A DNA stretch of 53,198 nucleotides, taken from NCBI GenBank assembly GCA_025356015.1, contig JANXYO010000128.1, positions 1 through 53,198 of the forward strand. Reading direction: 5' to 3'. The notes below the pieces were generated by a model. The model made no database searches and was not told the origin of the DNA. It saw nothing but the letters and a program-made list of their open reading frames with translations. A program made the translations under genes and the position numbers. Source of the stretch: Spirochaetaceae bacterium (GTDB lineage Bacteria > Spirochaetota > Spirochaetia > Treponematales > Rectinemataceae). Positions 1 to 53,198 of the stretch are shown here, piece after piece; within the stretch, counting starts at the first letter, position 1; every line of letters starts with the position of its first letter.

Positions 1-2
1 TC

Positions 3-1097
3 AGGGAGAAGAGGCTCAGCGTAAGGATCGAGGAGGCCCGGAATACCGAGCTTTCCATTGTCCTGGACAAGGCAGCCTTCGAACTCTCCCTCCTGCGCTC
101 CCAGCCCGCGGCCTTCAATCCGAGGAACGCGGGGACCCTTGGCCAGTCCACGATAGGCTTCTACGTCACCGCACAGGGGAGCGCCACCCTCTCCATATTC
201 GACGGCTCTGGCACCAAGGTCGCCGAAAAGGATTTCGGCGATCTCGAAACCTGGGACCAGGGCTTCAGATGGGACGGCCGGGATCCCAGGGGAAGGCCCC
301 TCCCCGACGGGATCTACCAGATAAGGCTCGAGGCCCGGCCCGCGGGATCGGACCCGGGCAGAGAGCCCATCCTGGCCACAGCAAGTGTTGGCATCGACAG
401 CTCCTTGCACATCGGACCCCGCTCGGCCCTCGCCGCTAGCCCGGGCAGCCTCCTTTTCCCCGATCCCGAGAGCGAGGCCGCTGGCACGGTCGGGACCGAG
501 CTCACCTGGATCGCTGCCCTGGCCGGCCTCTCGGATTCGGCCTTTGGTGTCGATGCAGCGTACTCGGTCGGAGGGAATGCCACCCTGGCCGTATCGGCCA
601 CGGCCGAGAGCGCTGGTGGCGGGATAGGCTCTAGCGACCTCGCCGCCTCCTTCGGCTACGCCCTGACACGGAGCCTGCCCGCGAGCGCCCTCTATCTGCG
701 AGCCTCATGGAGCGGCTCGGCCTCTCCCCTCGCGCCCTACCCAAGGAGCGGCCTCGAGCTTGCCCTCCCCGCATCCCTCCCCCTGGGGCCTGCGCGGCTC
801 GGCCTCGCCCCTGCCTTCTTCCTCGACCTCTCGGGCTCAAGTCCCGCCTTTGTCCCCCTCCTCAGGAGCGCTCTGTGGCTGGCAAAGCCATCATGGCAGG
901 CCGGGCTCTCTGGCTCCCTCGAGTTCCGCGCCAGGGCCTCTGCCCTCTCGCCCTCCTGGCCCGCGAGCCTCGCCCTCGAGCTCCACCTCATGCCCCTGGC
1001 CGCTCCCTTTGTGGCGAGCGCCAGCCTTGTGCTCAGGGCAGGACCGGGCTCCTCCCCGGCCTGGAACCTTGGACTCGGCCTTGGACTGATCTTCTAG
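3..1097 (+). CDS. FlgD Ig-like domain and beta-barrel-like surface protein, 5' partial
   Basis: The frame is open from the first bases of the window to a TAG stop, so this is the C-terminal 364 residues of a larger protein. Visible residues about 40-110 look like a FlgD-type Ig-like domain: strand-rich sequence around ATLSIFDGSG, then WDGRD and LPDGIYQIRLEA, a pattern also seen at the ends of many secreted proteins. The rest is Ala/Ser/Gly/Leu-rich with alternating hydrophobic stretches and ends in LGLGLGLIF, which fits a C-terminal outer-membrane beta-barrel. Inference: an exported or outer-membrane protein of unknown function. The N-terminus and any signal peptide lie outside the window. 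FlgD-Ig homology is moderately sure; the barrel is a guess from composition. Confidence 0.7.
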   Translation, partial: REKRLSVRIEEARNTELSIVLDKAAFELSLLRSQPAAFNPRNAGTLGQSTIGFYVTAQGSATLSIFDGSGTKVAEKDFGDLETWDQGFRWDGRDPRGRPLPDGIYQIRLEARPAGSDPGREPILATASVGIDSSLHIGPRSALAASPGSLLFPDPESEAAGTVGTELTWIAALAGLSDSAFGVDAAYSVGGNATLAVSATAESAGGGIGSSDLAASFGYALTRSLPASALYLRASWSGSASPLAPYPRSGLELALPASLPLGPARLGLAPAFFLDLSGSSPAFVPLLRSALWLAKPSWQAGLSGSLEFRARASALSPSWPASLALELHLMPLAAPFVASASLVLRAGPGSSPAWNLGLGLGLIF

Positions 1098-1151
1098 AGC
1101 CCCTCTCGACCAGCATATGATCGCCACAAGAGCTTCCCGGAGGCCCAGCGC

Positions 1152-2279
1152 ATGAAGACCCTTGTCTCCCTCGTCAGATGCCCATCCTACGATCCGCAAG
1201 CCCTGGATAGGGCTGTCGCCTCTGCAGTCGAGCTCTCGGGCTTTCCGGAAGTGGGCGGAGCGAGGGTTCTCGTAAAGCCCAACATGCTCAACGCCTCGGA
1301 GCCGGACCGCGCCGTCACCACCCACCCCGAACTGCTCCGCGCCTTCCTGCGCCTCCTTAAGACGAGGGGGGCCACGCGGATCATCGTCGGCGATTCCCCG
1401 GGATTCCAGTCCCAGGACGCGGTGGGCAGGAAGAGCGGGATCAAGGCAGCGGCCGAGGCCGAGGGCGCAAGCTGGGCGGACGCGGGCGAGGGCGTCGAGG
1501 TTCCCTGCCCCGAGGGAAGGCGAGTGAAGCACTTCAGCTTCATCAAGTCCTTCGCCGACGCCGACCTACTCATGTCCCTGCCAAAGCTCAAGACCCACAG
1601 GCTTATGTACTTCACGGGGGCGATGAAGAACCTCTTCGGCCTCGTGCCCGGCCTCGCCAAGAGCGCCTTCCACCTGCGCTTCCCCGAACCGGCCGACTTC
1701 GCTGCAATGCTCGTCGACCTGGTACTCGCGGCAAAACCGGCCTTTTCCCTGATGGACGGGATTGTCGCTATGGAGGGCATGGGGCCGAACGCGGGGCGAC
1801 CGCGCCAGCTTGGCCTCATCGCGGCATCCCTCGACCCAGTCGCCCTCGACTGGACCGCCTCCGAGCTCATCGGCTACGACCCCGCGCTGATCCCCTACCT
1901 CGGCGAGGCCCTGGGCCGGGGACTGTGGATCTCCTCGGCCGAGGACATCGAGCTCAGGGGTGAGAGCCCCGAGTCCCTGAGGCCCCGCGATTTCGAGCTC
2001 GTTCCAGGACAGGGGAGGACAGACTTCACCTCGGCCCTGATGCCCCGCTTCGCCCACAGGATCCTGCGCAACCTCACCGTCGCCCGTCCGAGCTTCGACC
2101 ATGGGGCCTGCGAGCGCTGCGGAGCCTGCATCAGGATCTGTCCTCCGAAGGCCCTCTCCTTCGCCGAGTCCGCGGGCGGGAAGAAGGTCGTGATCGACTA
2201 CGATGTCTGCATCCGCTGCTACTGCTGCCACGAGGTCTGCCCCGTCGATGCCATACACCTAGTAAAGCGGGCCTTCTAG
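1152..2279 (+). CDS. DUF362 domain protein with C-terminal 2x[4Fe-4S] ferredoxin domain
   Basis: The 375-residue protein has an N-terminal DUF362 domain (about residues 30-280; VLVKPNMLN, GDSPGF and the KTHRLMYFTGAMKNLFG region) and a bacterial ferredoxin domain at the end. The first cluster motif starts near Cys320 (CERCGACIRICP) and the second near Cys353 (CIRCYCCHEVCP), each with three closely spaced cysteines and a fourth before proline. The ATG follows a CGGAGG ribosome site 8 bases upstream. Family members are iron-sulfur proteins of unproven, probably redox, function common in anaerobes. No operon partner is obvious: the gene to the left ends 54 bases before and the TetR-type regulator to the right has its own promoter. 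Confidence 0.9.
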   Translation: MKTLVSLVRCPSYDPQALDRAVASAVELSGFPEVGGARVLVKPNMLNASEPDRAVTTHPELLRAFLRLLKTRGATRIIVGDSPGFQSQDAVGRKSGIKAAAEAEGASWADAGEGVEVPCPEGRRVKHFSFIKSFADADLLMSLPKLKTHRLMYFTGAMKNLFGLVPGLAKSAFHLRFPEPADFAAMLVDLVLAAKPAFSLMDGIVAMEGMGPNAGRPRQLGLIAASLDPVALDWTASELIGYDPALIPYLGEALGRGLWISSAEDIELRGESPESLRPRDFELVPGQGRTDFTSALMPRFAHRILRNLTVARPSFDHGACERCGACIRICPPKALSFAESAGGKKVVIDYDVCIRCYCCHEVCPVDAIHLVKRAF

Positions 2280-2321
2280 GGGCCACCATCACCAACAATC
2301 TTCGTGACACTGCTGCGCCGA

Positions 2322-2351
2322 TTGACAAGGAGGCGGGGCTCGGGATAGGTT
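2322..2351 (+). promoter_or_regulatory. Promoter of the TetR-type regulator
   Basis: A consensus -35 TTGACA (2322-2327) is followed after 18 bases by TAGGTT (2346-2351) as -10. Transcription would begin a few bases before the GTG start at 2371, so the message would be almost leaderless; the only strong AAGGAGG lies upstream, at 2327-2333, too far to serve the GTG. The -10 overlaps the palindrome at 2349-2368, the usual arrangement for autorepression by a TetR protein. Confidence 0.5.
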
Positions 2352-2368
2352 AACGACCGGTCGGTAAC
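2349..2368. promoter_or_regulatory. 20-bp near-perfect palindrome, likely TetR operator
   Basis: The sequence GTTAACGACCGGTCGGTAAC matches its own reverse complement at 18 of 20 positions, with a perfect CGACCGGTCG core. It sits between the -10 box and the GTG start of the two-domain TetR regulator. Size, symmetry and place are typical of TetR-family operators. Inference: autoregulatory site. Confidence 0.65.
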
Positions 2369-2370
2369 CA

Positions 2371-3621
2371 GTGACAAAAGATGAAATAATCGACGCCGCC
2401 TTCCGCGCCTGGGGAAGCGATGGCTTCAGGACAAATAGCCTCTCCGCCGTCAGCACCGAGCTCGGCGTCACAAAACCAGCCCTTTACAAGCATTTCAAGG
2501 CCAAGGAACTCCTCCTCGAGGCCGTATCGGACCGATTCTTTGACCGCTACTGCTCGGTGCTCAAGGATTCCTTCTATTACGAGGCCAGCAGCCTCGCTTC
2601 CAAGACAGAGGACATCGACAGGCTCCTCGCGAACTTCCTGGAAATGTTCGCCTGCGACTGGGAGGGCTTCGTCTACTACCTCTCCGTCGTCCTCGGCCTG
2701 CCCAATCCCCACGAAAGGATACGCCGCGAGCTCGAGGCCAGGGGCCTCAGGCTTCCCCAGGACAGGCCCTTTGGCAGCGGCGATACGATCCTCCCCCACT
2801 TCGCCCTTTCCTCGGGCCTCTTTTCCCTCGCCCTCTTCCACGGAGCCAGGGCAAACCGCTCAGAGAAGCCCGAGATCGCTGCCGCTGCCGCCGCCACGGG
2901 CCGTGCCCGTGACCTGGTCCACCGCGGCATCGATTACAAGAAGCCGGTGGCGATCGATTACAGGCTCATCGAGAGCAGGGCCATGATCAGGACCGAGGAG
3001 CGCGGGGAAGTGGACAGGCTCCTTGGCGCGATAGCCGCCGCCGTGGCCGAATCGGGGCCATGGAAGGCTTCGATGGAGCTGGCTGCCAAGAAGGCGGGCC
3101 TTTCCAAGAGCGGGCTCTATGCGCATTTCAAGGACAGGGAGGACATGCTCTCCTCCATGTTCGAGTCGGAGTACGAGGGAATAGCCTCAGTCCTGGGTCC
3201 CCGGATCGAGGCCTGTGGGGGGCTCCCGGATCGGCTCTATTCGGCCATGGCGACGACGGCAGCCTACCTGAAGGGCCGGCCCGAGGTGCTCGCCGCCCTC
3301 GACTGGGTGCGGGCCCAGAGGATCGACATCAGGGTGGCCTTCCCCGAGCGCATCCTGTCCCATTACGGCTTCCTCGCAAAGGCGGCCGAGGACGGAGACT
3401 GCACCCTCATCGAGGGCTCCCTCGACATTACCCTTCGCTGGATCCATTTCCTGGTCGTCAACTACCTCGTCCATGGGGCCGGGCCGAAAGGCGGAGGCAA
3501 GAGCGGCCTGGACTTCCTGCGCAGGCTCCATCGCCTGATCCTCGGCGGCATCGACATGGAAGCACCCGGCGGTATCGACATGGAGCCGCCCGGGGGAACC
3601 GACATGGAAATGCCCGCATGA
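2371..3621 (+). CDS. Tandem TetR/AcrR-type transcriptional regulator
   Basis: The 416-residue protein is about twice the usual TetR length and carries two TetR-like helix-turn-helix units. The first is at residues about 5-60 (ELGVTKPALYKHFKAKELLL) and the second at about 230-270 (AKKAGLSKSGLYAHFKDRED). Each is followed by a helical region that could bind ligand, so the whole looks like two TetR protomers fused head to tail. The GTG start is chosen because it begins the first HTH in register and no in-frame ATG is nearby. The C-terminus holds three octapeptide repeats (GGIDMEAP and variants). It lies just upstream of an RND efflux operon on the same strand, so it is probably that operon's local repressor. 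Ligand unknown. Confidence 0.88.
   Translation: MTKDEIIDAAFRAWGSDGFRTNSLSAVSTELGVTKPALYKHFKAKELLLEAVSDRFFDRYCSVLKDSFYYEASSLASKTEDIDRLLANFLEMFACDWEGFVYYLSVVLGLPNPHERIRRELEARGLRLPQDRPFGSGDTILPHFALSSGLFSLALFHGARANRSEKPEIAAAAAATGRARDLVHRGIDYKKPVAIDYRLIESRAMIRTEERGEVDRLLGAIAAAVAESGPWKASMELAAKKAGLSKSGLYAHFKDREDMLSSMFESEYEGIASVLGPRIEACGGLPDRLYSAMATTAAYLKGRPEVLAALDWVRAQRIDIRVAFPERILSHYGFLAKAAEDGDCTLIEGSLDITLRWIHFLVVNYLVHGAGPKGGGKSGLDFLRRLHRLILGGIDMEAPGGIDMEPPGGTDMEMPA
3544..3615 (+). repeat. Three tandem 24-bp coding repeats
   Basis: Three consecutive 24-bp units (3544-3567, 3568-3591, 3592-3615) encode GGIDMEAP, GGIDMEPP and GGTDMEMP at the very end of the tandem TetR protein. The units share the GACATGGA core and differ mainly at codon third positions and the last two codons. 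Such a short in-frame array could vary in copy number between strains. Confidence 0.85.
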
Positions 3622-3693
3622 AACCGGTTTTTGTTGCCGCGGCCCGCGGCGAATCGTATATTCCGATTCGTACGTCCGTAAACGCTACGGACG
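3621..3693. promoter_or_regulatory. Cluster of inverted repeats upstream of the efflux operon
   Basis: Three inverted repeats lie in the 195-bp gap before the TolC-like gene: the palindrome AAACCGGTTT (3621-3630), CGAATCG/CGATTCG arms with a 7-base spacer (3650-3670), and perfect 8-bp arms CGTCCGTA/TACGGACG with a 5-base spacer (3673-3693). The block ACGACCGG at 3691-3698 also occurs in the operator candidate before the TetR gene. Inference: operator region controlling the efflux genes. Confidence 0.5.
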
Positions 3694-3816
3694 ACCGGAT
3701 AAGAATTTGGTGGGATCATGGCGCGATGCGCGGGTCCCGCCACCGTATGGTCTTCCGCCTGCCCGGCGCATCATCGCGCGCGCATCCGGAGCTGGACCCA
3801 AGAAGGAGCGTTCCCC

Positions 3817-5430
3817 ATGATCTCAAGGTCTGACAATTCGTCGAAAGGCGTGGCCATCCTCGGTCTCGCCCTCATCGTCGTCTCCTTCGCCTTCGCGCCG
3901 GCCGCGGCCGCCCAGGCCAGGGGTACGAGCCTGCCCCAGGCCGGTGCGACCGAGATCCGCAGGGCCGCCGCCGCGCCGTACGGCAATCCGGGAAGGCCCT
4001 CCGCCACCTGGTCGACCGAGGTCCCCGCCGACCTGGGCCCGGCGAGCGCCCCCGCCCATACGGGCGAGGGCACACGGACAATCGGCGTCGAGGACGCGGT
4101 GAGCCTCGCCCTCGACCGCAATCTCGGCCTCGCCGGACAGCGTCTGGACGTCGCCACAAAGCAGCGCAAGGCCGAGACCTCCTGGAACCAGTTCCTGCCC
4201 ACCGTCGACGTGAGCACCACACTCGGACGCATGAACATGGCGCAGGCCACCTCGGTGATGCTGCCCTTCAGCGGCGGCGCCCCCACGACGGCGACCGGAG
4301 TCTACAACAGCGTCTACTACCAGGGCTTCGACCTCCCCTCCTGGAACCTGAGCGCCTCATTGAGCGCCCAGGTCGTCTTGAACGCCGCGATGCTCCAGTC
4401 CATGAAGGGCGCCAGGCTCGACTACGAGGCCGGCCTCATCTCCTACGCCGCGGCGACCCGCAAGCTTGAACGCGATGTGCGAAAGAACTTCTACGGCCTC
4501 CTCCTCATGCAGGAGAACATGAAGCTAATGCAGGAGAACATCGACAACGCCAAGCGCCGCGTCGACCAGGCCGAGGCCAACTTCAAGGCCGGCCTCGTCC
4601 CCGAGCTCACCCTCCTCTCTGCCCAGGTGGCCTGGGAGAACATGAAACCCGCCCTCGAGGAGATGCGCATAGCCTACGCCTCGGCCCTCGACGGCTTCGC
4701 CCTGATCCTCGGCCTGCCCCGCGGCCCCGGCCTCGAGCTCAAGGGGGACATCCTGCCCTCCTACGCCGACATGGACGCGGGCCGTCTCATCACAGAGAGG
4801 CTCGGGGACAGGTTCGACGTCCAGGGCCTCGTGAAGACCCTCGAGGGCATGAAGAGCGGCGAAAAGGAGCTCCATGCCAGGATCTTCACGCCGAGCCTCA
4901 TCCTCGGATGGAACTTCGACCCGAGCTTCGTCGGCGACCCCTTCAAGGACGACCTCTTCAAGGGCGACAGCACCCTCACCCAGGGCGGCGACGCCTGGCA
5001 GCAGCGCACGGGCATGTTCCGCGCCACCTTGAGCTTCAGGCTCAACGGCCTCTTCCCCCAGTCCCAGGAGGCCCAGGGACTGGCCGCGATGCGCGACGGC
5101 ATCGAGCAGGCGAGGACAGGCCTGGCCCTCACGATCCGGGGCGCCGAGGCCGAGATTGACAGCCTGGTGCGCAAGCTCGACAAGTCGCGCAAGAGCTCCG
5201 ACGCCCTCAAGCTGAACGTCGACCTCGCCGACCGGGCATACCGCCTCTCCGACCTCGCTTACCGCGCGGGTGCGAAGGACCTCCTCGAGGTCCAGTCCGC
5301 CGAGCTTGAGCTCCGCAAGGCCCAGGTGCAGGTGATAACAGAGAACTACAACTACGTGACGGGGCTCCTCGACCTCGAATACGCAGTCAACGTACCCTTC
5401 GGGACCCTCGCCAAGGCAGGTGCAAAATGA
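3817..5430 (+). CDS. TolC-family outer-membrane efflux protein
   Basis: This 537-residue protein is the outer-membrane channel of the tripartite efflux system encoded with the next three genes. The start at 3817 is preferred over an upstream in-frame ATG because AGAAGGAG lies 7-9 bases before it and the protein then opens with a charged region and a hydrophobic signal segment (about residues 10-30, ending APAAAAQA). After a Pro/Ala-rich linker come two OEP-type repeats of long amphipathic helices, for example IGVEDAVSLALDRNLGLAG at the start of the first and EVQSAELELRKAQVQV near the end of the second. The gene overlaps the adaptor gene by ATGA, which implies translational coupling. Family assignment is sure; the exported substrate is unknown. 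Confidence 0.9.
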   Translation: MISRSDNSSKGVAILGLALIVVSFAFAPAAAAQARGTSLPQAGATEIRRAAAAPYGNPGRPSATWSTEVPADLGPASAPAHTGEGTRTIGVEDAVSLALDRNLGLAGQRLDVATKQRKAETSWNQFLPTVDVSTTLGRMNMAQATSVMLPFSGGAPTTATGVYNSVYYQGFDLPSWNLSASLSAQVVLNAAMLQSMKGARLDYEAGLISYAAATRKLERDVRKNFYGLLLMQENMKLMQENIDNAKRRVDQAEANFKAGLVPELTLLSAQVAWENMKPALEEMRIAYASALDGFALILGLPRGPGLELKGDILPSYADMDAGRLITERLGDRFDVQGLVKTLEGMKSGEKELHARIFTPSLILGWNFDPSFVGDPFKDDLFKGDSTLTQGGDAWQQRTGMFRATLSFRLNGLFPQSQEAQGLAAMRDGIEQARTGLALTIRGAEAEIDSLVRKLDKSRKSSDALKLNVDLADRAYRLSDLAYRAGAKDLLEVQSAELELRKAQVQVITENYNYVTGLLDLEYAVNVPFGTLAKAGAK

Positions 5431-6419
5431 AGATCCATCGATTCCCCGGGCGGAGCTCCGCCTTGGCCCTCGCGGCCGCCCTCGCTCTCCTCGCCCTCGG
5501 CTCTTGCTCGAAAGGCGCCTCCGGGCCCGCTGGCCCCGCCAAGGCCGAGACAGGGGCCAAGGACTCAGGCGCGAGCGAGACCGTCTTCGCGGTGGCGGTG
5601 TCCACGGCGAGGAAGGGACCTATAGCCGACTACCTCGCGATAACCGGCGACTTCGTCGCGGCCAGCACTGTGGATGTGTTCCCCGACACCGCTGGCAAGG
5701 TCTCGAGGCTCCTGGTCGACGTGGGCGCCCGGGTGCAGAAGGACCAGGCCCTCCTCGAGGTCGATCCCTCGAGGCCCGGCATGAACTTCGTGCCCTCGGC
5801 GGTGAAATCGCCCATCGCGGGCACCATCGTTGCCCTCCCCGCCCAGCTCGGCGGCACGGTCGCCCCCCAGATGGCTGTCGCGAGGATCTCGAGCACGGCC
5901 TCCCTCGAGGTCCGCGCCTACGTCGCCGAGCGCTTCATATCGAAGATGCGCGTGGGCCTGCGGGCCGACATCTCCCTCGACGCCTATCCCGGCAGGACCT
6001 TCCGCGCCGTCGTGAGGGAGCTCAGCCCCGTGGTCGATCCGGTCTCGCGCACCCTCGAGGTCAAGCTCTCGCTCGCCTCGGGCGAGGCAGAGCTGCGCTC
6101 GGGCATGTTCGCGAAGATCAAGGTGTACACGGACGAGCGCGCGGGCGTCGTGACAGTCCCGGTCTCGGCCCTCGTCAAGCGCTCGGGCGAGAGCTTCATC
6201 TTCGTCGCCGAGGATCCGTCCTCGGCCTCCGACGGGGCGAAGTCCTCCCCCGTCGCGCGCAAGCGGGCCGTGAGAATGGGAGTCCTGGTCGACGACCGCC
6301 TCGAGATCGTCGATGGGGTCGCCGCTGGCGAGCGCGTCGTCGTTCGCGGCCAGACCCTCCTCGACGAGGGTTCCAGGGTCAATATCGTCGCCTCGAGCGA
6401 CGCGAACGTGGCCAAGTGA
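5427..6419 (+). CDS. RND efflux periplasmic adaptor (membrane fusion protein), lipoprotein
   Basis: This 330-residue adaptor links the RND pump to the TolC-like channel. It has a lipoprotein signal (LALLALGSC, lipid-modified Cys at about residue 27). A biotinyl-lipoyl-like segment follows at about 75-150 (VFPDTAGKVSRLLVDVGARV and GTIVALPAQLGGTV), then beta-barrel sequence (LEVRAYVAERFISKM) and a membrane-proximal domain (LRSGMFAKIKV, VPVSALV, VVVRGQTLLDEGSRV). The family's hairpin of coiled coils is very short here, as in minimal adaptors. It overlaps the TolC-like gene by 4 bases and is followed 13 bases later by the pump gene. Confidence 0.92.
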   Translation: MKIHRFPGRSSALALAAALALLALGSCSKGASGPAGPAKAETGAKDSGASETVFAVAVSTARKGPIADYLAITGDFVAASTVDVFPDTAGKVSRLLVDVGARVQKDQALLEVDPSRPGMNFVPSAVKSPIAGTIVALPAQLGGTVAPQMAVARISSTASLEVRAYVAERFISKMRVGLRADISLDAYPGRTFRAVVRELSPVVDPVSRTLEVKLSLASGEAELRSGMFAKIKVYTDERAGVVTVPVSALVKRSGESFIFVAEDPSSASDGAKSSPVARKRAVRMGVLVDDRLEIVDGVAAGERVVVRGQTLLDEGSRVNIVASSDANVAK

Positions 6420-6432
6420 CGGGGGCCTCGAA

Positions 6433-9400
6433 ATGAGCATGGTTGAAAAGGTCGTCGGGCGTCCGACGACGGTTCTCATAATCTTCGCCCTCCTGGCGGC
6501 CCTCGGCATCTTCGCGACGAGCAACCTCGCGGTCGACCTCTATCCCAAGATCGAGCCGCCCGTCCTCCTCGTGTACACCACCTACTCGGGAGCCGGCCCT
6601 GCCGAGATCGAGAAGGCCATCACCAGGCCCCTCGAGGGAGCGCTCAGCAACGTCGCGGGCTTGAAGAAGCTGACTTCGACCTCCTCCTCCGGCTCGAGCA
6701 TGCTCATCCTCGAGTTCACCTACGGCACCGACATGGCCGAGGCCTCTAACGGCGTCCGCGACAACATGGAGTACGTGAAGCGCTTCCTGCCCGACGGCTC
6801 CGATACGCCCATGATCTTCAAGTTCGACCCGGCCATGATCCCCATCATGGGACTCATGGTGACGGGGGACCGCAGCCCCGAGGAGCTCCGAGAGGTCGCC
6901 GAGAAGACGATCCAGCCGAGGATCGAGCAGGTCCCCGGCGTGGCCCTCACCTCGGTCTCGGGCGGAAGGGAGCGCATAGTCAGGGTGGAACTCCCCCAGG
7001 ACAGGCTCCAGGCCTATGACGTCTCGGTCACGCAGATCGTGAACATGCTGCGGGGCCAGAATGTCCAGATCGCGGCCGGATCGATCACCGACGCCGGGGT
7101 CAACTACCTCCTCACGACCTCGGGCGAGTACGAGAGCGTCGACCAGATCAAGGACACGGTGATCGCCTACAAGGGTGGCGCCTTCGACTCGAGCAAGGGA
7201 CCGGCCGCCGCGAAGACGGTGAGGTTGCGCGACATCGCCGATGTCTACGACGGCTTCCGCGACGAGGACAACCTGGTCTTCGTCAACGGGAAGCCCGCGG
7301 TCCAGATCACGGTCCAGAAGCAGAGCGGCAAGAACTCGGTCCAGACGGCGGGCGATGTGCGCAAGCGCCTCGCCGTCATCGCGAAGGAGCTCCCCCAGGG
7401 CGTGAAGATCACCGAGCTCTACAACACCACCGACATCATCGAGAACTCGATCCGCAACGTCCAGGTCTCGGCCCGCGACGGGGCCTTCCTCGCGATCATC
7501 ATCCTCTTCATCTTTCTGCGAGGCTTCAAGCCGACCTTCATCATAGGCCTCACGATCCCAATCTCCCTTCTGTTCACCCTCATGCTCATGTACTTCTCCG
7601 GCCTGACGCTCAACCTCATGACCCTCTCGGGCCTCGCCCTGGGCATAGGGAAGCTGCTGGACGACTCGATCATCACCCTCGAGAACACCTACCGCTACCG
7701 CGAGAAGGGGGCCAAGCTCACGGTCTCCGCCATCATCGGAACGCGTGAGATGATAATCGCCGTCGCCGCGTCCACCATGACCTCGATCTGCGTCTTCGCG
7801 CCGATCCTCATGTTCAAGGGCCAGCTCGACGTCATGGGCGAACTTTTCGCGAGCCTCGCCTTCACCGTCGTCATCTCCCTCGCGGCTTCCCTTGTCGTCG
7901 CGATGGTCCTCGTGCCGGTCCTCTCCAGCCACTACCTCCCCATCGTCACGAGGAGGCAGAAGCCCCTGAAGAGCCGCCTCCTCCTCGCCGTCGACGGGGC
8001 TTTCGCCCGCTTCTTCCTGGGCCTCGACGCGGCCTACCGCCGCGCCGTCGGCTTCGTCCTCCACCACAAGCTCGCCACCCTCCTCGTCATCGCGGGCATC
8101 TTCGTCTCGAGCCTCTTCCTCGCTCCCAAGATCGGCTTTGTCTTCATGCCCACCCAGGCGAGCGACACGGTCACGGCCACGGTCGATCTTCCCGCCGGCA
8201 CGACCCTCGACGAGACCCATGCGGTGCTCACCCAGTTCGAGGACCTCATCAAGCGAGAGGTCAAGGGCTACGACAAGATCATCGTCACCGTCGGCCAGCG
8301 CAGCTTCTTCGGCTTCATGGGAAATTCCCTCACCAACAAGGGCACGATCCAGGTGAAGCTGCCGGCCTTCAAGAACAGGATAGACTCCTCCGAGACCGTA
8401 AAGGCCAAGCTCAGATCCCACTTCAACGACTTCCCCTCGGCCGTCATCGCCTTCTCCTCGGGCAACATGACTATGGGCGGCATGAACTCGAACCCCATCG
8501 ACGTCATCGTCAAGACCGACGATCTTGTCGCCGGCAAGCGGGTGGCCGACGCCATCCAGGGCCTGATCAAGACGAAGATCCCCGAGGCCACCGAGCCCAC
8601 TGTCGACCTCAAGGACGGCCTGCCCCAAGTCGAGCTCAAGATCGACAGGGAACGCATGTACGCCCTCGGCCTCAACATCTACTCCGTCGGCAACGAGATC
8701 AAGGCCGCTGTGGACGGCATCGCCGCCACCAAGTATAGGACCGGGGGCTCCGAGTACGACGTCCTCGTGATCCTGTCCAAGGCCGACAGGAGCACCCTGC
8801 CCGACCTCGACAGGATCTTCGTGATGAGCCCGTCGGGGTCGAAGGTGAGCGTCGCGAGCTTCGCGAGCTACGCGAAGACCATGGGGCCAATCGACATAAA
8901 GCGCGAGAACCAGGGCCGGGTCATCCACGTCACCGCCGGCCTCAAGCCCGGCACCACCGTGGACAAGGTCGAGACCAAGCTGCGCGCCCTCATAGCCAGC
9001 GAGATCCCGGCCGAGGACAACATGGTCATCGAGTTCTCCGGCGACTACAAGCAGCTCATGGAGTACGGCGGCAAGTTCGCCCTCATCATGCTGGTGGCCG
9101 TCCTCCTCGTCTTCGGCGTCATGGCCAGCCTCTTCGAGTCCCTCCTCGACCCCCTCATCATCCTCTTCACCATCCCCCTCTCCTTCACGGGCGTGATCTG
9201 GGTCTACTACATGGCCGGCGAAGCCTTCAACATCCTCACCGCCGTGGGCCTGATCGTCCTGGTCGGCATCATCGTCAACAACGGCATCGTCCTCGTGGAC
9301 TACACGAACCTCATGCGGAAGCGGGGCATGTCGCTCAACGACGCCTGCGTCACAGCCGCGGGCAACCGCCTGCGGCCGATCCTCATGACCACCTTGACCA

Positions 9401-9756
9401 CCATCCTCGGCCTCGTGCCGATGGCCTTCTTCCCCGGAGAGGGCTCGGAGCTCATCTCCCCGATCGGCAAGACCGTGGTCGGCGGGCTCGCCTTCGGGAC
9501 CATCATGACCCTCTTCCTCATGCCGACGATCTACGCCCTGTTCAACCGCAAATCGGAGCAGCGCAAGCGCCGCTACGAGGAGAAGCTTAGCCGAACGGCG
9601 GCCGGAAGGACGAGGCCCGAGGCTCCCGCGGGCACCGCCCCTGCGGCCGCGAGCCAGGCGGTGGCCGCCATGCCCGCCCTCAGCCTGGGCTCAGGAGGCG
9701 GACCCAGCTCTTCGCCGACCCTCGAGCCGGCAGGCGGCACCGGAGGCCAGGAATGA
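6433..9756 (+). CDS. RND-family efflux transporter, inner-membrane pump
   Basis: This 1107-residue protein is a proton-driven RND pump of the AcrB/HAE1 type. The start at 6433 gives the classic N-terminus MSMVEKVVGRPTTVLIIFAL, a first membrane helix and then VDLYPKIEPP. Helices 2-6 include the essential acidic pair in GIGKLLDDSI; a second set follows in the C-terminal half (LIMLVAVLLVFGVMASLFE, then GLIVLVGIIVNNGIVLVDYT). Two large periplasmic loops follow helices 1 and 7. The cytoplasmic tail of about 60 residues is unusually rich in Ala, Pro and Gly. The gene overlaps the next small gene by ATGA. Substrates cannot be read from the sequence; the TetR-type regulator suggests toxic hydrophobic compounds. 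Confidence 0.95.
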   Translation: MSMVEKVVGRPTTVLIIFALLAALGIFATSNLAVDLYPKIEPPVLLVYTTYSGAGPAEIEKAITRPLEGALSNVAGLKKLTSTSSSGSSMLILEFTYGTDMAEASNGVRDNMEYVKRFLPDGSDTPMIFKFDPAMIPIMGLMVTGDRSPEELREVAEKTIQPRIEQVPGVALTSVSGGRERIVRVELPQDRLQAYDVSVTQIVNMLRGQNVQIAAGSITDAGVNYLLTTSGEYESVDQIKDTVIAYKGGAFDSSKGPAAAKTVRLRDIADVYDGFRDEDNLVFVNGKPAVQITVQKQSGKNSVQTAGDVRKRLAVIAKELPQGVKITELYNTTDIIENSIRNVQVSARDGAFLAIIILFIFLRGFKPTFIIGLTIPISLLFTLMLMYFSGLTLNLMTLSGLALGIGKLLDDSIITLENTYRYREKGAKLTVSAIIGTREMIIAVAASTMTSICVFAPILMFKGQLDVMGELFASLAFTVVISLAASLVVAMVLVPVLSSHYLPIVTRRQKPLKSRLLLAVDGAFARFFLGLDAAYRRAVGFVLHHKLATLLVIAGIFVSSLFLAPKIGFVFMPTQASDTVTATVDLPAGTTLDETHAVLTQFEDLIKREVKGYDKIIVTVGQRSFFGFMGNSLTNKGTIQVKLPAFKNRIDSSETVKAKLRSHFNDFPSAVIAFSSGNMTMGGMNSNPIDVIVKTDDLVAGKRVADAIQGLIKTKIPEATEPTVDLKDGLPQVELKIDRERMYALGLNIYSVGNEIKAAVDGIAATKYRTGGSEYDVLVILSKADRSTLPDLDRIFVMSPSGSKVSVASFASYAKTMGPIDIKRENQGRVIHVTAGLKPGTTVDKVETKLRALIASEIPAEDNMVIEFSGDYKQLMEYGGKFALIMLVAVLLVFGVMASLFESLLDPLIILFTIPLSFTGVIWVYYMAGEAFNILTAVGLIVLVGIIVNNGIVLVDYTNLMRKRGMSLNDACVTAAGNRLRPILMTTLTTILGLVPMAFFPGEGSELISPIGKTVVGGLAFGTIMTLFLMPTIYALFNRKSEQRKRRYEEKLSRTAAGRTRPEAPAGTAPAAASQAVAAMPALSLGSGGGPSSSPTLEPAGGTGGQE

Positions 9757-10028
9757 AACGCATCGAGATAATCGCCAACCACTCGGTCGAGGAGGACCTC
9801 CTCGAGGCCCTCGCCCTCGCCCACATCGCGCGCAACTTCACCCTCATCCCCACTGCCCACGGCTCGGGCCGCCAGGGGAGGAAGACAGGGGATACGACCT
9901 GGCCCGAAGAGAACTTCATCCTGGTAGTGTGGTGCGAGGAGGATGAGGCGCGCTCGATCGCCGAGGTCGTCGCCTCGATCAAGACGCGATTCCCCCACGA
10001 GGGCATCAAGATCTTCGTGCAGGCCTAG
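9753..10028 (+). CDS. PG0541-type transporter-associated protein, P-II-like fold
   Basis: This 91-residue protein resembles the small PG0541 family, encoded next to RND pumps in Bacteroidetes and spirochaetes and thought to adopt a P-II-like ferredoxin fold. The strand-helix pattern is visible: IEIIANHSVEEDLLEALALA, FTLIPTAHGSG, FILVVWCEEDEARSIAEVVA and IKIFVQA. It overlaps the pump gene by ATGA, is followed by a hairpin terminator, and is therefore the last gene of the efflux operon. Proteins of this fold often sense metals, nucleotides or other small molecules; a regulatory or accessory role at the pump is inference. Confidence 0.8.
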   Translation: MKRIEIIANHSVEEDLLEALALAHIARNFTLIPTAHGSGRQGRKTGDTTWPEENFILVVWCEEDEARSIAEVVASIKTRFPHEGIKIFVQA

Positions 10029-10035
10029 GATTGCC

Positions 10036-10063
10036 GCCCCGGGCCGCTGGAAGGGCCCGGGGC
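10036..10063 (+). terminator. Rho-independent-like terminator of the efflux operon
   Basis: Perfect 10-bp arms GCCCCGGGCC and GGCCCGGGGC around an 8-base loop begin 7 bases after the last gene of the efflux operon. The downstream T-run is short (CTTT), so release may be only partly intrinsic. Confidence 0.75.
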
Positions 10064-10083
10064 CTTTCCGGTAAGATCGTGGC

Positions 10084-11673
10084 GTGAGCCATTATTCCGT
10101 TTACGGCCATCTGGACTTTGGCCCTCTCGGCGGCTACGAGCGCATAGCCCCGTCCATGGGGTCCATCCCGGCCGCCCTGGCGAAGGTTGACCCTGGCCTC
10201 CTCGAGGACCTCTCGCGCAGGGCCTTCACCGACATCGCCTTCCTCATGCCCAGTGAGCAGCTCGAGGGCCTGGCCTCGATACTCACCGATCCAGGGGCCT
10301 CGGCTCCCGATCGCTTTGTCGCCGGAGAGCTCCTCAGGAACGCGGCCATCGCAGCCGACCGCATCTTTCCCCTCTGCCAGGATACGGGGACGGCCCTGGT
10401 CTATGGCTGGAGGGGCACGGAGCTTCGGGGCGAGGGGGACGAGGAGGCGGCCATCGCGGCGGGTGCCGCCGCTGCCTACGCCTTGTCAAGGCTCCGCAAT
10501 TCCCAAATAGGGCCACGCTCCTTTCTAGCCGAGGCCAACACCGGTGACAACCTCCCCGCCTCGATCGACATCCGCTCCTGCCCGGGCGGGGAATACAGGC
10601 TCGTCTTCGCGATCAAGGGCGGGGGATCGGCGAACCAGAGCTCCTTGAGCATGGAGTCGCCCGCCCTCCTCGAGCCTCTAGCCCTCGAGAACAGGATAGC
10701 CGAGCGCGTGCGGGCCCTGGGCGCCTCGGCCTGCCCGCCCTACCGGATATCCCTCGTCCTCGGCGGCTCGAGCCCCGAGCAGGCCCTGTACGCCCTCGCC
10801 CTCGCCTCCCTCGGCCTTCTCGACGCCCTGCCCGCGGCAGGCTCGGGCGGCGGCTCATGGCTCCGCGACAGGGACTGGGAGGCACTGGTCATGGGCAAGG
10901 CCGCGGCCACGGGGATAGGCGCCCAGTTCGGAGGGAGCGCTCTCGCCCTCGACGCGCGCGCGATCAGACTGCCCCGCCACGCGGCGAGCCTTCCACTCGC
11001 CGTGGGCGCGGCCTGTGTCGCGCATCGCCGGGCCAAGGCCATCATCCGCGGGGACGGGGTCTGGCTCGAGCGTCTCGAGGCCGACCCCTCGCGCTTCCTT
11101 CCTCCAGAGCTGCCCCTGCTTCCTGGGGCCCACAGCATCGACCTGGATAGGCCGATGGCCGAGCTGGCTGCCGAGCTCGCCTCGCTGCCGGCTGGCAGCT
11201 TCCTCTCCCTCTCGGGGACGGTGATAACCGCCCGTGACGCCGCTCACGCACGCTTCCGTGCCCTTCTCGCGAGCGGGGGCGAGCTGCCCGACTATCTTCT
11301 GCGCCATCCGGTCTTCTACTCCGGCCCGACAGAGGCCGCCCCAGGACAAGTCATGGGCTCCTTCGGACCGACCACTGCCTCGCGTATGGACGCCTACCTC
11401 GGCCCCCTCCTGGCCCGCGGGGCATCCCTCGTCTCGATAGCCAAGGGAGGGCGGTCGGGTGAGGCCGCAAGGGCCCTCGCGGCCGCCGGAGGCTCCTACA
11501 TCGCCTGCATCGGCGGGGCTGCGGCCCTCGCCGCGCGCGAGCACGTCCTTTCGAGCGAGGTCATCGACCACGCCGATCTCGGCATGGAGGCAGTGCGCCG
11601 CGTTGTCCTCTCGGGGCTACCGGCCATCCTGGCCATCGACGCGAAGGGAAGGGATTTCTACGCGAAGGCCTAG
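10084..11673 (+). CDS. Class I fumarate hydratase (iron-sulfur)
   Basis: Class I fumarases interconvert fumarate and malate with a labile [4Fe-4S] cluster. The 529-residue protein holds the alpha region (to about residue 330) and the beta region (about 350-529) in one chain. Likely cluster ligands are Cys98 (LCQDTG), Cys217 (SACPPY) and Cys311 (AACVAH); their spacings of 119 and 94 equal those of the three ligands in E. coli FumA. Other signatures are GGGSANQSSL, GAQFGGSALALD and the C-terminal GSFGPTTASRMDAYL. The GTG start follows the efflux terminator by 20 bases, without a strong ribosome site. The permease gene downstream overlaps or abuts it. The protein diverges from classical members in places, so a related hydro-lyase substrate such as tartrate remains possible. 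Confidence 0.88.
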   Translation: MSHYSVYGHLDFGPLGGYERIAPSMGSIPAALAKVDPGLLEDLSRRAFTDIAFLMPSEQLEGLASILTDPGASAPDRFVAGELLRNAAIAADRIFPLCQDTGTALVYGWRGTELRGEGDEEAAIAAGAAAAYALSRLRNSQIGPRSFLAEANTGDNLPASIDIRSCPGGEYRLVFAIKGGGSANQSSLSMESPALLEPLALENRIAERVRALGASACPPYRISLVLGGSSPEQALYALALASLGLLDALPAAGSGGGSWLRDRDWEALVMGKAAATGIGAQFGGSALALDARAIRLPRHAASLPLAVGAACVAHRRAKAIIRGDGVWLERLEADPSRFLPPELPLLPGAHSIDLDRPMAELAAELASLPAGSFLSLSGTVITARDAAHARFRALLASGGELPDYLLRHPVFYSGPTEAAPGQVMGSFGPTTASRMDAYLGPLLARGASLVSIAKGGRSGEAARALAAAGGSYIACIGGAAALAAREHVLSSEVIDHADLGMEAVRRVVLSGLPAILAIDAKGRDFYAKA

Positions 11674-11689
11674 GGGCGGAGGCCAGGCC

Positions 11690-12832
11690 CTGGGCTACGG
11701 CGCCTCGGCCTTCGTCTTCTTCGCGATCTTCGGAGTCAACTCGCCCTATCTCCAGATCCTCCTGCGCGGCCTCGGCTATAGCCACGCCTTCGTGGGCCTG
11801 GTCCTCGGGCTCTTCGAGCTCACCGGTGTCCTCGGACCCCTCATCATCTCAAGGAGGGCAGACCGGATGGGCCGCACCAGGCCTGCCCTGGCCTTCTGCG
11901 CCCTCGCCGTCCTCGCCTCCCTCCCGCCCCTGGTGATGGCGCCGAGGCCCGCGGTGACCGTCCTCTCCTGCGCCCTTCTGGCCCTCGGCCTCAAGACCCT
12001 CCTTCCCCTAATGGACACCGCCGCGGTGAATCTTGGCGAGAGCCTCAAGGCCGAGGGAAGGGGAAGCTGGGACTACGGCAAGCTGCGCGCGATAGGCTCA
12101 TTCGGCTTCATCGCCATGGCCTTGGGTCTCCAGGCCATCCCCGGTTTCGACCGCAGCCCTCCCTCGCGCATCGCGCTGTGGCTGGCGGGTACGACAGTGG
12201 CCTACGCCTTGAGCCTCTTCGTCCTCCCCGACCCGGGCCCGCGCGCGTCAAAGCAGCTGAGGGAGGGGGCAGCGGCGCGCCGCCTCGACCCGGTCTTCTT
12301 CCTCGGCCTCGCGATCATCGGCCTCAACAGGCTGGCGATGGCTCCAATAAGCTCCTTCCTCTCGCTCTTTGTGGTCGAAGATCTCCACTGGGACGCTGTC
12401 GGCGGGCTGTGGGCCCTCTCGGCCTGTTCCGAGATCCCCCTCATGATCCTTTCCGCCCGCTTCATAAGGCGTCTGGGACCAATGCCGGTCATAGCGATCT
12501 CGGGGCTGTCGATAGCGCTGAGGCTTGGTATCTACGCCGCCTTCCCGAGCCACGGGGGCGTCATCGTCGGCCAGCTGCTGCACTCGCTCTGCTACGGCCT
12601 GTTCCAGCCCGCGGCCGTGGCCTTTGTCGCCTTGAGGGTGCCGCCTGAGCGCAGGGCGGAAGGGATGGCTGCCCTCATAGGCCTGGGCATCGGACTGCCG
12701 ACCTTCCTGGGTTCCTCGCTCGGCGGCCTCATGGTGGAGCGCTTCGGCTACCGCATCCTCTTCGCTTCCTACATCCTCTTCGCGGTGGCAAGCCTCGCCC
12801 TCTACCTAAGGGCGCGGAGGCGCTTCGACTGA
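11690..12832 (+). CDS. MFS permease (MFS_1-like, nucleoside/HcaT-type)
   Basis: The protein is an inner-membrane transporter with about 12 hydrophobic helices, opening with LGYGASAFVFFAIFGVNSPY and carrying RRADRMGRTRP in the loop between helices 2 and 3. It resembles the MFS_1_like group (PF12832) that includes HcaT and nucleoside:proton symporters. The start is uncertain. The frame stays open far into the fumarase gene, but sequence before about 11690 is not membrane-like. A CTG at 11690 has GCGGAGG (11675-11682 region) about 7 bases upstream and gives a sensible N-terminus; the nearest conventional codon is TTG at 11603, which would overlap fumarase by 71 bases, and a GTG at 11792 would remove helix 1. 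Co-transcription with fumarase suggests, but does not prove, uptake of a dicarboxylate or related acid. Confidence 0.8.
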   Translation: MGYGASAFVFFAIFGVNSPYLQILLRGLGYSHAFVGLVLGLFELTGVLGPLIISRRADRMGRTRPALAFCALAVLASLPPLVMAPRPAVTVLSCALLALGLKTLLPLMDTAAVNLGESLKAEGRGSWDYGKLRAIGSFGFIAMALGLQAIPGFDRSPPSRIALWLAGTTVAYALSLFVLPDPGPRASKQLREGAAARRLDPVFFLGLAIIGLNRLAMAPISSFLSLFVVEDLHWDAVGGLWALSACSEIPLMILSARFIRRLGPMPVIAISGLSIALRLGIYAAFPSHGGVIVGQLLHSLCYGLFQPAAVAFVALRVPPERRAEGMAALIGLGIGLPTFLGSSLGGLMVERFGYRILFASYILFAVASLALYLRARRRFD

Positions 12833-12846
12833 ACAACAGCGCTCCT

Positions 12847-13419
12847 CTAGGGCCGCCGCAGGAGCCTCTCGGCCAGGAAGAGAGCTGTGGCCATGAGGGC
12901 GTGGGAATAGTCGCCTGTTCCCATCCTTGAGCGCACCTCGGCCACCGGGACGAAGAAGGCGTCGACCACCTCATGCTCGTCGAGGGAGGCGGGGCCGGCG
13001 GGCGAGAGCTGCTCGGCGACGAAAACGTGGAAGCTGTTGTCCATGAAGGCGGGGTTCGGGGAGACCGAGCCAGCCAGCCTTATGCGGCCGGCCTTCCAGC
13101 CCGTCTCCTCGACGAGCTCGCGCGCCGCGGCCGCGGCTGGGCTTTCCCCCTTCTCAACCACCCCGCCGGGGAACTCGACACAGACCCTGTCTGCGCCATG
13201 CCGGTACTGGCGCACCATGAGGAAACAGAGCTGGCCCTCGTGCTCGGCGACAGGCACGACAGTCGCCCAGTCGGGGGCCTCGAGGACATGGAAGCTCCCA
13301 CGCCTGCCCCCGGGGCCCTCGTTCTCCCTCTCGGTGACCTTGAAGATGCCGCAATCGAGCAGCTCCCTTTGGCCCATCCTCTTCCACTTCTCACCGCCAG
13401 AGCCGTCGCCGGAAACCAT
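12847..13419 (-). CDS. Nudix hydrolase, ADP-ribose pyrophosphatase type
   Basis: The 190-residue protein has a complete Nudix box beginning GGVVEKGE and ending RELVEETGW, preceded by VRQYRHGADRVCVEFPGG, a pattern typical of the ADP-ribose/NudF branch that hydrolyses nucleotide sugars. The ATG at 13419 is preferred because GGAGG lies about 8 bases upstream; an in-frame ATG at 13443 would include the ribosome site in the coding region. The gene converges on the MFS gene with only 14 bases between stops. Residues of the metal site (REXXEE) are intact, so it should be active. Confidence 0.9.
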   Translation of the reverse strand: MVSGDGSGGEKWKRMGQRELLDCGIFKVTERENEGPGGRRGSFHVLEAPDWATVVPVAEHEGQLCFLMVRQYRHGADRVCVEFPGGVVEKGESPAAAAARELVEETGWKAGRIRLAGSVSPNPAFMDNSFHVFVAEQLSPAGPASLDEHEVVDAFFVPVAEVRSRMGTGDYSHALMATALFLAERLLRRP

Positions 13420-13511
13420 CCTGGATTCCTCCAAAGGCATCATAACTTCGCGCGCACCGAGTCTTCAAGCCGCGGCCTGAGAGGCCGCCCCATGCCGCCG
13501 CCTCCCTTGGT

Positions 13512-14033
13512 CTAGCCCTTTGGGGGCGCGCTCTTGAGCAGGTCGAGGGCCAATTTCGCCACGAGGACCCGCACCAGGGCGAAGGACTGGGCGTAGTGCA
13601 CCCTCGCTTGCGCTATCGGGAAGTCCCCGGTGCTCTGGGTGGTCACCTGGTTCCAGTCAAGGAGGCGTTTCATGTCACGGGAGACGGTGAAGGTCGTGTC
13701 CCAGTACTTCGAGGTTTCCGGATCGATCATCGATTCGACGTAGACGGCCAGGCCTTCGTTGAGCCACACGGGAAGCTGGCAAATGAGTCCTGAGCTCTCC
13801 CCTATCATGAGGTGCGCAGGCGTGTCCGCCTTTACCTCGGCCGCATCCGGCGCAAAAACATAGGGATCGGCGAGCCTCGGCGCGTACTTGATGGGCCCAA
13901 ACTCGACCTTTTCTTTCAGGAAGACGACCTTCTCGTCGGGCACATAGTCCTTCGGAACCTTGAATGTCGTGCAGGCTGCAAGCAGTGGAAAGAGGATCAC
14001 GAAGGAGACAAGAGATCCCGCAGGTCTTCTCAT
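13512..14033 (-). CDS. Putative lipoprotein with peptidase-MA-like region lacking HExxH
   Basis: The 173-residue protein begins with a lipoprotein signal (LFPLLAAC, Cys at about residue 21). The only recognisable segment is LPVWLNEGLAVYVES (about residues 95-110), which matches the WL-EGLA-Y signature that follows the zinc motif in gluzincin peptidase-MA/DUF1570 proteins. The expected HExxH is absent; the corresponding place reads HLMIGESS. A protein encoded at 36504-37718 has the same signature and the same loss. Inference: a surface or periplasmic protein from a degenerate metallopeptidase lineage, probably without peptidase activity. It diverges from the PAS gene to its right across a 159-bp gap. 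Confidence 0.7.
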   Translation of the reverse strand: MRRPAGSLVSFVILFPLLAACTTFKVPKDYVPDEKVVFLKEKVEFGPIKYAPRLADPYVFAPDAAEVKADTPAHLMIGESSGLICQLPVWLNEGLAVYVESMIDPETSKYWDTTFTVSRDMKRLLDWNQVTTQSTGDFPIAQARVHYAQSFALVRVLVAKLALDLLKSAPPKG

Positions 14034-14192
14034 TTTTACTTCCTCCTGGTGTCGTATGCGGTCGACGGTGTGCCGTGCCGCCCCGTGTAGGCGCGCTCTT
14101 CCCGCAGGTCAAGGAAATGCGCTGGTGAGGCGCGTCTTGCGTCCGGGCTTTCCCCGGGGCTAGGATGGTCTTCCACGAGAAGGAGAGCATGG

Positions 14193-14540
14193 ATGGATGA
14201 CAATATGCCCGCATGGGCGACCGAGTTCCCAGGGGCAGTGACGGTCTCGGGCAAGGATGGCAGCATCCTCTACCTGAACGACAAGGCGGCCAGGACCTTC
14301 GAGGCCCAGGGCGGGCGGGAGCTGGTCGGCAAGGACCTCATGTCCTGCCACAACGAGAAATCCAAGACGGCCATCAGACGGATCATGGAAACCGAGGAGC
14401 CGAACGTCTACACGATAGAAAAGAAGGGAGTGAGGAAGCTCATCTACCAGGCGCCCTGGTACGAATCGGGGGAGCTCGCAGGCCTGGTGGAGCTCTCGCT
14501 CGAGATACCGGCTGAGATGCCCCACTTCAAGCGCGACTAG
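14193..14540 (+). CDS. Single PAS-domain protein
   Basis: Almost all of this 115-residue protein is one PAS domain: AVTVSGKDGSILYLNDKAAR near the start, GRELVGKDLMSC, then the strands VYTIEKKGVRKLIYQAPWY and ELAGLVELSLEIP. There is no kinase, GGDEF or HTH output domain, so it probably acts by binding a partner or small ligand. GAAGGAGA precedes the start. Two other ATGs lie within 5 bases; 14193 is the one in frame with the PAS domain. A bidirectional terminator follows. No partner gene is visible beside it. Confidence 0.8.
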   Translation: MDDNMPAWATEFPGAVTVSGKDGSILYLNDKAARTFEAQGGRELVGKDLMSCHNEKSKTAIRRIMETEEPNVYTIEKKGVRKLIYQAPWYESGELAGLVELSLEIPAEMPHFKRD

Positions 14541-14562
14541 GCCTTCGGCCGCCGGGCAAGGG

Positions 14563-14601
14563 AAAGGCCACGGATGCGCATGACGCGCGTCCGTGGCCTT
14601 T
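14563..14601. terminator. Bidirectional hairpin terminator
   Basis: Perfect 12-bp arms AAAGGCCACGGA and TCCGTGGCCTTT flank a 15-base loop between the convergent PAS and mmsB genes. Both ends show only three T residues in the transcript, so it can serve both strands but may be weak. Confidence 0.75.
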
Positions 14602-14637
14602 GGCGTTTCCAGGCCCCCGAGGGCCAGGGAAGGGAGC

Positions 14638-15831
14638 CTAGCGCTTCCTCCGCCTCGTGGCGACGTCGAAGATGACGGCGGACGCGAGGACGGCCCCCCT
14701 GATCACGTACTGCAGGGAGATGTCGGTGCCCATGAGGTTCATGCCGTTCATTAGGGACATGTAGACGAGGGCGCCGATCAGGGAGCCGGTGATCTTGCCG
14801 ACTCCTCCGGCCGCCGAGACGCCGCCTATGTAGGCCGCTGCGATACAGTCGAGCTCGAAGAGGGTGCCGGCCGTGGTCGTAGCCGACTGGAGCCGCGAGG
14901 CGAAGAGGATGCCCGAGAGGGCGGTGAGGAAGCCCATCGAGCCGAAGACGACGAAGGTGATCTTCTTGACGCTGATGCCCGAGAGCTCGGCCGCCTCGGG
15001 GTTGCCGCCCACCACGTAGATGTGGCGGCCGAGCACTGTCTGCCTCGCTATGTAGTCGTAGACCATGACGACGCCGAGGACGATGACCACCGTCCACGAG
15101 AGGCCGTTGTAGCCCGCGAGGACCCAGGTGATCAGGCCGAGCACGAAGCTTATGAAGATGATCTTTAGCACGAACATGTCGTTCGGGATCACGTCGAAGT
15201 TGTAGCTGCGCTTGCTCTTGCGCGCCCCGATCTCGCTGACGATGAACCAGACCACTGCCAGGAAGCCCAGGATGAGGGTCAGCTTGTGGAGGCCGGGGAG
15301 GAAGGCCGAGTCGACCGGAAGTATGTCGGGGATGTAGCCGTTGCCGATCGCGTTGAAGGTGTCGTCGGGGATGATGATCGTGCCCTTGGAGGAGGTGACG
15401 AGGAGGAGGGCGCCGCGGTAGATCAGCCAGCCTGCCAGGGAGGCCACGAAGGAGGGTATGCCGAGCCGGGCGACGGGGAAGGCCGTGACGAGGCCGGCGA
15501 GGACGCCGAGGGCCAGGACGAGGACGAGGACGAGCCAGACGTTCATGTGCCAGGACGTGAGGGCTATCGCGGCTATGGCGCCCAGGAAGCCGGCGAGGAA
15601 TCCCACCGAGAGGTCGATGTGCCTGATCACGATGACGAGGGTCATGCCCACGGCGAGCACGGCGATGTAACCCGTCTGATTCAGGAGGTTCGCGATGTTC
15701 CTCGAGGAGATGAAGATGCCCTTCGTGTTGGCGGTGAAGATCGCCATGATGGCGACCAGGGCGATGTACATCCCGTATTCGCGGATGTTCTGGCGCATTA
15801 CCTTTCGCAGGTCGTTGGTGGTCATTTCCAT
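14638..15831 (-). CDS. mmsB: Sugar ABC transporter permease, MmsB/GguB type
   Basis: This 397-residue inner-membrane protein is the permease of a CUT2-family monosaccharide importer. It has about ten hydrophobic helices and the BPD_transp_2 signature IAAAYIGGVSAAGGVGKITG near residues 325-345. Length and the insertion between helices 5 and 6 (about residues 165-215, GTIIIPDDTFNAIGN) match the MmsB/GguB branch that works with ChvE and GguA, rather than RbsC. It follows the ATPase gene by 6 bases and ends at a bidirectional terminator, so it is the last gene of the transport operon. Confidence 0.92.
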   Translation of the reverse strand: MEMTTNDLRKVMRQNIREYGMYIALVAIMAIFTANTKGIFISSRNIANLLNQTGYIAVLAVGMTLVIVIRHIDLSVGFLAGFLGAIAAIALTSWHMNVWLVLVLVLALGVLAGLVTAFPVARLGIPSFVASLAGWLIYRGALLLVTSSKGTIIIPDDTFNAIGNGYIPDILPVDSAFLPGLHKLTLILGFLAVVWFIVSEIGARKSKRSYNFDVIPNDMFVLKIIFISFVLGLITWVLAGYNGLSWTVVIVLGVVMVYDYIARQTVLGRHIYVVGGNPEAAELSGISVKKITFVVFGSMGFLTALSGILFASRLQSATTTAGTLFELDCIAAAYIGGVSAAGGVGKITGSLIGALVYMSLMNGMNLMGTDISLQYVIRGAVLASAVIFDVATRRRKR

Positions 15832-15837
15832 AGCCCC

Positions 15838-17358
15838 CTAGCTCGTCGCAAGCTGCATTATTTTCTCCTGGGTAGCCTCGCCCACGGGCAGTTCCCCAGT
15901 GATCCTTCCATTCGAGACGATGTATATCCTGTCGCTCATGCCCAGGACCTCCGGGAGCTCGGAGGAGATCATGATGATGCTCATGCCCTGCTCGACGAGA
16001 GCGTTCATGATGCTGTAGATCTCGTATTTCGCGCCGACATCGATGCCGCGGGTCGGCTCATCGAGGATGAGGACGTCGGGCTTCACAAAGAGCCACTTGG
16101 CGACCGACACCTTCTGCTGGTTGCCGCCCGAGAGGTTCACGACCATCTGCTCGACCGTCGGGGTCTTGATGCTCAGGGCCTCCTTGTACTCGGTGGCGAC
16201 CTTGACCTCGGCGTTGTTGTTGACGACGCCGCGCTTTGATATCTCGGCGAGGTTGGCGAGGGTGATGTTCTGCTTGACGTCCTGGATGAGGATGAGGCCG
16301 TTGCCCTTCCTGTCCTCGGTGGCGTAGGCGATGCCGGCCTTGATGGCCTCGCTGGTGTGCCTGAAGCTCCTGACCTCGTCCTTCACGCGCAGCTCGCCCG
16401 AGAGTGTGTAGCCGTCGGGGTTGCCGAAGATGCTCTTGGCGAGCTCGGTCCGGCCCGAGCCCATGAGGCCGGCGAAGCCGATGATCTCGCCCTTCCTCAC
16501 CTTGAAATGGACGTCGGTGAGGACGTTCCGCCCCAGCTTGTTGTCGTGGGCTCCCCAGCCCCTGACCTCGAGGACGACCTCTTCGGAGCGCTTGTGCTCC
16601 CGCCTCGGGTAGATGTTGTCGATCTCGCGTCCGACCATGTGCTTTATGAGGACGCCCTCCGAGACCTCGCCCTTGTGGGCGTCGAGGGTGACGACGGTCT
16701 TCCCGTCGCGCAGGACCGTCACCGTGTCGGCGATCTTGATGACTTCCTTCAGCTTGTGGGAGATGAGGACGCAGGTGACGCCCTGCTCCTTCAAGTGCCG
16801 TATGAGGTCGAGGAGGTTGTCGCAGTCGTCCTCGTTGAGGGCGGCAGTGGGCTCGTCCAGGATGAGGAGCTTCACGTCCTTGCACAGGGCCTTGGCGATC
16901 TCGACGAGCTGCTGGCGGCCGACGCCGAGGTCCTTCACCAGGGAGGCGGGATTGATGTCGAGCCTTACCTTCTTGAGCATCTCGTTGGCTTTCTTGATAG
17001 TCTCGTTCCAGTCCACGGCGGGACCCTTCCTGATCTCGTGGCCCAGGAGGATGTTCTCGTAGACCGTCATGTCGGGGACCAGGGCGAGCTCCTGATAGAT
17101 GATGGCGATGCCGGCCTTCTCGCTGTCGGCGATACCCCTGAATTTCTGGACCTGCCCGGCAAAGAGGATCTCGCCCGAATAGTCCCCGTGGGGATGGACC
17201 CCGCTTAGGACCTTCATGAGGGTCGACTTGCCCGCGCCATTCTCGCCAACGAGGCAATGGATCTCCCCCTGGGCGACGCTGAAGCTGACGTCGTTCAGGG
17301 CCTTCACGCCGGGGAAGGTCTTGGTGATGTTCTTCATCTCGAGAATTGGGGTATTCAT
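15838..17358 (-). CDS. mmsA: Sugar ABC transporter ATP-binding protein, MmsA/GguA type
   Basis: The 506-residue protein has two fused ABC cassettes, as in all CUT2 sugar importers. Cassette one has Walker A GENGAGKST (about residue 38), a signature replaced by LGVGRQQLVEIAKAL, and Walker B LLILDEPTAAL. Cassette two has the degenerate Walker A GLMGSGRTELAKS usual for this family, an intact LSGGNQQKVSVAKWL and VLILDEPTRGID. It energises import through MmsB. An intergenic region of 186 bp with three hairpins separates it from the binding-protein gene, a layout that often lowers ATPase and permease expression relative to the binding protein. Confidence 0.95.
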   Translation of the reverse strand: MNTPILEMKNITKTFPGVKALNDVSFSVAQGEIHCLVGENGAGKSTLMKVLSGVHPHGDYSGEILFAGQVQKFRGIADSEKAGIAIIYQELALVPDMTVYENILLGHEIRKGPAVDWNETIKKANEMLKKVRLDINPASLVKDLGVGRQQLVEIAKALCKDVKLLILDEPTAALNEDDCDNLLDLIRHLKEQGVTCVLISHKLKEVIKIADTVTVLRDGKTVVTLDAHKGEVSEGVLIKHMVGREIDNIYPRREHKRSEEVVLEVRGWGAHDNKLGRNVLTDVHFKVRKGEIIGFAGLMGSGRTELAKSIFGNPDGYTLSGELRVKDEVRSFRHTSEAIKAGIAYATEDRKGNGLILIQDVKQNITLANLAEISKRGVVNNNAEVKVATEYKEALSIKTPTVEQMVVNLSGGNQQKVSVAKWLFVKPDVLILDEPTRGIDVGAKYEIYSIMNALVEQGMSIIMISSELPEVLGMSDRIYIVSNGRITGELPVGEATQEKIMQLATS

Positions 17359-17409
17359 GGCTTAAGCTAGCCTCCGGGACTGGGTCGTGGCTCTGGTGTT
17401 TCAATAATA

Positions 17410-17530
17410 GGGCTAGCGGCGGTTTCCCGCCACTAGCCCCGCAAACGCGCCGCCCGACTCAAAGGAAGTTGGGCGGCATCCAGGGGCAAGCGGCCCTTCA
17501 AGCGGCATCGATGCCGCCGGACCGCTTGCC
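17410..17530 (-). other. Array of three RNA hairpins between chvE and mmsA
   Basis: Read on the minus strand after the chvE stop come three stable inverted repeats. The first has outer arms 17485-17493/17522-17530 with the perfect inner palindrome GCGGCATCGATGCCGC at 17502-17517. The second has 11-bp arms 17449-17459/17467-17477 with one G-T pair. The third has 12-bp arms 17411-17422/17427-17438 with one mismatch. None is followed by a T-run, so partial termination or 3'-end protection of the chvE message is more likely than full termination. Confidence 0.7.
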
Positions 17531-17544
17531 GCCCGAGATTGCCC

Positions 17545-18627
17545 TTACAGGCCCTTGAAGTTGCTGGCAGGGAGGAAGCCGGAATCGACGATCGCGGCCT
17601 TGAGGTTCTCCTTGGTGACGGTGACGATCGCGGTCGGCTTGGAGGGGACCTGGATCTTGCCGTTGTCGTAGGTCGTGGTCTTCGCGGGGGTCTGGCCCTT
17701 GCTGAAGGCGACGGCGGCGGCGATGGCGTCGCTGACGAGGGTGCGGACGTCCTTGAAGACGGTCATGGACTGCTTGCCGTCGATGATGTACTGGAGCGAG
17801 GGGATCTCGGCGTCCTGGCCTGTGATGTAGTACTTCGTGACCTGCTTGTCGGCGGCGAAGGCGTCGGCGATGGCGCGCGCGGTGCCGTCGTTCGGGGCGC
17901 AGATGTACACGGTGCCCTTGGCCTTGGCGGGGGCCGCGGTCAGGTTGGCTTCGGCCTTGTTCTTGGCGTCGGAGAAGTTCCAGTTCGTCGTGACCTGGCC
18001 GATGATGCTCGCCTGCTCGTCGCGGCTGAGCTTGGCCTTCTTGGAGAGGCCGACGGCCTTGTCGGAGTTCTGGACGACGAAGGTGCCGTCGGCGATCTTG
18101 GGCTGGAGCACGCTCCAGGCGCCCTCGAAGAAGAGGAAGGCGTTGTTGTCGGAGGCGGCTCCGGCGTAGAGGTAGAGGTTGTTCGCCTTGCCGGTGGCCT
18201 TGCTCACGAGGAACTTGCCCCAGGCGGCGCCGACCTGGACGGAGTCGAAGGTGACGTAGTAGTCGACGGCGGCGGTGTCGCGGATCAGGCGGTCATAGGA
18301 GATGACCTTGACCTTGGCCTGGGCCGCGGCGTTGGCGGCCGCTGCGGCTGCGGTGCCGTCCTGCGGGCAAATGATGAGGACCTTGATCCCCTTGGTGATC
18401 AGGGTCTCGACGTTGGCCTTCTCCTTGGCCGAGTCGCCCTGGCTGAAGAGGACTTCGGCGCTGACGCCCGCGGTCTTGAGCGCGTCGAGGAAGCGGGTCT
18501 GATCCTGGATCCAGCGGGGCTCATCCTTCGTGGGAAGGACGATTCCGACCTGGACCTGGGCGAAGACGCCACCGGCGAGGACGGCGAAAAAGAGGAATAC
18601 GGAGAGGACTACGAGAACACGTTTCAT
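17545..18627 (-). CDS. chvE: Sugar-binding periplasmic protein, ChvE/MmsE type
   Basis: The 360-residue secreted protein captures a monosaccharide for the MmsAB transporter. It has a cleavable signal peptide (residues 1-24, ending GGVFAQ) and a Peripla_BP_4 fold starting VQVGIVLPTKDEPRWIQDQ; family hallmarks include KVKVISYDRLI, YVTFDSVQVG and YITGQDAEIPSLQYI. AAGGGGG precedes the ATG. The downstream hairpin array and mmsA-mmsB follow on the same strand. ChvE homologues bind galactose, arabinose, xylose or glucose; the exact sugar cannot be told. Transcription is probably controlled by the YesM/YesN-type pair encoded just upstream. Confidence 0.92.
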   Translation of the reverse strand: MKRVLVVLSVFLFFAVLAGGVFAQVQVGIVLPTKDEPRWIQDQTRFLDALKTAGVSAEVLFSQGDSAKEKANVETLITKGIKVLIICPQDGTAAAAAANAAAQAKVKVISYDRLIRDTAAVDYYVTFDSVQVGAAWGKFLVSKATGKANNLYLYAGAASDNNAFLFFEGAWSVLQPKIADGTFVVQNSDKAVGLSKKAKLSRDEQASIIGQVTTNWNFSDAKNKAEANLTAAPAKAKGTVYICAPNDGTARAIADAFAADKQVTKYYITGQDAEIPSLQYIIDGKQSMTVFKDVRTLVSDAIAAAVAFSKGQTPAKTTTYDNGKIQVPSKPTAIVTVTKENLKAAIVDSGFLPASNFKGL

Positions 18628-18661
18628 GCTAACCCCCTTAAGGCGATGTGCGGCGCGTATA

Positions 18662-18680
18662 GCCTGCTCATTGTGCAGGC
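18662..18680. promoter_or_regulatory. Inverted repeat in the chvE upstream region
   Basis: The 204-bp gap between the binding-protein lipoprotein gene and chvE holds 6-bp arms GCCTGC and GCAGGC with a 7-base spacer. On the minus strand it ends one base from a TATACG that could be a -10 box about 35 bases before the chvE start. It is a candidate site for a regulator of the sugar transporter. Evidence is position and symmetry only. Confidence 0.35.
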
Positions 18681-18831
18681 CGCCGCATGCACCATTATTC
18701 GGGGATCTGGCGGGATGGTCATCAGGAAACTTCGGCCCAAAAGCTTCACTTACCTTGCGCGGCAGCCTCCGGCCCGCTGCCTAGCATTATTCCTCCCCGT
18801 CATGCATTGAAAAATCCAGAAGCGGCGGCCT

Positions 18832-19869
18832 CTAGTGGCCCACATTCCTGTAGACATCGCTGGCAGCGTGGAAGCCGTCCTTGATCACAGTTGAAGCCAG
18901 GAGGGCCTTGGTCACGAGGATGGGCTCGAGCCTCACATAGGGCACCTTGCCTGCCCCGTCGTCGATAACCGCGTCGGTCTCGATGCGCTCGCCCTTGGCG
19001 AGCATCACGGCGAAGCCGGCGGCCTTCAGGGCCAGGCGGTCGATGGGTTTGTAGATGGTAGCGTACTGGGAACCCTCGGCGATCCTCTGGCAGGCCGCGA
19101 GCTCGGCGTCCTGACCCGCCACCCTCACGCTCCCCATGAGGCGGTTCTCGGAGAGGACGCTGATCGCGGCCTCGGCGAGCATGTCGTTGCCGGCGATCAC
19201 CGCGTCGATTCCGCGCTCGCCTGAGACCACCGCCTCCATCTCGCTCTTCACCTCGTCCGAGTCCCAGAACTTGGGCCAGAGCTCCGCGACTATCCTAACC
19301 TTCCCGCTCTTCACCATCGGGTCGATGATCCGGTGGAAGCCATTGTTGAGCATGATCGCGTTGTAGTCGCTGCGCGCCCCGTTGATGACGACGTAGTCGC
19401 CCGAGGGCACGGCCCGCGCCACCGCCTCGGCCATGAGGCTGCCGACCTTCTCGTTGTCGAAGGAGACATAGAGGTCGACACCGGCCTTTCTCACGAGCCT
19501 GTCATAGCTCAATACCGGAATGCCCTTGGCTTTCACCTCGGCGACCGCCGAGGAGAGACGCTCGGCGTCGTTGGGCACGATGACCAGGACGTCGATGCCC
19601 TTGTCCACGAGTTCCCTGATCTGGTCCCCCTGTACCGCCGCGTCCTGGTCGGCGACCCTAAGGATGAAATCGGCCCCGAGCTCCTTCACCGATCGGGAGA
19701 ATACCTCGATGTCCCGCTGCCAACGCTCGACGACAAGGCTGTCCAGTGAGAAACCGACGAGGGGGACCCTTCCCGCCGCGAGGCGGTGGTGCTTCGCCTG
19801 GCAGGCCGAGAGGGCGAAGACCAGCACAGACAGGAGCAGCAAGGCCGCGAGCCGATCAGTTTTTTCCAT
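18832..19869 (-). CDS. Sugar-binding protein-like lipoprotein linked to a two-component system
   Basis: This 345-residue protein has a lipoprotein signal (VFALSAC, Cys at about residue 22) and a XylF/ChvE-type periplasmic binding fold: VPLVGFSLDSLVVERW, GIDVLVIVPNDAERLSSAV, IPVLSYDRLVRKAG, YVSFDNEKVGSLM and VRVAGQDAELAACQRIA. The ATG at 19869 follows GGAGG by 6 bases and overlaps the response-regulator gene by 14 bases, so it belongs to the signalling operon rather than to the transporter. Known parallels are XylF-type sensors in clostridia, where a binding protein presents sugar to a LytS-type kinase. It could be a sensor or a second receptor for MmsAB. Confidence 0.88.
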   Translation of the reverse strand: MEKTDRLAALLLLSVLVFALSACQAKHHRLAAGRVPLVGFSLDSLVVERWQRDIEVFSRSVKELGADFILRVADQDAAVQGDQIRELVDKGIDVLVIVPNDAERLSSAVAEVKAKGIPVLSYDRLVRKAGVDLYVSFDNEKVGSLMAEAVARAVPSGDYVVINGARSDYNAIMLNNGFHRIIDPMVKSGKVRIVAELWPKFWDSDEVKSEMEAVVSGERGIDAVIAGNDMLAEAAISVLSENRLMGSVRVAGQDAELAACQRIAEGSQYATIYKPIDRLALKAAGFAVMLAKGERIETDAVIDDGAGKVPYVRLEPILVTKALLASTVIKDGFHAASDVYRNVGH

Positions 19870-21463
19870 CAATCACCTCCGTCGATCCGGAAGAGAAGGC
19901 AGTCGGAGTGAAGCCGGTCACCTTCTTGAAAAGCCGGGAAAAGTAGTTGGGGTCGGGATAGCCGCAGGAGATGCTCACCTGCTTGATGCTCGCGCCGGGC
20001 ATGGCAAGGAGCTCCTTGGCGCGCTCGATGCGGTATTCGATGAGGAAGTCCGAGAAGCCGTGCCCGGTCTCCTCGACAAAGAGCCTCGAGAGGCGGTTCG
20101 GGGAGATACCCACGGCGTCGGCCGCGAGCTCGAGGCTCAAGCCCCTCCCGTAGTTCTCCCTGACAAAGGCGATCGCCCGGGACACGGGGGCGGTGAGCCG
20201 GGGGAACCTGGCCATGATGAGAGAGAGCCTCGAGAACCGCGAACGCACGGCGAGCTCGAAGGCCCTGCCATTGCCAGCCTGCATTAGGTCCTCGAGGTCC
20301 ATCATCGCCGCCGCCTCGCCGAGGGAGATAAAGCCGCGGCGGGAGAGCACCCGGGAGGCCGAGCCGAAGAGGGAGATGACCCGGTATCTGGCGCGCAGGG
20401 GGAGATCGGCGCATGGACGGAAGGTCTCAAGGATCCGGTCGAGGGAGAAGCCCGCGCGCTCGGGGGAGCCGGCCATCAGGGAGTCGAGGAAGGCCTCGTC
20501 GTCCTCGAAGGGCTTGCCCTCGGCCGGAACGCCCTGGCCCGTCACGGCATCCCCGGCCTCCTGCTCGGCCGTTGCTCCCCGCCTCGAGTCCTGGTCGACG
20601 CCCAGGAGCCCCGCATGGGCCATCGCCCAGGATGTCTCGGCCTCGGCGATGCCCACGGCGCTCCCGAAGCCGAAGCGGAGATAGCCGTAATCGAGCTCCC
20701 GCTTGAAGGCCGCTGCAATGACCCCCTCGACCGACTGCCTCGTCGCCTGGGCCTGGGCCGGATCCTTCAGGGGGAGGAGGACGATCGCCCTGGCCGACAC
20801 AAGGGGGCCCACGAGGGCATTGGTCTTGTAGCGAAGGGTCTCGCGGAAGCTGGCGTGGAGGGCGCGGTTCTCCGCTGACGGATCGAGGGCCCCGCTCGGG
20901 GGCATGAAGGCCGAGGCGAGGACCATGCAGTGGGCCTCGGCGATGCCGAGGGCCTCGCGGTATCGCAGCATCTCCCCTCCCCCCTCCCCGAGGACAATCC
21001 CGTGGAGGAAGGCATTCTCGACAAAACCGCGGCTGCGCTCCTCGAGCTCGCGATGCTCGATCTCCCTGCGCTCGAGCTCGCCCCTGCGGTCGACGAAGAC
21101 CGCCGCCGACCTGAGGGCGAGGGCGAGCCTGTCCTTCGAGACTGGCTTGAGCAGGTAGTCGAGGACCCCGAGCTCGACTGCCTCCCTGGCGATCTCGAAG
21201 CGCTCGTAGGCTGTCACGAGGATGAAGGCCGATTTTCCGCTGCGGCCCCGGATCTCCCGGATCGCGTCGAGGCCCGATATGCCGGGCATCCTGACATCCA
21301 TGAGGACGATGTCGGGGAAGAGGGTCCCCGCCTTCTCGATCGCCTCGCGGCCCGAGGTGGCGGTGCCGACCAGCTCGAACTCAGATCCCAACTCGCGGCG
21401 CAGGATGAGGGAGATGCCCTCTATGACCGGACGCTCGTCGTCGACCACAAGGATGCGTTTCAC
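19856..21463 (-). CDS. YesN-type response regulator with AraC HTH domain
   Basis: The 535-residue protein starts with a receiver domain (residues 1-120: VVDDERPVIEG, phospho-acceptor in PDIVLMDVRMPG near Asp55, VTAYE, LLKPVSK). A long middle region of no clear family follows (about 130-420), and an AraC-type double HTH ends the protein (about 430-530: SLELAADAVGISPNRLSRLF and CGYPDPNYFSRLFKKVTGFTP). It overlaps the histidine-kinase gene by ATGA and the following lipoprotein gene by 14 bases. Inference: activated by the adjacent kinase to turn on sugar-uptake genes, most likely chvE-mmsA-mmsB directly downstream. Confidence 0.93.
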   Translation of the reverse strand: MKRILVVDDERPVIEGISLILRRELGSEFELVGTATSGREAIEKAGTLFPDIVLMDVRMPGISGLDAIREIRGRSGKSAFILVTAYERFEIAREAVELGVLDYLLKPVSKDRLALALRSAAVFVDRRGELERREIEHRELEERSRGFVENAFLHGIVLGEGGGEMLRYREALGIAEAHCMVLASAFMPPSGALDPSAENRALHASFRETLRYKTNALVGPLVSARAIVLLPLKDPAQAQATRQSVEGVIAAAFKRELDYGYLRFGFGSAVGIAEAETSWAMAHAGLLGVDQDSRRGATAEQEAGDAVTGQGVPAEGKPFEDDEAFLDSLMAGSPERAGFSLDRILETFRPCADLPLRARYRVISLFGSASRVLSRRGFISLGEAAAMMDLEDLMQAGNGRAFELAVRSRFSRLSLIMARFPRLTAPVSRAIAFVRENYGRGLSLELAADAVGISPNRLSRLFVEETGHGFSDFLIEYRIERAKELLAMPGASIKQVSISCGYPDPNYFSRLFKKVTGFTPTAFSSGSTEVIDGKN

Positions 21464-22944
21464 TTGAGCACCTCCAGGGGAAGGCGTATCCTCACCGTCG
21501 TGCCCCTGCCCAGCACGCTCTCGAGCTCCACCCTGCCCCTCTCCCCTGTGGCGAGGGAAACCCGCCTGATCACGTTGCGCAGCCCGATGCCGTGCTCGGC
21601 CGCCGCCTCAAGGGCCTCGCGGCCGTCCTCCTCCTCCCGCAGGGCCCGCTCGATCTCTTCCTCGCTCATCCCGTCGCCCGAGTCCTCCACCTCGAGGATG
21701 GCCTCTCCGTCCACGAGGCAGGCGGTGATCCTCACCGTCCCGCCCTCCTCGCGGTCCCTGAGGCCGTGGCCGACGGCGTTCTCGACGAGGGGCTGGAGGA
21801 CGAGGGCCGGCGTCTCCACCGAAAGGACCTCCTCCTCGGCATGGACCTCGAAGGAAAAGCGCTCGCGGAAGCGGAGCCGGAGCAGCCAGATGTAGCGCTC
21901 GACACACTCGATCTCGTCGGCCACCCGCACCGAGCGGGAGGGTGATTTCAGGGCGTAGCGTATGAAGATGGCGAGATTGTCGAGGAACTCGCTGGTCTGG
22001 TCTGCCCCCTCACTCATCGCGAGCTGCATGCCGGCCGAGAGGGTGTTGAAGAGGAAGTGGGGATTGATCTGGGTCTGGAGGGCGAGGAGCTCGGCGTCCT
22101 TGAGCTTGTGGCTCATGTCGAGCACCCGCATCCTCTCCTCCATGAGGCGTTTCTCCACCTCGGACTTCTGTTTGACCTCCTCGAAGGCCCTGCGCACGCT
22201 TTCCTGCATGCGGGCGAAGGCCGCGGCCGTCGTGCCTATCTCGTCCCCCGTCTGGGGGGCCGGCAGCTCGCTGTCGTACTCGCCGCGGCCGACGGCGCGC
22301 GCCGCCTCGGCGAGCCGCGAGAGCGGCTCGGTCAGCTTGTAGGAGTAACGCACAAGGAGCATGAGGCCCATGAGGGTAGCCGCGAGGACCAGGAAGGCGT
22401 TCGATGAGATGACGCCCGACACGCGCGAGTTGTAGCCCGAGAAGGCGGCCAGGGAGTCGGCGATGAAGATGCCCTCGATCCTCGAGATGAGGAAGCGCGA
22501 GAGGTCGGCGGCTCGGTCCGAGCTCTCGAAACGCGTCGTGTAGGCCCTGACGTCGCGTCCGCGCTTTGCCGCGACCGTGGCCTCCGTGTCCTCGAGATAG
22601 GAATCGATGAGGGCGGAGAGGTCGCGCTGGAGGAGGAGGGACTCGTCCTGCCTGATCTCGCGGTTGAGCTTGCGCGCCTCTTCCGAGAGCCTCGTGGAAT
22701 ACATGATGTAGTCCTTGAGGGCATCGGAGCTCTTGCTCGTCAGATAGCCCGAAAGGCTGGTCTCGGTGAGGTCGAGGGCCTTGCTGATGTTCTCCATGAG
22801 GAGGTTGTTCCTGAAGAGGATCTCGACGCTCCGCGCCAGCTCGGAGGAGGCCAGACCTGTGTAGAGGGTGGCCGAGGCGATGATCAGGAGGATGAGGGCG
22901 GTGTTCGCGATGATCTTGCCGCGCATGGTCCGCGGGATCCTCAC
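21460..22944 (-). CDS. YesM/LytS-like sensor histidine kinase
   Basis: The 494-residue kinase has an N-terminal membrane helix (about residues 12-32), a helical periplasmic sensor region to about 180, a second helix (SSNAFLVLAATLMGLMLLV) and a HAMP domain to about 255. The His_kinase domain (PF06580) follows, with phospho-acceptor His296 in INPHFLFNT. The ATPase domain shows LQPLVENAVGHGL, VEDSGDGM and GIGLRNVIRRV. The periplasmic part has no sugar-binding fold of its own, which fits reception of the signal from a binding protein. It overlaps the upstream binding-protein gene and the downstream regulator gene by 4 bases each. Confidence 0.93.
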   Translation of the reverse strand: MRIPRTMRGKIIANTALILLIIASATLYTGLASSELARSVEILFRNNLLMENISKALDLTETSLSGYLTSKSSDALKDYIMYSTRLSEEARKLNREIRQDESLLLQRDLSALIDSYLEDTEATVAAKRGRDVRAYTTRFESSDRAADLSRFLISRIEGIFIADSLAAFSGYNSRVSGVISSNAFLVLAATLMGLMLLVRYSYKLTEPLSRLAEAARAVGRGEYDSELPAPQTGDEIGTTAAAFARMQESVRRAFEEVKQKSEVEKRLMEERMRVLDMSHKLKDAELLALQTQINPHFLFNTLSAGMQLAMSEGADQTSEFLDNLAIFIRYALKSPSRSVRVADEIECVERYIWLLRLRFRERFSFEVHAEEEVLSVETPALVLQPLVENAVGHGLRDREEGGTVRITACLVDGEAILEVEDSGDGMSEEEIERALREEEDGREALEAAAEHGIGLRNVIRRVSLATGERGRVELESVLGRGTTVRIRLPLEVLK

Positions 22945-23924
22945 TCGGCCCCCTTCGAGACCTTCACGGTGAAGCCGGCCTCGACGATCTCCCTGGCCAC
23001 GGCCCCGGCCTTTAGCCTCGAGAAGAGCCTCACCGCCTCGAGGCCGATGCGTTTCGAGTCGCGCACGATGCTCGCCGCCACGACGCCCTTGTCGATGTAG
23101 CGGTTGATCTCGGGCGTCTCGTCGGCGCCGATGATGAGGATCCTCCCTACCCGGTTCAGGTCGACGACTACCTGGGCCGCTCCGGTCGTGTCGATGGAGT
23201 TGGAGCAGAAGAGGGCGTTGATCCCGGGCTCGGCGCGCAGCAGGGAGGAGGCGGCCTCCTCTCCCGAGAGCACCCCAGGCTGGGCCCTGGCCACCGCGGC
23301 TATTGTCGCCCCGGGGAAGGCCTTGATCGCCGCCGAGATGCCGCGGTACAGGGGCTCCTCCAGGCTTTCGCCCGAGCCCGAGGAGGGGAGGATGACCCCT
23401 ATCCTGGCCGAGGCGCCCAGGTGCTCGCAGATCAGCTTGCCCCCCTCGAAGCCCTGGAGGAGGGATCCCGAGCCGATGAAGCCCGGCCGTGCTCCCGCCG
23501 GCGCGTCGGTGCCCACCGGAACGAAGATCACGCCGTTGCGTCTCGCCCTGTCGCCCCGTCCCGAATCAAGGTCGTTCCTCGGCGTGTACATGATGAGTCC
23601 GTCGACCTTGGCCCTGAGGGCGATGTCATAGTAGCGGCCGGCCTCTGATATCGCCGCCTGGGGGTAGCGGAAAACCTGGACGGCGGCCTCGTAGACGGGG
23701 GCCGCGTCCCTGATGCCATCGAGGATTCCGCGGAAGAATGAATCGTCGGTGTCGGGAATGACCACCACGAGCTGGAAGCGGGCTGCGGGAATGGAGGACT
23801 TGTCCCTGAACACCCCGCTCGCGAGGGCCTTGCGGCTTCCCGCTATGAGGTCGGCGTTCATGAGGGTCGCGCCGAGGAACGCGAGGCCGAATATAACAGC
23901 GAGGATCCAGGCCGCCCTTTTCAT
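22941..23924 (-). CDS. Membrane-anchored sugar-binding-like protein, first gene of the sensor operon
   Basis: The 327-residue protein has an N-terminal hydrophobic segment (residues 4-25) without a clear cleavage site, followed by a Peripla_BP_4-type fold: FQLVVVIPDTDDSFFRGIL, KVDGLIMYTPRND, GVIFVPVGTDAPAG, FIGSGSLLQGFEGGKL, ARIGVILPSSGSGESLEEP, INALFCSNSIDTTGAAQV and ILIIGADETPEI. It overlaps the kinase gene by ATGA. Position and anchoring suggest that it senses a periplasmic sugar and passes the signal to the kinase, as XylFII does for LytS in Clostridium. It is more divergent than the other two binding proteins here. Confidence 0.85.
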   Translation of the reverse strand: MKRAAWILAVIFGLAFLGATLMNADLIAGSRKALASGVFRDKSSIPAARFQLVVVIPDTDDSFFRGILDGIRDAAPVYEAAVQVFRYPQAAISEAGRYYDIALRAKVDGLIMYTPRNDLDSGRGDRARRNGVIFVPVGTDAPAGARPGFIGSGSLLQGFEGGKLICEHLGASARIGVILPSSGSGESLEEPLYRGISAAIKAFPGATIAAVARAQPGVLSGEEAASSLLRAEPGINALFCSNSIDTTGAAQVVVDLNRVGRILIIGADETPEINRYIDKGVVAASIVRDSKRIGLEAVRLFSRLKAGAVAREIVEAGFTVKVSKGAE

Positions 23925-23968
23925 TGCGGCTCGCAGTATACCATGCCTCGAGCCCAGTCGAGGCGAAG

Positions 23969-25012
23969 CTATCTGCCCGAATCGAAGACTATGCCATCGG
24001 CCTCGGCGCAGGGAGGCAGGGTGGATCGCTCAATCTCAAGCATCTCCAGCATCTCGGCGAGCCTGGAGCGGTAGGACAGGGTACAGTCATCGGTTCCGGC
24101 CTGCCCCGAGTCCCTCGCCGAGATGGTCGCGCCGTACTCCGCCGAGTTCTGCGCCGAGATGGTCGCGCCGAACTCGGCCGCAAGCTCCTCGAGGGAGCGT
24201 CTGGCGTCTGCCCTCGGCCGCTCGGGCTCGGAACAGGAAAGCTCGAGCTCCCCGCCAGCGGCGAGCAACCTCCTGCCCGCGACGATGCGCGCATTCAGGG
24301 CCCTGCGCCGGGCGTTCTCGCGCAGACGCACGAGTTCCCGGCCGAGGGGCAGGAGGATCCCGACAGCCCCCGCGGCGAGGGGGACGAGGCCGAACAGCCA
24401 GAGGCTCAAGGCTGGCGGCATGAGGCCGAAGACAGTGACCAGGGTTTCCAGGGCATAGCGTTCGAAGCGGTGGCTGGCATCGAGCTGGAGCCACTGCAGG
24501 ACTGCCTCGGTGGTGAAGGCGCCGAAGACTATCGCCGCCGATCCCGAAATTGCCGCCACCCTGTCAGCCCCGGGCGGGTTGTCGGAAAAGGGAAGCATCC
24601 GCCGGTAGGGGATGGCGGGGAGGGCCGGACCGGCGCCGCCTCCCGGGCCATTGCCAGCGCAGAGGCCGGGAAAATGCCAGGCGAGGAGGCCGGCGCCAAG
24701 GGCCCTCGCCTCGCCCCCGTACTCGGCAGCGTGGCCGGCGAGTCCCTCCTCGGCCTCGGCGAGGCCAAGGCCAAAGTGCAGGGCGTATTCCTCGGCCGAT
24801 ACGAGGCCCCTCCGGAGGGCCGCCCAGGCGAGGAAGCTCCTGCCCTCGTCGGCGGCGCGCCTTGCCTCGGGATCGGCCTCGCCAAAGACAAAGGAAAGCA
24901 CGAGCTCGTAGTAGGACAGGCTCCTGCCGTGGAGGAGGGGCGAGGACGAGGCGCTACGGCTTCCCAGAAGGAGGTAGGCGAGAGCGGCCCATGAGGACCA
25001 GCCGAACTGCAC
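23969..25012 (-). CDS. Membrane protein, probable 3' part of a TGA-interrupted gene
   Basis: The family is not recognised. The 347-residue protein has hydrophobic segments at about 5-18 and 145-170 and a long pair at about 185-225, then a charged cytoplasmic tail. The tail carries two copies of a 12-residue unit (EFGATISAQNSA and EYGATISARDSG). The GTG at 25012 is the first usable start after a TGA at 25109-25111, but the 33 codons between them (including RFPAELGKRRREG) look coding, and the small gene before the TGA is in the same frame. The whole may thus be one protein of about 465 residues: an N-terminal winged-helix-like domain plus membrane part, split by the stop. It ends the BlaI/M56 cluster. 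Confidence 0.55.
   Translation of the reverse strand: MQFGWSSWAALAYLLLGSRSASSSPLLHGRSLSYYELVLSFVFGEADPEARRAADEGRSFLAWAALRRGLVSAEEYALHFGLGLAEAEEGLAGHAAEYGGEARALGAGLLAWHFPGLCAGNGPGGGAGPALPAIPYRRMLPFSDNPPGADRVAAISGSAAIVFGAFTTEAVLQWLQLDASHRFERYALETLVTVFGLMPPALSLWLFGLVPLAAGAVGILLPLGRELVRLRENARRRALNARIVAGRRLLAAGGELELSCSEPERPRADARRSLEELAAEFGATISAQNSAEYGATISARDSGQAGTDDCTLSYRSRLAEMLEMLEIERSTLPPCAEADGIVFDSGR
24116..24187 (-). repeat. 36-bp direct repeat, two copies
   Basis: The 18-base block GCCGAGATGGTCGCGCCG occurs twice, 36 bases apart, within near-identical units. In the membrane protein it encodes two tandem 12-residue segments that read EFGATISA and EYGATISA. In-frame duplication of this kind can expand or contract. 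Confidence 0.75.
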
Positions 25013-25108
25013 AAAGACCTCGAGGCCCCGCCGCAGGAGCCCCAGGGCCGAGCGCCCCAGGTTTCCGATGCCCTCGCGGCGGCGCTTCCCCAGCTCAGCC
25101 GGGAAGCG

Positions 25109-25363
25109 TCACACCACCCTGCCTGCGGCCGTCGCGGCCACCCTGACCCGGTATCCGGCCACCAGGCCAGGGAGGAGGGAAGCGACCTCGCCTGCGGGCA
25201 GGCCGGTGGCGAGGACGAGGTCCTCCGTGTAGAAGTCCCTCAAGCCCTCCCTTCCGGGAGCTATCGCCTCAATAGCGGCGAGGAGAAGGTCCCTTTGCTC
25301 CCCGACCTGGGCGCGAGGAGAATCCATGCCCTGAATTCTCGCGTCAAGGGCCTCATCTTTCAA
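25109..25363 (-). CDS. Small winged-helix-like protein, probable 5' part of a TGA-interrupted gene
   Basis: The 84-residue product starts at a TTG that overlaps the stop of the preceding gene; an ATG 12 codons later is the alternative. Its second half (FYTEDLVLATGLPAGEVASLLPGLVAGYRVRV) has the look of a winged-helix domain with a final hairpin that ends ...AAGRVV and then TGA. The next in-frame codons read RFPAELGKRR and run without another stop into the membrane protein beginning at 25012. A Trp or Tyr at the TGA position would give the common wing pattern GRVV-aromatic-RFP. I infer a nonsense change, a sequencing error or recoding rather than two separate genes, with moderate confidence. 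Confidence 0.5.
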   Translation of the reverse strand: MKDEALDARIQGMDSPRAQVGEQRDLLLAAIEAIAPGREGLRDFYTEDLVLATGLPAGEVASLLPGLVAGYRVRVAATAAGRVV

Positions 25364-26247
25364 CGCCGCGCGAGTGCCTCGATCAGGGAGGGGTTTTCCC
25401 CCTCGCGCGCGTACTGGAGGATTCTCGGCCCGCTGCCAGCGATGGTCTGGCCGAGGCCCTCGACGACCGTCCCCAGATTGACCGCCGTCCTTGCCCTGGG
25501 GTCGGCCCCGGCCGCCACGAGAGCGCTGGTGAGTTCAGCGTCCTGGGTCATCATCGTCCATTCCAGGGGTAGGCTTCCGTCAACCGCCGGTCTGTTGGGA
25601 TTGAGGCCAAGGGCCAGGAGGCTGATGAGCTGGCTTCGGTCCCCGGCCCACACCGCGGCGTTGAGGGAGCTCGAGGCCAGGGCAGGACGCCGATTGGCCG
25701 GATCGCGGAACATGAAGGGAGAAGGATCAAGCGAGAGAAGCTCGCCCCCGCCCGTGTCGAGAAGGATCGCGAACTGCAGATAGGACAGGTCATCGGGGTA
25801 GCCCGACGCAAGGGCTCCGATCCGGCTCCCCGCGGCGACGGTCAGACCAAGGACGACATCGCTGCTGCCGTACCTCCGGAGCGCATGGCAGGTCCGAAGG
25901 CCCGAGCCGTGGTCGATCTCTATCACCGGGCCGAAGATCGCGTCGTTCCGATTCGCGATCACCCTTCCCGGACCCGCCGCGAACACGGGTGTGGGCCGCC
26001 CGTTCCAGAGGTTCCACCCGGCGATGAGGAAGGGCACCCTGACTCCCGGGTCAGCGAAGCGCCCATTGGGTATTCCCAGCCTGGTCCTGCCGCCCAGCGG
26101 GGCCGGGGCCTGGACAGGAAGCACAATCTTCAAGCCCAGGAAGCCGGCACTGTAGGGTCCTCGCGCTTGGAGAGAGGAGGAGCTCGGTTTTGCGGCTCGC
26201 CTCGAGTTCCCTGGCCGCCTGATCGGCCGCTGCCAGGATCCTCGCAT
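25360..26247 (-). CDS. BlaR-like tail, M23-like and ankyrin-like domains; frameshifted from the gene upstream
   Basis: Codons before about 26160 in this frame look non-coding. From there the protein reads GPYSAGFLGLKIVLP, the segment that in BlaR1/MecR1 M56 domains follows the membrane helices. A LytM/M23-like region comes next (PVIEIDHGSGLRTCHALRRYG, then VAAGSRIGALASG), which lacks the complete zinc-ligand set, so catalysis is doubtful. The C-terminus (NAAVWAGDRSQLISLLALGL and ELTSALVAAGADPRARTAV) resembles two ankyrin repeats. The frame overlaps the upstream M56-like frame by 197 bases, and a +1 shift near 26157-26166 joins them smoothly. Most likely this is the 3' part of a single gene of roughly 495 codons broken by one base. 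Confidence 0.5.
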   Translation of the reverse strand: MRGSWQRPIRRPGNSRRAAKPSSSSLQARGPYSAGFLGLKIVLPVQAPAPLGGRTRLGIPNGRFADPGVRVPFLIAGWNLWNGRPTPVFAAGPGRVIANRNDAIFGPVIEIDHGSGLRTCHALRRYGSSDVVLGLTVAAGSRIGALASGYPDDLSYLQFAILLDTGGGELLSLDPSPFMFRDPANRRPALASSSLNAAVWAGDRSQLISLLALGLNPNRPAVDGSLPLEWTMMTQDAELTSALVAAGADPRARTAVNLGTVVEGLGQTIAGSGPRILQYAREGENPSLIEALARR

Positions 26248-26734
26248 CCCTGCAAGGTCTGGCGCCAGCGAGGAGGCTCGCCGCGGCCAGGAGACCGGCG
26301 ATGCGGTAGGCCAGGGCTCCCCCTGCCCCCACCAGCCAGGCGAGGCCGATGCCGCCTATCCAGTCAAAGCTGCCGGGAAGGATCGGAGCCGCTCTGGATG
26401 AATCCATCGAGGCGGCCGGGCCCCCACCCTCGGTGCCAGCCGTGTTCATCTGTCCCGATTCAGCCAGGGCTGGGCCCTGCCCTTCCCCTGAGGCTTCCAG
26501 GGTCCTGGGAAGGGCCCCGGGGAGACCTAGCTCGGCGAGGAGGGGAACATGGACGAAGGCCGAGGCCGAACCGATGATCAGGGCGGCAGCGACTATCACA
26601 AAGCCCAGGCCGGGCTTGCGGGGCCCGATGATCCGAAGGGACGCGAGGCCCGCCGCTGCGCCGATGCTTGTCGTGATCAGGAGATCGAAGGCGAGGGGGG
26701 CAAGGGTGTGGCCTGCGGCGAGCAGGGCAAACAT
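26051..26734 (-). CDS. BlaR1/MecR1-like (M56) membrane domain, 5' part of a frameshifted gene
   Basis: The start follows GGAGG and lies one base after the BlaI stop, so both are co-translated. Residues 1-190 contain four hydrophobic segments (including FVIVAAALIIGSASAFVHV and WIGGIGLAWLVGAGGALAY), then a cytoplasmic stretch ending KTELLLSPSAR, which matches the BlaR1/MecR1 region preceding the G-lrP-IvlP motif. After that the frame turns into Cys/Gly/Pro-rich sequence with no family resemblance, while the expected continuation is present in the overlapping frame. Real BlaR1 proteins carry HExxH after this point; here an M23-like region follows instead. Likely role before the break: a membrane sensor acting on the BlaI repressor. 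Confidence 0.55.
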   Translation of the reverse strand: MFALLAAGHTLAPLAFDLLITTSIGAAAGLASLRIIGPRKPGLGFVIVAAALIIGSASAFVHVPLLAELGLPGALPRTLEASGEGQGPALAESGQMNTAGTEGGGPAASMDSSRAAPILPGSFDWIGGIGLAWLVGAGGALAYRIAGLLAAASLLAGARPCRDARILAAADQAARELEASRKTELLLSPSARTLQCRLPGLEDCASCPGPGPAGRQDQAGNTQWALR

Positions 26735-26735
26735 C

Positions 26736-27077
26736 TCATCCTCCGCCCTTCGCCGCGGTCTCGATCAGGGCGGCGAGGCGCGAAAACTCCTCCTCGGGCA
26801 GGCCGAGGTCAGATGCCTCGAGGAGGGCGGCGACGGCCTTCGAACCGGAATTGGCGAAGAAGGTCCCGAGGACGGCCTTGAGGGCCTCCACGCCAGCCTC
26901 CTCGGTCGGCTTGACGGGGAGATAGACAAAGCGCTTTCCCTCCACCTCGTGCCTGAGACAGGCCTTGGCCTCGAGGATTGAAAGCATGGTCCTGACGGTG
27001 GAGTTGCTCACCTCCCGGTTCAGGTCAGCGCGGACATCCTCGGCCGTAGCCCGACCTCGTTTGTAGATGCGGTCCAT
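26736..27077 (-). CDS. BlaI/MecI/CopY-family repressor, N-terminus uncertain
   Basis: The 113-residue protein has the penicillinase-repressor winged helix: RATAEDVRADLNREVSNSTV as recognition region, MLSILEAKACLRHEVEGKRF as wing, and a C-terminal dimer region. The ATG at 27077 begins inside helix 1. The family's preceding residues are plainly encoded upstream (ESLSRRERQIMDRIYKRG) but no start codon lies in that frame before a stop. Removing one T from the five-T run at 27112-27116 would place an ATG in frame and give MILIFKESLSRRERQIMD. So either a one-base indel or an unusual start is present. Members repress operons controlled by BlaR1-like sensors, which matches the next gene. Confidence 0.8.
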   Translation of the reverse strand: MDRIYKRGRATAEDVRADLNREVSNSTVRTMLSILEAKACLRHEVEGKRFVYLPVKPTEEAGVEALKAVLGTFFANSGSKAVAALLEASDLGLPEEEFSRLAALIETAAKGGG

Positions 27078-27443
27078 GATCTGGCGCTCCCGCCTGCTGA
27101 GCGATTCCTTGAAAAATAAGAATCATCCAACAACCGCTTCAACTGGATTCGGCTATTGTCACGGTTTTTGCTGGGCAAGATAGTCGCAAAAACTGCGCCA
27201 ATGATGCCTCGCCAGTTAAGCGAATGTTACCGAGACTCACGGCTTTTGAGATTTTGGCGCACCAAAGTGACACGATAATGACTATTTGTCCATGAGGATA
27301 ACAATTAATAAGACGAAAGATCTTCGGCGCCAACATGGCGAAACCCTTCTGCCGAACCGCCTGCCTCGCCACCTTCAAGGCTCCAGTTAGGGCCGCGCGG
27401 CTGGCCTCGGGTTTCCGCGCGCAGGTCCTGTGGGCCGCGGAAC

Positions 27444-27471
27444 AAGCAGAGGCGCTTTCGCGCCTCTGCTT
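27444..27471. terminator. Strong hairpin downstream of the 2-oxoacid oxidoreductase operon
   Basis: Perfect 12-bp arms AAGCAGAGGCGC and GCGCCTCTGCTT around a 4-base loop lie about 100 bases past the last gene of the minus-strand operon. T-runs on both sides are short. It probably ends the operon together with the hairpin at 27535-27555. Confidence 0.65.
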
Positions 27472-27534
27472 TGCAGTTCGGGCATGCCTCTCCCTTCAGG
27501 CTCGGCGTGGCGGCAGGGAATGGATTGACGCGGC

Positions 27535-27555
27535 CGAGGGCCCTTAAGGCCCTCG
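27535..27555 (-). terminator. First hairpin after the oxidoreductase operon
   Basis: Perfect 8-bp arms CGAGGGCC and GGCCCTCG with a 5-base loop begin 14 bases after the stop of the gamma-subunit gene. There is no T-run, so it may protect the 3' end rather than terminate alone. Confidence 0.5.
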
Positions 27556-27568
27556 CGCCTGGTCGGGC

Positions 27569-28102
27569 CTATACTGCCGCTCTACCAGCCTCAATCGCAG
27601 CCATATTAAGCGGTATGAACTTGTGCTTGGATTCGGGGAAGAAGGTCTTGAGCACTGCCTCGAGCTTGCCGAGGGTGACTGCTCCGGTGACCTTGGAGAG
27701 GGCGCCCATCATGACCATGTTGGCGATTTTGGGGTCGCCGATCTTCTCGGCGATGTCGTTGCAGGCGACCTCGATCGCCTTCACGTCCGCGCGCATGGTG
27801 CCGTTCTTCACGAGGCTCGAGTTGATGATCATGACGCCGCCCTGTTTCGCGACTTCCTCGCAGATGGGGAGGCTGTCCATGTTCATGACAATGCAGGAGT
27901 CGGGGCTGGTCACGAGGGGGCTCGCGATCTCGCGGTCGGACACGATGACCGATGCCCTGGCGATGCCTCCCCGCTTCTCGGCGCCATAGAAGGGGAAGAA
28001 GGTGACCTCGAGGCCTTCCTTCATAGCGCAGTAGACCCAGAGCATGCCGAGGGAGATCACGCCCTGTCCGCCGAAGCCGGCCATGAATGTCTTTTCCGTC
28101 AT
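27569..28102 (-). CDS. 2-oxoacid:ferredoxin oxidoreductase, gamma subunit
   Basis: The 177-residue protein is the gamma domain of a ferredoxin-dependent 2-oxoacid dehydrogenase, which helps pass electrons and bind CoA. It starts with MTEKTFMAGFGGQGVISLG, the hallmark of the POR_gamma family, followed by FFPFYGAEKRGGIARASVI and LVKNGTM. The gene overlaps the beta-subunit gene by ATGA and ends the operon buk-ptb-ferredoxin-vorB-beta-gamma. Confidence 0.93.
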   Translation of the reverse strand: MTEKTFMAGFGGQGVISLGMLWVYCAMKEGLEVTFFPFYGAEKRGGIARASVIVSDREIASPLVTSPDSCIVMNMDSLPICEEVAKQGGVMIINSSLVKNGTMRADVKAIEVACNDIAEKIGDPKIANMVMMGALSKVTGAVTLGKLEAVLKTFFPESKHKFIPLNMAAIEAGRAAV

Positions 28103-28857
28103 TTCGCCGCCTCCTCAAGGCTGTTCTTGATCTCGCCCAAGGGGTAGAAGGGGATCATGTCGGACTTGACCCAATCCACAGCCTCGCCCGGCTTCATCTG
28201 CCAGTTGGTCGGGCAGGGAGAGAGGATCTCCACCATGCCAAAGCCCTCGCCACGGAGCTGGGCCTCGAAGGCCTTCTTGATGTACTGCCGGGTCTTGCGG
28301 ATGTTCGCCGGACTATCGACCGAGCCGCGGGCGAGGTACTTGGTGCCGCCCAGGGTCGCGAGGAGCTCGCAGACCCTGATCGGGTAGCCCATGCCGGCCT
28401 CGATGGGATCCCGTCCATAGGGGGCCGTGGTCGCCTTCTGGCCAACGAGGGTCGTGGGGGCCATCTGTCCACCGGTCATTCCGTAGATCGCGTTGTTCAC
28501 GAAGATGCCCGTGAACTTCTCGCCCCGGTTCGCCGCGTGGATGATCTCTGCCGTGCCGATGGCGGCGAGGTCTCCGTCACCCTGGTAGCAGATGACCATG
28601 TGGTCGGGCAGCATGCGCTTGACTGCCGTCGCCCCCGCGGGAGTGCGGCCGTGGGGGACCTGGACTGAGTCGAAGTCGAAGTAGAGGTCGGCCCAGATCG
28701 AGCAGCCGACGGGGTTCATGATCACCGACCTGTCCTGGACACCGAGCTCGTCGATGACCTCGCAGATCAGGCGGTGGATGACGCCGTGGCCGCAGCCGGG
28801 GCAGTACTTGGTCTGTATGGGTTTCAGGCTCTTTGGATGCCCGTAGATGAGTTCCAT
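28099..28857 (-). CDS. 2-oxoacid:ferredoxin oxidoreductase, TPP-binding beta subunit
   Basis: The 252-residue subunit binds thiamine pyrophosphate and carries out decarboxylation. Visible signatures are YCPGCGHGVIHRLICEVI near the start and the TPP/magnesium motif MVICYQGDGDLAAIGTAEI, followed by FVNNAIYGMTGGQMAPTT. The substrate-choice loops resemble the 2-oxoisovalerate/2-oxoglutarate branch rather than pyruvate oxidoreductase. It lies 12 bases after vorB and overlaps the gamma gene. Confidence 0.93.
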   Translation of the reverse strand: MELIYGHPKSLKPIQTKYCPGCGHGVIHRLICEVIDELGVQDRSVIMNPVGCSIWADLYFDFDSVQVPHGRTPAGATAVKRMLPDHMVICYQGDGDLAAIGTAEIIHAANRGEKFTGIFVNNAIYGMTGGQMAPTTLVGQKATTAPYGRDPIEAGMGYPIRVCELLATLGGTKYLARGSVDSPANIRKTRQYIKKAFEAQLRGEGFGMVEILSPCPTNWQMKPGEAVDWVKSDMIPFYPLGEIKNSLEEAAK

Positions 28858-28869
28858 GCTCTTCGCTCC

Positions 28870-29937
28870 TTACTTGCCGAGAATCCGGCGGGCTTCGGCG
28901 AGAACCTCTTCCTCGCTCGGGATCACGCCGCCGCAGCGGCCGTAGAACAGGACCTCGGCCTTGCCGTTGACGGCGAGGCGCACGTCCTCTACCATCTGGC
29001 CCATGCTCATCTCGACCGTGAGGAACTTCTTGCCCTTCGCTGCGAGCTCTGCCAGGCGCTTGTCCGGGAAGGGCCAGAGGCTGATGGGCCTGAAGAGGCC
29101 GAGCTCGATGCCGAGCTTCTTGGCCATCTCCACAGCGCCAAGGCAGACCCGGCTCGAGGTGCCGTAGGCCACGAAGATGAGCTCGGCCTTCTCGGTGTTG
29201 ACTTCCTCGAAGCGCACCTCGGCGCGCTTGACCTCGTCGTAGCGCCTGTAGCGCTTGATGTTGTTCTGCTCAAGCTCCTCGGGGACGAGCCAGCACGAGG
29301 TGATGTGGTTGGCCTCGCGGCTCGTTCCCGCCCTGTGTCCTGCCGCCCAGGCCTTCTTGGGGAGGGAGGCCGGGTCCCGGGCCGAAGGGAGGACCACGCC
29401 CTCCATCATCTGGCCGATGAGGCCATCGGCGAGGATCATCGCGGGCATCCTCCACTTGTCGGCGAGGTCGAAGGCCTCGTAGGTGAGGTCGGCGGCCTCC
29501 TGCACGCTCTTGGGCGCGAGGACGATGTGGTAGTAGTCGCCGTGGCCACCGCCCCTGGTCGACTGGAAATAGTCGCCCTGGCCGGGGGAGATGCCGCCCA
29601 GGCCGGGGCCCGAGCGCGCGACGTTCACGAGGACGCAGGGAAGGTCGGCGCCGCAGGCGTAGGAGATGCCCTCCTGCTTGAGCGACATGCCCGGGCTTGA
29701 TGACGAGGTCATCGTGCGGGCGCCCGTGGCGGCCGCGCCGTAGACCATGTTGATCGCCGCGACCTCGGACTCGGCCTGGATGAAGATCCGCTTCTTGTCG
29801 AGCATGTTCTTCGCCATGTAGGCGGTGAGTTCGTTCTGAGGGGTTATCGGGTAGCCAAAGTAGGCCTTGCAGCCGGCCCTGATCGCGGCCTCCGCGATGG
29901 CCTCGTTGCCCTTCATCAGGCGCTTTTCGTCAGCCAT
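28870..29937 (-). CDS. vorB: 2-oxoacid:ferredoxin oxidoreductase alpha subunit, VorB-like
   Basis: The 355-residue alpha subunit holds the pyrimidine-binding and transketolase-C domains. It opens MADEKRLMKGNEAIAEAAIR, then AGCKAYFGYPITPQNELTAY, which closely fits the VorB (3-methyl-2-oxobutanoate) branch. TSSSSPGMSLKQEGISYACG and DYFQSTRGGGHGDY are further family motifs. The start at 29937 follows AGGAGGATCAC; the longer frame to 30027 lies inside the ferredoxin gene. Coupling to ptb and buk supports branched-chain 2-oxoacids as substrates. The product would be isobutyryl-, isovaleryl- or 2-methylbutyryl-CoA plus reduced ferredoxin. Confidence 0.93.
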   Translation of the reverse strand: MADEKRLMKGNEAIAEAAIRAGCKAYFGYPITPQNELTAYMAKNMLDKKRIFIQAESEVAAINMVYGAAATGARTMTSSSSPGMSLKQEGISYACGADLPCVLVNVARSGPGLGGISPGQGDYFQSTRGGGHGDYYHIVLAPKSVQEAADLTYEAFDLADKWRMPAMILADGLIGQMMEGVVLPSARDPASLPKKAWAAGHRAGTSREANHITSCWLVPEELEQNNIKRYRRYDEVKRAEVRFEEVNTEKAELIFVAYGTSSRVCLGAVEMAKKLGIELGLFRPISLWPFPDKRLAELAAKGKKFLTVEMSMGQMVEDVRLAVNGKAEVLFYGRCGGVIPSEEEVLAEARRILGK

Positions 29938-29950
29938 GTGATCCTCCTGT

Positions 29951-30166
29951 TTAGAGCTTGTAGACCGTGGCCGCGACGTCGGGGCACACGAGGTAGCAGT
30001 TGCCGCAGGCGATGCAGGCCTCGGCACGAGCGGGCAGGGCCGGGTAGTAGCCCCATGAGTTCGGCGTCTCGTCCACGTCGAAGACCTTGGTCGGACAGGA
30101 TCTGACGCAGAGGTGGCAGCCTTTGCAGCGTTCGCGGTCGATGACCGGTTTGCCTTTGTTTGCCAT
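29951..30166 (-). CDS. 2x[4Fe-4S] ferredoxin (delta) subunit of the 2-oxoacid oxidoreductase
   Basis: The 71-residue protein carries two cluster motifs, CKGCHLCVRSCP (Cys14 onward) and CIACGNCYLVCP, the pattern of the delta subunit that takes electrons from the TPP centre. It lies 9 bases after ptb and 13 bases before vorB on the same strand, each with a good ribosome site, so the enzyme is a four-subunit type with separately encoded polypeptides. Confidence 0.93.
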   Translation of the reverse strand: MANKGKPVIDRERCKGCHLCVRSCPTKVFDVDETPNSWGYYPALPARAEACIACGNCYLVCPDVAATVYKL

Positions 30167-30175
30167 ATTGGCTCC

Positions 30176-31081
30176 TTATTGTTGACTCGCCAAAGCGGCG
30201 AGGGCTATGGAGGCGAGCTTGGTTTCCGCACTGTCGGACCGGCTCGTGAGGACTATTGGCTTCGAGGCACCCATGACAATGCCGGCTCCCTTCGCCCCTC
30301 CCAGGTCAAGGAGGCACTTGTACAGGATGTTTCCTGCCTCGATGTCGGGGGCGACGAGGATGTCGGCGTCGCCGGCGACTTCGGAGACTATCTTCTTCGT
30401 CCTGGCGCTCTCGGCGCTGACAGCGTTGTCCAGGGCGAGGGGGCCGTCGATGAGGCAGCCCTTGATTTGGCCCCTCCTGTTCATCTGGGTGATGACAGCC
30501 GCCTCGGCTGTGCAGGGCATCTTGTCGGGCACGACCTTCTCGACGGCCGCGAGGAGGGCGACCTTTGGCAGCTCGATGCCGAGGGCCTTCGCCGCCAGAA
30601 CCGCGTTCGCGATGATGTCGATCTTGCCTGCGAGGTCGGGGGCGATGTTGATGGCCGCGTCGGTGACGATGAGGAGCTTGTGGTAGCTTGCCACCTCCAT
30701 CACGGCTACGTGGCTCACGAGGCGGCCGGTGTTGAGGCCGGCTTCCTTGTTGAGCGCCGCCTTGAGGAGGATCGAGGTGTCGATGATCCCCTTCATGAGC
30801 ATGTCGGCCTGGCCCGAGCGCAGGAGCTCGACGGCCTTCGCGGCCGACTTCGCGAGGTCCCTCTCCTCGATCTTCATGAAGCTGGAGATGTCGAGGCCGA
30901 GCTCGGTGGCGATCTTCTCGGTGGCATCGAGGTCTCCGACGAGGATGGGCTCGGCGAGGCCGTTCTTCCAGGCGTCGACGACAGCCTCGAGGGCCGATGC
31001 CTCCTGGGAGGCTGCGACTGCGATGCGCCTTCGCCCGCCCTTCCGGGCAGCCTCGATGACCTCTTCTATCGTCTTGATCAT
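30176..31081 (-). CDS. ptb: Phosphate butyryltransferase
   Basis: The 301-residue cytoplasmic enzyme exchanges CoA for phosphate on short or branched acyl-CoA, giving acyl phosphate. It has the PTA_PTB fold with RRIAVAASQEASALEAVVDA at the N-terminus, ADMLMKGIIDTSILLKAAL, LLIVTDAAINIAPDLAGK and DGPLALDNAVSAESA, all typical of Ptb rather than the larger Pta. The start at 31081 overlaps the buk stop by ATGA. Pairing with buk and a 2-oxoacid oxidoreductase defines a route for ATP by substrate-level phosphorylation. Confidence 0.93.
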   Translation of the reverse strand: MIKTIEEVIEAARKGGRRRIAVAASQEASALEAVVDAWKNGLAEPILVGDLDATEKIATELGLDISSFMKIEERDLAKSAAKAVELLRSGQADMLMKGIIDTSILLKAALNKEAGLNTGRLVSHVAVMEVASYHKLLIVTDAAINIAPDLAGKIDIIANAVLAAKALGIELPKVALLAAVEKVVPDKMPCTAEAAVITQMNRRGQIKGCLIDGPLALDNAVSAESARTKKIVSEVAGDADILVAPDIEAGNILYKCLLDLGGAKGAGIVMGASKPIVLTSRSDSAETKLASIALAALASQQ

Positions 31082-32154
31082 CGTGATTCTCCGTAGGCGA
31101 GGGTCGGCTCCCCGGACAGGGCCCGCCAGCCAGCGAGGGCCAGGGCCTCGAGCTCGCCTTCCCCTGGGTAGGCGACGATGGGGGCAATGAAATCGCACAT
31201 CTCGGTGAGGCCGTGCACCACCTCCGCGCCATAGGCGATGCCCCCGGTGAGGATGATCGCGTCGACCTTGCCGCGGGCCGCGGCGGCCAGGGCCCCGACG
31301 GCCTTGCCCACCTGGTAGATGAAGGCACGGTAGTACAAGCTTGCCGTGGGATCTCCCGAGCGGAAACCGTTCTCGGCCACCCTCATGTCGTTCGACCCGA
31401 GGAAGCTCACGAGACCGCCCTGGCCGGTGATCATGCGCAGGACCTCCTTCTCCGTGTACTTCCCCGAGAAGCAGAGCCTCGCGAGCTCGCCCGCGGGCAG
31501 GGTGCCCGAGCGCTCGGGGCTGAAGGGGCCTTCGCCGTTGAGGGCGTTGTTGACGTCGACGACCCTGCCGCCCTGGTGGAGGCCGACGGAGACTCCGCCG
31601 CCCATGTGGACGACGATGAGGCTGGCGTCTGCGTAGGCTTTCTTGTTCTCGGCGCACCAGCGGCGGGCCACGGCCTTCTGGTTGAGGGCGTGGAAGATCG
31701 ACCTGCGCTTGAACATCTTGTGCCCCGAGACCCGGGCGAGGTCCGAGAGCTCGTCGACGACCACGGGATCGGCGATGAAGGCGGGTATCCCCAGCTCGCA
31801 GCCGAGGCGGTCTGCGATAAGGGCTCCCAGGTTCGAGGCGTGCTCCCCGTAACAAGCCTCGAGGAGCTCGGCCTTCATCGCCTCCGTCACCTTGTAGACC
31901 CCGCCAGGTATGGGCCGCAGGAGGCCGCCCCGGCCGACGACAGCGTTTAGCCGGGACAGGTCGAAACCGCGCTTTGACAGGGAGCCACGGATGTGTCTTT
32001 CCCGGAACTCGTACTGGGAGGCGATCGTGGGGAAGGCGGCTATCTCCTCGGCTGAATGCAGGACGCTCTCGGTGAAGATTTCGACGCAATCCTCGAAGAC
32101 ACCGATCTTGGTCGAAGTCGAGCCGGGGTTGATGACCAGGATCGTATGGGGCAT
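31078..32154 (-). CDS. buk: Butyrate kinase (branched-chain acyl kinase)
   Basis: The 358-residue enzyme transfers phosphate from butyryl or branched acyl phosphate to ADP. Signatures of the acetokinase family are ILVINPGSTSTKIGVFED at residues 4-21, VVGRGGLLRPIPGGVY, SLIVVHMGGGVSVGLHQGG and IILTGGIAYG. The ATG at 32154 is preceded by AAGGAG and removes 41 unlike residues from the longer frame. It is the first gene of a six-gene operon, transcribed from a clear TATAAT promoter about 80 bases upstream. Confidence 0.94.
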   Translation of the reverse strand: MPHTILVINPGSTSTKIGVFEDCVEIFTESVLHSAEEIAAFPTIASQYEFRERHIRGSLSKRGFDLSRLNAVVGRGGLLRPIPGGVYKVTEAMKAELLEACYGEHASNLGALIADRLGCELGIPAFIADPVVVDELSDLARVSGHKMFKRRSIFHALNQKAVARRWCAENKKAYADASLIVVHMGGGVSVGLHQGGRVVDVNNALNGEGPFSPERSGTLPAGELARLCFSGKYTEKEVLRMITGQGGLVSFLGSNDMRVAENGFRSGDPTASLYYRAFIYQVGKAVGALAAAARGKVDAIILTGGIAYGAEVVHGLTEMCDFIAPIVAYPGEGELEALALAGWRALSGEPTLAYGESR

Positions 32155-32506
32155 GGGCTGCTCCTTGGCTCTTGAGAATGCATATTGTGCGCTGGAGGCG
32201 AACCCGCGCGGCTGCGGTACCGGGAATCTGCAAGGATTATACCATGAAACGGGTGGTTCGCAAGCGGAAAGCTGCAAAAATCGAAAGAGCGTTTCGTTAT
32301 ATGAAACGGTCCCGCCTTGACCTCAAATGTGTCCAAGGGTGGCGGACAAGACCGGTGGGCCCGCCCAAGGGATCCTCGGTGAATTTTCCCTGCGCAGGCA
32401 AGGCCGGGGCATGCAGGAGGGGAGGATGGCCGTCGGGCTATGGCGCCCCTCGGCAAAGCCTAAAGGGGGAGGCGCGCGATATCGACAGGAGGGATCTACT
32501 GTGGGG
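32155..32506. other. 352-bp gene-free region holding the buk promoter
   Basis: No gene is seen. On the minus strand it contains the buk promoter and a repeated CCGTTTCAT element. The part from about 32320 to 32506 is ordinary GC-rich sequence after the end of the unknown 638-residue gene, with no clear hairpin terminator found by eye. Confidence 0.5.
32236..32263 (-). promoter_or_regulatory. buk: Promoter of the buk-ptb-vor operon
   Basis: On the minus strand a perfect -10 TATAAT (32236-32241) lies 16 bases after TTGCGA (32258-32263), giving a leader of about 75 bases before buk. The nonamer CCGTTTCAT occupies the spacer (32244-32252) and occurs again upstream at 32301-32309, beside CGTTTC/GAAACG arms (32290-32308). 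These may be binding sites of a regulator. Confidence 0.7.
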
Positions 32507-34423
32507 CTAGAGCCGCGTCCCGCCCGCGCCGAGCGCCTTGACCATGTACAGCTGGATGTAGAGCTCAAGGGCCTGGTGGTTCTTGATCTTCGCCAGCGAG
32601 GGAGAATCGGCCAGGGTGGCGGCGAGGCTCTTCACCCTGTCCACCGTGAGGGAATCGCCCTTCATTGACCTGAGGATGCTTCGCAGGTAGTCCCTGACGA
32701 GGCTATTCACGTCCTCGCTCAGGTTCTTCTTCGCCTCGAAATTGAGGAGGGTGTTCCAGCGGCTCTCAAGATCGCGCAGGTACTCCTCCAGGCTGTAGCC
32801 CGAGGGGGTGAGCTGCTTGGCCACCCTGACTGCGGCGGCGGCGAACTCGTCCTTGCGCTTGGGCGCGCCGGAGCTGGGAGCCTGCTCAGCCTTGGCCTTG
32901 ACGGGCTCCACCTTGGCGCGGGCCCGCTCGGCCTTGCGCCTGCCCATGCTCCTGAACAGCCGCACAAGGTCGGAGATCACGGGTAGGCTGTACCAGAAAG
33001 GAAGAAGCATGCGGGAATCGGCGAGGAGATCCTTGCGCTGGAGGTCGAGGATCTCCTCGAGCGGAACGAGCTCGTTCTTGTAGAAGAAACGTTCAAGGTC
33101 GGGTGCCGCCTCTCCCCTCACCCTCGCCTCCTCCTGGATCAGGGGGAGGAGACGGGAACCGACAAGGGAGTCAAGGACAGGGAAGCGTTCCTCGACCTCG
33201 CCCTTGAGCATGCGGCGGAACTCGTCCTCCTCCTCCATCGGGGCTGCCGATCGGAATTCCTCGAGGAGGCGGCGCCATTTCTCGATGATCCGGCTGCGGA
33301 TATCGGCCCTCGCCTCGGCGATGGACCTCACCGCGAGGAGGAGGGCCTTGTCCTTGGCCACGTAGGCTCGCTTGCCACCTGCGCTGATGACGAGGAGCTC
33401 GGGAAGCTTGCCCGACTCGGCCTTTGTGCTCTTCTCACGGAGCTGGGCCTCGAGGGTATCGTGGCCAAGCTTTGACACGAAGGGGACGCCCTTCGCATCC
33501 TTGAAGGCCTGGATCTCCTCGATCGAGAAATTGTAAGGCGGCTTCCTGAGCGCGATGTCGAGGGCCTTGACCGCCCCGTCCTGGTCAGCGCGGCGCTGGG
33601 CCTTGCTCTTGAAGTGGTTGGCGTAGAACTCGGTGATGAGGGCAGCCTGGAAGACCGAGAGGTCCTCGTTGCTCCTCTCCCCCTTCTCGAAATCCTTCTT
33701 CACGGCGCTCAGGAGATAGGCCCAGAAGGAGAAAGTCAGGTCCGAGGCCGAACGCTTGAGCTCGGTGATCGCATCGTAGGGCTTGGTCAGGATGGCTGCG
33801 AGTGAGTCCTTGACCTGTGTTTCCTTGCCGGGGAAGGCGTAGAGGAGCTTGTTCTGCATGAACTCCTTGTTCGCTCCCCTGCGCAGATACTGGCGTATCT
33901 TGAGGACCGAATATTCGAGGAGTTTCTCGGGAACAAAGAGCGAGGGTACGACAAAGGGGCGGATGTTCTCCGAAAAGCTGATGCGGTAGAGGGGGATCGG
34001 GCGGTTGGCTGCCTGGTCGGAGACCACGCCAAGATCGGAATCGACGGATATGGTCTGGATCCACTCGCCTGGGACCGCGAGCTTGAGGGAGTCCTCGTCG
34101 GGGAAGGGGACATCGGGATTTTCGTCGATACGGCGGTATTCCTGGAGGTAGGCTTCGGTATATCGCTCGGGAAGGATGATGGCCTTGATCTCGTTGCCCA
34201 CGGTCTCGAGGATGAGCTTGCGCTCCTTCGAGAGGAGGAAAAGCCGTGGCGCCAGCACCAGGTCGGGATTGAGCGAGAGGTCGCGGAAGACGGGCTCTGA
34301 CTGGTCGGCGGCCTTGGCCTGGCGCTGGAGCGCCGAGGCAAAGCCGCGATATTCGAACTCAAAAAGGTGGTTGCGCGAGGAAAAGCTGCGAACCAGCTGG
34401 TATACGTCGATATCCTTCGCCAT
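32507..34423 (-). CDS. Large hypothetical cytoplasmic protein
   Basis: I do not recognise the family of this 638-residue protein. It has no signal peptide or membrane helix. It is rich in charged helices; residues about 490-520 (MGRRKAERARAKVEPVKAKA) form a Lys/Ala/Glu linker before a C-terminal helical domain. The N-terminus MAKDIDVYQLVRSFSSRN is well formed after a TGGAG ribosome site. Codon use matches neighbours, so it is an established chromosomal gene. It stands alone: the buk operon promoter region lies downstream, and the microprotein with its own terminator lies upstream. Large soluble proteins of this sort occur lineage-specifically in treponemes, but that parallel is an impression only. 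Confidence 0.8.
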   Translation of the reverse strand: MAKDIDVYQLVRSFSSRNHLFEFEYRGFASALQRQAKAADQSEPVFRDLSLNPDLVLAPRLFLLSKERKLILETVGNEIKAIILPERYTEAYLQEYRRIDENPDVPFPDEDSLKLAVPGEWIQTISVDSDLGVVSDQAANRPIPLYRISFSENIRPFVVPSLFVPEKLLEYSVLKIRQYLRRGANKEFMQNKLLYAFPGKETQVKDSLAAILTKPYDAITELKRSASDLTFSFWAYLLSAVKKDFEKGERSNEDLSVFQAALITEFYANHFKSKAQRRADQDGAVKALDIALRKPPYNFSIEEIQAFKDAKGVPFVSKLGHDTLEAQLREKSTKAESGKLPELLVISAGGKRAYVAKDKALLLAVRSIAEARADIRSRIIEKWRRLLEEFRSAAPMEEEDEFRRMLKGEVEERFPVLDSLVGSRLLPLIQEEARVRGEAAPDLERFFYKNELVPLEEILDLQRKDLLADSRMLLPFWYSLPVISDLVRLFRSMGRRKAERARAKVEPVKAKAEQAPSSGAPKRKDEFAAAAVRVAKQLTPSGYSLEEYLRDLESRWNTLLNFEAKKNLSEDVNSLVRDYLRSILRSMKGDSLTVDRVKSLAATLADSPSLAKIKNHQALELYIQLYMVKALGAGGTRL

Positions 34424-34462
34424 GGCTCCAGATGGTAGCCGAATTCTGCCGGTGCAAGCAAG

Positions 34463-34492
34463 AAAAAACGACCGCTTCCTTCAAGGAAGCGG
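34463..34492 (-). terminator. Rho-independent terminator of the microprotein gene
   Basis: On the minus strand perfect arms CCGCTTCCTT and AAGGAAGCGG are followed after three bases by six T residues (34463-34468). It lies 28 bases after the stop of the 30-codon gene and before the 638-residue gene. Confidence 0.9.
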
Positions 34493-34519
34493 CCATTGTC
34501 GGGTCGAGGATGCGACGTC

Positions 34520-34612
34520 CTATGCCCGGGTCTTGTGCCGGTTCTTCCTCTTCTTCTTCTTGCGCTTGTGCGTCGCTATCTTCTTGAGCTTTCTTTTTCG
34601 ACCGCAGGGCAC
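34520..34612 (-). CDS. AURKAIP1/COX24 (mS38)-like ribosome-associated microprotein
   Basis: A 30-residue gene reads GTG CCC TGC..., giving MPCGRKRKLKKIATHKRKKK and ending KRKNRHKTRA. The very basic KMxxHKxKKRRKxxRHKxR-like pattern fits the small bacterial proteins annotated as AURKAIP1/COX24-domain proteins, relatives of mitochondrial small-subunit protein mS38. AAGGAG stands about 9 bases before the GTG. A consensus promoter (34672-34700) lies upstream and a strong terminator (34463-34492) downstream, so this is a complete single-gene unit. Likely a ribosomal-subunit component that binds rRNA; the exact role in spirochaetes is not known to me. Confidence 0.85.
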   Translation of the reverse strand: MPCGRKRKLKKIATHKRKKKKRKNRHKTRA

Positions 34613-34671
34613 TTTGGCTCTCCTTCGCGTGGCGATCACGTGACCCCAAGGGAACCACGCGACTGTTGCGG

Positions 34672-34700
34672 ATTATGCATGCTAGCCGCTTTCGCGTCAA
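34672..34700 (-). promoter_or_regulatory. Promoter of the microprotein gene
   Basis: On the minus strand TTGACG (34695-34700) is followed after exactly 17 bases by CATAAT (34672-34677), one mismatch from consensus in each box. The leader would be about 55 bases. Strength fits a constitutive ribosome-related gene. Confidence 0.75.
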
Positions 34701-34763
34701 TACCCGAGTTTCCCCGGCGGCTCTGGAATAGTATCTTCTTTAGGGTCGCTAAAAGGAGCATTC

Positions 34764-35516
34764 ATGACCGAGTATGTCCATGACGAGGCAATGGTCGAAA
34801 CCTGCATTGGGGAAGACTGCGAAAAAGCCGTCAATCTCGAGGAATTGCGTGCAAAGCTTTCCGATAGGCCCGATTTCCATCCAGACGAGCGCTACTGCCA
34901 CGGTTCGGGCAGGTTTTGCCTCGACGAGGATTTCTGCGTCCAGCTGGTAGCCCACGCCCACCTGCCCACGCGCTTCGGCGATTTCGAGCTCTTTGGCTTC
35001 TACGACGCGCGGGACGACAAGGAACACACCGCCGTAGTCCGCGGCGTGGTCAAGGGAAGGGAGGCGGTGCCAGTCCGCGTGCACTCCGAATGCCACACCG
35101 GGGACGTCCTTGGCTCTTTGCGCTGCGATTGCCGGGACCAGCTCGAGGCCGCACTGACATTCATCGGCGCCCAGGAGGCCGGGGCGGTCCTGTACATGCG
35201 GCAGGAGGGACGCGGGATAGGCCTCCTCAACAAGATCAAGGCCTACCGCCTGCAGGAACTCGGACTCGACACGATCGAGGCCAACCGCTTCCTTGGCTAC
35301 CCTGGCGAAGGCAGGGATTACGGGGTCGCCGCAAAGATGCTGTCCCTGCTCGGCATACAGTCGGTCGCCCTGATCACGAACAACCCCGACAAGATCGACA
35401 AGTTGACCGCCGAAGGGGTCAAGGTGGTCGAGCGCATCTCTGTCATCGCCCCGACCAATCCCCACAACGAGGGCTACCTCTCGGTCAAGCGCGAGAAGAT
35501 GGGCCACCTCCTCTAG
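34764..35516 (+). CDS. ribA: GTP cyclohydrolase II
   Basis: The 250-residue enzyme opens the GTP ring in the first step of riboflavin synthesis. Zinc ligands lie in HSECHTGDVLGSLRCDC, and the nucleotide site in RQEGRGIGLLNKI; NPDKIDKLTAEGVKV and the end MGHLL are family hallmarks. An N-terminal extension of about 55 residues with several Cys/His (ETCIGEDCEK, RYCHGSGRFC) precedes the RibA core and is unusual. It is not fused to RibB and no other rib gene is nearby. AAAAGGAG precedes the ATG. Confidence 0.94.
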   Translation: MTEYVHDEAMVETCIGEDCEKAVNLEELRAKLSDRPDFHPDERYCHGSGRFCLDEDFCVQLVAHAHLPTRFGDFELFGFYDARDDKEHTAVVRGVVKGREAVPVRVHSECHTGDVLGSLRCDCRDQLEAALTFIGAQEAGAVLYMRQEGRGIGLLNKIKAYRLQELGLDTIEANRFLGYPGEGRDYGVAAKMLSLLGIQSVALITNNPDKIDKLTAEGVKVVERISVIAPTNPHNEGYLSVKREKMGHLL

Positions 35517-35540
35517 GGTCCACTCGGGCTCCGCACGGCC

Positions 35541-35575
35541 TTGCAAAGGCTTACAGCTTCGATTATAACCGAAGC
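35541..35575 (+). promoter_or_regulatory. Promoter of the CheY-like gene with overlapping inverted repeat
   Basis: TTGCAA (35541-35546) and TATAAC (35564-35569) are 17 bases apart. The -10 sits inside the loop of GCTTCG/CGAAGC arms (35556-35575), so a protein bound to the repeat would block it. It lies in the 122-bp gap after ribA. Confidence 0.55.
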
Positions 35576-35638
35576 AGTAGACACGCTGCCGGGGCAAGTC
35601 CGCGCGGTGAAGGTCCAGGAAAAGGAGCGGTGAAGCGT

Positions 35639-36076
35639 ATGATCGCCAAGTCCGACATGCCGAACATCAACGAAAAGCGCCCCGAGGGAGTCAAGTCCGA
35701 CGGGTCGCCCTACCGCGTGCTCATCGTGGACGACTCCATGTTCATCGCCAAGCAGCTCGGCCAGATCCTGACCTCCGAGGGCTTCGATGTTGTCGGCACT
35801 GCGGGAGACGGGCTTGCCGGCCTCGAGAAATACAAGGAGCTTACGCCCAACGTAGATCTCGTCACCATGGATATCACGATGCCCAAGATGGACGGCGTGA
35901 CCGCCCTCGAGAAGATCCTCGAATTCGACAAGAACGCCTGCATCGTCATGGTCAGCGCCCTCGGCAAAGAGGACGTCGTGAAGAAGTCCCTTCTCCTTGG
36001 CGCGAAAAGCTATATCGTGAAGCCCCTCGACCGAAAGAAGGTCCTCGAGCGCATCATTTCCGTGCTCAAGCGCTAA
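35639..36076 (+). CDS. CheY-like single-domain response regulator
   Basis: The 145-residue protein is a receiver domain (about residues 25-145) with an N-terminal extension of about 25 polar residues. The acidic pocket is in VLIVDDSMFIAKQL, the phospho-acceptor in DLVTMDITMPKMDG, then MVSALGKEDVV and YIVKPLDRKKV. No output domain is present, so it acts by contact with a partner. ATG at 35639 is used because AAAGGAG is 11 bases upstream; a GTG 9 bases earlier would be too close to it. The extension distinguishes it from chemotaxis CheY, and no kinase is beside it. Confidence 0.9.
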   Translation: MIAKSDMPNINEKRPEGVKSDGSPYRVLIVDDSMFIAKQLGQILTSEGFDVVGTAGDGLAGLEKYKELTPNVDLVTMDITMPKMDGVTALEKILEFDKNACIVMVSALGKEDVVKKSLLLGAKSYIVKPLDRKKVLERIISVLKR

Positions 36077-36102
36077 ATTTCCCCTCGATCGAACGCAATC
36101 CG

Positions 36103-36405
36103 ATGAGCGTCTACGAAATCCTCATGCTGCTCTGCTTCGGGGCGGCATGGCCATTTTCCATCCGCAAGTCTTGGGTCTCGCGCAGCACCAAGGGGAAAAG
36201 CCTTTTCTTCCTCTATGTCCTCCTCCTCGGCTACGCAATGGGCATACTCAACAAGGTCCTCGTGCGCTACGACAATGTCGTCTGGCTCTACGGCCTGAAC
36301 GCCCTCATGGTCGCCGCGGACGCGGCTATCTGGTACCGCAACCGCCGCCTTGAGAGGGCCGCCCCGGGAGAGAAGAACCGCAGAGCCGCCGAGACGCGGA
36401 GATAA
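36103..36405 (+). CDS. Small PQ-loop-like membrane protein with repeat-derived C-terminus
   Basis: The 100-residue protein has three hydrophobic segments (YEILMLLCFGAAW, LFFLYVLLLGYAMGIL and VVWLYGLNALMVAADAAIW). The loop after the first, WPFSIRKSWVSRSTKGKS, resembles the PQ-loop signature of SemiSWEET-type transporters, which are also three-helix proteins of this size. It begins 26 bases after the CheY-like gene and is probably co-transcribed. The last 10 residues (KNRRAAETRR) and the stop are supplied by a dispersed inverted repeat beginning at 36376, so the original C-terminus was probably changed. Transport function is inference. Confidence 0.75.
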   Translation: MSVYEILMLLCFGAAWPFSIRKSWVSRSTKGKSLFFLYVLLLGYAMGILNKVLVRYDNVVWLYGLNALMVAADAAIWYRNRRLERAAPGEKNRRAAETRR

Positions 36406-36433
36406 TAGGGACCAGCTCTGCGACTCTGCGGTT
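36376..36433. repeat. Dispersed CCGCAGAG inverted-repeat element, copy 1
   Basis: Ten-bp ends AACCGCAGAG and CTCTGCGGTT bound a 58-bp element that also holds further GAGACGCGGAG/CTCTGCG blocks. The same ends, extended, bound the element at 43165-43279. It overlaps the 3' end of the PQ-loop-like gene. Size and structure fit a REP/MITE-type non-coding mobile repeat. Confidence 0.75.
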
Positions 36434-36451
36434 TGACTGCTTCCAAGAGAC

Positions 36452-36485
36452 AAAAAAAGGGCCGCCCGGACTGGGCGGCCCTTTT
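36452..36485. terminator. Bidirectional Rho-independent terminator
   Basis: Arms GGGCCGCCC and GGGCGGCCC around a 5-base loop carry TTTT on the plus side (36482-36485) and seven T residues on the minus transcript (36452-36458). It separates the convergent PQ-loop-like and TPR genes and is strongest for the minus strand. Confidence 0.9.
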
Positions 36486-36503
36486 CTCCATGGGTTTCGC
36501 GAG

Positions 36504-37718
36504 CTACTTGGGGAATTTGGCGAGGAGTTCGTCCACCTTGTTCCCGTAGCGGTCGGGGCTCGCCTTCCTCGCGATGGCGAGATAGGCCTTGGCGTCCTCG
36601 ATCCTGTTCTGGGCATAGGCGTTGACGCCCAGGGCGTAGTTGGTGATCGCGGGATCGCAGCCAAGGCCGAGGGCGCCCTTGTACTGGGTCTCGGCGAGGG
36701 TGAAGTCGTTCTTCGCATAGGCGATCAGGCCGAGGTAGTAGCCCGGGACATAGCTGTCCTTGGTCAGCGCCTGGGCCTCCTCGAAGCTCTTGGTCGCCTC
36801 GGCCCAGTCCTTGTCCCCGTACTGCCTCACCCCGTCGGCGACTAGCTCGGGGAAGGTCTTGCGGCTGGCCAGGTAGTCGGCGAAGGCCTTCTCGGCATCG
36901 GCCAGGCCGTACCAGGCCTTGACGATCTTCGCGACCGTCCCGCCGTTCTCCTCGAGGCTGGCGTCCTTGCGCAGGCCGGAAATGGCATCCCAGAGCAGGC
37001 GGTTGTAGGCCCTGTCCTCGGTGTTGGCGAGGAAGGACACGAAGGCCCAGGCCTCCGGATAGAAGACATCGAGCTCTGAGCGTGCCTCCTCCTGGCCGAC
37101 GGTGAGCAGGCGGTCGAGGGGCATAAAGAGGTTCCTCTCCTTCAGGGACTTGGCCGTCTCGAGCCAGGCAAGGTTCTCCTGGAAATCGAGCTTTGCAGCC
37201 TTGTCATCCCATCGGGCGGACTCGAACATCACAGCGAGGCCCTCGCGCATCCAGAGCGGGGGGTTGGGGATGAAATGCTTGAGGAACTGGACAAAGGCCT
37301 GGTGGGCAAGGCTCGCCGAGAAGTCAGGCTCGGCCTTGTTGAACAGGAGGAGCTCAGACCTCTCCGGCGTGGGATAGTGGAGATAGACAAAATCGTCCTT
37401 TGTCTGCCCCACGATCTGGCCAAGATAGGCATCAAAGCCGGCCTTGTCCTTGAATTCCCTGACATTCAGCTTGTCCGCCATCGCCGTGGCATCAAAACGG
37501 AAGACCGAGTCGAAAAGCTGGAAATTCGCCTCAAGCTGGCGTTCGAGCGCCGTGGCCCTTTCCTTGCCAAGCTCGGAGAGCACAAGGTAATGGTCGCCGG
37601 AGGCCTGTCCGAAGGAGGAGGCCGCCGTTGCGGCGGCCGCGGCTACAGGAGCCGCGGGTGCCGCAGCCAAGGAGCTGACGCACAGCAGGGCGAATAGTAC
37701 AAATAATGTCTTATTCAT
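36504..37718 (-). CDS. Secreted TPR protein with DUF1570/peptidase-MA-like domain lacking HExxH
   Basis: The 404-residue protein has a signal peptide (residues 1-20, then Ala-rich linker). Residues about 40-290 resemble DUF1570/peptidase-MA proteins: SLAHQAFVQFLKHFIPNPPL followed by WMREGLAVMFES. The zinc motif HExxH is replaced by HQAFVQ, so activity is unlikely. Two or three TPR units follow (about 290-400: DWAEATKSFEEAQALTKDSY, DFTLAETQYKGALGLG and RIEDAKAYLAIARKA). It is secreted and probably assembles other periplasmic proteins. It ends at the bidirectional terminator. Confidence 0.82.
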   Translation of the reverse strand: MNKTLFVLFALLCVSSLAAAPAAPVAAAAATAASSFGQASGDHYLVLSELGKERATALERQLEANFQLFDSVFRFDATAMADKLNVREFKDKAGFDAYLGQIVGQTKDDFVYLHYPTPERSELLLFNKAEPDFSASLAHQAFVQFLKHFIPNPPLWMREGLAVMFESARWDDKAAKLDFQENLAWLETAKSLKERNLFMPLDRLLTVGQEEARSELDVFYPEAWAFVSFLANTEDRAYNRLLWDAISGLRKDASLEENGGTVAKIVKAWYGLADAEKAFADYLASRKTFPELVADGVRQYGDKDWAEATKSFEEAQALTKDSYVPGYYLGLIAYAKNDFTLAETQYKGALGLGCDPAITNYALGVNAYAQNRIEDAKAYLAIARKASPDRYGNKVDELLAKFPK

Positions 37719-37785
37719 GGCTTCCTCCCTCCAAAATCACCATTAACTGTAATCCCCGAAAGGGAGCTTGTCAAATTGCGACTGC

Positions 37786-38655
37786 CTAGCGTCTCGGCGA
37801 GAAGCGGTCGATGACAATGTTGACCTCTTCTATGAGGATTCCCGTAAAACGCTCGATATTGTCGACGATGTACTCCTGGAGGGCATGGGCGTTCGAGGTA
37901 AGACGCGTGCCAAAGGGAACCTCAAGCACGACGGTCAGGCGGTAGCCCTGGGAATCCGAGCGCACCGAAAGCCTCCTCACCCGCACCGAATCGTCGAATT
38001 CGTCGATGCAGTGGACGACCATCTGTGAGAGGGCTGCCTCTGATATCGAGATACGGCCACGCTTCGAGTATTCCGGCCTGACGACCGATTTTTCGTAGAC
38101 CCTGGGCCTTGCCGGGGCCGTGCCGAAGTTCCGCTTCAGGAAGACCCTGATCGAGTCGTAGAAGATCGAGGGGTAGTTGCGCCTGATCTCCAGGGCTGGC
38201 ACGGGGATCACGTGCTTGCCCTCGACCTTGCGGGAACGCACGGCCTTCTCGATCTCGTCCCTGCTTGCGATGTCCTCGATGCGGATCGTCTTTCCGGGAT
38301 GGGGTATCTGCAGGCGCTCGGTTATCTTGCGGACCATGCGGTCCGAGGTTCCGATGACGAGGATCTTGCGGAAGCGCTCCCTCTGAAGGGCGCGCGCCAC
38401 ATCGTCCCGGTGGGCCTTGTCATGAAAGAGTGCCGTCTTCACCGCGGCCATGTAGAACTGCTCCTTCTTCGCGGACCGGCCCGCGAGGAGGGTCTCGTCC
38501 CTGATGAGGAGGCCGTCATCGATGATCATGTCGATGCCGTACTTCTGGGCGACGAGCTTGGCCCTGAAGCTCTTGCCGGTCCCGCTCTCGCCCACCAGAG
38601 CGTAGACGCGGACACCCTTGACGAGCCAGAACAGACCGCTGAGGAAGCTGAACAT
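37786..38655 (-). CDS. P-loop ATPase-like protein with C-terminal Asp23/Gls24-like domain
   Basis: The 289-residue protein has a Walker A motif, ALVGESGTGKSFRAKLVA, at about residues 19-36, followed by IDMIIDDGLLIRDE; no canonical Walker B is certain. Residues about 195-285 resemble Asp23/Gls24 envelope-stress proteins: RGRISISEAALSQMVVHCID, YRLTVVLEVPFGTRLTSNA and NIERFTGILIEEVNIVID. The fusion is unusual, as Asp23 proteins are normally short and stand alone. No signal peptide is seen; residues 3-15 are hydrophobic and may touch the membrane. It diverges from flgN across a 147-bp gap. Confidence 0.75.
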   Translation of the reverse strand: MFSFLSGLFWLVKGVRVYALVGESGTGKSFRAKLVAQKYGIDMIIDDGLLIRDETLLAGRSAKKEQFYMAAVKTALFHDKAHRDDVARALQRERFRKILVIGTSDRMVRKITERLQIPHPGKTIRIEDIASRDEIEKAVRSRKVEGKHVIPVPALEIRRNYPSIFYDSIRVFLKRNFGTAPARPRVYEKSVVRPEYSKRGRISISEAALSQMVVHCIDEFDDSVRVRRLSVRSDSQGYRLTVVLEVPFGTRLTSNAHALQEYIVDNIERFTGILIEEVNIVIDRFSPRR

Positions 38656-38752
38656 GTTCCTTCACTATAACCGGGCCACAGGGCCGAGGGCAATGCGAAT
38701 CATTCTTCCGTCCCTAAGCCTCCAGGCTGGCTTCCGAACGATCCGATTCCCT

Positions 38753-38780
38753 TAATCGCGGGCTTCCGCCGAGCCGATAG
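38753..38780 (+). promoter_or_regulatory. Possible sigma-28 (FliA) promoter of the flagellar block
   Basis: GCCGATAG (38773-38780) differs by one base from the FliA -10 consensus GCCGATAA. TAATCGCG stands 12 bases upstream, near the consensus place of TAAAGTTT but only partly matching. It lies just before the ribosome site of flgN, the right place for late flagellar genes. Confidence 0.45.
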
Positions 38781-38802
38781 GGAGGAAGAAGGAGTGTGCA
38801 GC

Positions 38803-39300
38803 ATGCAGGACCAGGACAGCGCCATCACCCTCGCCATGGCCATGAGCGACGAAATCGCCTGTTTCGAGGCCTATGTCGCCGGGCAGCGCGGATTCTCGGC
38901 CGCCCTGCGCGGGCGAGAATGGCCCGGCCTCCAGGCCGCAATGGTCGAGCTCGACAAGCTCGCCTCAGGGCTCGCGGAGTGCGAGAGCCTCAGGGCCGAG
39001 GCCTTCGAGCGGCTCCGCGCCGAGCTCGGCTGCGAAGTCGGCGGCATGTACCGGGTTGCCCTCCTCGTGAGCGAACCCATGCGCACCCAGCTCACCGACC
39101 TGTACCGCCAGCTCAAGCTGTCGGCCATGCGCGCGAAATTCGAGAACGCCTCGGCTGGCGACTATGCCGCCGGCAACCGCGACCTCCTGCGCGCCGTCCT
39201 CGACGAGCTGTTCCCCGAGAAAAAGGGCCACATCTACGGCCGTTCGGGGAAGAAGATCCAGAACGGGCTGGATTCCGTCATCCTGAACTCGGCCTACTGA
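38803..39300 (+). CDS. flgN: FlgN-like flagellar export chaperone
   Basis: The 165-residue mostly helical protein stands directly before flgK, where FlgN, the chaperone of the hook-junction proteins FlgK and FlgL, is normally encoded. Long helices (LDKLASGLAECESLRAEAFE, VGGMYRVALLVSEPMRTQLT) and the end GKKIQNGLDSVILNSAY fit the FlgN family. ATG at 38803 follows AAGGAG by 8 bases; a GTG 9 bases earlier is less likely. Identification rests largely on context and length. Confidence 0.8.
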   Translation: MQDQDSAITLAMAMSDEIACFEAYVAGQRGFSAALRGREWPGLQAAMVELDKLASGLAECESLRAEAFERLRAELGCEVGGMYRVALLVSEPMRTQLTDLYRQLKLSAMRAKFENASAGDYAAGNRDLLRAVLDELFPEKKGHIYGRSGKKIQNGLDSVILNSAY

Positions 39301-39320
39301 TAAAGCCGGGAGGAGAGGCA

Positions 39321-41195
39321 ATGACATCGACCTTCGCCGGCATCGAGATCGGCAAACGAAGCCTGAACGCCCAGAGCACTGGCATGGCCACGATAGGCCA
39401 CAACCTCGCGAACGCCTCGACCGAGGGCTATTCCCGGCAGCGCATCGAGCTCGGCACGCCAGAGCCCCTCTACGCGCCCGAGCTCAACCGCGAGGAGGTC
39501 CCCGGCCAGCTCGGTCAGGGAGTCATGGTCTCGCGCATCGAGCGGGTCCGCGATGACCTCCTCGAAGGCAAGATCGTCTCGGAGTCGGGCCTCGAGGGCT
39601 ACTGGAACACAAGGGACAAGTTCGTGCTCCAGCTCGAGCAGATCCACAACGAGCCCTCGGACTCCTCGGTCAGGACCCTCATGAACAAGTTCTGGGACTC
39701 GTGGCAGGAGCTCGCGACCCGGCCGACGGACACTGCCGCAAGGGAGGCCGTGCTCTCCCGCGGAGAGGCCCTCACCGAGGGCATCAGGGACCGCTACCGA
39801 CGTCTCTCGGACTTCCGCTCCCAGGTCGACGGCGATGTGCGCGGCACGGTCGGCCAGATAAACGACTACGCAAAGCAGATAGCCGCTGTCAACGCGGAGA
39901 TCGTGAAGTCGAGGGCCCTTGGCGACAACCCCAACGACCTCATGGACAGAAGGGACCTCCTCGTCGAGAAGCTCGGCCACCTCGTGCCGGTCGCGGTCGA
40001 CCACAGGGACTCTGACGAGTTCATGGTCCACATCGACGGCATCGTCCTGGTCCAGGGCAAACTCGCGCGCTCCTTCGAGATGACCGGGGCCGACCAGGAC
40101 GGCTACGCCTCCCCGGTATGGTCAGACACCAGGCTGCCGGTGGCTGCCAAGGGCGGCAATCTCGGGGCCCTCATCGAGCTCCGCGACGGCGACGCGCGCA
40201 AGGAGATCCAGACCCTCGATACCATGGCCCTCTCCTTCGCCGACATGGTCAACGAGACCCACAGGGCGGGCTACGGCGCCAACGGCAAGACGGGCCTGGA
40301 CTTCTTCAAGGAGTGGCCCTTCATCAACAACATCGCCGGCAACTACGACCGCAACGGCGATGGTTCCTATGACAGCACCTATGTCTACCGCATAAGCGGG
40401 GCGAACGCCCTTCAGGCCCAGGAGCAGATAGGTCTGGCGGGGACGATCAAGATTTCGATGGCATCTGGCGAAGTCGAGGTGCCCTACAACCCCACCGACA
40501 CGGTGGCCGACCTCGCGGCGAGGATCAACCACGCCGGCGCCGAGGTCACCGCAAGGCTTGACCGGGAAGGCAAGCTCCAGCTCAGGGCCACGCCCGCGGC
40601 CGATACGGCTAACCCCGACTTCGTGATCCGCCACATCGAGGACTCGGGCCAGTTCCTGGTGGGCTACGCGGGCGTCCTGCGCGCGAGCGGCCCCGACGGG
40701 GCCTATGACTGGGCCAAGGCCGATGCCGTCCTCTCGCTACGAGGCGGCGGCCTCGACTTCGCCGTCGCCCCCTTGAGCCACCCCGCCGGCTGGCTCGAGA
40801 TCGCTCCCGAGATCAAGGCCGACACGGGCTCGATCGCGGCCGGCTTTGGCCAGAACGGCGCGCCCGCGGGCTCGGGCGACGGCTCCGCGGCCCTCGCCAT
40901 CGCCGCGCTGCGAACGCAGTCCGTAATGGTCGGCTCCCTTCGGACCTTCGACGACCACTTCGCCGAGGCGGTGGCCAGGGTCGGCCTCTCCGGGGAGCGC
41001 GCCCAGAACGCGAGCGACACCCACGACAGGATCGGCAAGCAGCTGCGCGACCTCAGGCAGTCCCTATCCGGAGTCAACATGGACGAGGAGCTCGCCAACA
41101 TGATCAAGTTCCAGCACGGCTACGCGGCCGCTGCCAAATTCGTGACCCATATCGACCAGATGCTCGATACCATCATCAACAGGATGGGAGTGTAG
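39321..41195 (+). CDS. flgK: Flagellar hook-associated protein 1
   Basis: The 624-residue protein forms the first hook-filament junction zone. N-terminal FAGIEIGKRSLNAQ and GHNLANASTEGYSRQRIEL are the FlgK signature; the C-terminus SLSGVNMDEELANMIKFQHG is the matching coiled-coil rod part. ATG at 39321 follows GGGAGGAG and begins 20 bases after flgN. Flagella of spirochaetes are periplasmic, so it acts in the periplasm there. Confidence 0.96.
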   Translation: MTSTFAGIEIGKRSLNAQSTGMATIGHNLANASTEGYSRQRIELGTPEPLYAPELNREEVPGQLGQGVMVSRIERVRDDLLEGKIVSESGLEGYWNTRDKFVLQLEQIHNEPSDSSVRTLMNKFWDSWQELATRPTDTAAREAVLSRGEALTEGIRDRYRRLSDFRSQVDGDVRGTVGQINDYAKQIAAVNAEIVKSRALGDNPNDLMDRRDLLVEKLGHLVPVAVDHRDSDEFMVHIDGIVLVQGKLARSFEMTGADQDGYASPVWSDTRLPVAAKGGNLGALIELRDGDARKEIQTLDTMALSFADMVNETHRAGYGANGKTGLDFFKEWPFINNIAGNYDRNGDGSYDSTYVYRISGANALQAQEQIGLAGTIKISMASGEVEVPYNPTDTVADLAARINHAGAEVTARLDREGKLQLRATPAADTANPDFVIRHIEDSGQFLVGYAGVLRASGPDGAYDWAKADAVLSLRGGGLDFAVAPLSHPAGWLEIAPEIKADTGSIAAGFGQNGAPAGSGDGSAALAIAALRTQSVMVGSLRTFDDHFAEAVARVGLSGERAQNASDTHDRIGKQLRDLRQSLSGVNMDEELANMIKFQHGYAAAAKFVTHIDQMLDTIINRMGV

Positions 41196-41199
41196 GCAC

Positions 41200-42444
41200 A
41201 TGCAGAGAGTCAGCACCGACCTGATGAACGACGACATGCAGTTCTGGCTCCGGCGAAAGGAGCGGGACATGGCCTCCATGGAGACCAAGATGGCCCGCCA
41301 GACGAAGATAGAAAACCTCCGCGACGATCCCCTCGCCGCGGCCCGGGCCGTGCGCTACGACTCCGTCGTCTCGCGGCTCGAGCGCTTCGAGAAGAACGCG
41401 GCCTCCGCCGAGGACCAGTACAACGTCTCCGAGAGCTACGTGAGGCAGGGACTCGAGATCGTCCAACGCGTCCGGGAGATCGCCGTCCAGGGCGCGAACG
41501 GCGTGTACACGCCCAACGACCAGAAATACATGGCCGCCGAGGTCAACCAGCTCCTCGGCGAGCTTGTGACGATAGGGAACTCGCGGGGGCCCGACGGGAC
41601 CTTCCTCTTCTCGGGCGACAAGTCGAGGACCGCGCCCTTCCGCCCGATCACCGGCAATCCGCCCGGGGCCGGGGCTGAGGCCCTCGTCGGCGTCCAGTAC
41701 CTTGGCACGACAGGGGGACCCGAGACCGAGATCTCCGAGGGCTCCTATATGCCCCTCACCATGTCCGGCACCGAGGTCTTCTGGGCCGAGCGCCAGCTCG
41801 CCGTCTCGGGAAGGGACGCCAGGGACTGGAGGGCGACAGCAGACTCCTCGGTCCTCGTCGACGGCAAGTCGATCGACGTGAAGGCGGGAGACAACGTCTA
41901 CGCCCTTGCCGCGAAGATCAACTCCTCGGGGGCCGCCGTGAAGGCGACCATCGACCCGAGGACCTTCTCCCTCGGCCTCGAGACGACCACGGCCCACCAG
42001 ATGAGGATCCAGGACTCGAGTCCCGGTGGAGCCTTTTCCCAGCTCGGCCTTGTGGCGGGAGCCGGCGCGCCCGGCGAGAACTGGGCCCCCGGGGCCCGGG
42101 TCACCGGCGGATCGATCTTCGACGTCGTCATGAGACTCCGCGACTCCCTCAACAGAGGCGACATCCTCGAGACAGGCGGCCAGGCCCTCGCTGGAATCGA
42201 CTCTGGTCTGGACAACATGAACCGCAGGGTCGCCGAGATAGGCTCGCGGAGCGAGCAGCTCCAAGTGGTGCAGGGCAGGCTCAACAGGGAAATCCCCGAC
42301 ACGCAGAAGCTCCTCGCCGACGAGTCCGACATCGACCTCACGAAGGCGATAACCGATTACAAGATGCTGGAATACGCACACCGGGCCTCCCTGGGTTTCG
42401 CCGGGCGGCTTTTCCCCCAGACGCTCCTTGACTTCCTGCGCTGA
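41200..42444 (+). CDS. flgL: Flagellar hook-associated protein 3
   Basis: The 414-residue protein is the second hook-filament junction protein. MQRVSTDLMNDDMQFWLRRK begins the N-terminal helical domain, with NLRDDPLAAARAVRYDS typical of FlgL and flagellins; the C-terminal helix includes DIDLTKAITDYKMLEYAHRA. The middle domain (about residues 130-320) has LFSGDKSRTAPF. It starts 4 bases after flgK and precedes fliW by 23 bases. Confidence 0.95.
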   Translation: MQRVSTDLMNDDMQFWLRRKERDMASMETKMARQTKIENLRDDPLAAARAVRYDSVVSRLERFEKNAASAEDQYNVSESYVRQGLEIVQRVREIAVQGANGVYTPNDQKYMAAEVNQLLGELVTIGNSRGPDGTFLFSGDKSRTAPFRPITGNPPGAGAEALVGVQYLGTTGGPETEISEGSYMPLTMSGTEVFWAERQLAVSGRDARDWRATADSSVLVDGKSIDVKAGDNVYALAAKINSSGAAVKATIDPRTFSLGLETTTAHQMRIQDSSPGGAFSQLGLVAGAGAPGENWAPGARVTGGSIFDVVMRLRDSLNRGDILETGGQALAGIDSGLDNMNRRVAEIGSRSEQLQVVQGRLNREIPDTQKLLADESDIDLTKAITDYKMLEYAHRASLGFAGRLFPQTLLDFLR

Positions 42445-42467
42445 AGATCGGCATAGTGGAAGGACAC

Positions 42468-42908
42468 ATGATAGTCCAGACCAAGGCCTACGGCGCCGTC
42501 GACGTCGACGAGCGGCAGCTTGTCCGCTTTCCCGCGGGCTTGCTCGGATTCGAGAAGTTCACGGACTACGCCCTCCTTGACGCCCGCCAGAAGCCCTTCT
42601 TCTACCTGCAGTCGGTGGGTCTTCCCGAGCTCGCCTTCATCCTCATAGACCCCTTCCTCTTCAGGCCCGACTACTCGATCGACGTTGACGACGAGGTCCT
42701 TGGCGAGATCGACGTGAAGAACCCGACCGAGGTCCTGGTCTTCGCGATCGTGACCGTTCCCCCCGACGGGGCCGCGGTGACGGCCAACCTCATGGGACCC
42801 ATCATAATCAACAAGACCAACCGCAAGGGAATGCAGACCGTGCTCCCGGATTCCAGATGGCGGGTCAAGCACGACATCATGGCCGAGCTCGCAGCGTCGA
42901 AGGCATAG
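42468..42908 (+). CDS. fliW: Flagellar assembly factor FliW
   Basis: The 146-residue protein binds flagellin and, when free, binds and blocks CsrA, linking filament supply to translation. Motifs are IVQTKAYGAVDVDERQLVRF, FPAGLLGFEKFTDYALLD, FFYLQSVGLPELAFILIDPF and ANLMGPIIINKTNRKGMQ. ATG at 42468 follows GGAAGGA; GTG at 42456 is less likely. csrA begins 6 bases after its stop. Confidence 0.95.
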   Translation: MIVQTKAYGAVDVDERQLVRFPAGLLGFEKFTDYALLDARQKPFFYLQSVGLPELAFILIDPFLFRPDYSIDVDDEVLGEIDVKNPTEVLVFAIVTVPPDGAAVTANLMGPIIINKTNRKGMQTVLPDSRWRVKHDIMAELAASKA

Positions 42909-42914
42909 GCCGCC

Positions 42915-43148
42915 ATGCTCATACTCTCCCGGCGCCTCAACGAGAAGATCATCATCGGCGACGACATCGTCGTCTCCATCGTCGAGGTCAGGGGCGACCA
43001 GGTGAAGCTCGGGATCGAGGCGCCTCGCAGCGTGAAGGTTTTCAGACAAGAGGTGTATGACGCGATCCAGGAGGAGAACCGCAAGGCGGCCGCCTCCGGC
43101 ACCCAGCTCCCGCCCCTCGACATCCCCGGCCTCAGCTCAGCCGAATAA
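42915..43148 (+). CDS. csrA: Carbon storage regulator, RNA-binding translational repressor
   Basis: The 77-residue protein begins [20 protein letters not shown] and continues [19 protein letters not shown], holding the RNA-contact residues Leu4, Arg6 and Arg44 region typical of CsrA. A C-terminal tail of about 15 residues ([14 protein letters not shown]) extends beyond the common 61-65-residue core. It is the last gene of flgN-flgK-flgL-fliW-csrA and probably represses flagellin translation until FliW takes it up. Confidence 0.96.
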
Positions 43149-43164
43149 GCCTCGGCCCGGAAGA

Positions 43165-43279
43165 AACCGCAGAGGCGCAGAGACCCAGAGGAAGAGAAAA
43201 GTTTGGGGAATCATGCCCTATTCCTTTTCTCTCCCCCTATCTGACTCTTCTCTCCCAATGGCTCTGCGTCTCTGCGGTT
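43165..43279. repeat. Dispersed CCGCAGAG inverted-repeat element, copy 2
   Basis: Eighteen-bp ends, AACCGCAGAGGCGCAGAG and CTCTGCGTCTCTGCGGTT, pair with one mismatch and enclose a 79-base, less GC-rich centre. The ends repeat the smaller element at 36376-36433. It fills the gap between csrA and the convergent Nudix gene. Confidence 0.8.
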
Positions 43280-43293
43280 CAATCTACCGATAG

Positions 43294-44397
43294 TCATTCC
43301 TTCCGCTCCGCCGCCTTCTGGAACATCGCGTACTCGTGTTCGAAGTTGGGCGTGAAGAGCCCGGTGCCGAGCTTCGCGCGGATCTCTCCCTGCTCCCAGA
43401 AACGGGCCTCCGAAACCTCGCCCGGATCGGGCGCGAAGGGGCCTTCGTGGCGCAGGGCGAAGGTGAAAACGAGCTCGGATTCGATCGCGGTCTCCCATTT
43501 GTAGCGCGCCAGGGCCTGGATCTTCTCGGCGCCCGCATCGAGGGCGAGGCTCCCGACCCCGAGCTCCTCGCGAAGCTCGCGCGCCAGGGCGGTCTCGAGG
43601 TCCTCTCCAGCGCCCACATGCCCACCCACGGCCGTGTCCCACTTGCCAGGCTCGACAAGCTTCGTCAAGGCGCGCTTCTGCAGGTACATGCGGCCGCGTG
43701 AGTCGAAGATGTGCAGGTGGACGACGGGGTGGAGCTTCCCCGGCCCCTTGTGGCATTCGCTGCGCGGGGCGCTGCCGAGCACCTTGCCCTCCTCGTCGAC
43801 AAGGGGGAGGATCTCCCCAGTCCCTGCGGCCCGCGCCGCACGCCGGGCCTTCCAGGCGGGGAAAAGCTGGGCAAGGACAACAAAGCCGAAGAGGATGTAG
43901 AGCAGGCCCCCCGACACAAAGCCCCAGGCCGCGAGGGACATCGCCAGGGCCGCGTAGATGGTGAGGCCAGCGTGGAAGACGACCACGGCTAGCATCATGG
44001 CCAGGCTTCGCCGCATCGCCGGCATCGCGGCCTCGTTGAGCTGCACGCCGCGCAGGGTACGCGTCATGTAGTTGCGCAGGAAGGAGCTTGGCAGGACGAG
44101 GAGGCTTCCCATGCCAGCGGCGAGGAGGAACTCCATGACCGCGGGCTTTAGCCTGAAGAAGAGATCGTTCTCGAGCAGGATCGAGACTCCGCCTGCGATG
44201 ACCAGAAGGACAGTGTCGCCGATCACAAAGGGGTCCGCCCGCCGCTCCCTGACTAGGGTGTATATGAACTCGCCGATGCCGACGGCGACACCGACTGCGA
44301 GACCCACCCTCTCGCCGTAGACAGCCTCGGCCGCGATGAATACCACGAGTGGGAGGAAACCGGGTAGAAGGGTCTTGATAAGGCTTACTGGATTCAT
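43294..44397 (-). CDS. Membrane domain fused to a C-terminal Nudix hydrolase
   Basis: The 367-residue protein has an N-terminal membrane part (about residues 1-190, five or six helices: LLPGFLPLVVFIAAEAVY, FVIGDTVLLVIAGGVSILL, LAMMLAVVVFHAGLTIYAAL and GGLLYILFGFVVLAQLF) that resembles intracellular-septation-protein-A/VC0807-like families. Residues about 205-367 are an Idi-like Nudix domain (ILPLVDEEGKVLG, HPVVHLHIFDSRGRMYLQKR) with the box GGHVGAGE...RELREELG. The start at 44397 begins the membrane domain; upstream codons in the frame look non-coding. The fusion suggests hydrolysis of a lipid-linked or isoprenoid pyrophosphate at the membrane, which is speculative. Confidence 0.82.
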   Translation of the reverse strand: MNPVSLIKTLLPGFLPLVVFIAAEAVYGERVGLAVGVAVGIGEFIYTLVRERRADPFVIGDTVLLVIAGGVSILLENDLFFRLKPAVMEFLLAAGMGSLLVLPSSFLRNYMTRTLRGVQLNEAAMPAMRRSLAMMLAVVVFHAGLTIYAALAMSLAAWGFVSGGLLYILFGFVVLAQLFPAWKARRAARAAGTGEILPLVDEEGKVLGSAPRSECHKGPGKLHPVVHLHIFDSRGRMYLQKRALTKLVEPGKWDTAVGGHVGAGEDLETALARELREELGVGSLALDAGAEKIQALARYKWETAIESELVFTFALRHEGPFAPDPGEVSEARFWEQGEIRAKLGTGLFTPNFEHEYAMFQKAAERKE

Positions 44398-44557
44398 CGT
44401 CGCGAGGATAGCGACCCGGGGGCCATGACTGCAAGGGGACTGCCTTCGGGCCGGCTCCGGGCCTGTCCAATCTGGCTCAGGGCGGACTATACTGCGGCTT
44501 GCGGCTCTTATGGAGGGCTCCGGGCAAGCGGGGCGCAAATCGTGTGGAGGTAGGACG

Positions 44558-46531
44558 GTGTCTCTCATCACTCACCCGGCAACGGGTTTCGGCGTCGGCG
44601 ATCCCGACAGGATCCCCCTTTCGAGAAAGAGCCTCCCCTCCTCCGCCGAGCTCCTCGCCGCGAGCGAGACCCTCATCCTCTCGGCCTCGGGCTGGCGCAA
44701 GGTCTTCGCCGCGGGCAGGAGCGATGTCGATTCAGGGGAAGCCCTCACCCCCGAGGTTTCCCCCGCCAACATCGTCCTCGCCGGGGCGGCCGCCCTTGTG
44801 TTCTCGAATTTCCTCAAGTCGAAGGGCCCCGGCCGCAAGCCCGCCGTCCTCGTCGGCATCGATTCACGTCCCACGGGACCGACCCTCGCCGATGCGGCGA
44901 TCAGGATATTCCTCGCCTCGGGCCTCGTTCCCCGCCACTTCTTCATCGTCGCCGTTCCCGAGATCATGGCCTACGCGCGGCACGCCACCACCCTGCCTTC
45001 GGGCCACGAGGAGAGGGCCGAGGGCTTCTGCTATGTCTCGGCTAGCCACAACCCCCCCGGCCACAACGGCTTCAAATTCGGCTCTGGCGGCGGCGGTGTG
45101 CTTTCCGGGCCCGAGATCGCTCCCCTCATCGAGGAGTACCGCAAGCTCATCCAGAGCGAGGGCTGCGCCGTCCGTATCCTCGAGCTGATGGAATCGGTCG
45201 AGGCCCGTTCCCTGGCCCGGGTCCATTCCGAATGCTCTCAATGGAAGCGCCGCTCGGTCTCGGCCTACACCCTCCTCTCTCGCGAGGTCGTCACTGGTTT
45301 CGAGGAGCCCGCCGACCAGGAAGGCCTCTTCGAGGAGATGGCCCAGGAGGCCGCCGAGCGTCCCATCGGAGTGGTCGCCGAGCTCAACGGCTCGGCGCGC
45401 TGTCTCTCCATCGACCTTGATTTCCTCGAGGGCCTGGGGCTGGAGACCAAGGCGGTGAACGCCACGGCGAGGGATTTCGCCCACCGCATCGTGCCCGAGG
45501 GGGAATCCCTCGACCAGGCGCGCGCCGAGCTCGAGGCCGCCCGCGTCTCAGACCCGGCCTTCGTCCTCGGCTACGTCCCGGACTGCGACGGCGACCGCGG
45601 CAATCTGGTCTGGTACGACGAGGAGAGCTCGAGAGCGAGACCCCTGGGCGCCCAGGAGGTCTTCGCCCTCGCCTGCGCCTCCGAGCTCGCACAGCTGGTC
45701 CGAAACGGCTCCTTGACCTACGACGAGTCGGGCAACGCCAGGGAGAAGGTGGCTGTCGTCGTCAACGACGCGACGAGCATGAGGGTGAATGCCCTCGCGC
45801 GCGCCTTCGATGTCGATGTCTTCAGGTCCGAGACGGGCGAGGCCAACGTCGTCGGCCTCGCCGCCGCGCTGCGCGAGAAGGGCTACCTCGTGCGCATCCT
45901 CGGCGAGGGCTCCAACGGCGGCAACATCACCTACCCTTCCTCGGTGCGCGACCCCCTCGCGACCCTCGGGGCCATCCTCAAGCTCCTATTGCTGCGCGAC
46001 TCGCGGGAGCAGGGCGGAAGCGAGGGACTGTTCAGGATCTGGATGCGGCTCTCGAAGCGGCTGAGCGACTTCCGCGGCGATTTCGGCCTGAACGACATAG
46101 TCGCCGCCCTGCCTCCCTATTCGACCACCAGCGTCTTCGAGACCCGGGCGGCTCTGCGCGTGAGGAGCAGCGACCAGGCTGGCCTCAAGGAGAGGTACCG
46201 CGCCGTCTTCCTGCGCGAGTGGGAGACGAGGAAGGAGGCCCTCGCCGCGCGTTTCGGCGTGGAGCGGTGGGAAGCCTTTGCCACCAACGGCCTGGCCGAG
46301 CGCCGGGTCGGCGAGGACTTTGGCTCCTCGAACCGGGGGGGCCTGCGGATAGTCCTGTCGGATGGCTCAGGCGCGCCCCGCGCCTTCCTGTGGATGAGGG
46401 GCTCGGGCACAGAGGCCGTGTTCAGGATCATGGCCGACGTCGAGGGTAGCCAGGCCGACGAGGAGTACCTCCTCGACTGGCACACGGCGATGGTGCGCGA
46501 GGCCGACGCAGGATGGACCGATTGCCCCTGA
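44558..46531 (+). CDS. Phosphoglucomutase/phosphomannomutase-type enzyme
   Basis: The 657-residue protein is an alpha-D-phosphohexomutase, which moves phosphate between C1 and C6 of a hexose. The phosphoserine loop is SASHNPPGHNGFKF with Ser163; metal ligands are in DCDGDRGN; sugar contact GEGSNGG; phosphate grip MRGSGTEAVFRIMA. It is about 100-200 residues longer than usual enzymes, with insertions in domains 1 and 2. The GTG at 44558 follows GGAGG by 7 bases. It diverges from the Nudix fusion. Substrate glucose or mannose cannot be settled. Confidence 0.92.
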   Translation: MSLITHPATGFGVGDPDRIPLSRKSLPSSAELLAASETLILSASGWRKVFAAGRSDVDSGEALTPEVSPANIVLAGAAALVFSNFLKSKGPGRKPAVLVGIDSRPTGPTLADAAIRIFLASGLVPRHFFIVAVPEIMAYARHATTLPSGHEERAEGFCYVSASHNPPGHNGFKFGSGGGGVLSGPEIAPLIEEYRKLIQSEGCAVRILELMESVEARSLARVHSECSQWKRRSVSAYTLLSREVVTGFEEPADQEGLFEEMAQEAAERPIGVVAELNGSARCLSIDLDFLEGLGLETKAVNATARDFAHRIVPEGESLDQARAELEAARVSDPAFVLGYVPDCDGDRGNLVWYDEESSRARPLGAQEVFALACASELAQLVRNGSLTYDESGNAREKVAVVVNDATSMRVNALARAFDVDVFRSETGEANVVGLAAALREKGYLVRILGEGSNGGNITYPSSVRDPLATLGAILKLLLLRDSREQGGSEGLFRIWMRLSKRLSDFRGDFGLNDIVAALPPYSTTSVFETRAALRVRSSDQAGLKERYRAVFLREWETRKEALAARFGVERWEAFATNGLAERRVGEDFGSSNRGGLRIVLSDGSGAPRAFLWMRGSGTEAVFRIMADVEGSQADEEYLLDWHTAMVREADAGWTDCP

Positions 46532-46564
46532 GCCGACGCATCGAATAGTATACGAGGCTGCCGC

Positions 46565-46594
46565 TGCCTTAAGGACGATCAAGTCCTTAAGGCA
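46565..46594. promoter_or_regulatory. Perfect 12-bp inverted repeat in the leader of the DUF3276 gene
   Basis: Arms TGCCTTAAGGAC and GTCCTTAAGGCA with a 6-base loop lie 34 bases after the phosphohexomutase stop and 23 bases before the DUF3276 start. There is no T-run. A possible promoter, TTGCCC/TAGTAT with 18-base spacing (about 46524-46553), would place the repeat at the 5' end of the mRNA. It could be an operator, an RNA-stability hairpin, or a site for autogenous control by the nucleic-acid-binding product. Confidence 0.6.
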
Positions 46595-46617
46595 AGCCAC
46601 GCGAGGAGAGGGATTGC

Positions 46618-47070
46618 ATGGGAATTCGAGGCGAGCTCTTTTCCACGAGGATCACCTGCGCGGGTAGAACCTACTTCTTCAATGTGAAGGAGAACCGCAT
46701 GGGCGACATGTTCCTCACGATCGTCGAGAGCAAGCCCACGGAAGCCGACAACTTCGACCGGCGCTCGGTCGTGATCTTCCGCGACGACATGAAGGACTTC
46801 CTGAACGCCCTCCAGGGCGCCCTGGGCTTCATGCAGAAGCCCGGCAAGGAGGCTCCCGCCATCGACTTCCAGGCCGCGGCCGTGGTCGCGGCCTCACCCA
46901 AGGGACGCAAGCCCCGCAGCCCTGCCGGTTTCGCGGGCTCAGGCGACTCGGCGGCCGCCTCGAAGAGCGAGGCTGGCGCCGGGACCAGGGCGACGAAGTC
47001 CAAGGAAGAGCCCAAGACAAAGAAGCTCAGGGTGGTCGTCAGGCGCAAGTACCCGGGCAAGGCCGATTAG
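46618..47070 (+). CDS. PUR-alpha-like DUF3276 nucleic-acid-binding protein (BpuR type)
   Basis: The 150-residue protein has a PUR/DUF3276 repeat at about residues 1-75 (ELFSTRITCAGRTYFFNVKE, GDMFLTIVESKP and RRSVVIFRDDMKDFLNALQG). An Ala/Ser/Lys-rich tail follows and ends in a very basic KKLRVVVRRKYPGKAD. Spirochaete relatives such as Borrelia BpuR bind DNA and RNA and regulate their own and other genes. GAGAGG precedes the ATG. The unusual tail may add nucleic-acid affinity. Confidence 0.9.
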   Translation: MGIRGELFSTRITCAGRTYFFNVKENRMGDMFLTIVESKPTEADNFDRRSVVIFRDDMKDFLNALQGALGFMQKPGKEAPAIDFQAAAVVAASPKGRKPRSPAGFAGSGDSAAASKSEAGAGTRATKSKEEPKTKKLRVVVRRKYPGKAD

Positions 47071-47132
47071 GGGCCTCCCGCAATGGCCATCCGGCCCTGT
47101 GCCCGTGGCAAGGCCTCCCGTGGGGCGGGCCT

Positions 47133-47672
47133 TCAATACCTGAAGCTCGAACGCTGGATCGGCGAGGGTCCGATGCTCCGGCACAATTCCCTGTGCTCCT
47201 GCGTCGGATAGCCCTTGTGCCGGGCGTAGCCGTATTCGGGGTAGAGCCAGTCGTAGCGCTCCATCATCCTGTCCCGTGCCACCTTGGCGAGGATTGAGGC
47301 TGCCATTATCGCGGGGACGATCGAGTCACCCTTGATGACAGCGATCGAGGTCCTGCCGAGTCCGGGACAGCTGTTTCCATCGACAAAGACCGTCTCGGGC
47401 CTCATGCCAAGCCTGTCGTAGGCCCTGGTCATGGCCAGGAGGCTGGCGTTGAGGATGTTGCGCTCGTCGATCTCCTGGGGCGAGGCCCAGCCGATCCCCC
47501 ATGCGACTGCCCTCTCCAGTATCAAACCGAAGGCCCTCTCGCGGCGCGCCGCGGAGAGGCGCTTCGAGTCGGCAAGAAACTCGAGGGGGAAATCCGACCC
47601 GAGGACGGCCGCCGCGGCGACTACAGGCCCGGCCAGGGGCCCGCGACCGGCCTCGTCGATACCGCAGACCAA
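47133..47672 (-). CDS. rnhB: Ribonuclease HII
   Basis: The 179-residue enzyme removes ribonucleotides from RNA-DNA hybrids. The catalytic acids are in CGIDEAGRGPLAGPVVAA (Asp and Glu), VFVDGNSCPG and the helix after KGDSIVPAIMAASILAKVAR; ARHKGYPTQEHRE is the usual substrate-contact segment. The TTG at 47672 is the only conventional start, but the frame upstream (ILKRDHAILRIGDFPDG) could be coding with a CTG start, since no ribosome site precedes the TTG. It lies 77 bases after the stop of the PAS-GGDEF-EAL gene. Confidence 0.92.
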   Translation of the reverse strand: MVCGIDEAGRGPLAGPVVAAAAVLGSDFPLEFLADSKRLSAARRERAFGLILERAVAWGIGWASPQEIDERNILNASLLAMTRAYDRLGMRPETVFVDGNSCPGLGRTSIAVIKGDSIVPAIMAASILAKVARDRMMERYDWLYPEYGYARHKGYPTQEHRELCRSIGPSPIQRSSFRY

Positions 47673-47749
47673 GGGGCCAAGGGGCGGGCCATCGGGGAAG
47701 TCCCCTATCCTGAGGATGGCATGATCCCTCTTCAGGATCTCCCGCGCCC

Positions 47750-50074
47750 TCAGAGCACCGACTCCTGGCTCTCGACCGCGGCATCGACCCGGCCGGTGCG
47801 CAGGGAGGCCAGCTTTGCACCGAGCTCATCGAAGGGCACGGCCCTCATGAACAGGAAGCCCTGGAAGGCCCAGCAGTCCCTGGTCCTGAAGTAGTTGTAG
47901 TGGTCCCGCGTGTCGATGCCCTCGACGACGACGCTTATCCTGAGGTTGTCGGCGAGGTTGAGGATGGCGTTAACCACCTTCCTGTTCTGCTCAGACCGCA
48001 GGGCGCGGACAAAGGAGATGTCGACCTTGAGGGCGTCGACAGGGAGACGGGCCAGATAGGCCAGCGACGAGTAGCCTGTCCCGAAGTCGTCGATCGTCAC
48101 CTTGATGCAGGGGAAACGGCGCTTTAGGGCGAGGATCTTGGATATCGCGTCCTCCGGGTGGGCCATGAGGGTCGTCTCGGTGAGCTCGAGATGCACGAGG
48201 CTCGAGTCCACTCCCACCCCGTCGATAGCGTCGCCGACGGTGTTGACGAAATCGGGCTGCTCGAACTGTCTCGTGGATATGTTGATGCTGAAGAAGAGCC
48301 CGGCGTAGCCCATGCGCTGGATGCGCTTGAGGTCGAGCAAGGCCCGCCTCAAGACCCAGGATCCGAGGGTGAGGATGACCCCGTTCTCCTCGGCGATCGG
48401 GATGAAGGTGCTGGAAGGCATGACCGGCGTTCCGTCGCGCAGCCACCTGATCAGGGCCTCGCAGCCCAGGATCTTCCCTGCAGGACTCACGATGGGCTGG
48501 TAGTGGAGCACGAACTCCCCGTTCACGATGCCGCTGCGCATCTCCTGCTCGATGAGCCAGCGTTCGGTCGACTTGGGCCGCAGGGACTCGTCATAGACGA
48601 TGAAGCGGTTACGCCCCGATTCCTGGGCAAAGTACATCGCGATATCGGCGCTCTTGGTCGCGGCGTCGACGGTCGAGCCATGGTCGGGGATCACGGCCAC
48701 CCCGATGCTCGCGCCGAGCTCGATGCGCTTCCTCGAGCCGAACTGGAGACCGACCTCGAGGGGCATGCGCACAGCGTTGAGGATGCGGCTCGCGACGAGG
48801 CTTGGATCCTGGATCTGCTTGAGCGAGCGCAGGAGGGCCACGAACTTGTCGCCCGCGAAGCGGTAGGCCGAGTCGCTCTCGCGCAGGCTGACCCGCAGGC
48901 GGCGCGCGATCTCGATGAGTATGCGGTCCCCGACCTCGTGCCCAAGGGTGTCGTTGATGTTCTTGAACTCGGTGAGGTCGACGAGGATGATCGCCCCGCG
49001 CCCCTCGGTCTCGGCCTGGATCGCGGCGAGGCTGGCCTTGAGGTCCTCGTTGAAGAGGTCCCGGTTGCCGAGGCCAGTAAGCTTGTCGTAAAAGGCGAGG
49101 TGGCGCAGCCGCCTGTCGAGCATCTTGCGCTGGGAGATATCGCGGACGATGCAGGTCAGGGTCCGGCCGCGAGCCTCCTTGGAGTTCCCAAAGGACATCT
49201 CCATGGGGGCGACCCCCCGGTTCTTCGTGACCCCCACGAGCTCGATGGTGCGGCGCAGGCCGAGCTTCTCCCTGTCCTTGTCGTCTATGTGAAAGTACTT
49301 GCGGAACTCGTCCTCGTGGTGGAGGAAGACCTCCTCGGGAAAGAGCCTGCCCATGTGCTGGCCAACGAGCTCCTCCTTCTCGAAACCGAAGACGAACTTG
49401 GCCCCGACGCTCACGAAGAGGATCGTGAAATCCTCGTCGATGCGGAAGATCGCCTCGTTCACCGTCTCGGCCAGGGCGAGGTAGTGCTCCTCGTTGAGCT
49501 TGAGCTGGTCGAAGCGTTCCTCGTCGAGGAAGCGGTCGCGGAAGATGGCCATGATCCGCTTGGTGTTGCCGTCGTAGAGGGCGGAGACGAGGCAGTTCTT
49601 GGTGACCACAGAGCCGCCGCGCTTTATCCCGTGGAAGACGACGACGTCGTCGGAACGGGCCGGCCTGTCGTCGGCATCGCCCTCGCGGAACTCCGAGAGC
49701 TTCTGCTGCAGGATGCCCCGCTCGCTGTCGTGGATGAGGTCGAGGATGGAGGAGCCGACGAGCTCGTCGTGGGGCATGCCGTAAATGGAGCAGAAAACGG
49801 GGCTCGCCTCGGTGATCTCGCCCTCGGCGCTGAGGAGGAGGACGGCGTCCTGGCAGTTCTCTAGGAGGATCTCAAGGCTGAGCTGGCCGTCGGCGTCGTC
49901 CCCCAGGTTGATCCGGTGGCCCTGGATTACCTGACTGATCACCTGGGAGAATATCGAGTCGGCGGCGAGAAGGGATTCGCCGCCCTCGGATTCCTGGCCG
50001 GTACCGAGCTCAGCCTTCTCGGCGCCAGAGGACATGGATCGAACGAGCTCGCCAATATTTGAGTTCCTGTCCAA
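47750..50074 (-). CDS. PAS-PAS-GGDEF-EAL protein with degenerate GGDEF site
   Basis: The 774-residue cytoplasmic protein has PAS domains near residues 55-165 (LENCQDAVLLLSAEGEITEA) and 190-310 (TVNEAIFRIDEDFTILFVSV), a GGDEF domain to about 490 (YDKLTGLGNRDLF) and an EAL domain to about 750. The GGDEF motif reads AGDKF, replacing the catalytic Glu by Lys, so cyclase activity is unlikely. The EAL site is complete: EALIRW, SINISTRQF, LELTETTL, IDDFGTGYSSL, LKVDISFV and VVEGID, so it should hydrolyse cyclic di-GMP. TTG at 50074 is preferred as start because GGAGG lies 5 bases upstream; ATG at 50110 is the alternative. Confidence 0.9.
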   Translation of the reverse strand: MDRNSNIGELVRSMSSGAEKAELGTGQESEGGESLLAADSIFSQVISQVIQGHRINLGDDADGQLSLEILLENCQDAVLLLSAEGEITEASPVFCSIYGMPHDELVGSSILDLIHDSERGILQQKLSEFREGDADDRPARSDDVVVFHGIKRGGSVVTKNCLVSALYDGNTKRIMAIFRDRFLDEERFDQLKLNEEHYLALAETVNEAIFRIDEDFTILFVSVGAKFVFGFEKEELVGQHMGRLFPEEVFLHHEDEFRKYFHIDDKDREKLGLRRTIELVGVTKNRGVAPMEMSFGNSKEARGRTLTCIVRDISQRKMLDRRLRHLAFYDKLTGLGNRDLFNEDLKASLAAIQAETEGRGAIILVDLTEFKNINDTLGHEVGDRILIEIARRLRVSLRESDSAYRFAGDKFVALLRSLKQIQDPSLVASRILNAVRMPLEVGLQFGSRKRIELGASIGVAVIPDHGSTVDAATKSADIAMYFAQESGRNRFIVYDESLRPKSTERWLIEQEMRSGIVNGEFVLHYQPIVSPAGKILGCEALIRWLRDGTPVMPSSTFIPIAEENGVILTLGSWVLRRALLDLKRIQRMGYAGLFFSINISTRQFEQPDFVNTVGDAIDGVGVDSSLVHLELTETTLMAHPEDAISKILALKRRFPCIKVTIDDFGTGYSSLAYLARLPVDALKVDISFVRALRSEQNRKVVNAILNLADNLRISVVVEGIDTRDHYNYFRTRDCWAFQGFLFMRAVPFDELGAKLASLRTGRVDAAVESQESVL

Positions 50075-50232
50075 GCAATCCTCCGGTGCCGGGAAAAAGC
50101 CCGCCCGCATCTCCCGGGCTGATATCCTCTATCATAACACTTGAAAAGCCCATATGCGAGGCAACGCGTCGAACCTTCGCGGCTATCGTCGGCGGCTTGG
50201 CCCCAAGCTCCAGGTCGACTACAATCCCTAGC

Positions 50233-51090
50233 ATGGATCTCAGCTTCTACAAGCTCCGCATCTGCGACGCTGACCTCATCCTCATCGACGACCTGGACGG
50301 GGGCGGGCGGGACAGGGACTGGGAGTCGGTAGCCCAGGTCCTCCTTCACCGCAGGAGGGGGGCGGGAGCCGAGCGTCTCGCCGTCATCTCGAGGGCGGAA
50401 ACAGAGCTATGGCTCAGGGTTTTCCGGCGTGATGGCGAGGGAGGCCCGATAGCCGACGCAGCCCTCTGCGCGACCCGATACCTCCTGGATTCTGGGCGCA
50501 CCGGGGCCGACTCGGTGCGGCTGCGGGTCTCGGCCCTTGGGCCCGGTGGGGCGGTCGAGGTCGATGTCCTAGACTCGGCCTCCCTCGGCATCGCCATGGG
50601 AGGAGCCAGGCCCTTGGGCGAGGCGGGGGATCAGCCCGGTGCGGCCCTGGGCGCGGCCGAGCTCGCCGCCCTCGCCACCTCGATAGAGGCCGAGGGATGC
50701 CGCTACCAGGTCCTCCCCTTCAGGGCTGGCCTGCCCGGGGCAGACGGAGTCGCCGTCTTCGCCGAGGGAGGCAGCGAGAAGGTGCGCGCCCGGATCGGAA
50801 GCGCCACACGGGGCAAGGCTCCGGAGGCGGTCGCGGTGAGGGTAATCTCCCGGGGCGAGCTCGCGGTCTCAGCCCAGAGGGCCGGGGCCTTCGACTGCTG
50901 CGGCGCTGCCGCCATGGCCCTTGCCTCAGCCGCGGCCGTCGGCTATTCGGAGCGCGAGGCCCTCGTGCGTTTTGGCGGGGACGGGCTGTGGGTCGAATGG
51001 ACCTCCCGGTCCTGGCTCTACGCGGCGGGCAGACCCGAGTACGTCTACCGCGGGGAGTTCCACCTCTCGACCGAGACTCAGGCCTCGTAG
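50233..51090 (+). CDS. Diaminopimelate-epimerase-like protein lacking one catalytic cysteine
   Basis: The 285-residue protein follows the DapF layout: MDLSFYKLRICDADLILIDD at the start, VAQVLLHRRRGAGAERLAVI, then RVFRRDGEGG and a second half with ISRGELAVSAQRAGAFDCCG. The usual first catalytic site CGNGxRC reads ADAALC here, so the key Cys is lost; the second, normally ACGTGA, is DCCGAA. Epimerase activity is doubtful. Treponeme peptidoglycan normally contains ornithine rather than diaminopimelate, which would remove selection for DapF activity. It diverges from the cyclic-di-GMP gene and converges on the GNAT gene with a 13-base overlap of ends. Confidence 0.75.
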   Translation: MDLSFYKLRICDADLILIDDLDGGGRDRDWESVAQVLLHRRRGAGAERLAVISRAETELWLRVFRRDGEGGPIADAALCATRYLLDSGRTGADSVRLRVSALGPGGAVEVDVLDSASLGIAMGGARPLGEAGDQPGAALGAAELAALATSIEAEGCRYQVLPFRAGLPGADGVAVFAEGGSEKVRARIGSATRGKAPEAVAVRVISRGELAVSAQRAGAFDCCGAAAMALASAAAVGYSEREALVRFGGDGLWVEWTSRSWLYAAGRPEYVYRGEFHLSTETQAS

Positions 51091-51953
51091 TAGTCGGCGC
51101 GGAACTCGTCGATGGACCTGAAGCCGAGGGCCCGGTAGAGCCCGATCGCCGCAAGGTTTTCGGGTTTCACGAACAGGACTGCCCTTCGACCCTCGGCTCC
51201 GATCAGGACAAGGAGGCTCTCCATCAGGGCCCGCCCGAGCCCCCTTCCCCTCCGGTCCGGCACCACGTAGACCCCACCTATCTGGTCCACAGCGAAGCCC
51301 CGGGCGTTGGTGCCTGCCTTGCCCACGAACCTTCCACCCTCGGTGGCATAGAGGATCAGCTGCTCCTCGATGCTCCGCTCGAGCGCGACCCGGCACGAGG
51401 CCGCGTCAAAGCGGTGGATGGGGGTCAGGACCTCCTCCCGCTCGTAGGCTTCCTGGAGGGGGTAGAGGGCTCCCGCATGCTGGATGGAGGCGCGCCCGAT
51501 GCTCAGAGCGGGGGGAATCGTGGCCGCGGCCGGCCGGGGTGCATAGGCCATGAGTTCGTACCTCACCTCGACCCTCGGGAGGTAGGCGCATCCGCGTTCG
51601 AAGGCCAGCACGTCCCTCGCCGGACCTATGGCCGACACCGCCGCCCAGGATCTGGCTGACAAGGCGGTGGCAAGCTCGGCCATCCCCTCTTCTGTCGCTC
51701 GGCCGCCCTCATTCCCCTGGGCCAGGAGGGGGAAGGCGAGGCGGCTTGGATGGCAGAGGATGGCTGCCGTGATGTCGGTCTCGGCCGTCCCCGATATCCA
51801 CACCCCGCCCCGGAAGCCCGAGGGCAGCCTGAGCTCGCCCTTGCGGACAAGCCGACCCGTGAAGCCGGCACAGCGTTCCTCCCTGAGCACGAGGAAGGCG
51901 GCCAGGTCGGCCAGGTCGGCCTGGCCGGCGCGTCGCCAGACCGCCTTGCTCAC
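51078..51953 (-). CDS. GNAT-family N-acetyltransferase
   Basis: The 291-residue protein has a C-terminal GNAT domain (about residues 150-290) whose acetyl-CoA loop is QIGGVYVVPDRRGRGLGRAL, followed by VLFVKPENLAAIGLYRALGF. The N-terminal half is weakly similar to the same fold and may be a second degenerate GNAT unit, as in two-domain members. It overlaps the GH3 gene by ATGA, so it is co-translated with it. A link to amino-sugar recycling is possible from this context but unproven. Confidence 0.88.
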   Translation of the reverse strand: MSKAVWRRAGQADLADLAAFLVLREERCAGFTGRLVRKGELRLPSGFRGGVWISGTAETDITAAILCHPSRLAFPLLAQGNEGGRATEEGMAELATALSARSWAAVSAIGPARDVLAFERGCAYLPRVEVRYELMAYAPRPAAATIPPALSIGRASIQHAGALYPLQEAYEREEVLTPIHRFDAASCRVALERSIEEQLILYATEGGRFVGKAGTNARGFAVDQIGGVYVVPDRRGRGLGRALMESLLVLIGAEGRRAVLFVKPENLAAIGLYRALGFRSIDEFRADYYEA

Positions 51954-53198
51954 TTGCCCAGCACGATGGGCAGTCTGCCCTGGGCCGTGGCGGCGCCGGA
52001 GAGGACGTCGATCCCCGCCTGGATGGACTCGCGGGAATAGCCGTAGACCGCGACGGCGGCCTCGGCCCAGGAGGCCCTCGAAAGGGGGGCCGGGCTCTGG
52101 ACCGAGAGGATGGCGACCCTCTTGCCCGCGGCGTGGGCCCGCTCGGCGAAATCCATCCCCGCAGCGTTGGCGACACAGACCAGGACTGATGAGGCCCCCG
52201 GGAGGAGGCGCTCGAACTCGTCGAGCTCGGCCGGGAGGGCGCCTGAGTCAGGATGCCAGGAAAAGCGGTACGAGGCCGCGCCGGGGTAGGCCGCCGTCCC
52301 GGCGGCCAGGAAGTCCTGGAAGGGACCCGCGAGCAGAAGCCTTCCCGAGGGACTGAAGGGCAGACGGGACTGGCCCAGGGCCGTCGCGCTCCTGAAGGCC
52401 ATGTCCCGGAAGAAGGGCGCGGCCTCGGGGTCGGGCACCCTGGAGGCGATGAGCCGGGGATCGGGGATGAGATGGTCCTTGCCGAGGGGCTTGAGGTAGC
52501 GCAACTTGGCGGTGATGACCCTGAGGGCTGCCTCGCGCGCCCTTGCCTTGAAGGCGGGGCGCTCCCGGTAAGCCGAGATGAGCCTCGTCCAGATCTGGTC
52601 ATCGAGCTCGGGGAGGCGGCTCATCATGACGATGTCGTTTCCCGCCTCGATGGCGCGCAGGCAGGCCTGGGATACGGCCGCGCCATCCCCCGCGGCCCCA
52701 GTCATGTAAAGGTCGTCGGTGACGGCGATGCCGGTGAAGCCTATGCGCTTGCGGAGGACCTCGGTCATGAAGAAGGGGGAGAGGGAGGCTGGGGAGCCGT
52801 CCCGCGTGATCAAAGGGAAGCTCAGGTGGCCGCTCATGATGGCCGGTATGCCCTCGGCGGCGAGCATGCGGTAGGGGACAAGCTCGCGGTCCCAGAGGGT
52901 CTTCTCGTCGACCATGAGGACAGGAAGGACGCCGTGGGAATCCTGCTCGGTATCCCCGTGTCCCGGGAAGTGCTTTGCCGTTGCGATGACGCCGGCCTCG
53001 GCCAGGCCACGGGCGAAGGCGGCGCCGAGGGCGGCCGCCTCCATGGGGTCGGAGGAGAATGCGCGGGGCCCGATGATCTGGCTCTTTGGCCTGGTGGCGA
53101 GGTCGACCGTCGGGGCGAAGTTCATGTTGACGCCAAGGGCCGCGAGCTCGGGGCCGATGAGGTAGGCGGAGCGGAAGGCATCATAGGGCCGGCCCGAG
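51950..53198 (-). CDS. Glycoside hydrolase family 3 enzyme, NagZ-like, 5' partial
   Basis: The frame is open to the right edge of the window, giving 415 visible residues without the N-terminus. KHFPGHGDTEQDSHGVLPVL is the GH3/NagZ signature, whose His and Asp dyad serves acid-base catalysis, and IAVTDDLYMTGA carries the nucleophile Asp. A C-terminal GH3_C-like domain (about the last 180 residues) is present, so it is longer than short NagZ enzymes of E. coli. Likely beta-N-acetylhexosaminidase acting on peptidoglycan fragments or chitin sugars. Signal peptide cannot be judged. It is co-translated with the GNAT gene. Confidence 0.92.
   Translation of the reverse strand, partial: SGRPYDAFRSAYLIGPELAALGVNMNFAPTVDLATRPKSQIIGPRAFSSDPMEAAALGAAFARGLAEAGVIATAKHFPGHGDTEQDSHGVLPVLMVDEKTLWDRELVPYRMLAAEGIPAIMSGHLSFPLITRDGSPASLSPFFMTEVLRKRIGFTGIAVTDDLYMTGAAGDGAAVSQACLRAIEAGNDIVMMSRLPELDDQIWTRLISAYRERPAFKARAREAALRVITAKLRYLKPLGKDHLIPDPRLIASRVPDPEAAPFFRDMAFRSATALGQSRLPFSPSGRLLLAGPFQDFLAAGTAAYPGAASYRFSWHPDSGALPAELDEFERLLPGASSVLVCVANAAGMDFAERAHAAGKRVAILSVQSPAPLSRASWAEAAVAVYGYSRESIQAGIDVLSGAATAQGRLPIVLGK

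Follow-up and report, generated by a model that had tools for sequence, protein, structure and literature searches.

The window, a 53,198-nucleotide stretch of DNA from a spirochaete, carries a self-contained transcription unit for the ribosomal protein bS22. We read it, with a probability of about 0.93, as a spirochaete bS22 gene with its own promoter and terminator, whose product would bind a pocket of the 30S subunit and whose GUG start codon would keep output low and matched to the supply of 30S subunits. What the protein is, and where its reading frame, promoter, ribosome site and terminator lie, is established from the sequence, while binding in the pocket formed by h2, h27, h44 and h45 is transferred by analogy from the solved ribosome of Borreliella burgdorferi. 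Two elements are new beyond the account of that ribosome in PMC10618245: the prevailing GUG start and a family-specific stem joining the ORF and the 3' UTR.

The bS22 gene of the window

The unit and its neighbours comprise the following features.

34695-34700, minus strand: -35 box TTGACG (promoter scan of the sequence)
34672-34677, minus strand: -10 box CATAAT (promoter scan of the sequence)
34613-34666, minus strand: bS22 5' leader, its transcription start inferred from the -10 box
34620-34625, minus strand: Shine-Dalgarno motif AAGGAG, 7 nt 5' of the GTG at 34612
34520-34612, minus strand: bS22 gene, GTG start, 30 codons and TAG stop
34571-34582, minus strand: 5' arm of the putative ORF/3' UTR stem, codons 11-14, AAGATAGCGACG (folds, compensatory changes)
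34506-34517, minus strand: 3' arm of that stem, CGTCGCATCCTC, just past the stop (folds, compensatory changes)
34462-34497, minus strand: intrinsic terminator, 14-bp stem at 34497-34467 with a loop of 3 and a T-rich tail to about 34462
32507-34423, minus strand: downstream gene of 638 aa, without a Pfam family at E ≤ 0.001
34764-35516, plus strand: GTP cyclohydrolase II gene (PF00925, E = 4.2e-61), divergent from bS22

The near-consensus promoter, good ribosome site and strong terminator claimed in the preliminary description are all present, and they do lie within 240 bases (34700-34462 from promoter to terminator). The promoter, TTGACG-17-CATAAT, has a 17-nt spacer and 10 matches of 12; the scan of 1601 bases, in which 0.4 promoter-like sites were expected, found no other. 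The terminator stands between bS22 and the 638-aa gene.

The product, MPCGRKRKLKKIATHKRKKKKRKNRHKTRA, carries Lys or Arg at 17 of its 30 residues, so the description of a Lys/Arg-rich 30-codon gene holds. A phmmer search against solved structures gave three matches in all at E ≤ 10. The best was chain V of 8FMW, which bears the name 30S ribosomal protein bS22, with 25 identities over 27 aligned residues (E = 2.6e-10). Next came chain 5 of 7JIL, listed as S22 or L38 (E = 2.9e-5), and chain 10 of 9I5V, an AURKAIP1/COX24 domain-containing protein (E = 3.1e-4). The same three chains were found with a 14-row family profile (E = 3.4e-14 to 1.8e-12; 3.4e-14 and 3.9e-14 for 8FMW chain V and 7JIL chain 5). 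Length (28-33 residues) and basic share (about 55-65%), by which membership of the family was judged, also place the window protein in it. By sequence, then, the protein is ribosomal protein bS22, and the ribosome association claimed for it is borne out by the match to 8FMW. The Bacteroidota protein of 7JIL, which we take to be the Flavobacterium johnsoniae ribosome entry, has the same length and the same motif, MPxGKKRK..THKRKK..NRHK, but Ser at position 3 where the window protein has Cys; the Bacteroidota bS22 loci examined have an ATG start and no clear ribosome site by eye, whereas the window gene has GTG and AAGGAG.

Such genes had been called easily missed, and indeed neither Pfam nor NCBIfam recognised the window protein. 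Pfam COX24_C (PF08213) gave no match to it at E ≤ 10 and touched only 3 of the 14 family members (best E = 0.12). The proposed resemblance to AURKAIP1/COX24 is thus upheld by the 30S pocket and not by Pfam: bS22 resembles mS38 in where it sits in solved ribosomes, not through a COX24_C match.

Translation from the upstream GTG at 34639, which would give 39 residues, is very improbable. The 39-codon frame is open up to this GTG, but AAGGAG falls within the extension, 7 nt 5' of the second GTG, and the three solved chains start MPCG, MPSG and MPNG. Moreover, of the 121 loci of the window's class that start with GTG, 90 have no other ATG, GTG or TTG start in frame (among the rest, 19 have another GTG or TTG, 5 have an in-frame ATG and 7 are open beyond the stretch).

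According to excerpts of PMC10618245 (PDB 8FMW), bS22 was found by density in the 70S ribosome of B. burgdorferi. Its gene, bb0822, starts with GUG, was unannotated in its genome and is among the genes without transposon insertions; the protein, 61% Lys/Arg, was the sole ribosomal protein missed by mass spectrometry. It occupies the 16S h2/h27/h44/h45 pocket, touches 23S H68 and is analogous to mS38 and eL41 (PMC10618245). An extra 30S peptide near mS38, which had been proposed as something to seek in spirochaete ribosome structures, is therefore already known at the mS38 site of B. burgdorferi (PMC10618245), and the window gene is a further member of a kind known from a spirochaete ribosome. 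Besides 25 of 27 residues, the two genes share a GUG start, a phylum and the lack of annotation. According to excerpts of PMC10085706, bS22 of C. acnes lies in the same 30S pocket, and mitochondrial mS38 (COX24/AURKAIP1) and cytosolic eL41 likewise place a basic helix there (PMC10618245, PMC6582356), mS38 being longer than the window protein, at 111 aa in yeast (PMC6582356).

From its promoter and terminator, we read the bS22 gene of the window as transcribed by itself. By analogy with these structures, the 30-residue, very basic helix would insert into the 16S pocket of h2/h27/h44/h45, touch 23S H68 on subunit joining and stabilise both the top of h44 on its decoding side and a bridge between the subunits. 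The name bS22 has another use, presumably for the E. coli protein S22/SRA. In a review table, bS22 appears among stationary-phase factors (PMC9409020); as far as the excerpt goes, the entry seems to mean E. coli S22/SRA under a clashing name and not the window's bS22 family.

Spread of bS22 and of its signals in relatives

A bS22 match was found in 57 of the 58 genomes of the order and in 272 of the 294 genomes of the phylum, the latter at least 90% complete (E ≤ 0.1, own genome counted in both sets). Each of the 57 positive order genomes had a single match, and G153, G169 and G300 had two among the phylum genomes listed. The frame is thus conserved in relatives, the point on which the preliminary description had made its claim depend, and the ORF is not a chance one. 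Purine-rich DNA often contains Lys/Arg-rich frames, which would favour a chance ORF lying beside an unrelated promoter and terminator; this reading can be practically discounted, because the conservation of the frame in the order and phylum refutes it and bS22 is kept at 62-100% identity and near-equal length from Bacteroidota to Spirochaetota. The collection scan gave at least 37 bS22 loci, among them Neomarinimicrobiota, Bacteroidota, a UBP2 bacterium and the cultivable relative Gracilinema caldarium (L154). The forecast from B. burgdorferi that bS22 occurs in other species, as worded in excerpts of PMC10618245, is borne out and widened by the phylum count.

A profile search of 39 chosen genomes gave a bS22 match in 26 at E ≤ 1. 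Only 2 of the 15 previously matchless genomes gained a weak match (G067, 0.0057; G077, 4.9e-4), and one earlier positive, G070, became doubtful (E = 0.034, internal stop). No match was found, profile search included, in G021, a genome of the window's own family with 93% completeness, and the genomes of f24, f29, f34, f38, f40, f43 and f44 had no profile match at E ≤ 1. Since 13 of the 15 stayed negative, some lineages seem to be without bS22 or to have a form too divergent to see. Divergent bS22 occurs in deep lineages of the phylum at L238 (G077), L239 (G067), L232, L233, L234 and L237, and several of these forms start PSVKKK.

The expression signals were compared among the families of the class (f1-f19), f1 being the window's family and f7 the Borrelia-type family. 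In genome G227 the bS22 match lies at 867605-867691 and begins where bb0822 is stated to start, which makes G227 probably B. burgdorferi and f7 its family. A promoter-like site within 150 nt upstream was present in 24/29 loci of f1 (1.1 in shuffles), 10/10 of f4 (0.5), 11/11 of f13 (1.9), 9/11 of f5 (1.3) and 45/46 of f3 (11.4), and in only 1/14 of f7 (5.1). Among the matches listed, all f1 promoters were of the TTGAC type with a 17-nt spacer. With 80 nt scanned, a strict terminator was found in 19/28 f1 loci (0.2 in shuffles), 5/10 of f4, 8/11 of f13 and 7/46 of f3, and in none of the 11 f5 or 14 f7 loci; L030, cut at a contig end, was left out of the stem and terminator counts. Because promoters and terminators are uneven across families, the complete self-contained unit is a trait of some families, not all. 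The clear promoter and terminator of the window unit contrast in this respect with the Borrelia-type loci. A GGAG, AGGA or GAGG motif was present in all 142 class loci, and the Shine-Dalgarno spacing was 7 nt in 74 of the 121 GTG loci.

A leader hairpin, CGCGTGG..CCACGCG, adjoining the ribosome site was considered as an operator and rejected: leaders were not clearly stabler than shuffles (mean z of -0.44 for 21 f1 loci, -0.09 for 8 of f4, -0.72 for 9 of f13, -0.2 for 5 of f5 and 0.06 for 3 of f3; -1.25 for the window leader), and a shared structured operator sought in the leaders of relatives showed no clear excess stability. Three genera have leaders too short for an operator-like hairpin, and no Rfam match was found at E ≤ 1. 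Short leaders, 29-38 nt from the -10 box to the start, were seen at L006, L010 (g7), L015 (g8), L020 and L026 (g27), other listed members of the same families having leaders of about 59-83 nt; the short leaders of the three genera suggest promoter relocation. By eye, a subgroup of f1 (L014, L016, L018, L021, L023) has a leader stem of the type GTTGCG...CGCAAC with apparent compensatory changes; a seemingly covarying leader stem was noted by eye in a few genera (g5, g6, g11, g13, g14).

Start codon and putative pairing across the stop codon

The 142 bS22 loci of the class start with GTG in 121 cases, ATG in 20 and TTG in 1. These loci are the best matches plus loci chosen to cover families, not a random draw; L297, a duplicate of L082, was excluded, and 4 loci of other classes were counted separately (ATG in 4/4). 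By genus, 55 of the 67 had GTG only, 6 ATG only and 6 were mixed. Outside the class, ATG was used in 21 of 24 loci (GTG 1, TTG 2; L239 and L240 excluded), and outside the phylum in 21 of 21. The control genes started with ATG throughout: bL34 in the same order (30/30, the best 30 loci; 50 genomes matched), bL36 in the same order (30/30 loci listed; 55 genomes matched) and in the phylum (30/30, 4 of them also in the order set), and bL35 in the phylum (30/30, one read by eye). Since ATG prevails outside the class and phylum, the GUG start is a trait of the window's class, largely kept though ATG is one transition away and although synonymous change is seen at several other positions of the ORF. 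It is not obligatory, as 20 of the 142 class genes use ATG and 1 uses TTG. Among the literature matches listed, no paper describing a class-wide GUG start of bS22 was found beyond the single-species note in the excerpts of PMC10618245.

In f1 and f4, the region past the stop is able to pair with codons ~7-16, and many folds show such pairing for codons ~10-15. The window's own stem is weak (-15.4 kcal/mol, 43 of 1000 shuffles as good) and absent from its MFE fold, and its tail was 10th of the 14 f1 tails. Stems stronger than the window's (-19 to -27 kcal/mol), with compensatory third-position changes, were observed at L002, L005, L012, L029 and L006; L028 showed no stem pairing.

Permutation tests used one locus per genus, leaving deeper relatedness uncorrected. 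Over 20 genera (14 of f1, 6 of f4), ORF nt 25-54 paired with their native tails gave a sum of -341.6 kcal/mol versus -306.4 kcal/mol (sd 10.4) with permuted tails, and 9 of 20,000 permutations were as good; the figure was 5 of 20,000 for f1 alone, and f4 alone was not significant (2697 of 20,000). Pairing peaked at ORF nt 19-48, with a mean of -18.4 versus -10.3 for shuffled tails and 3 of 20,000 permutations as good. The mean excess over shuffles was 6.8 kcal/mol in f1 and 3.3 in f4, other families having little or none (at most 1.3 kcal/mol on average).

Two leader pairings were tried and set aside. Leader pairing to ORF nt 25-54 was rejected (-8.8 versus -8.3 kcal/mol for shuffled leaders), and pairing with the 3' tail showed no excess for leader nt -60 to -31 (-16.5 versus -16.1 for shuffled tails) or nt -30 to -1 (-14.2 versus -13.6). 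Despite this, 350 and 2437 of 20,000 leader-tail permutations were as good, so relatedness or composition contributes some background to the permutation test when it is taken by itself.

Pair counts for a 14-pair helix were limited to 18 of the 29 f1 loci; a MAFFT alignment had misplaced the 3' arm in genus g12 and in f4. Paired cells amounted to 81.7% in these 18 sequences versus 27-52% when the arms were slid. With relatedness uncorrected in each count, 10 cells were changed on both sides versus 3.3 in shuffles (0/500), 3 pairs were changed on both sides versus 1.5 (25/500 as high) and there were 9 further pair types versus 7.6 (60/500). Under synonymous recoding, the mean z of the stem was -1.22 in f1 (14 genera), -0.6 in f4 (6), -0.2 in f3 (13 loci) and +0.22 in f5 (9 loci). 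The Ile12 codon is ATA in 28/28 f1 loci and 7/10 f4 loci, ATA making up 13% of Ile codons in 31 long, mechanically picked ORFs of the window. A covariance model of the stem matched nearly every bS22 gene searched and was uninformative on the extent of the stem because the coding sequence dominates it. The segment CCTGCGGT of codons 2-4, which we take to resemble 16S h45, was dropped as a candidate since codon use there varies. In f1 and f4, a possible role of the stem is to adjust translation or stability.

Proposed control of bS22 synthesis

We infer a conserved low-initiation, possibly autogenous, control of bS22. Combined with a strong ribosome site, the weak GUG would restrain synthesis from a mini-gene whose promoter is strong and would keep it in proportion to the supply of 30S subunits. 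A reason to limit the protein comes from excerpts of PMC10085706, in which free bS22 of C. acnes inhibited cell-free translation in an E. coli system.

The GUG may act passively, one initiation efficiency having been fixed by selection without feedback, and we hold this somewhat probable. The usual 7-nt spacing from a strong ribosome site and the inhibition of translation by free bS22 in vitro (PMC10085706) agree with passive rate setting, which nevertheless leaves the ORF/3' UTR stem unexplained.

Autogenous control would have the GUG sense the state of the 30S subunit, with the stem as part of the device in two families; ribosomes short of bS22, or free bS22 acting on its own mRNA, would shift GUG initiation. 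Such control has been reported for the AUU start of infC, the firmer precedent, and proposed for the UUG start of rpsT (bS20), the closest parallel. The excerpts of PMC10931766 describe rpsT as monocistronic, with a product that contacts h44 and a lineage-specific weak start, which is UUG in enterics and GUG in certain other gamma-proteobacteria. Like bS22, bS20 is thus a small 30S protein made from a single-gene unit with a weak start, but the two proteins are unrelated and the resemblance lies in control only. The retention of GUG across the class while synonymous sites vary, the excess of compensatory changes in the stem and the effects of mS38 loss in yeast, where the decoding centre is altered and initiation suffers preferentially on the mRNAs of COX1-3 (excerpts of PMC6582356), speak for autogenous control. 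Against it, relatives have no common leader structure, the stem is limited to f1 and f4 and does not enclose the ribosome site, and the proposed autoregulation of bS20 is itself neither confirmed nor refuted in the same excerpts (PMC10931766). We regard autogenous control as possible but unlikely. More speculative still is a specific form of it, in which the class-retained GUG would read whether ribosomes carry bS22 and would be joined in two families by a fold of ORF and 3' UTR across the stop.

If this were true, bS22, a protein sitting beside the decoding centre, would join infC and, with less certainty, rpsT as a case of feedback through the start codon, and its operator would lie within the ORF and past its end, not in the leader. 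The prevailing GUG offers a simple, testable case of start-codon-based control of a ribosomal protein, and it may partly explain why genes of this sort go unannotated.
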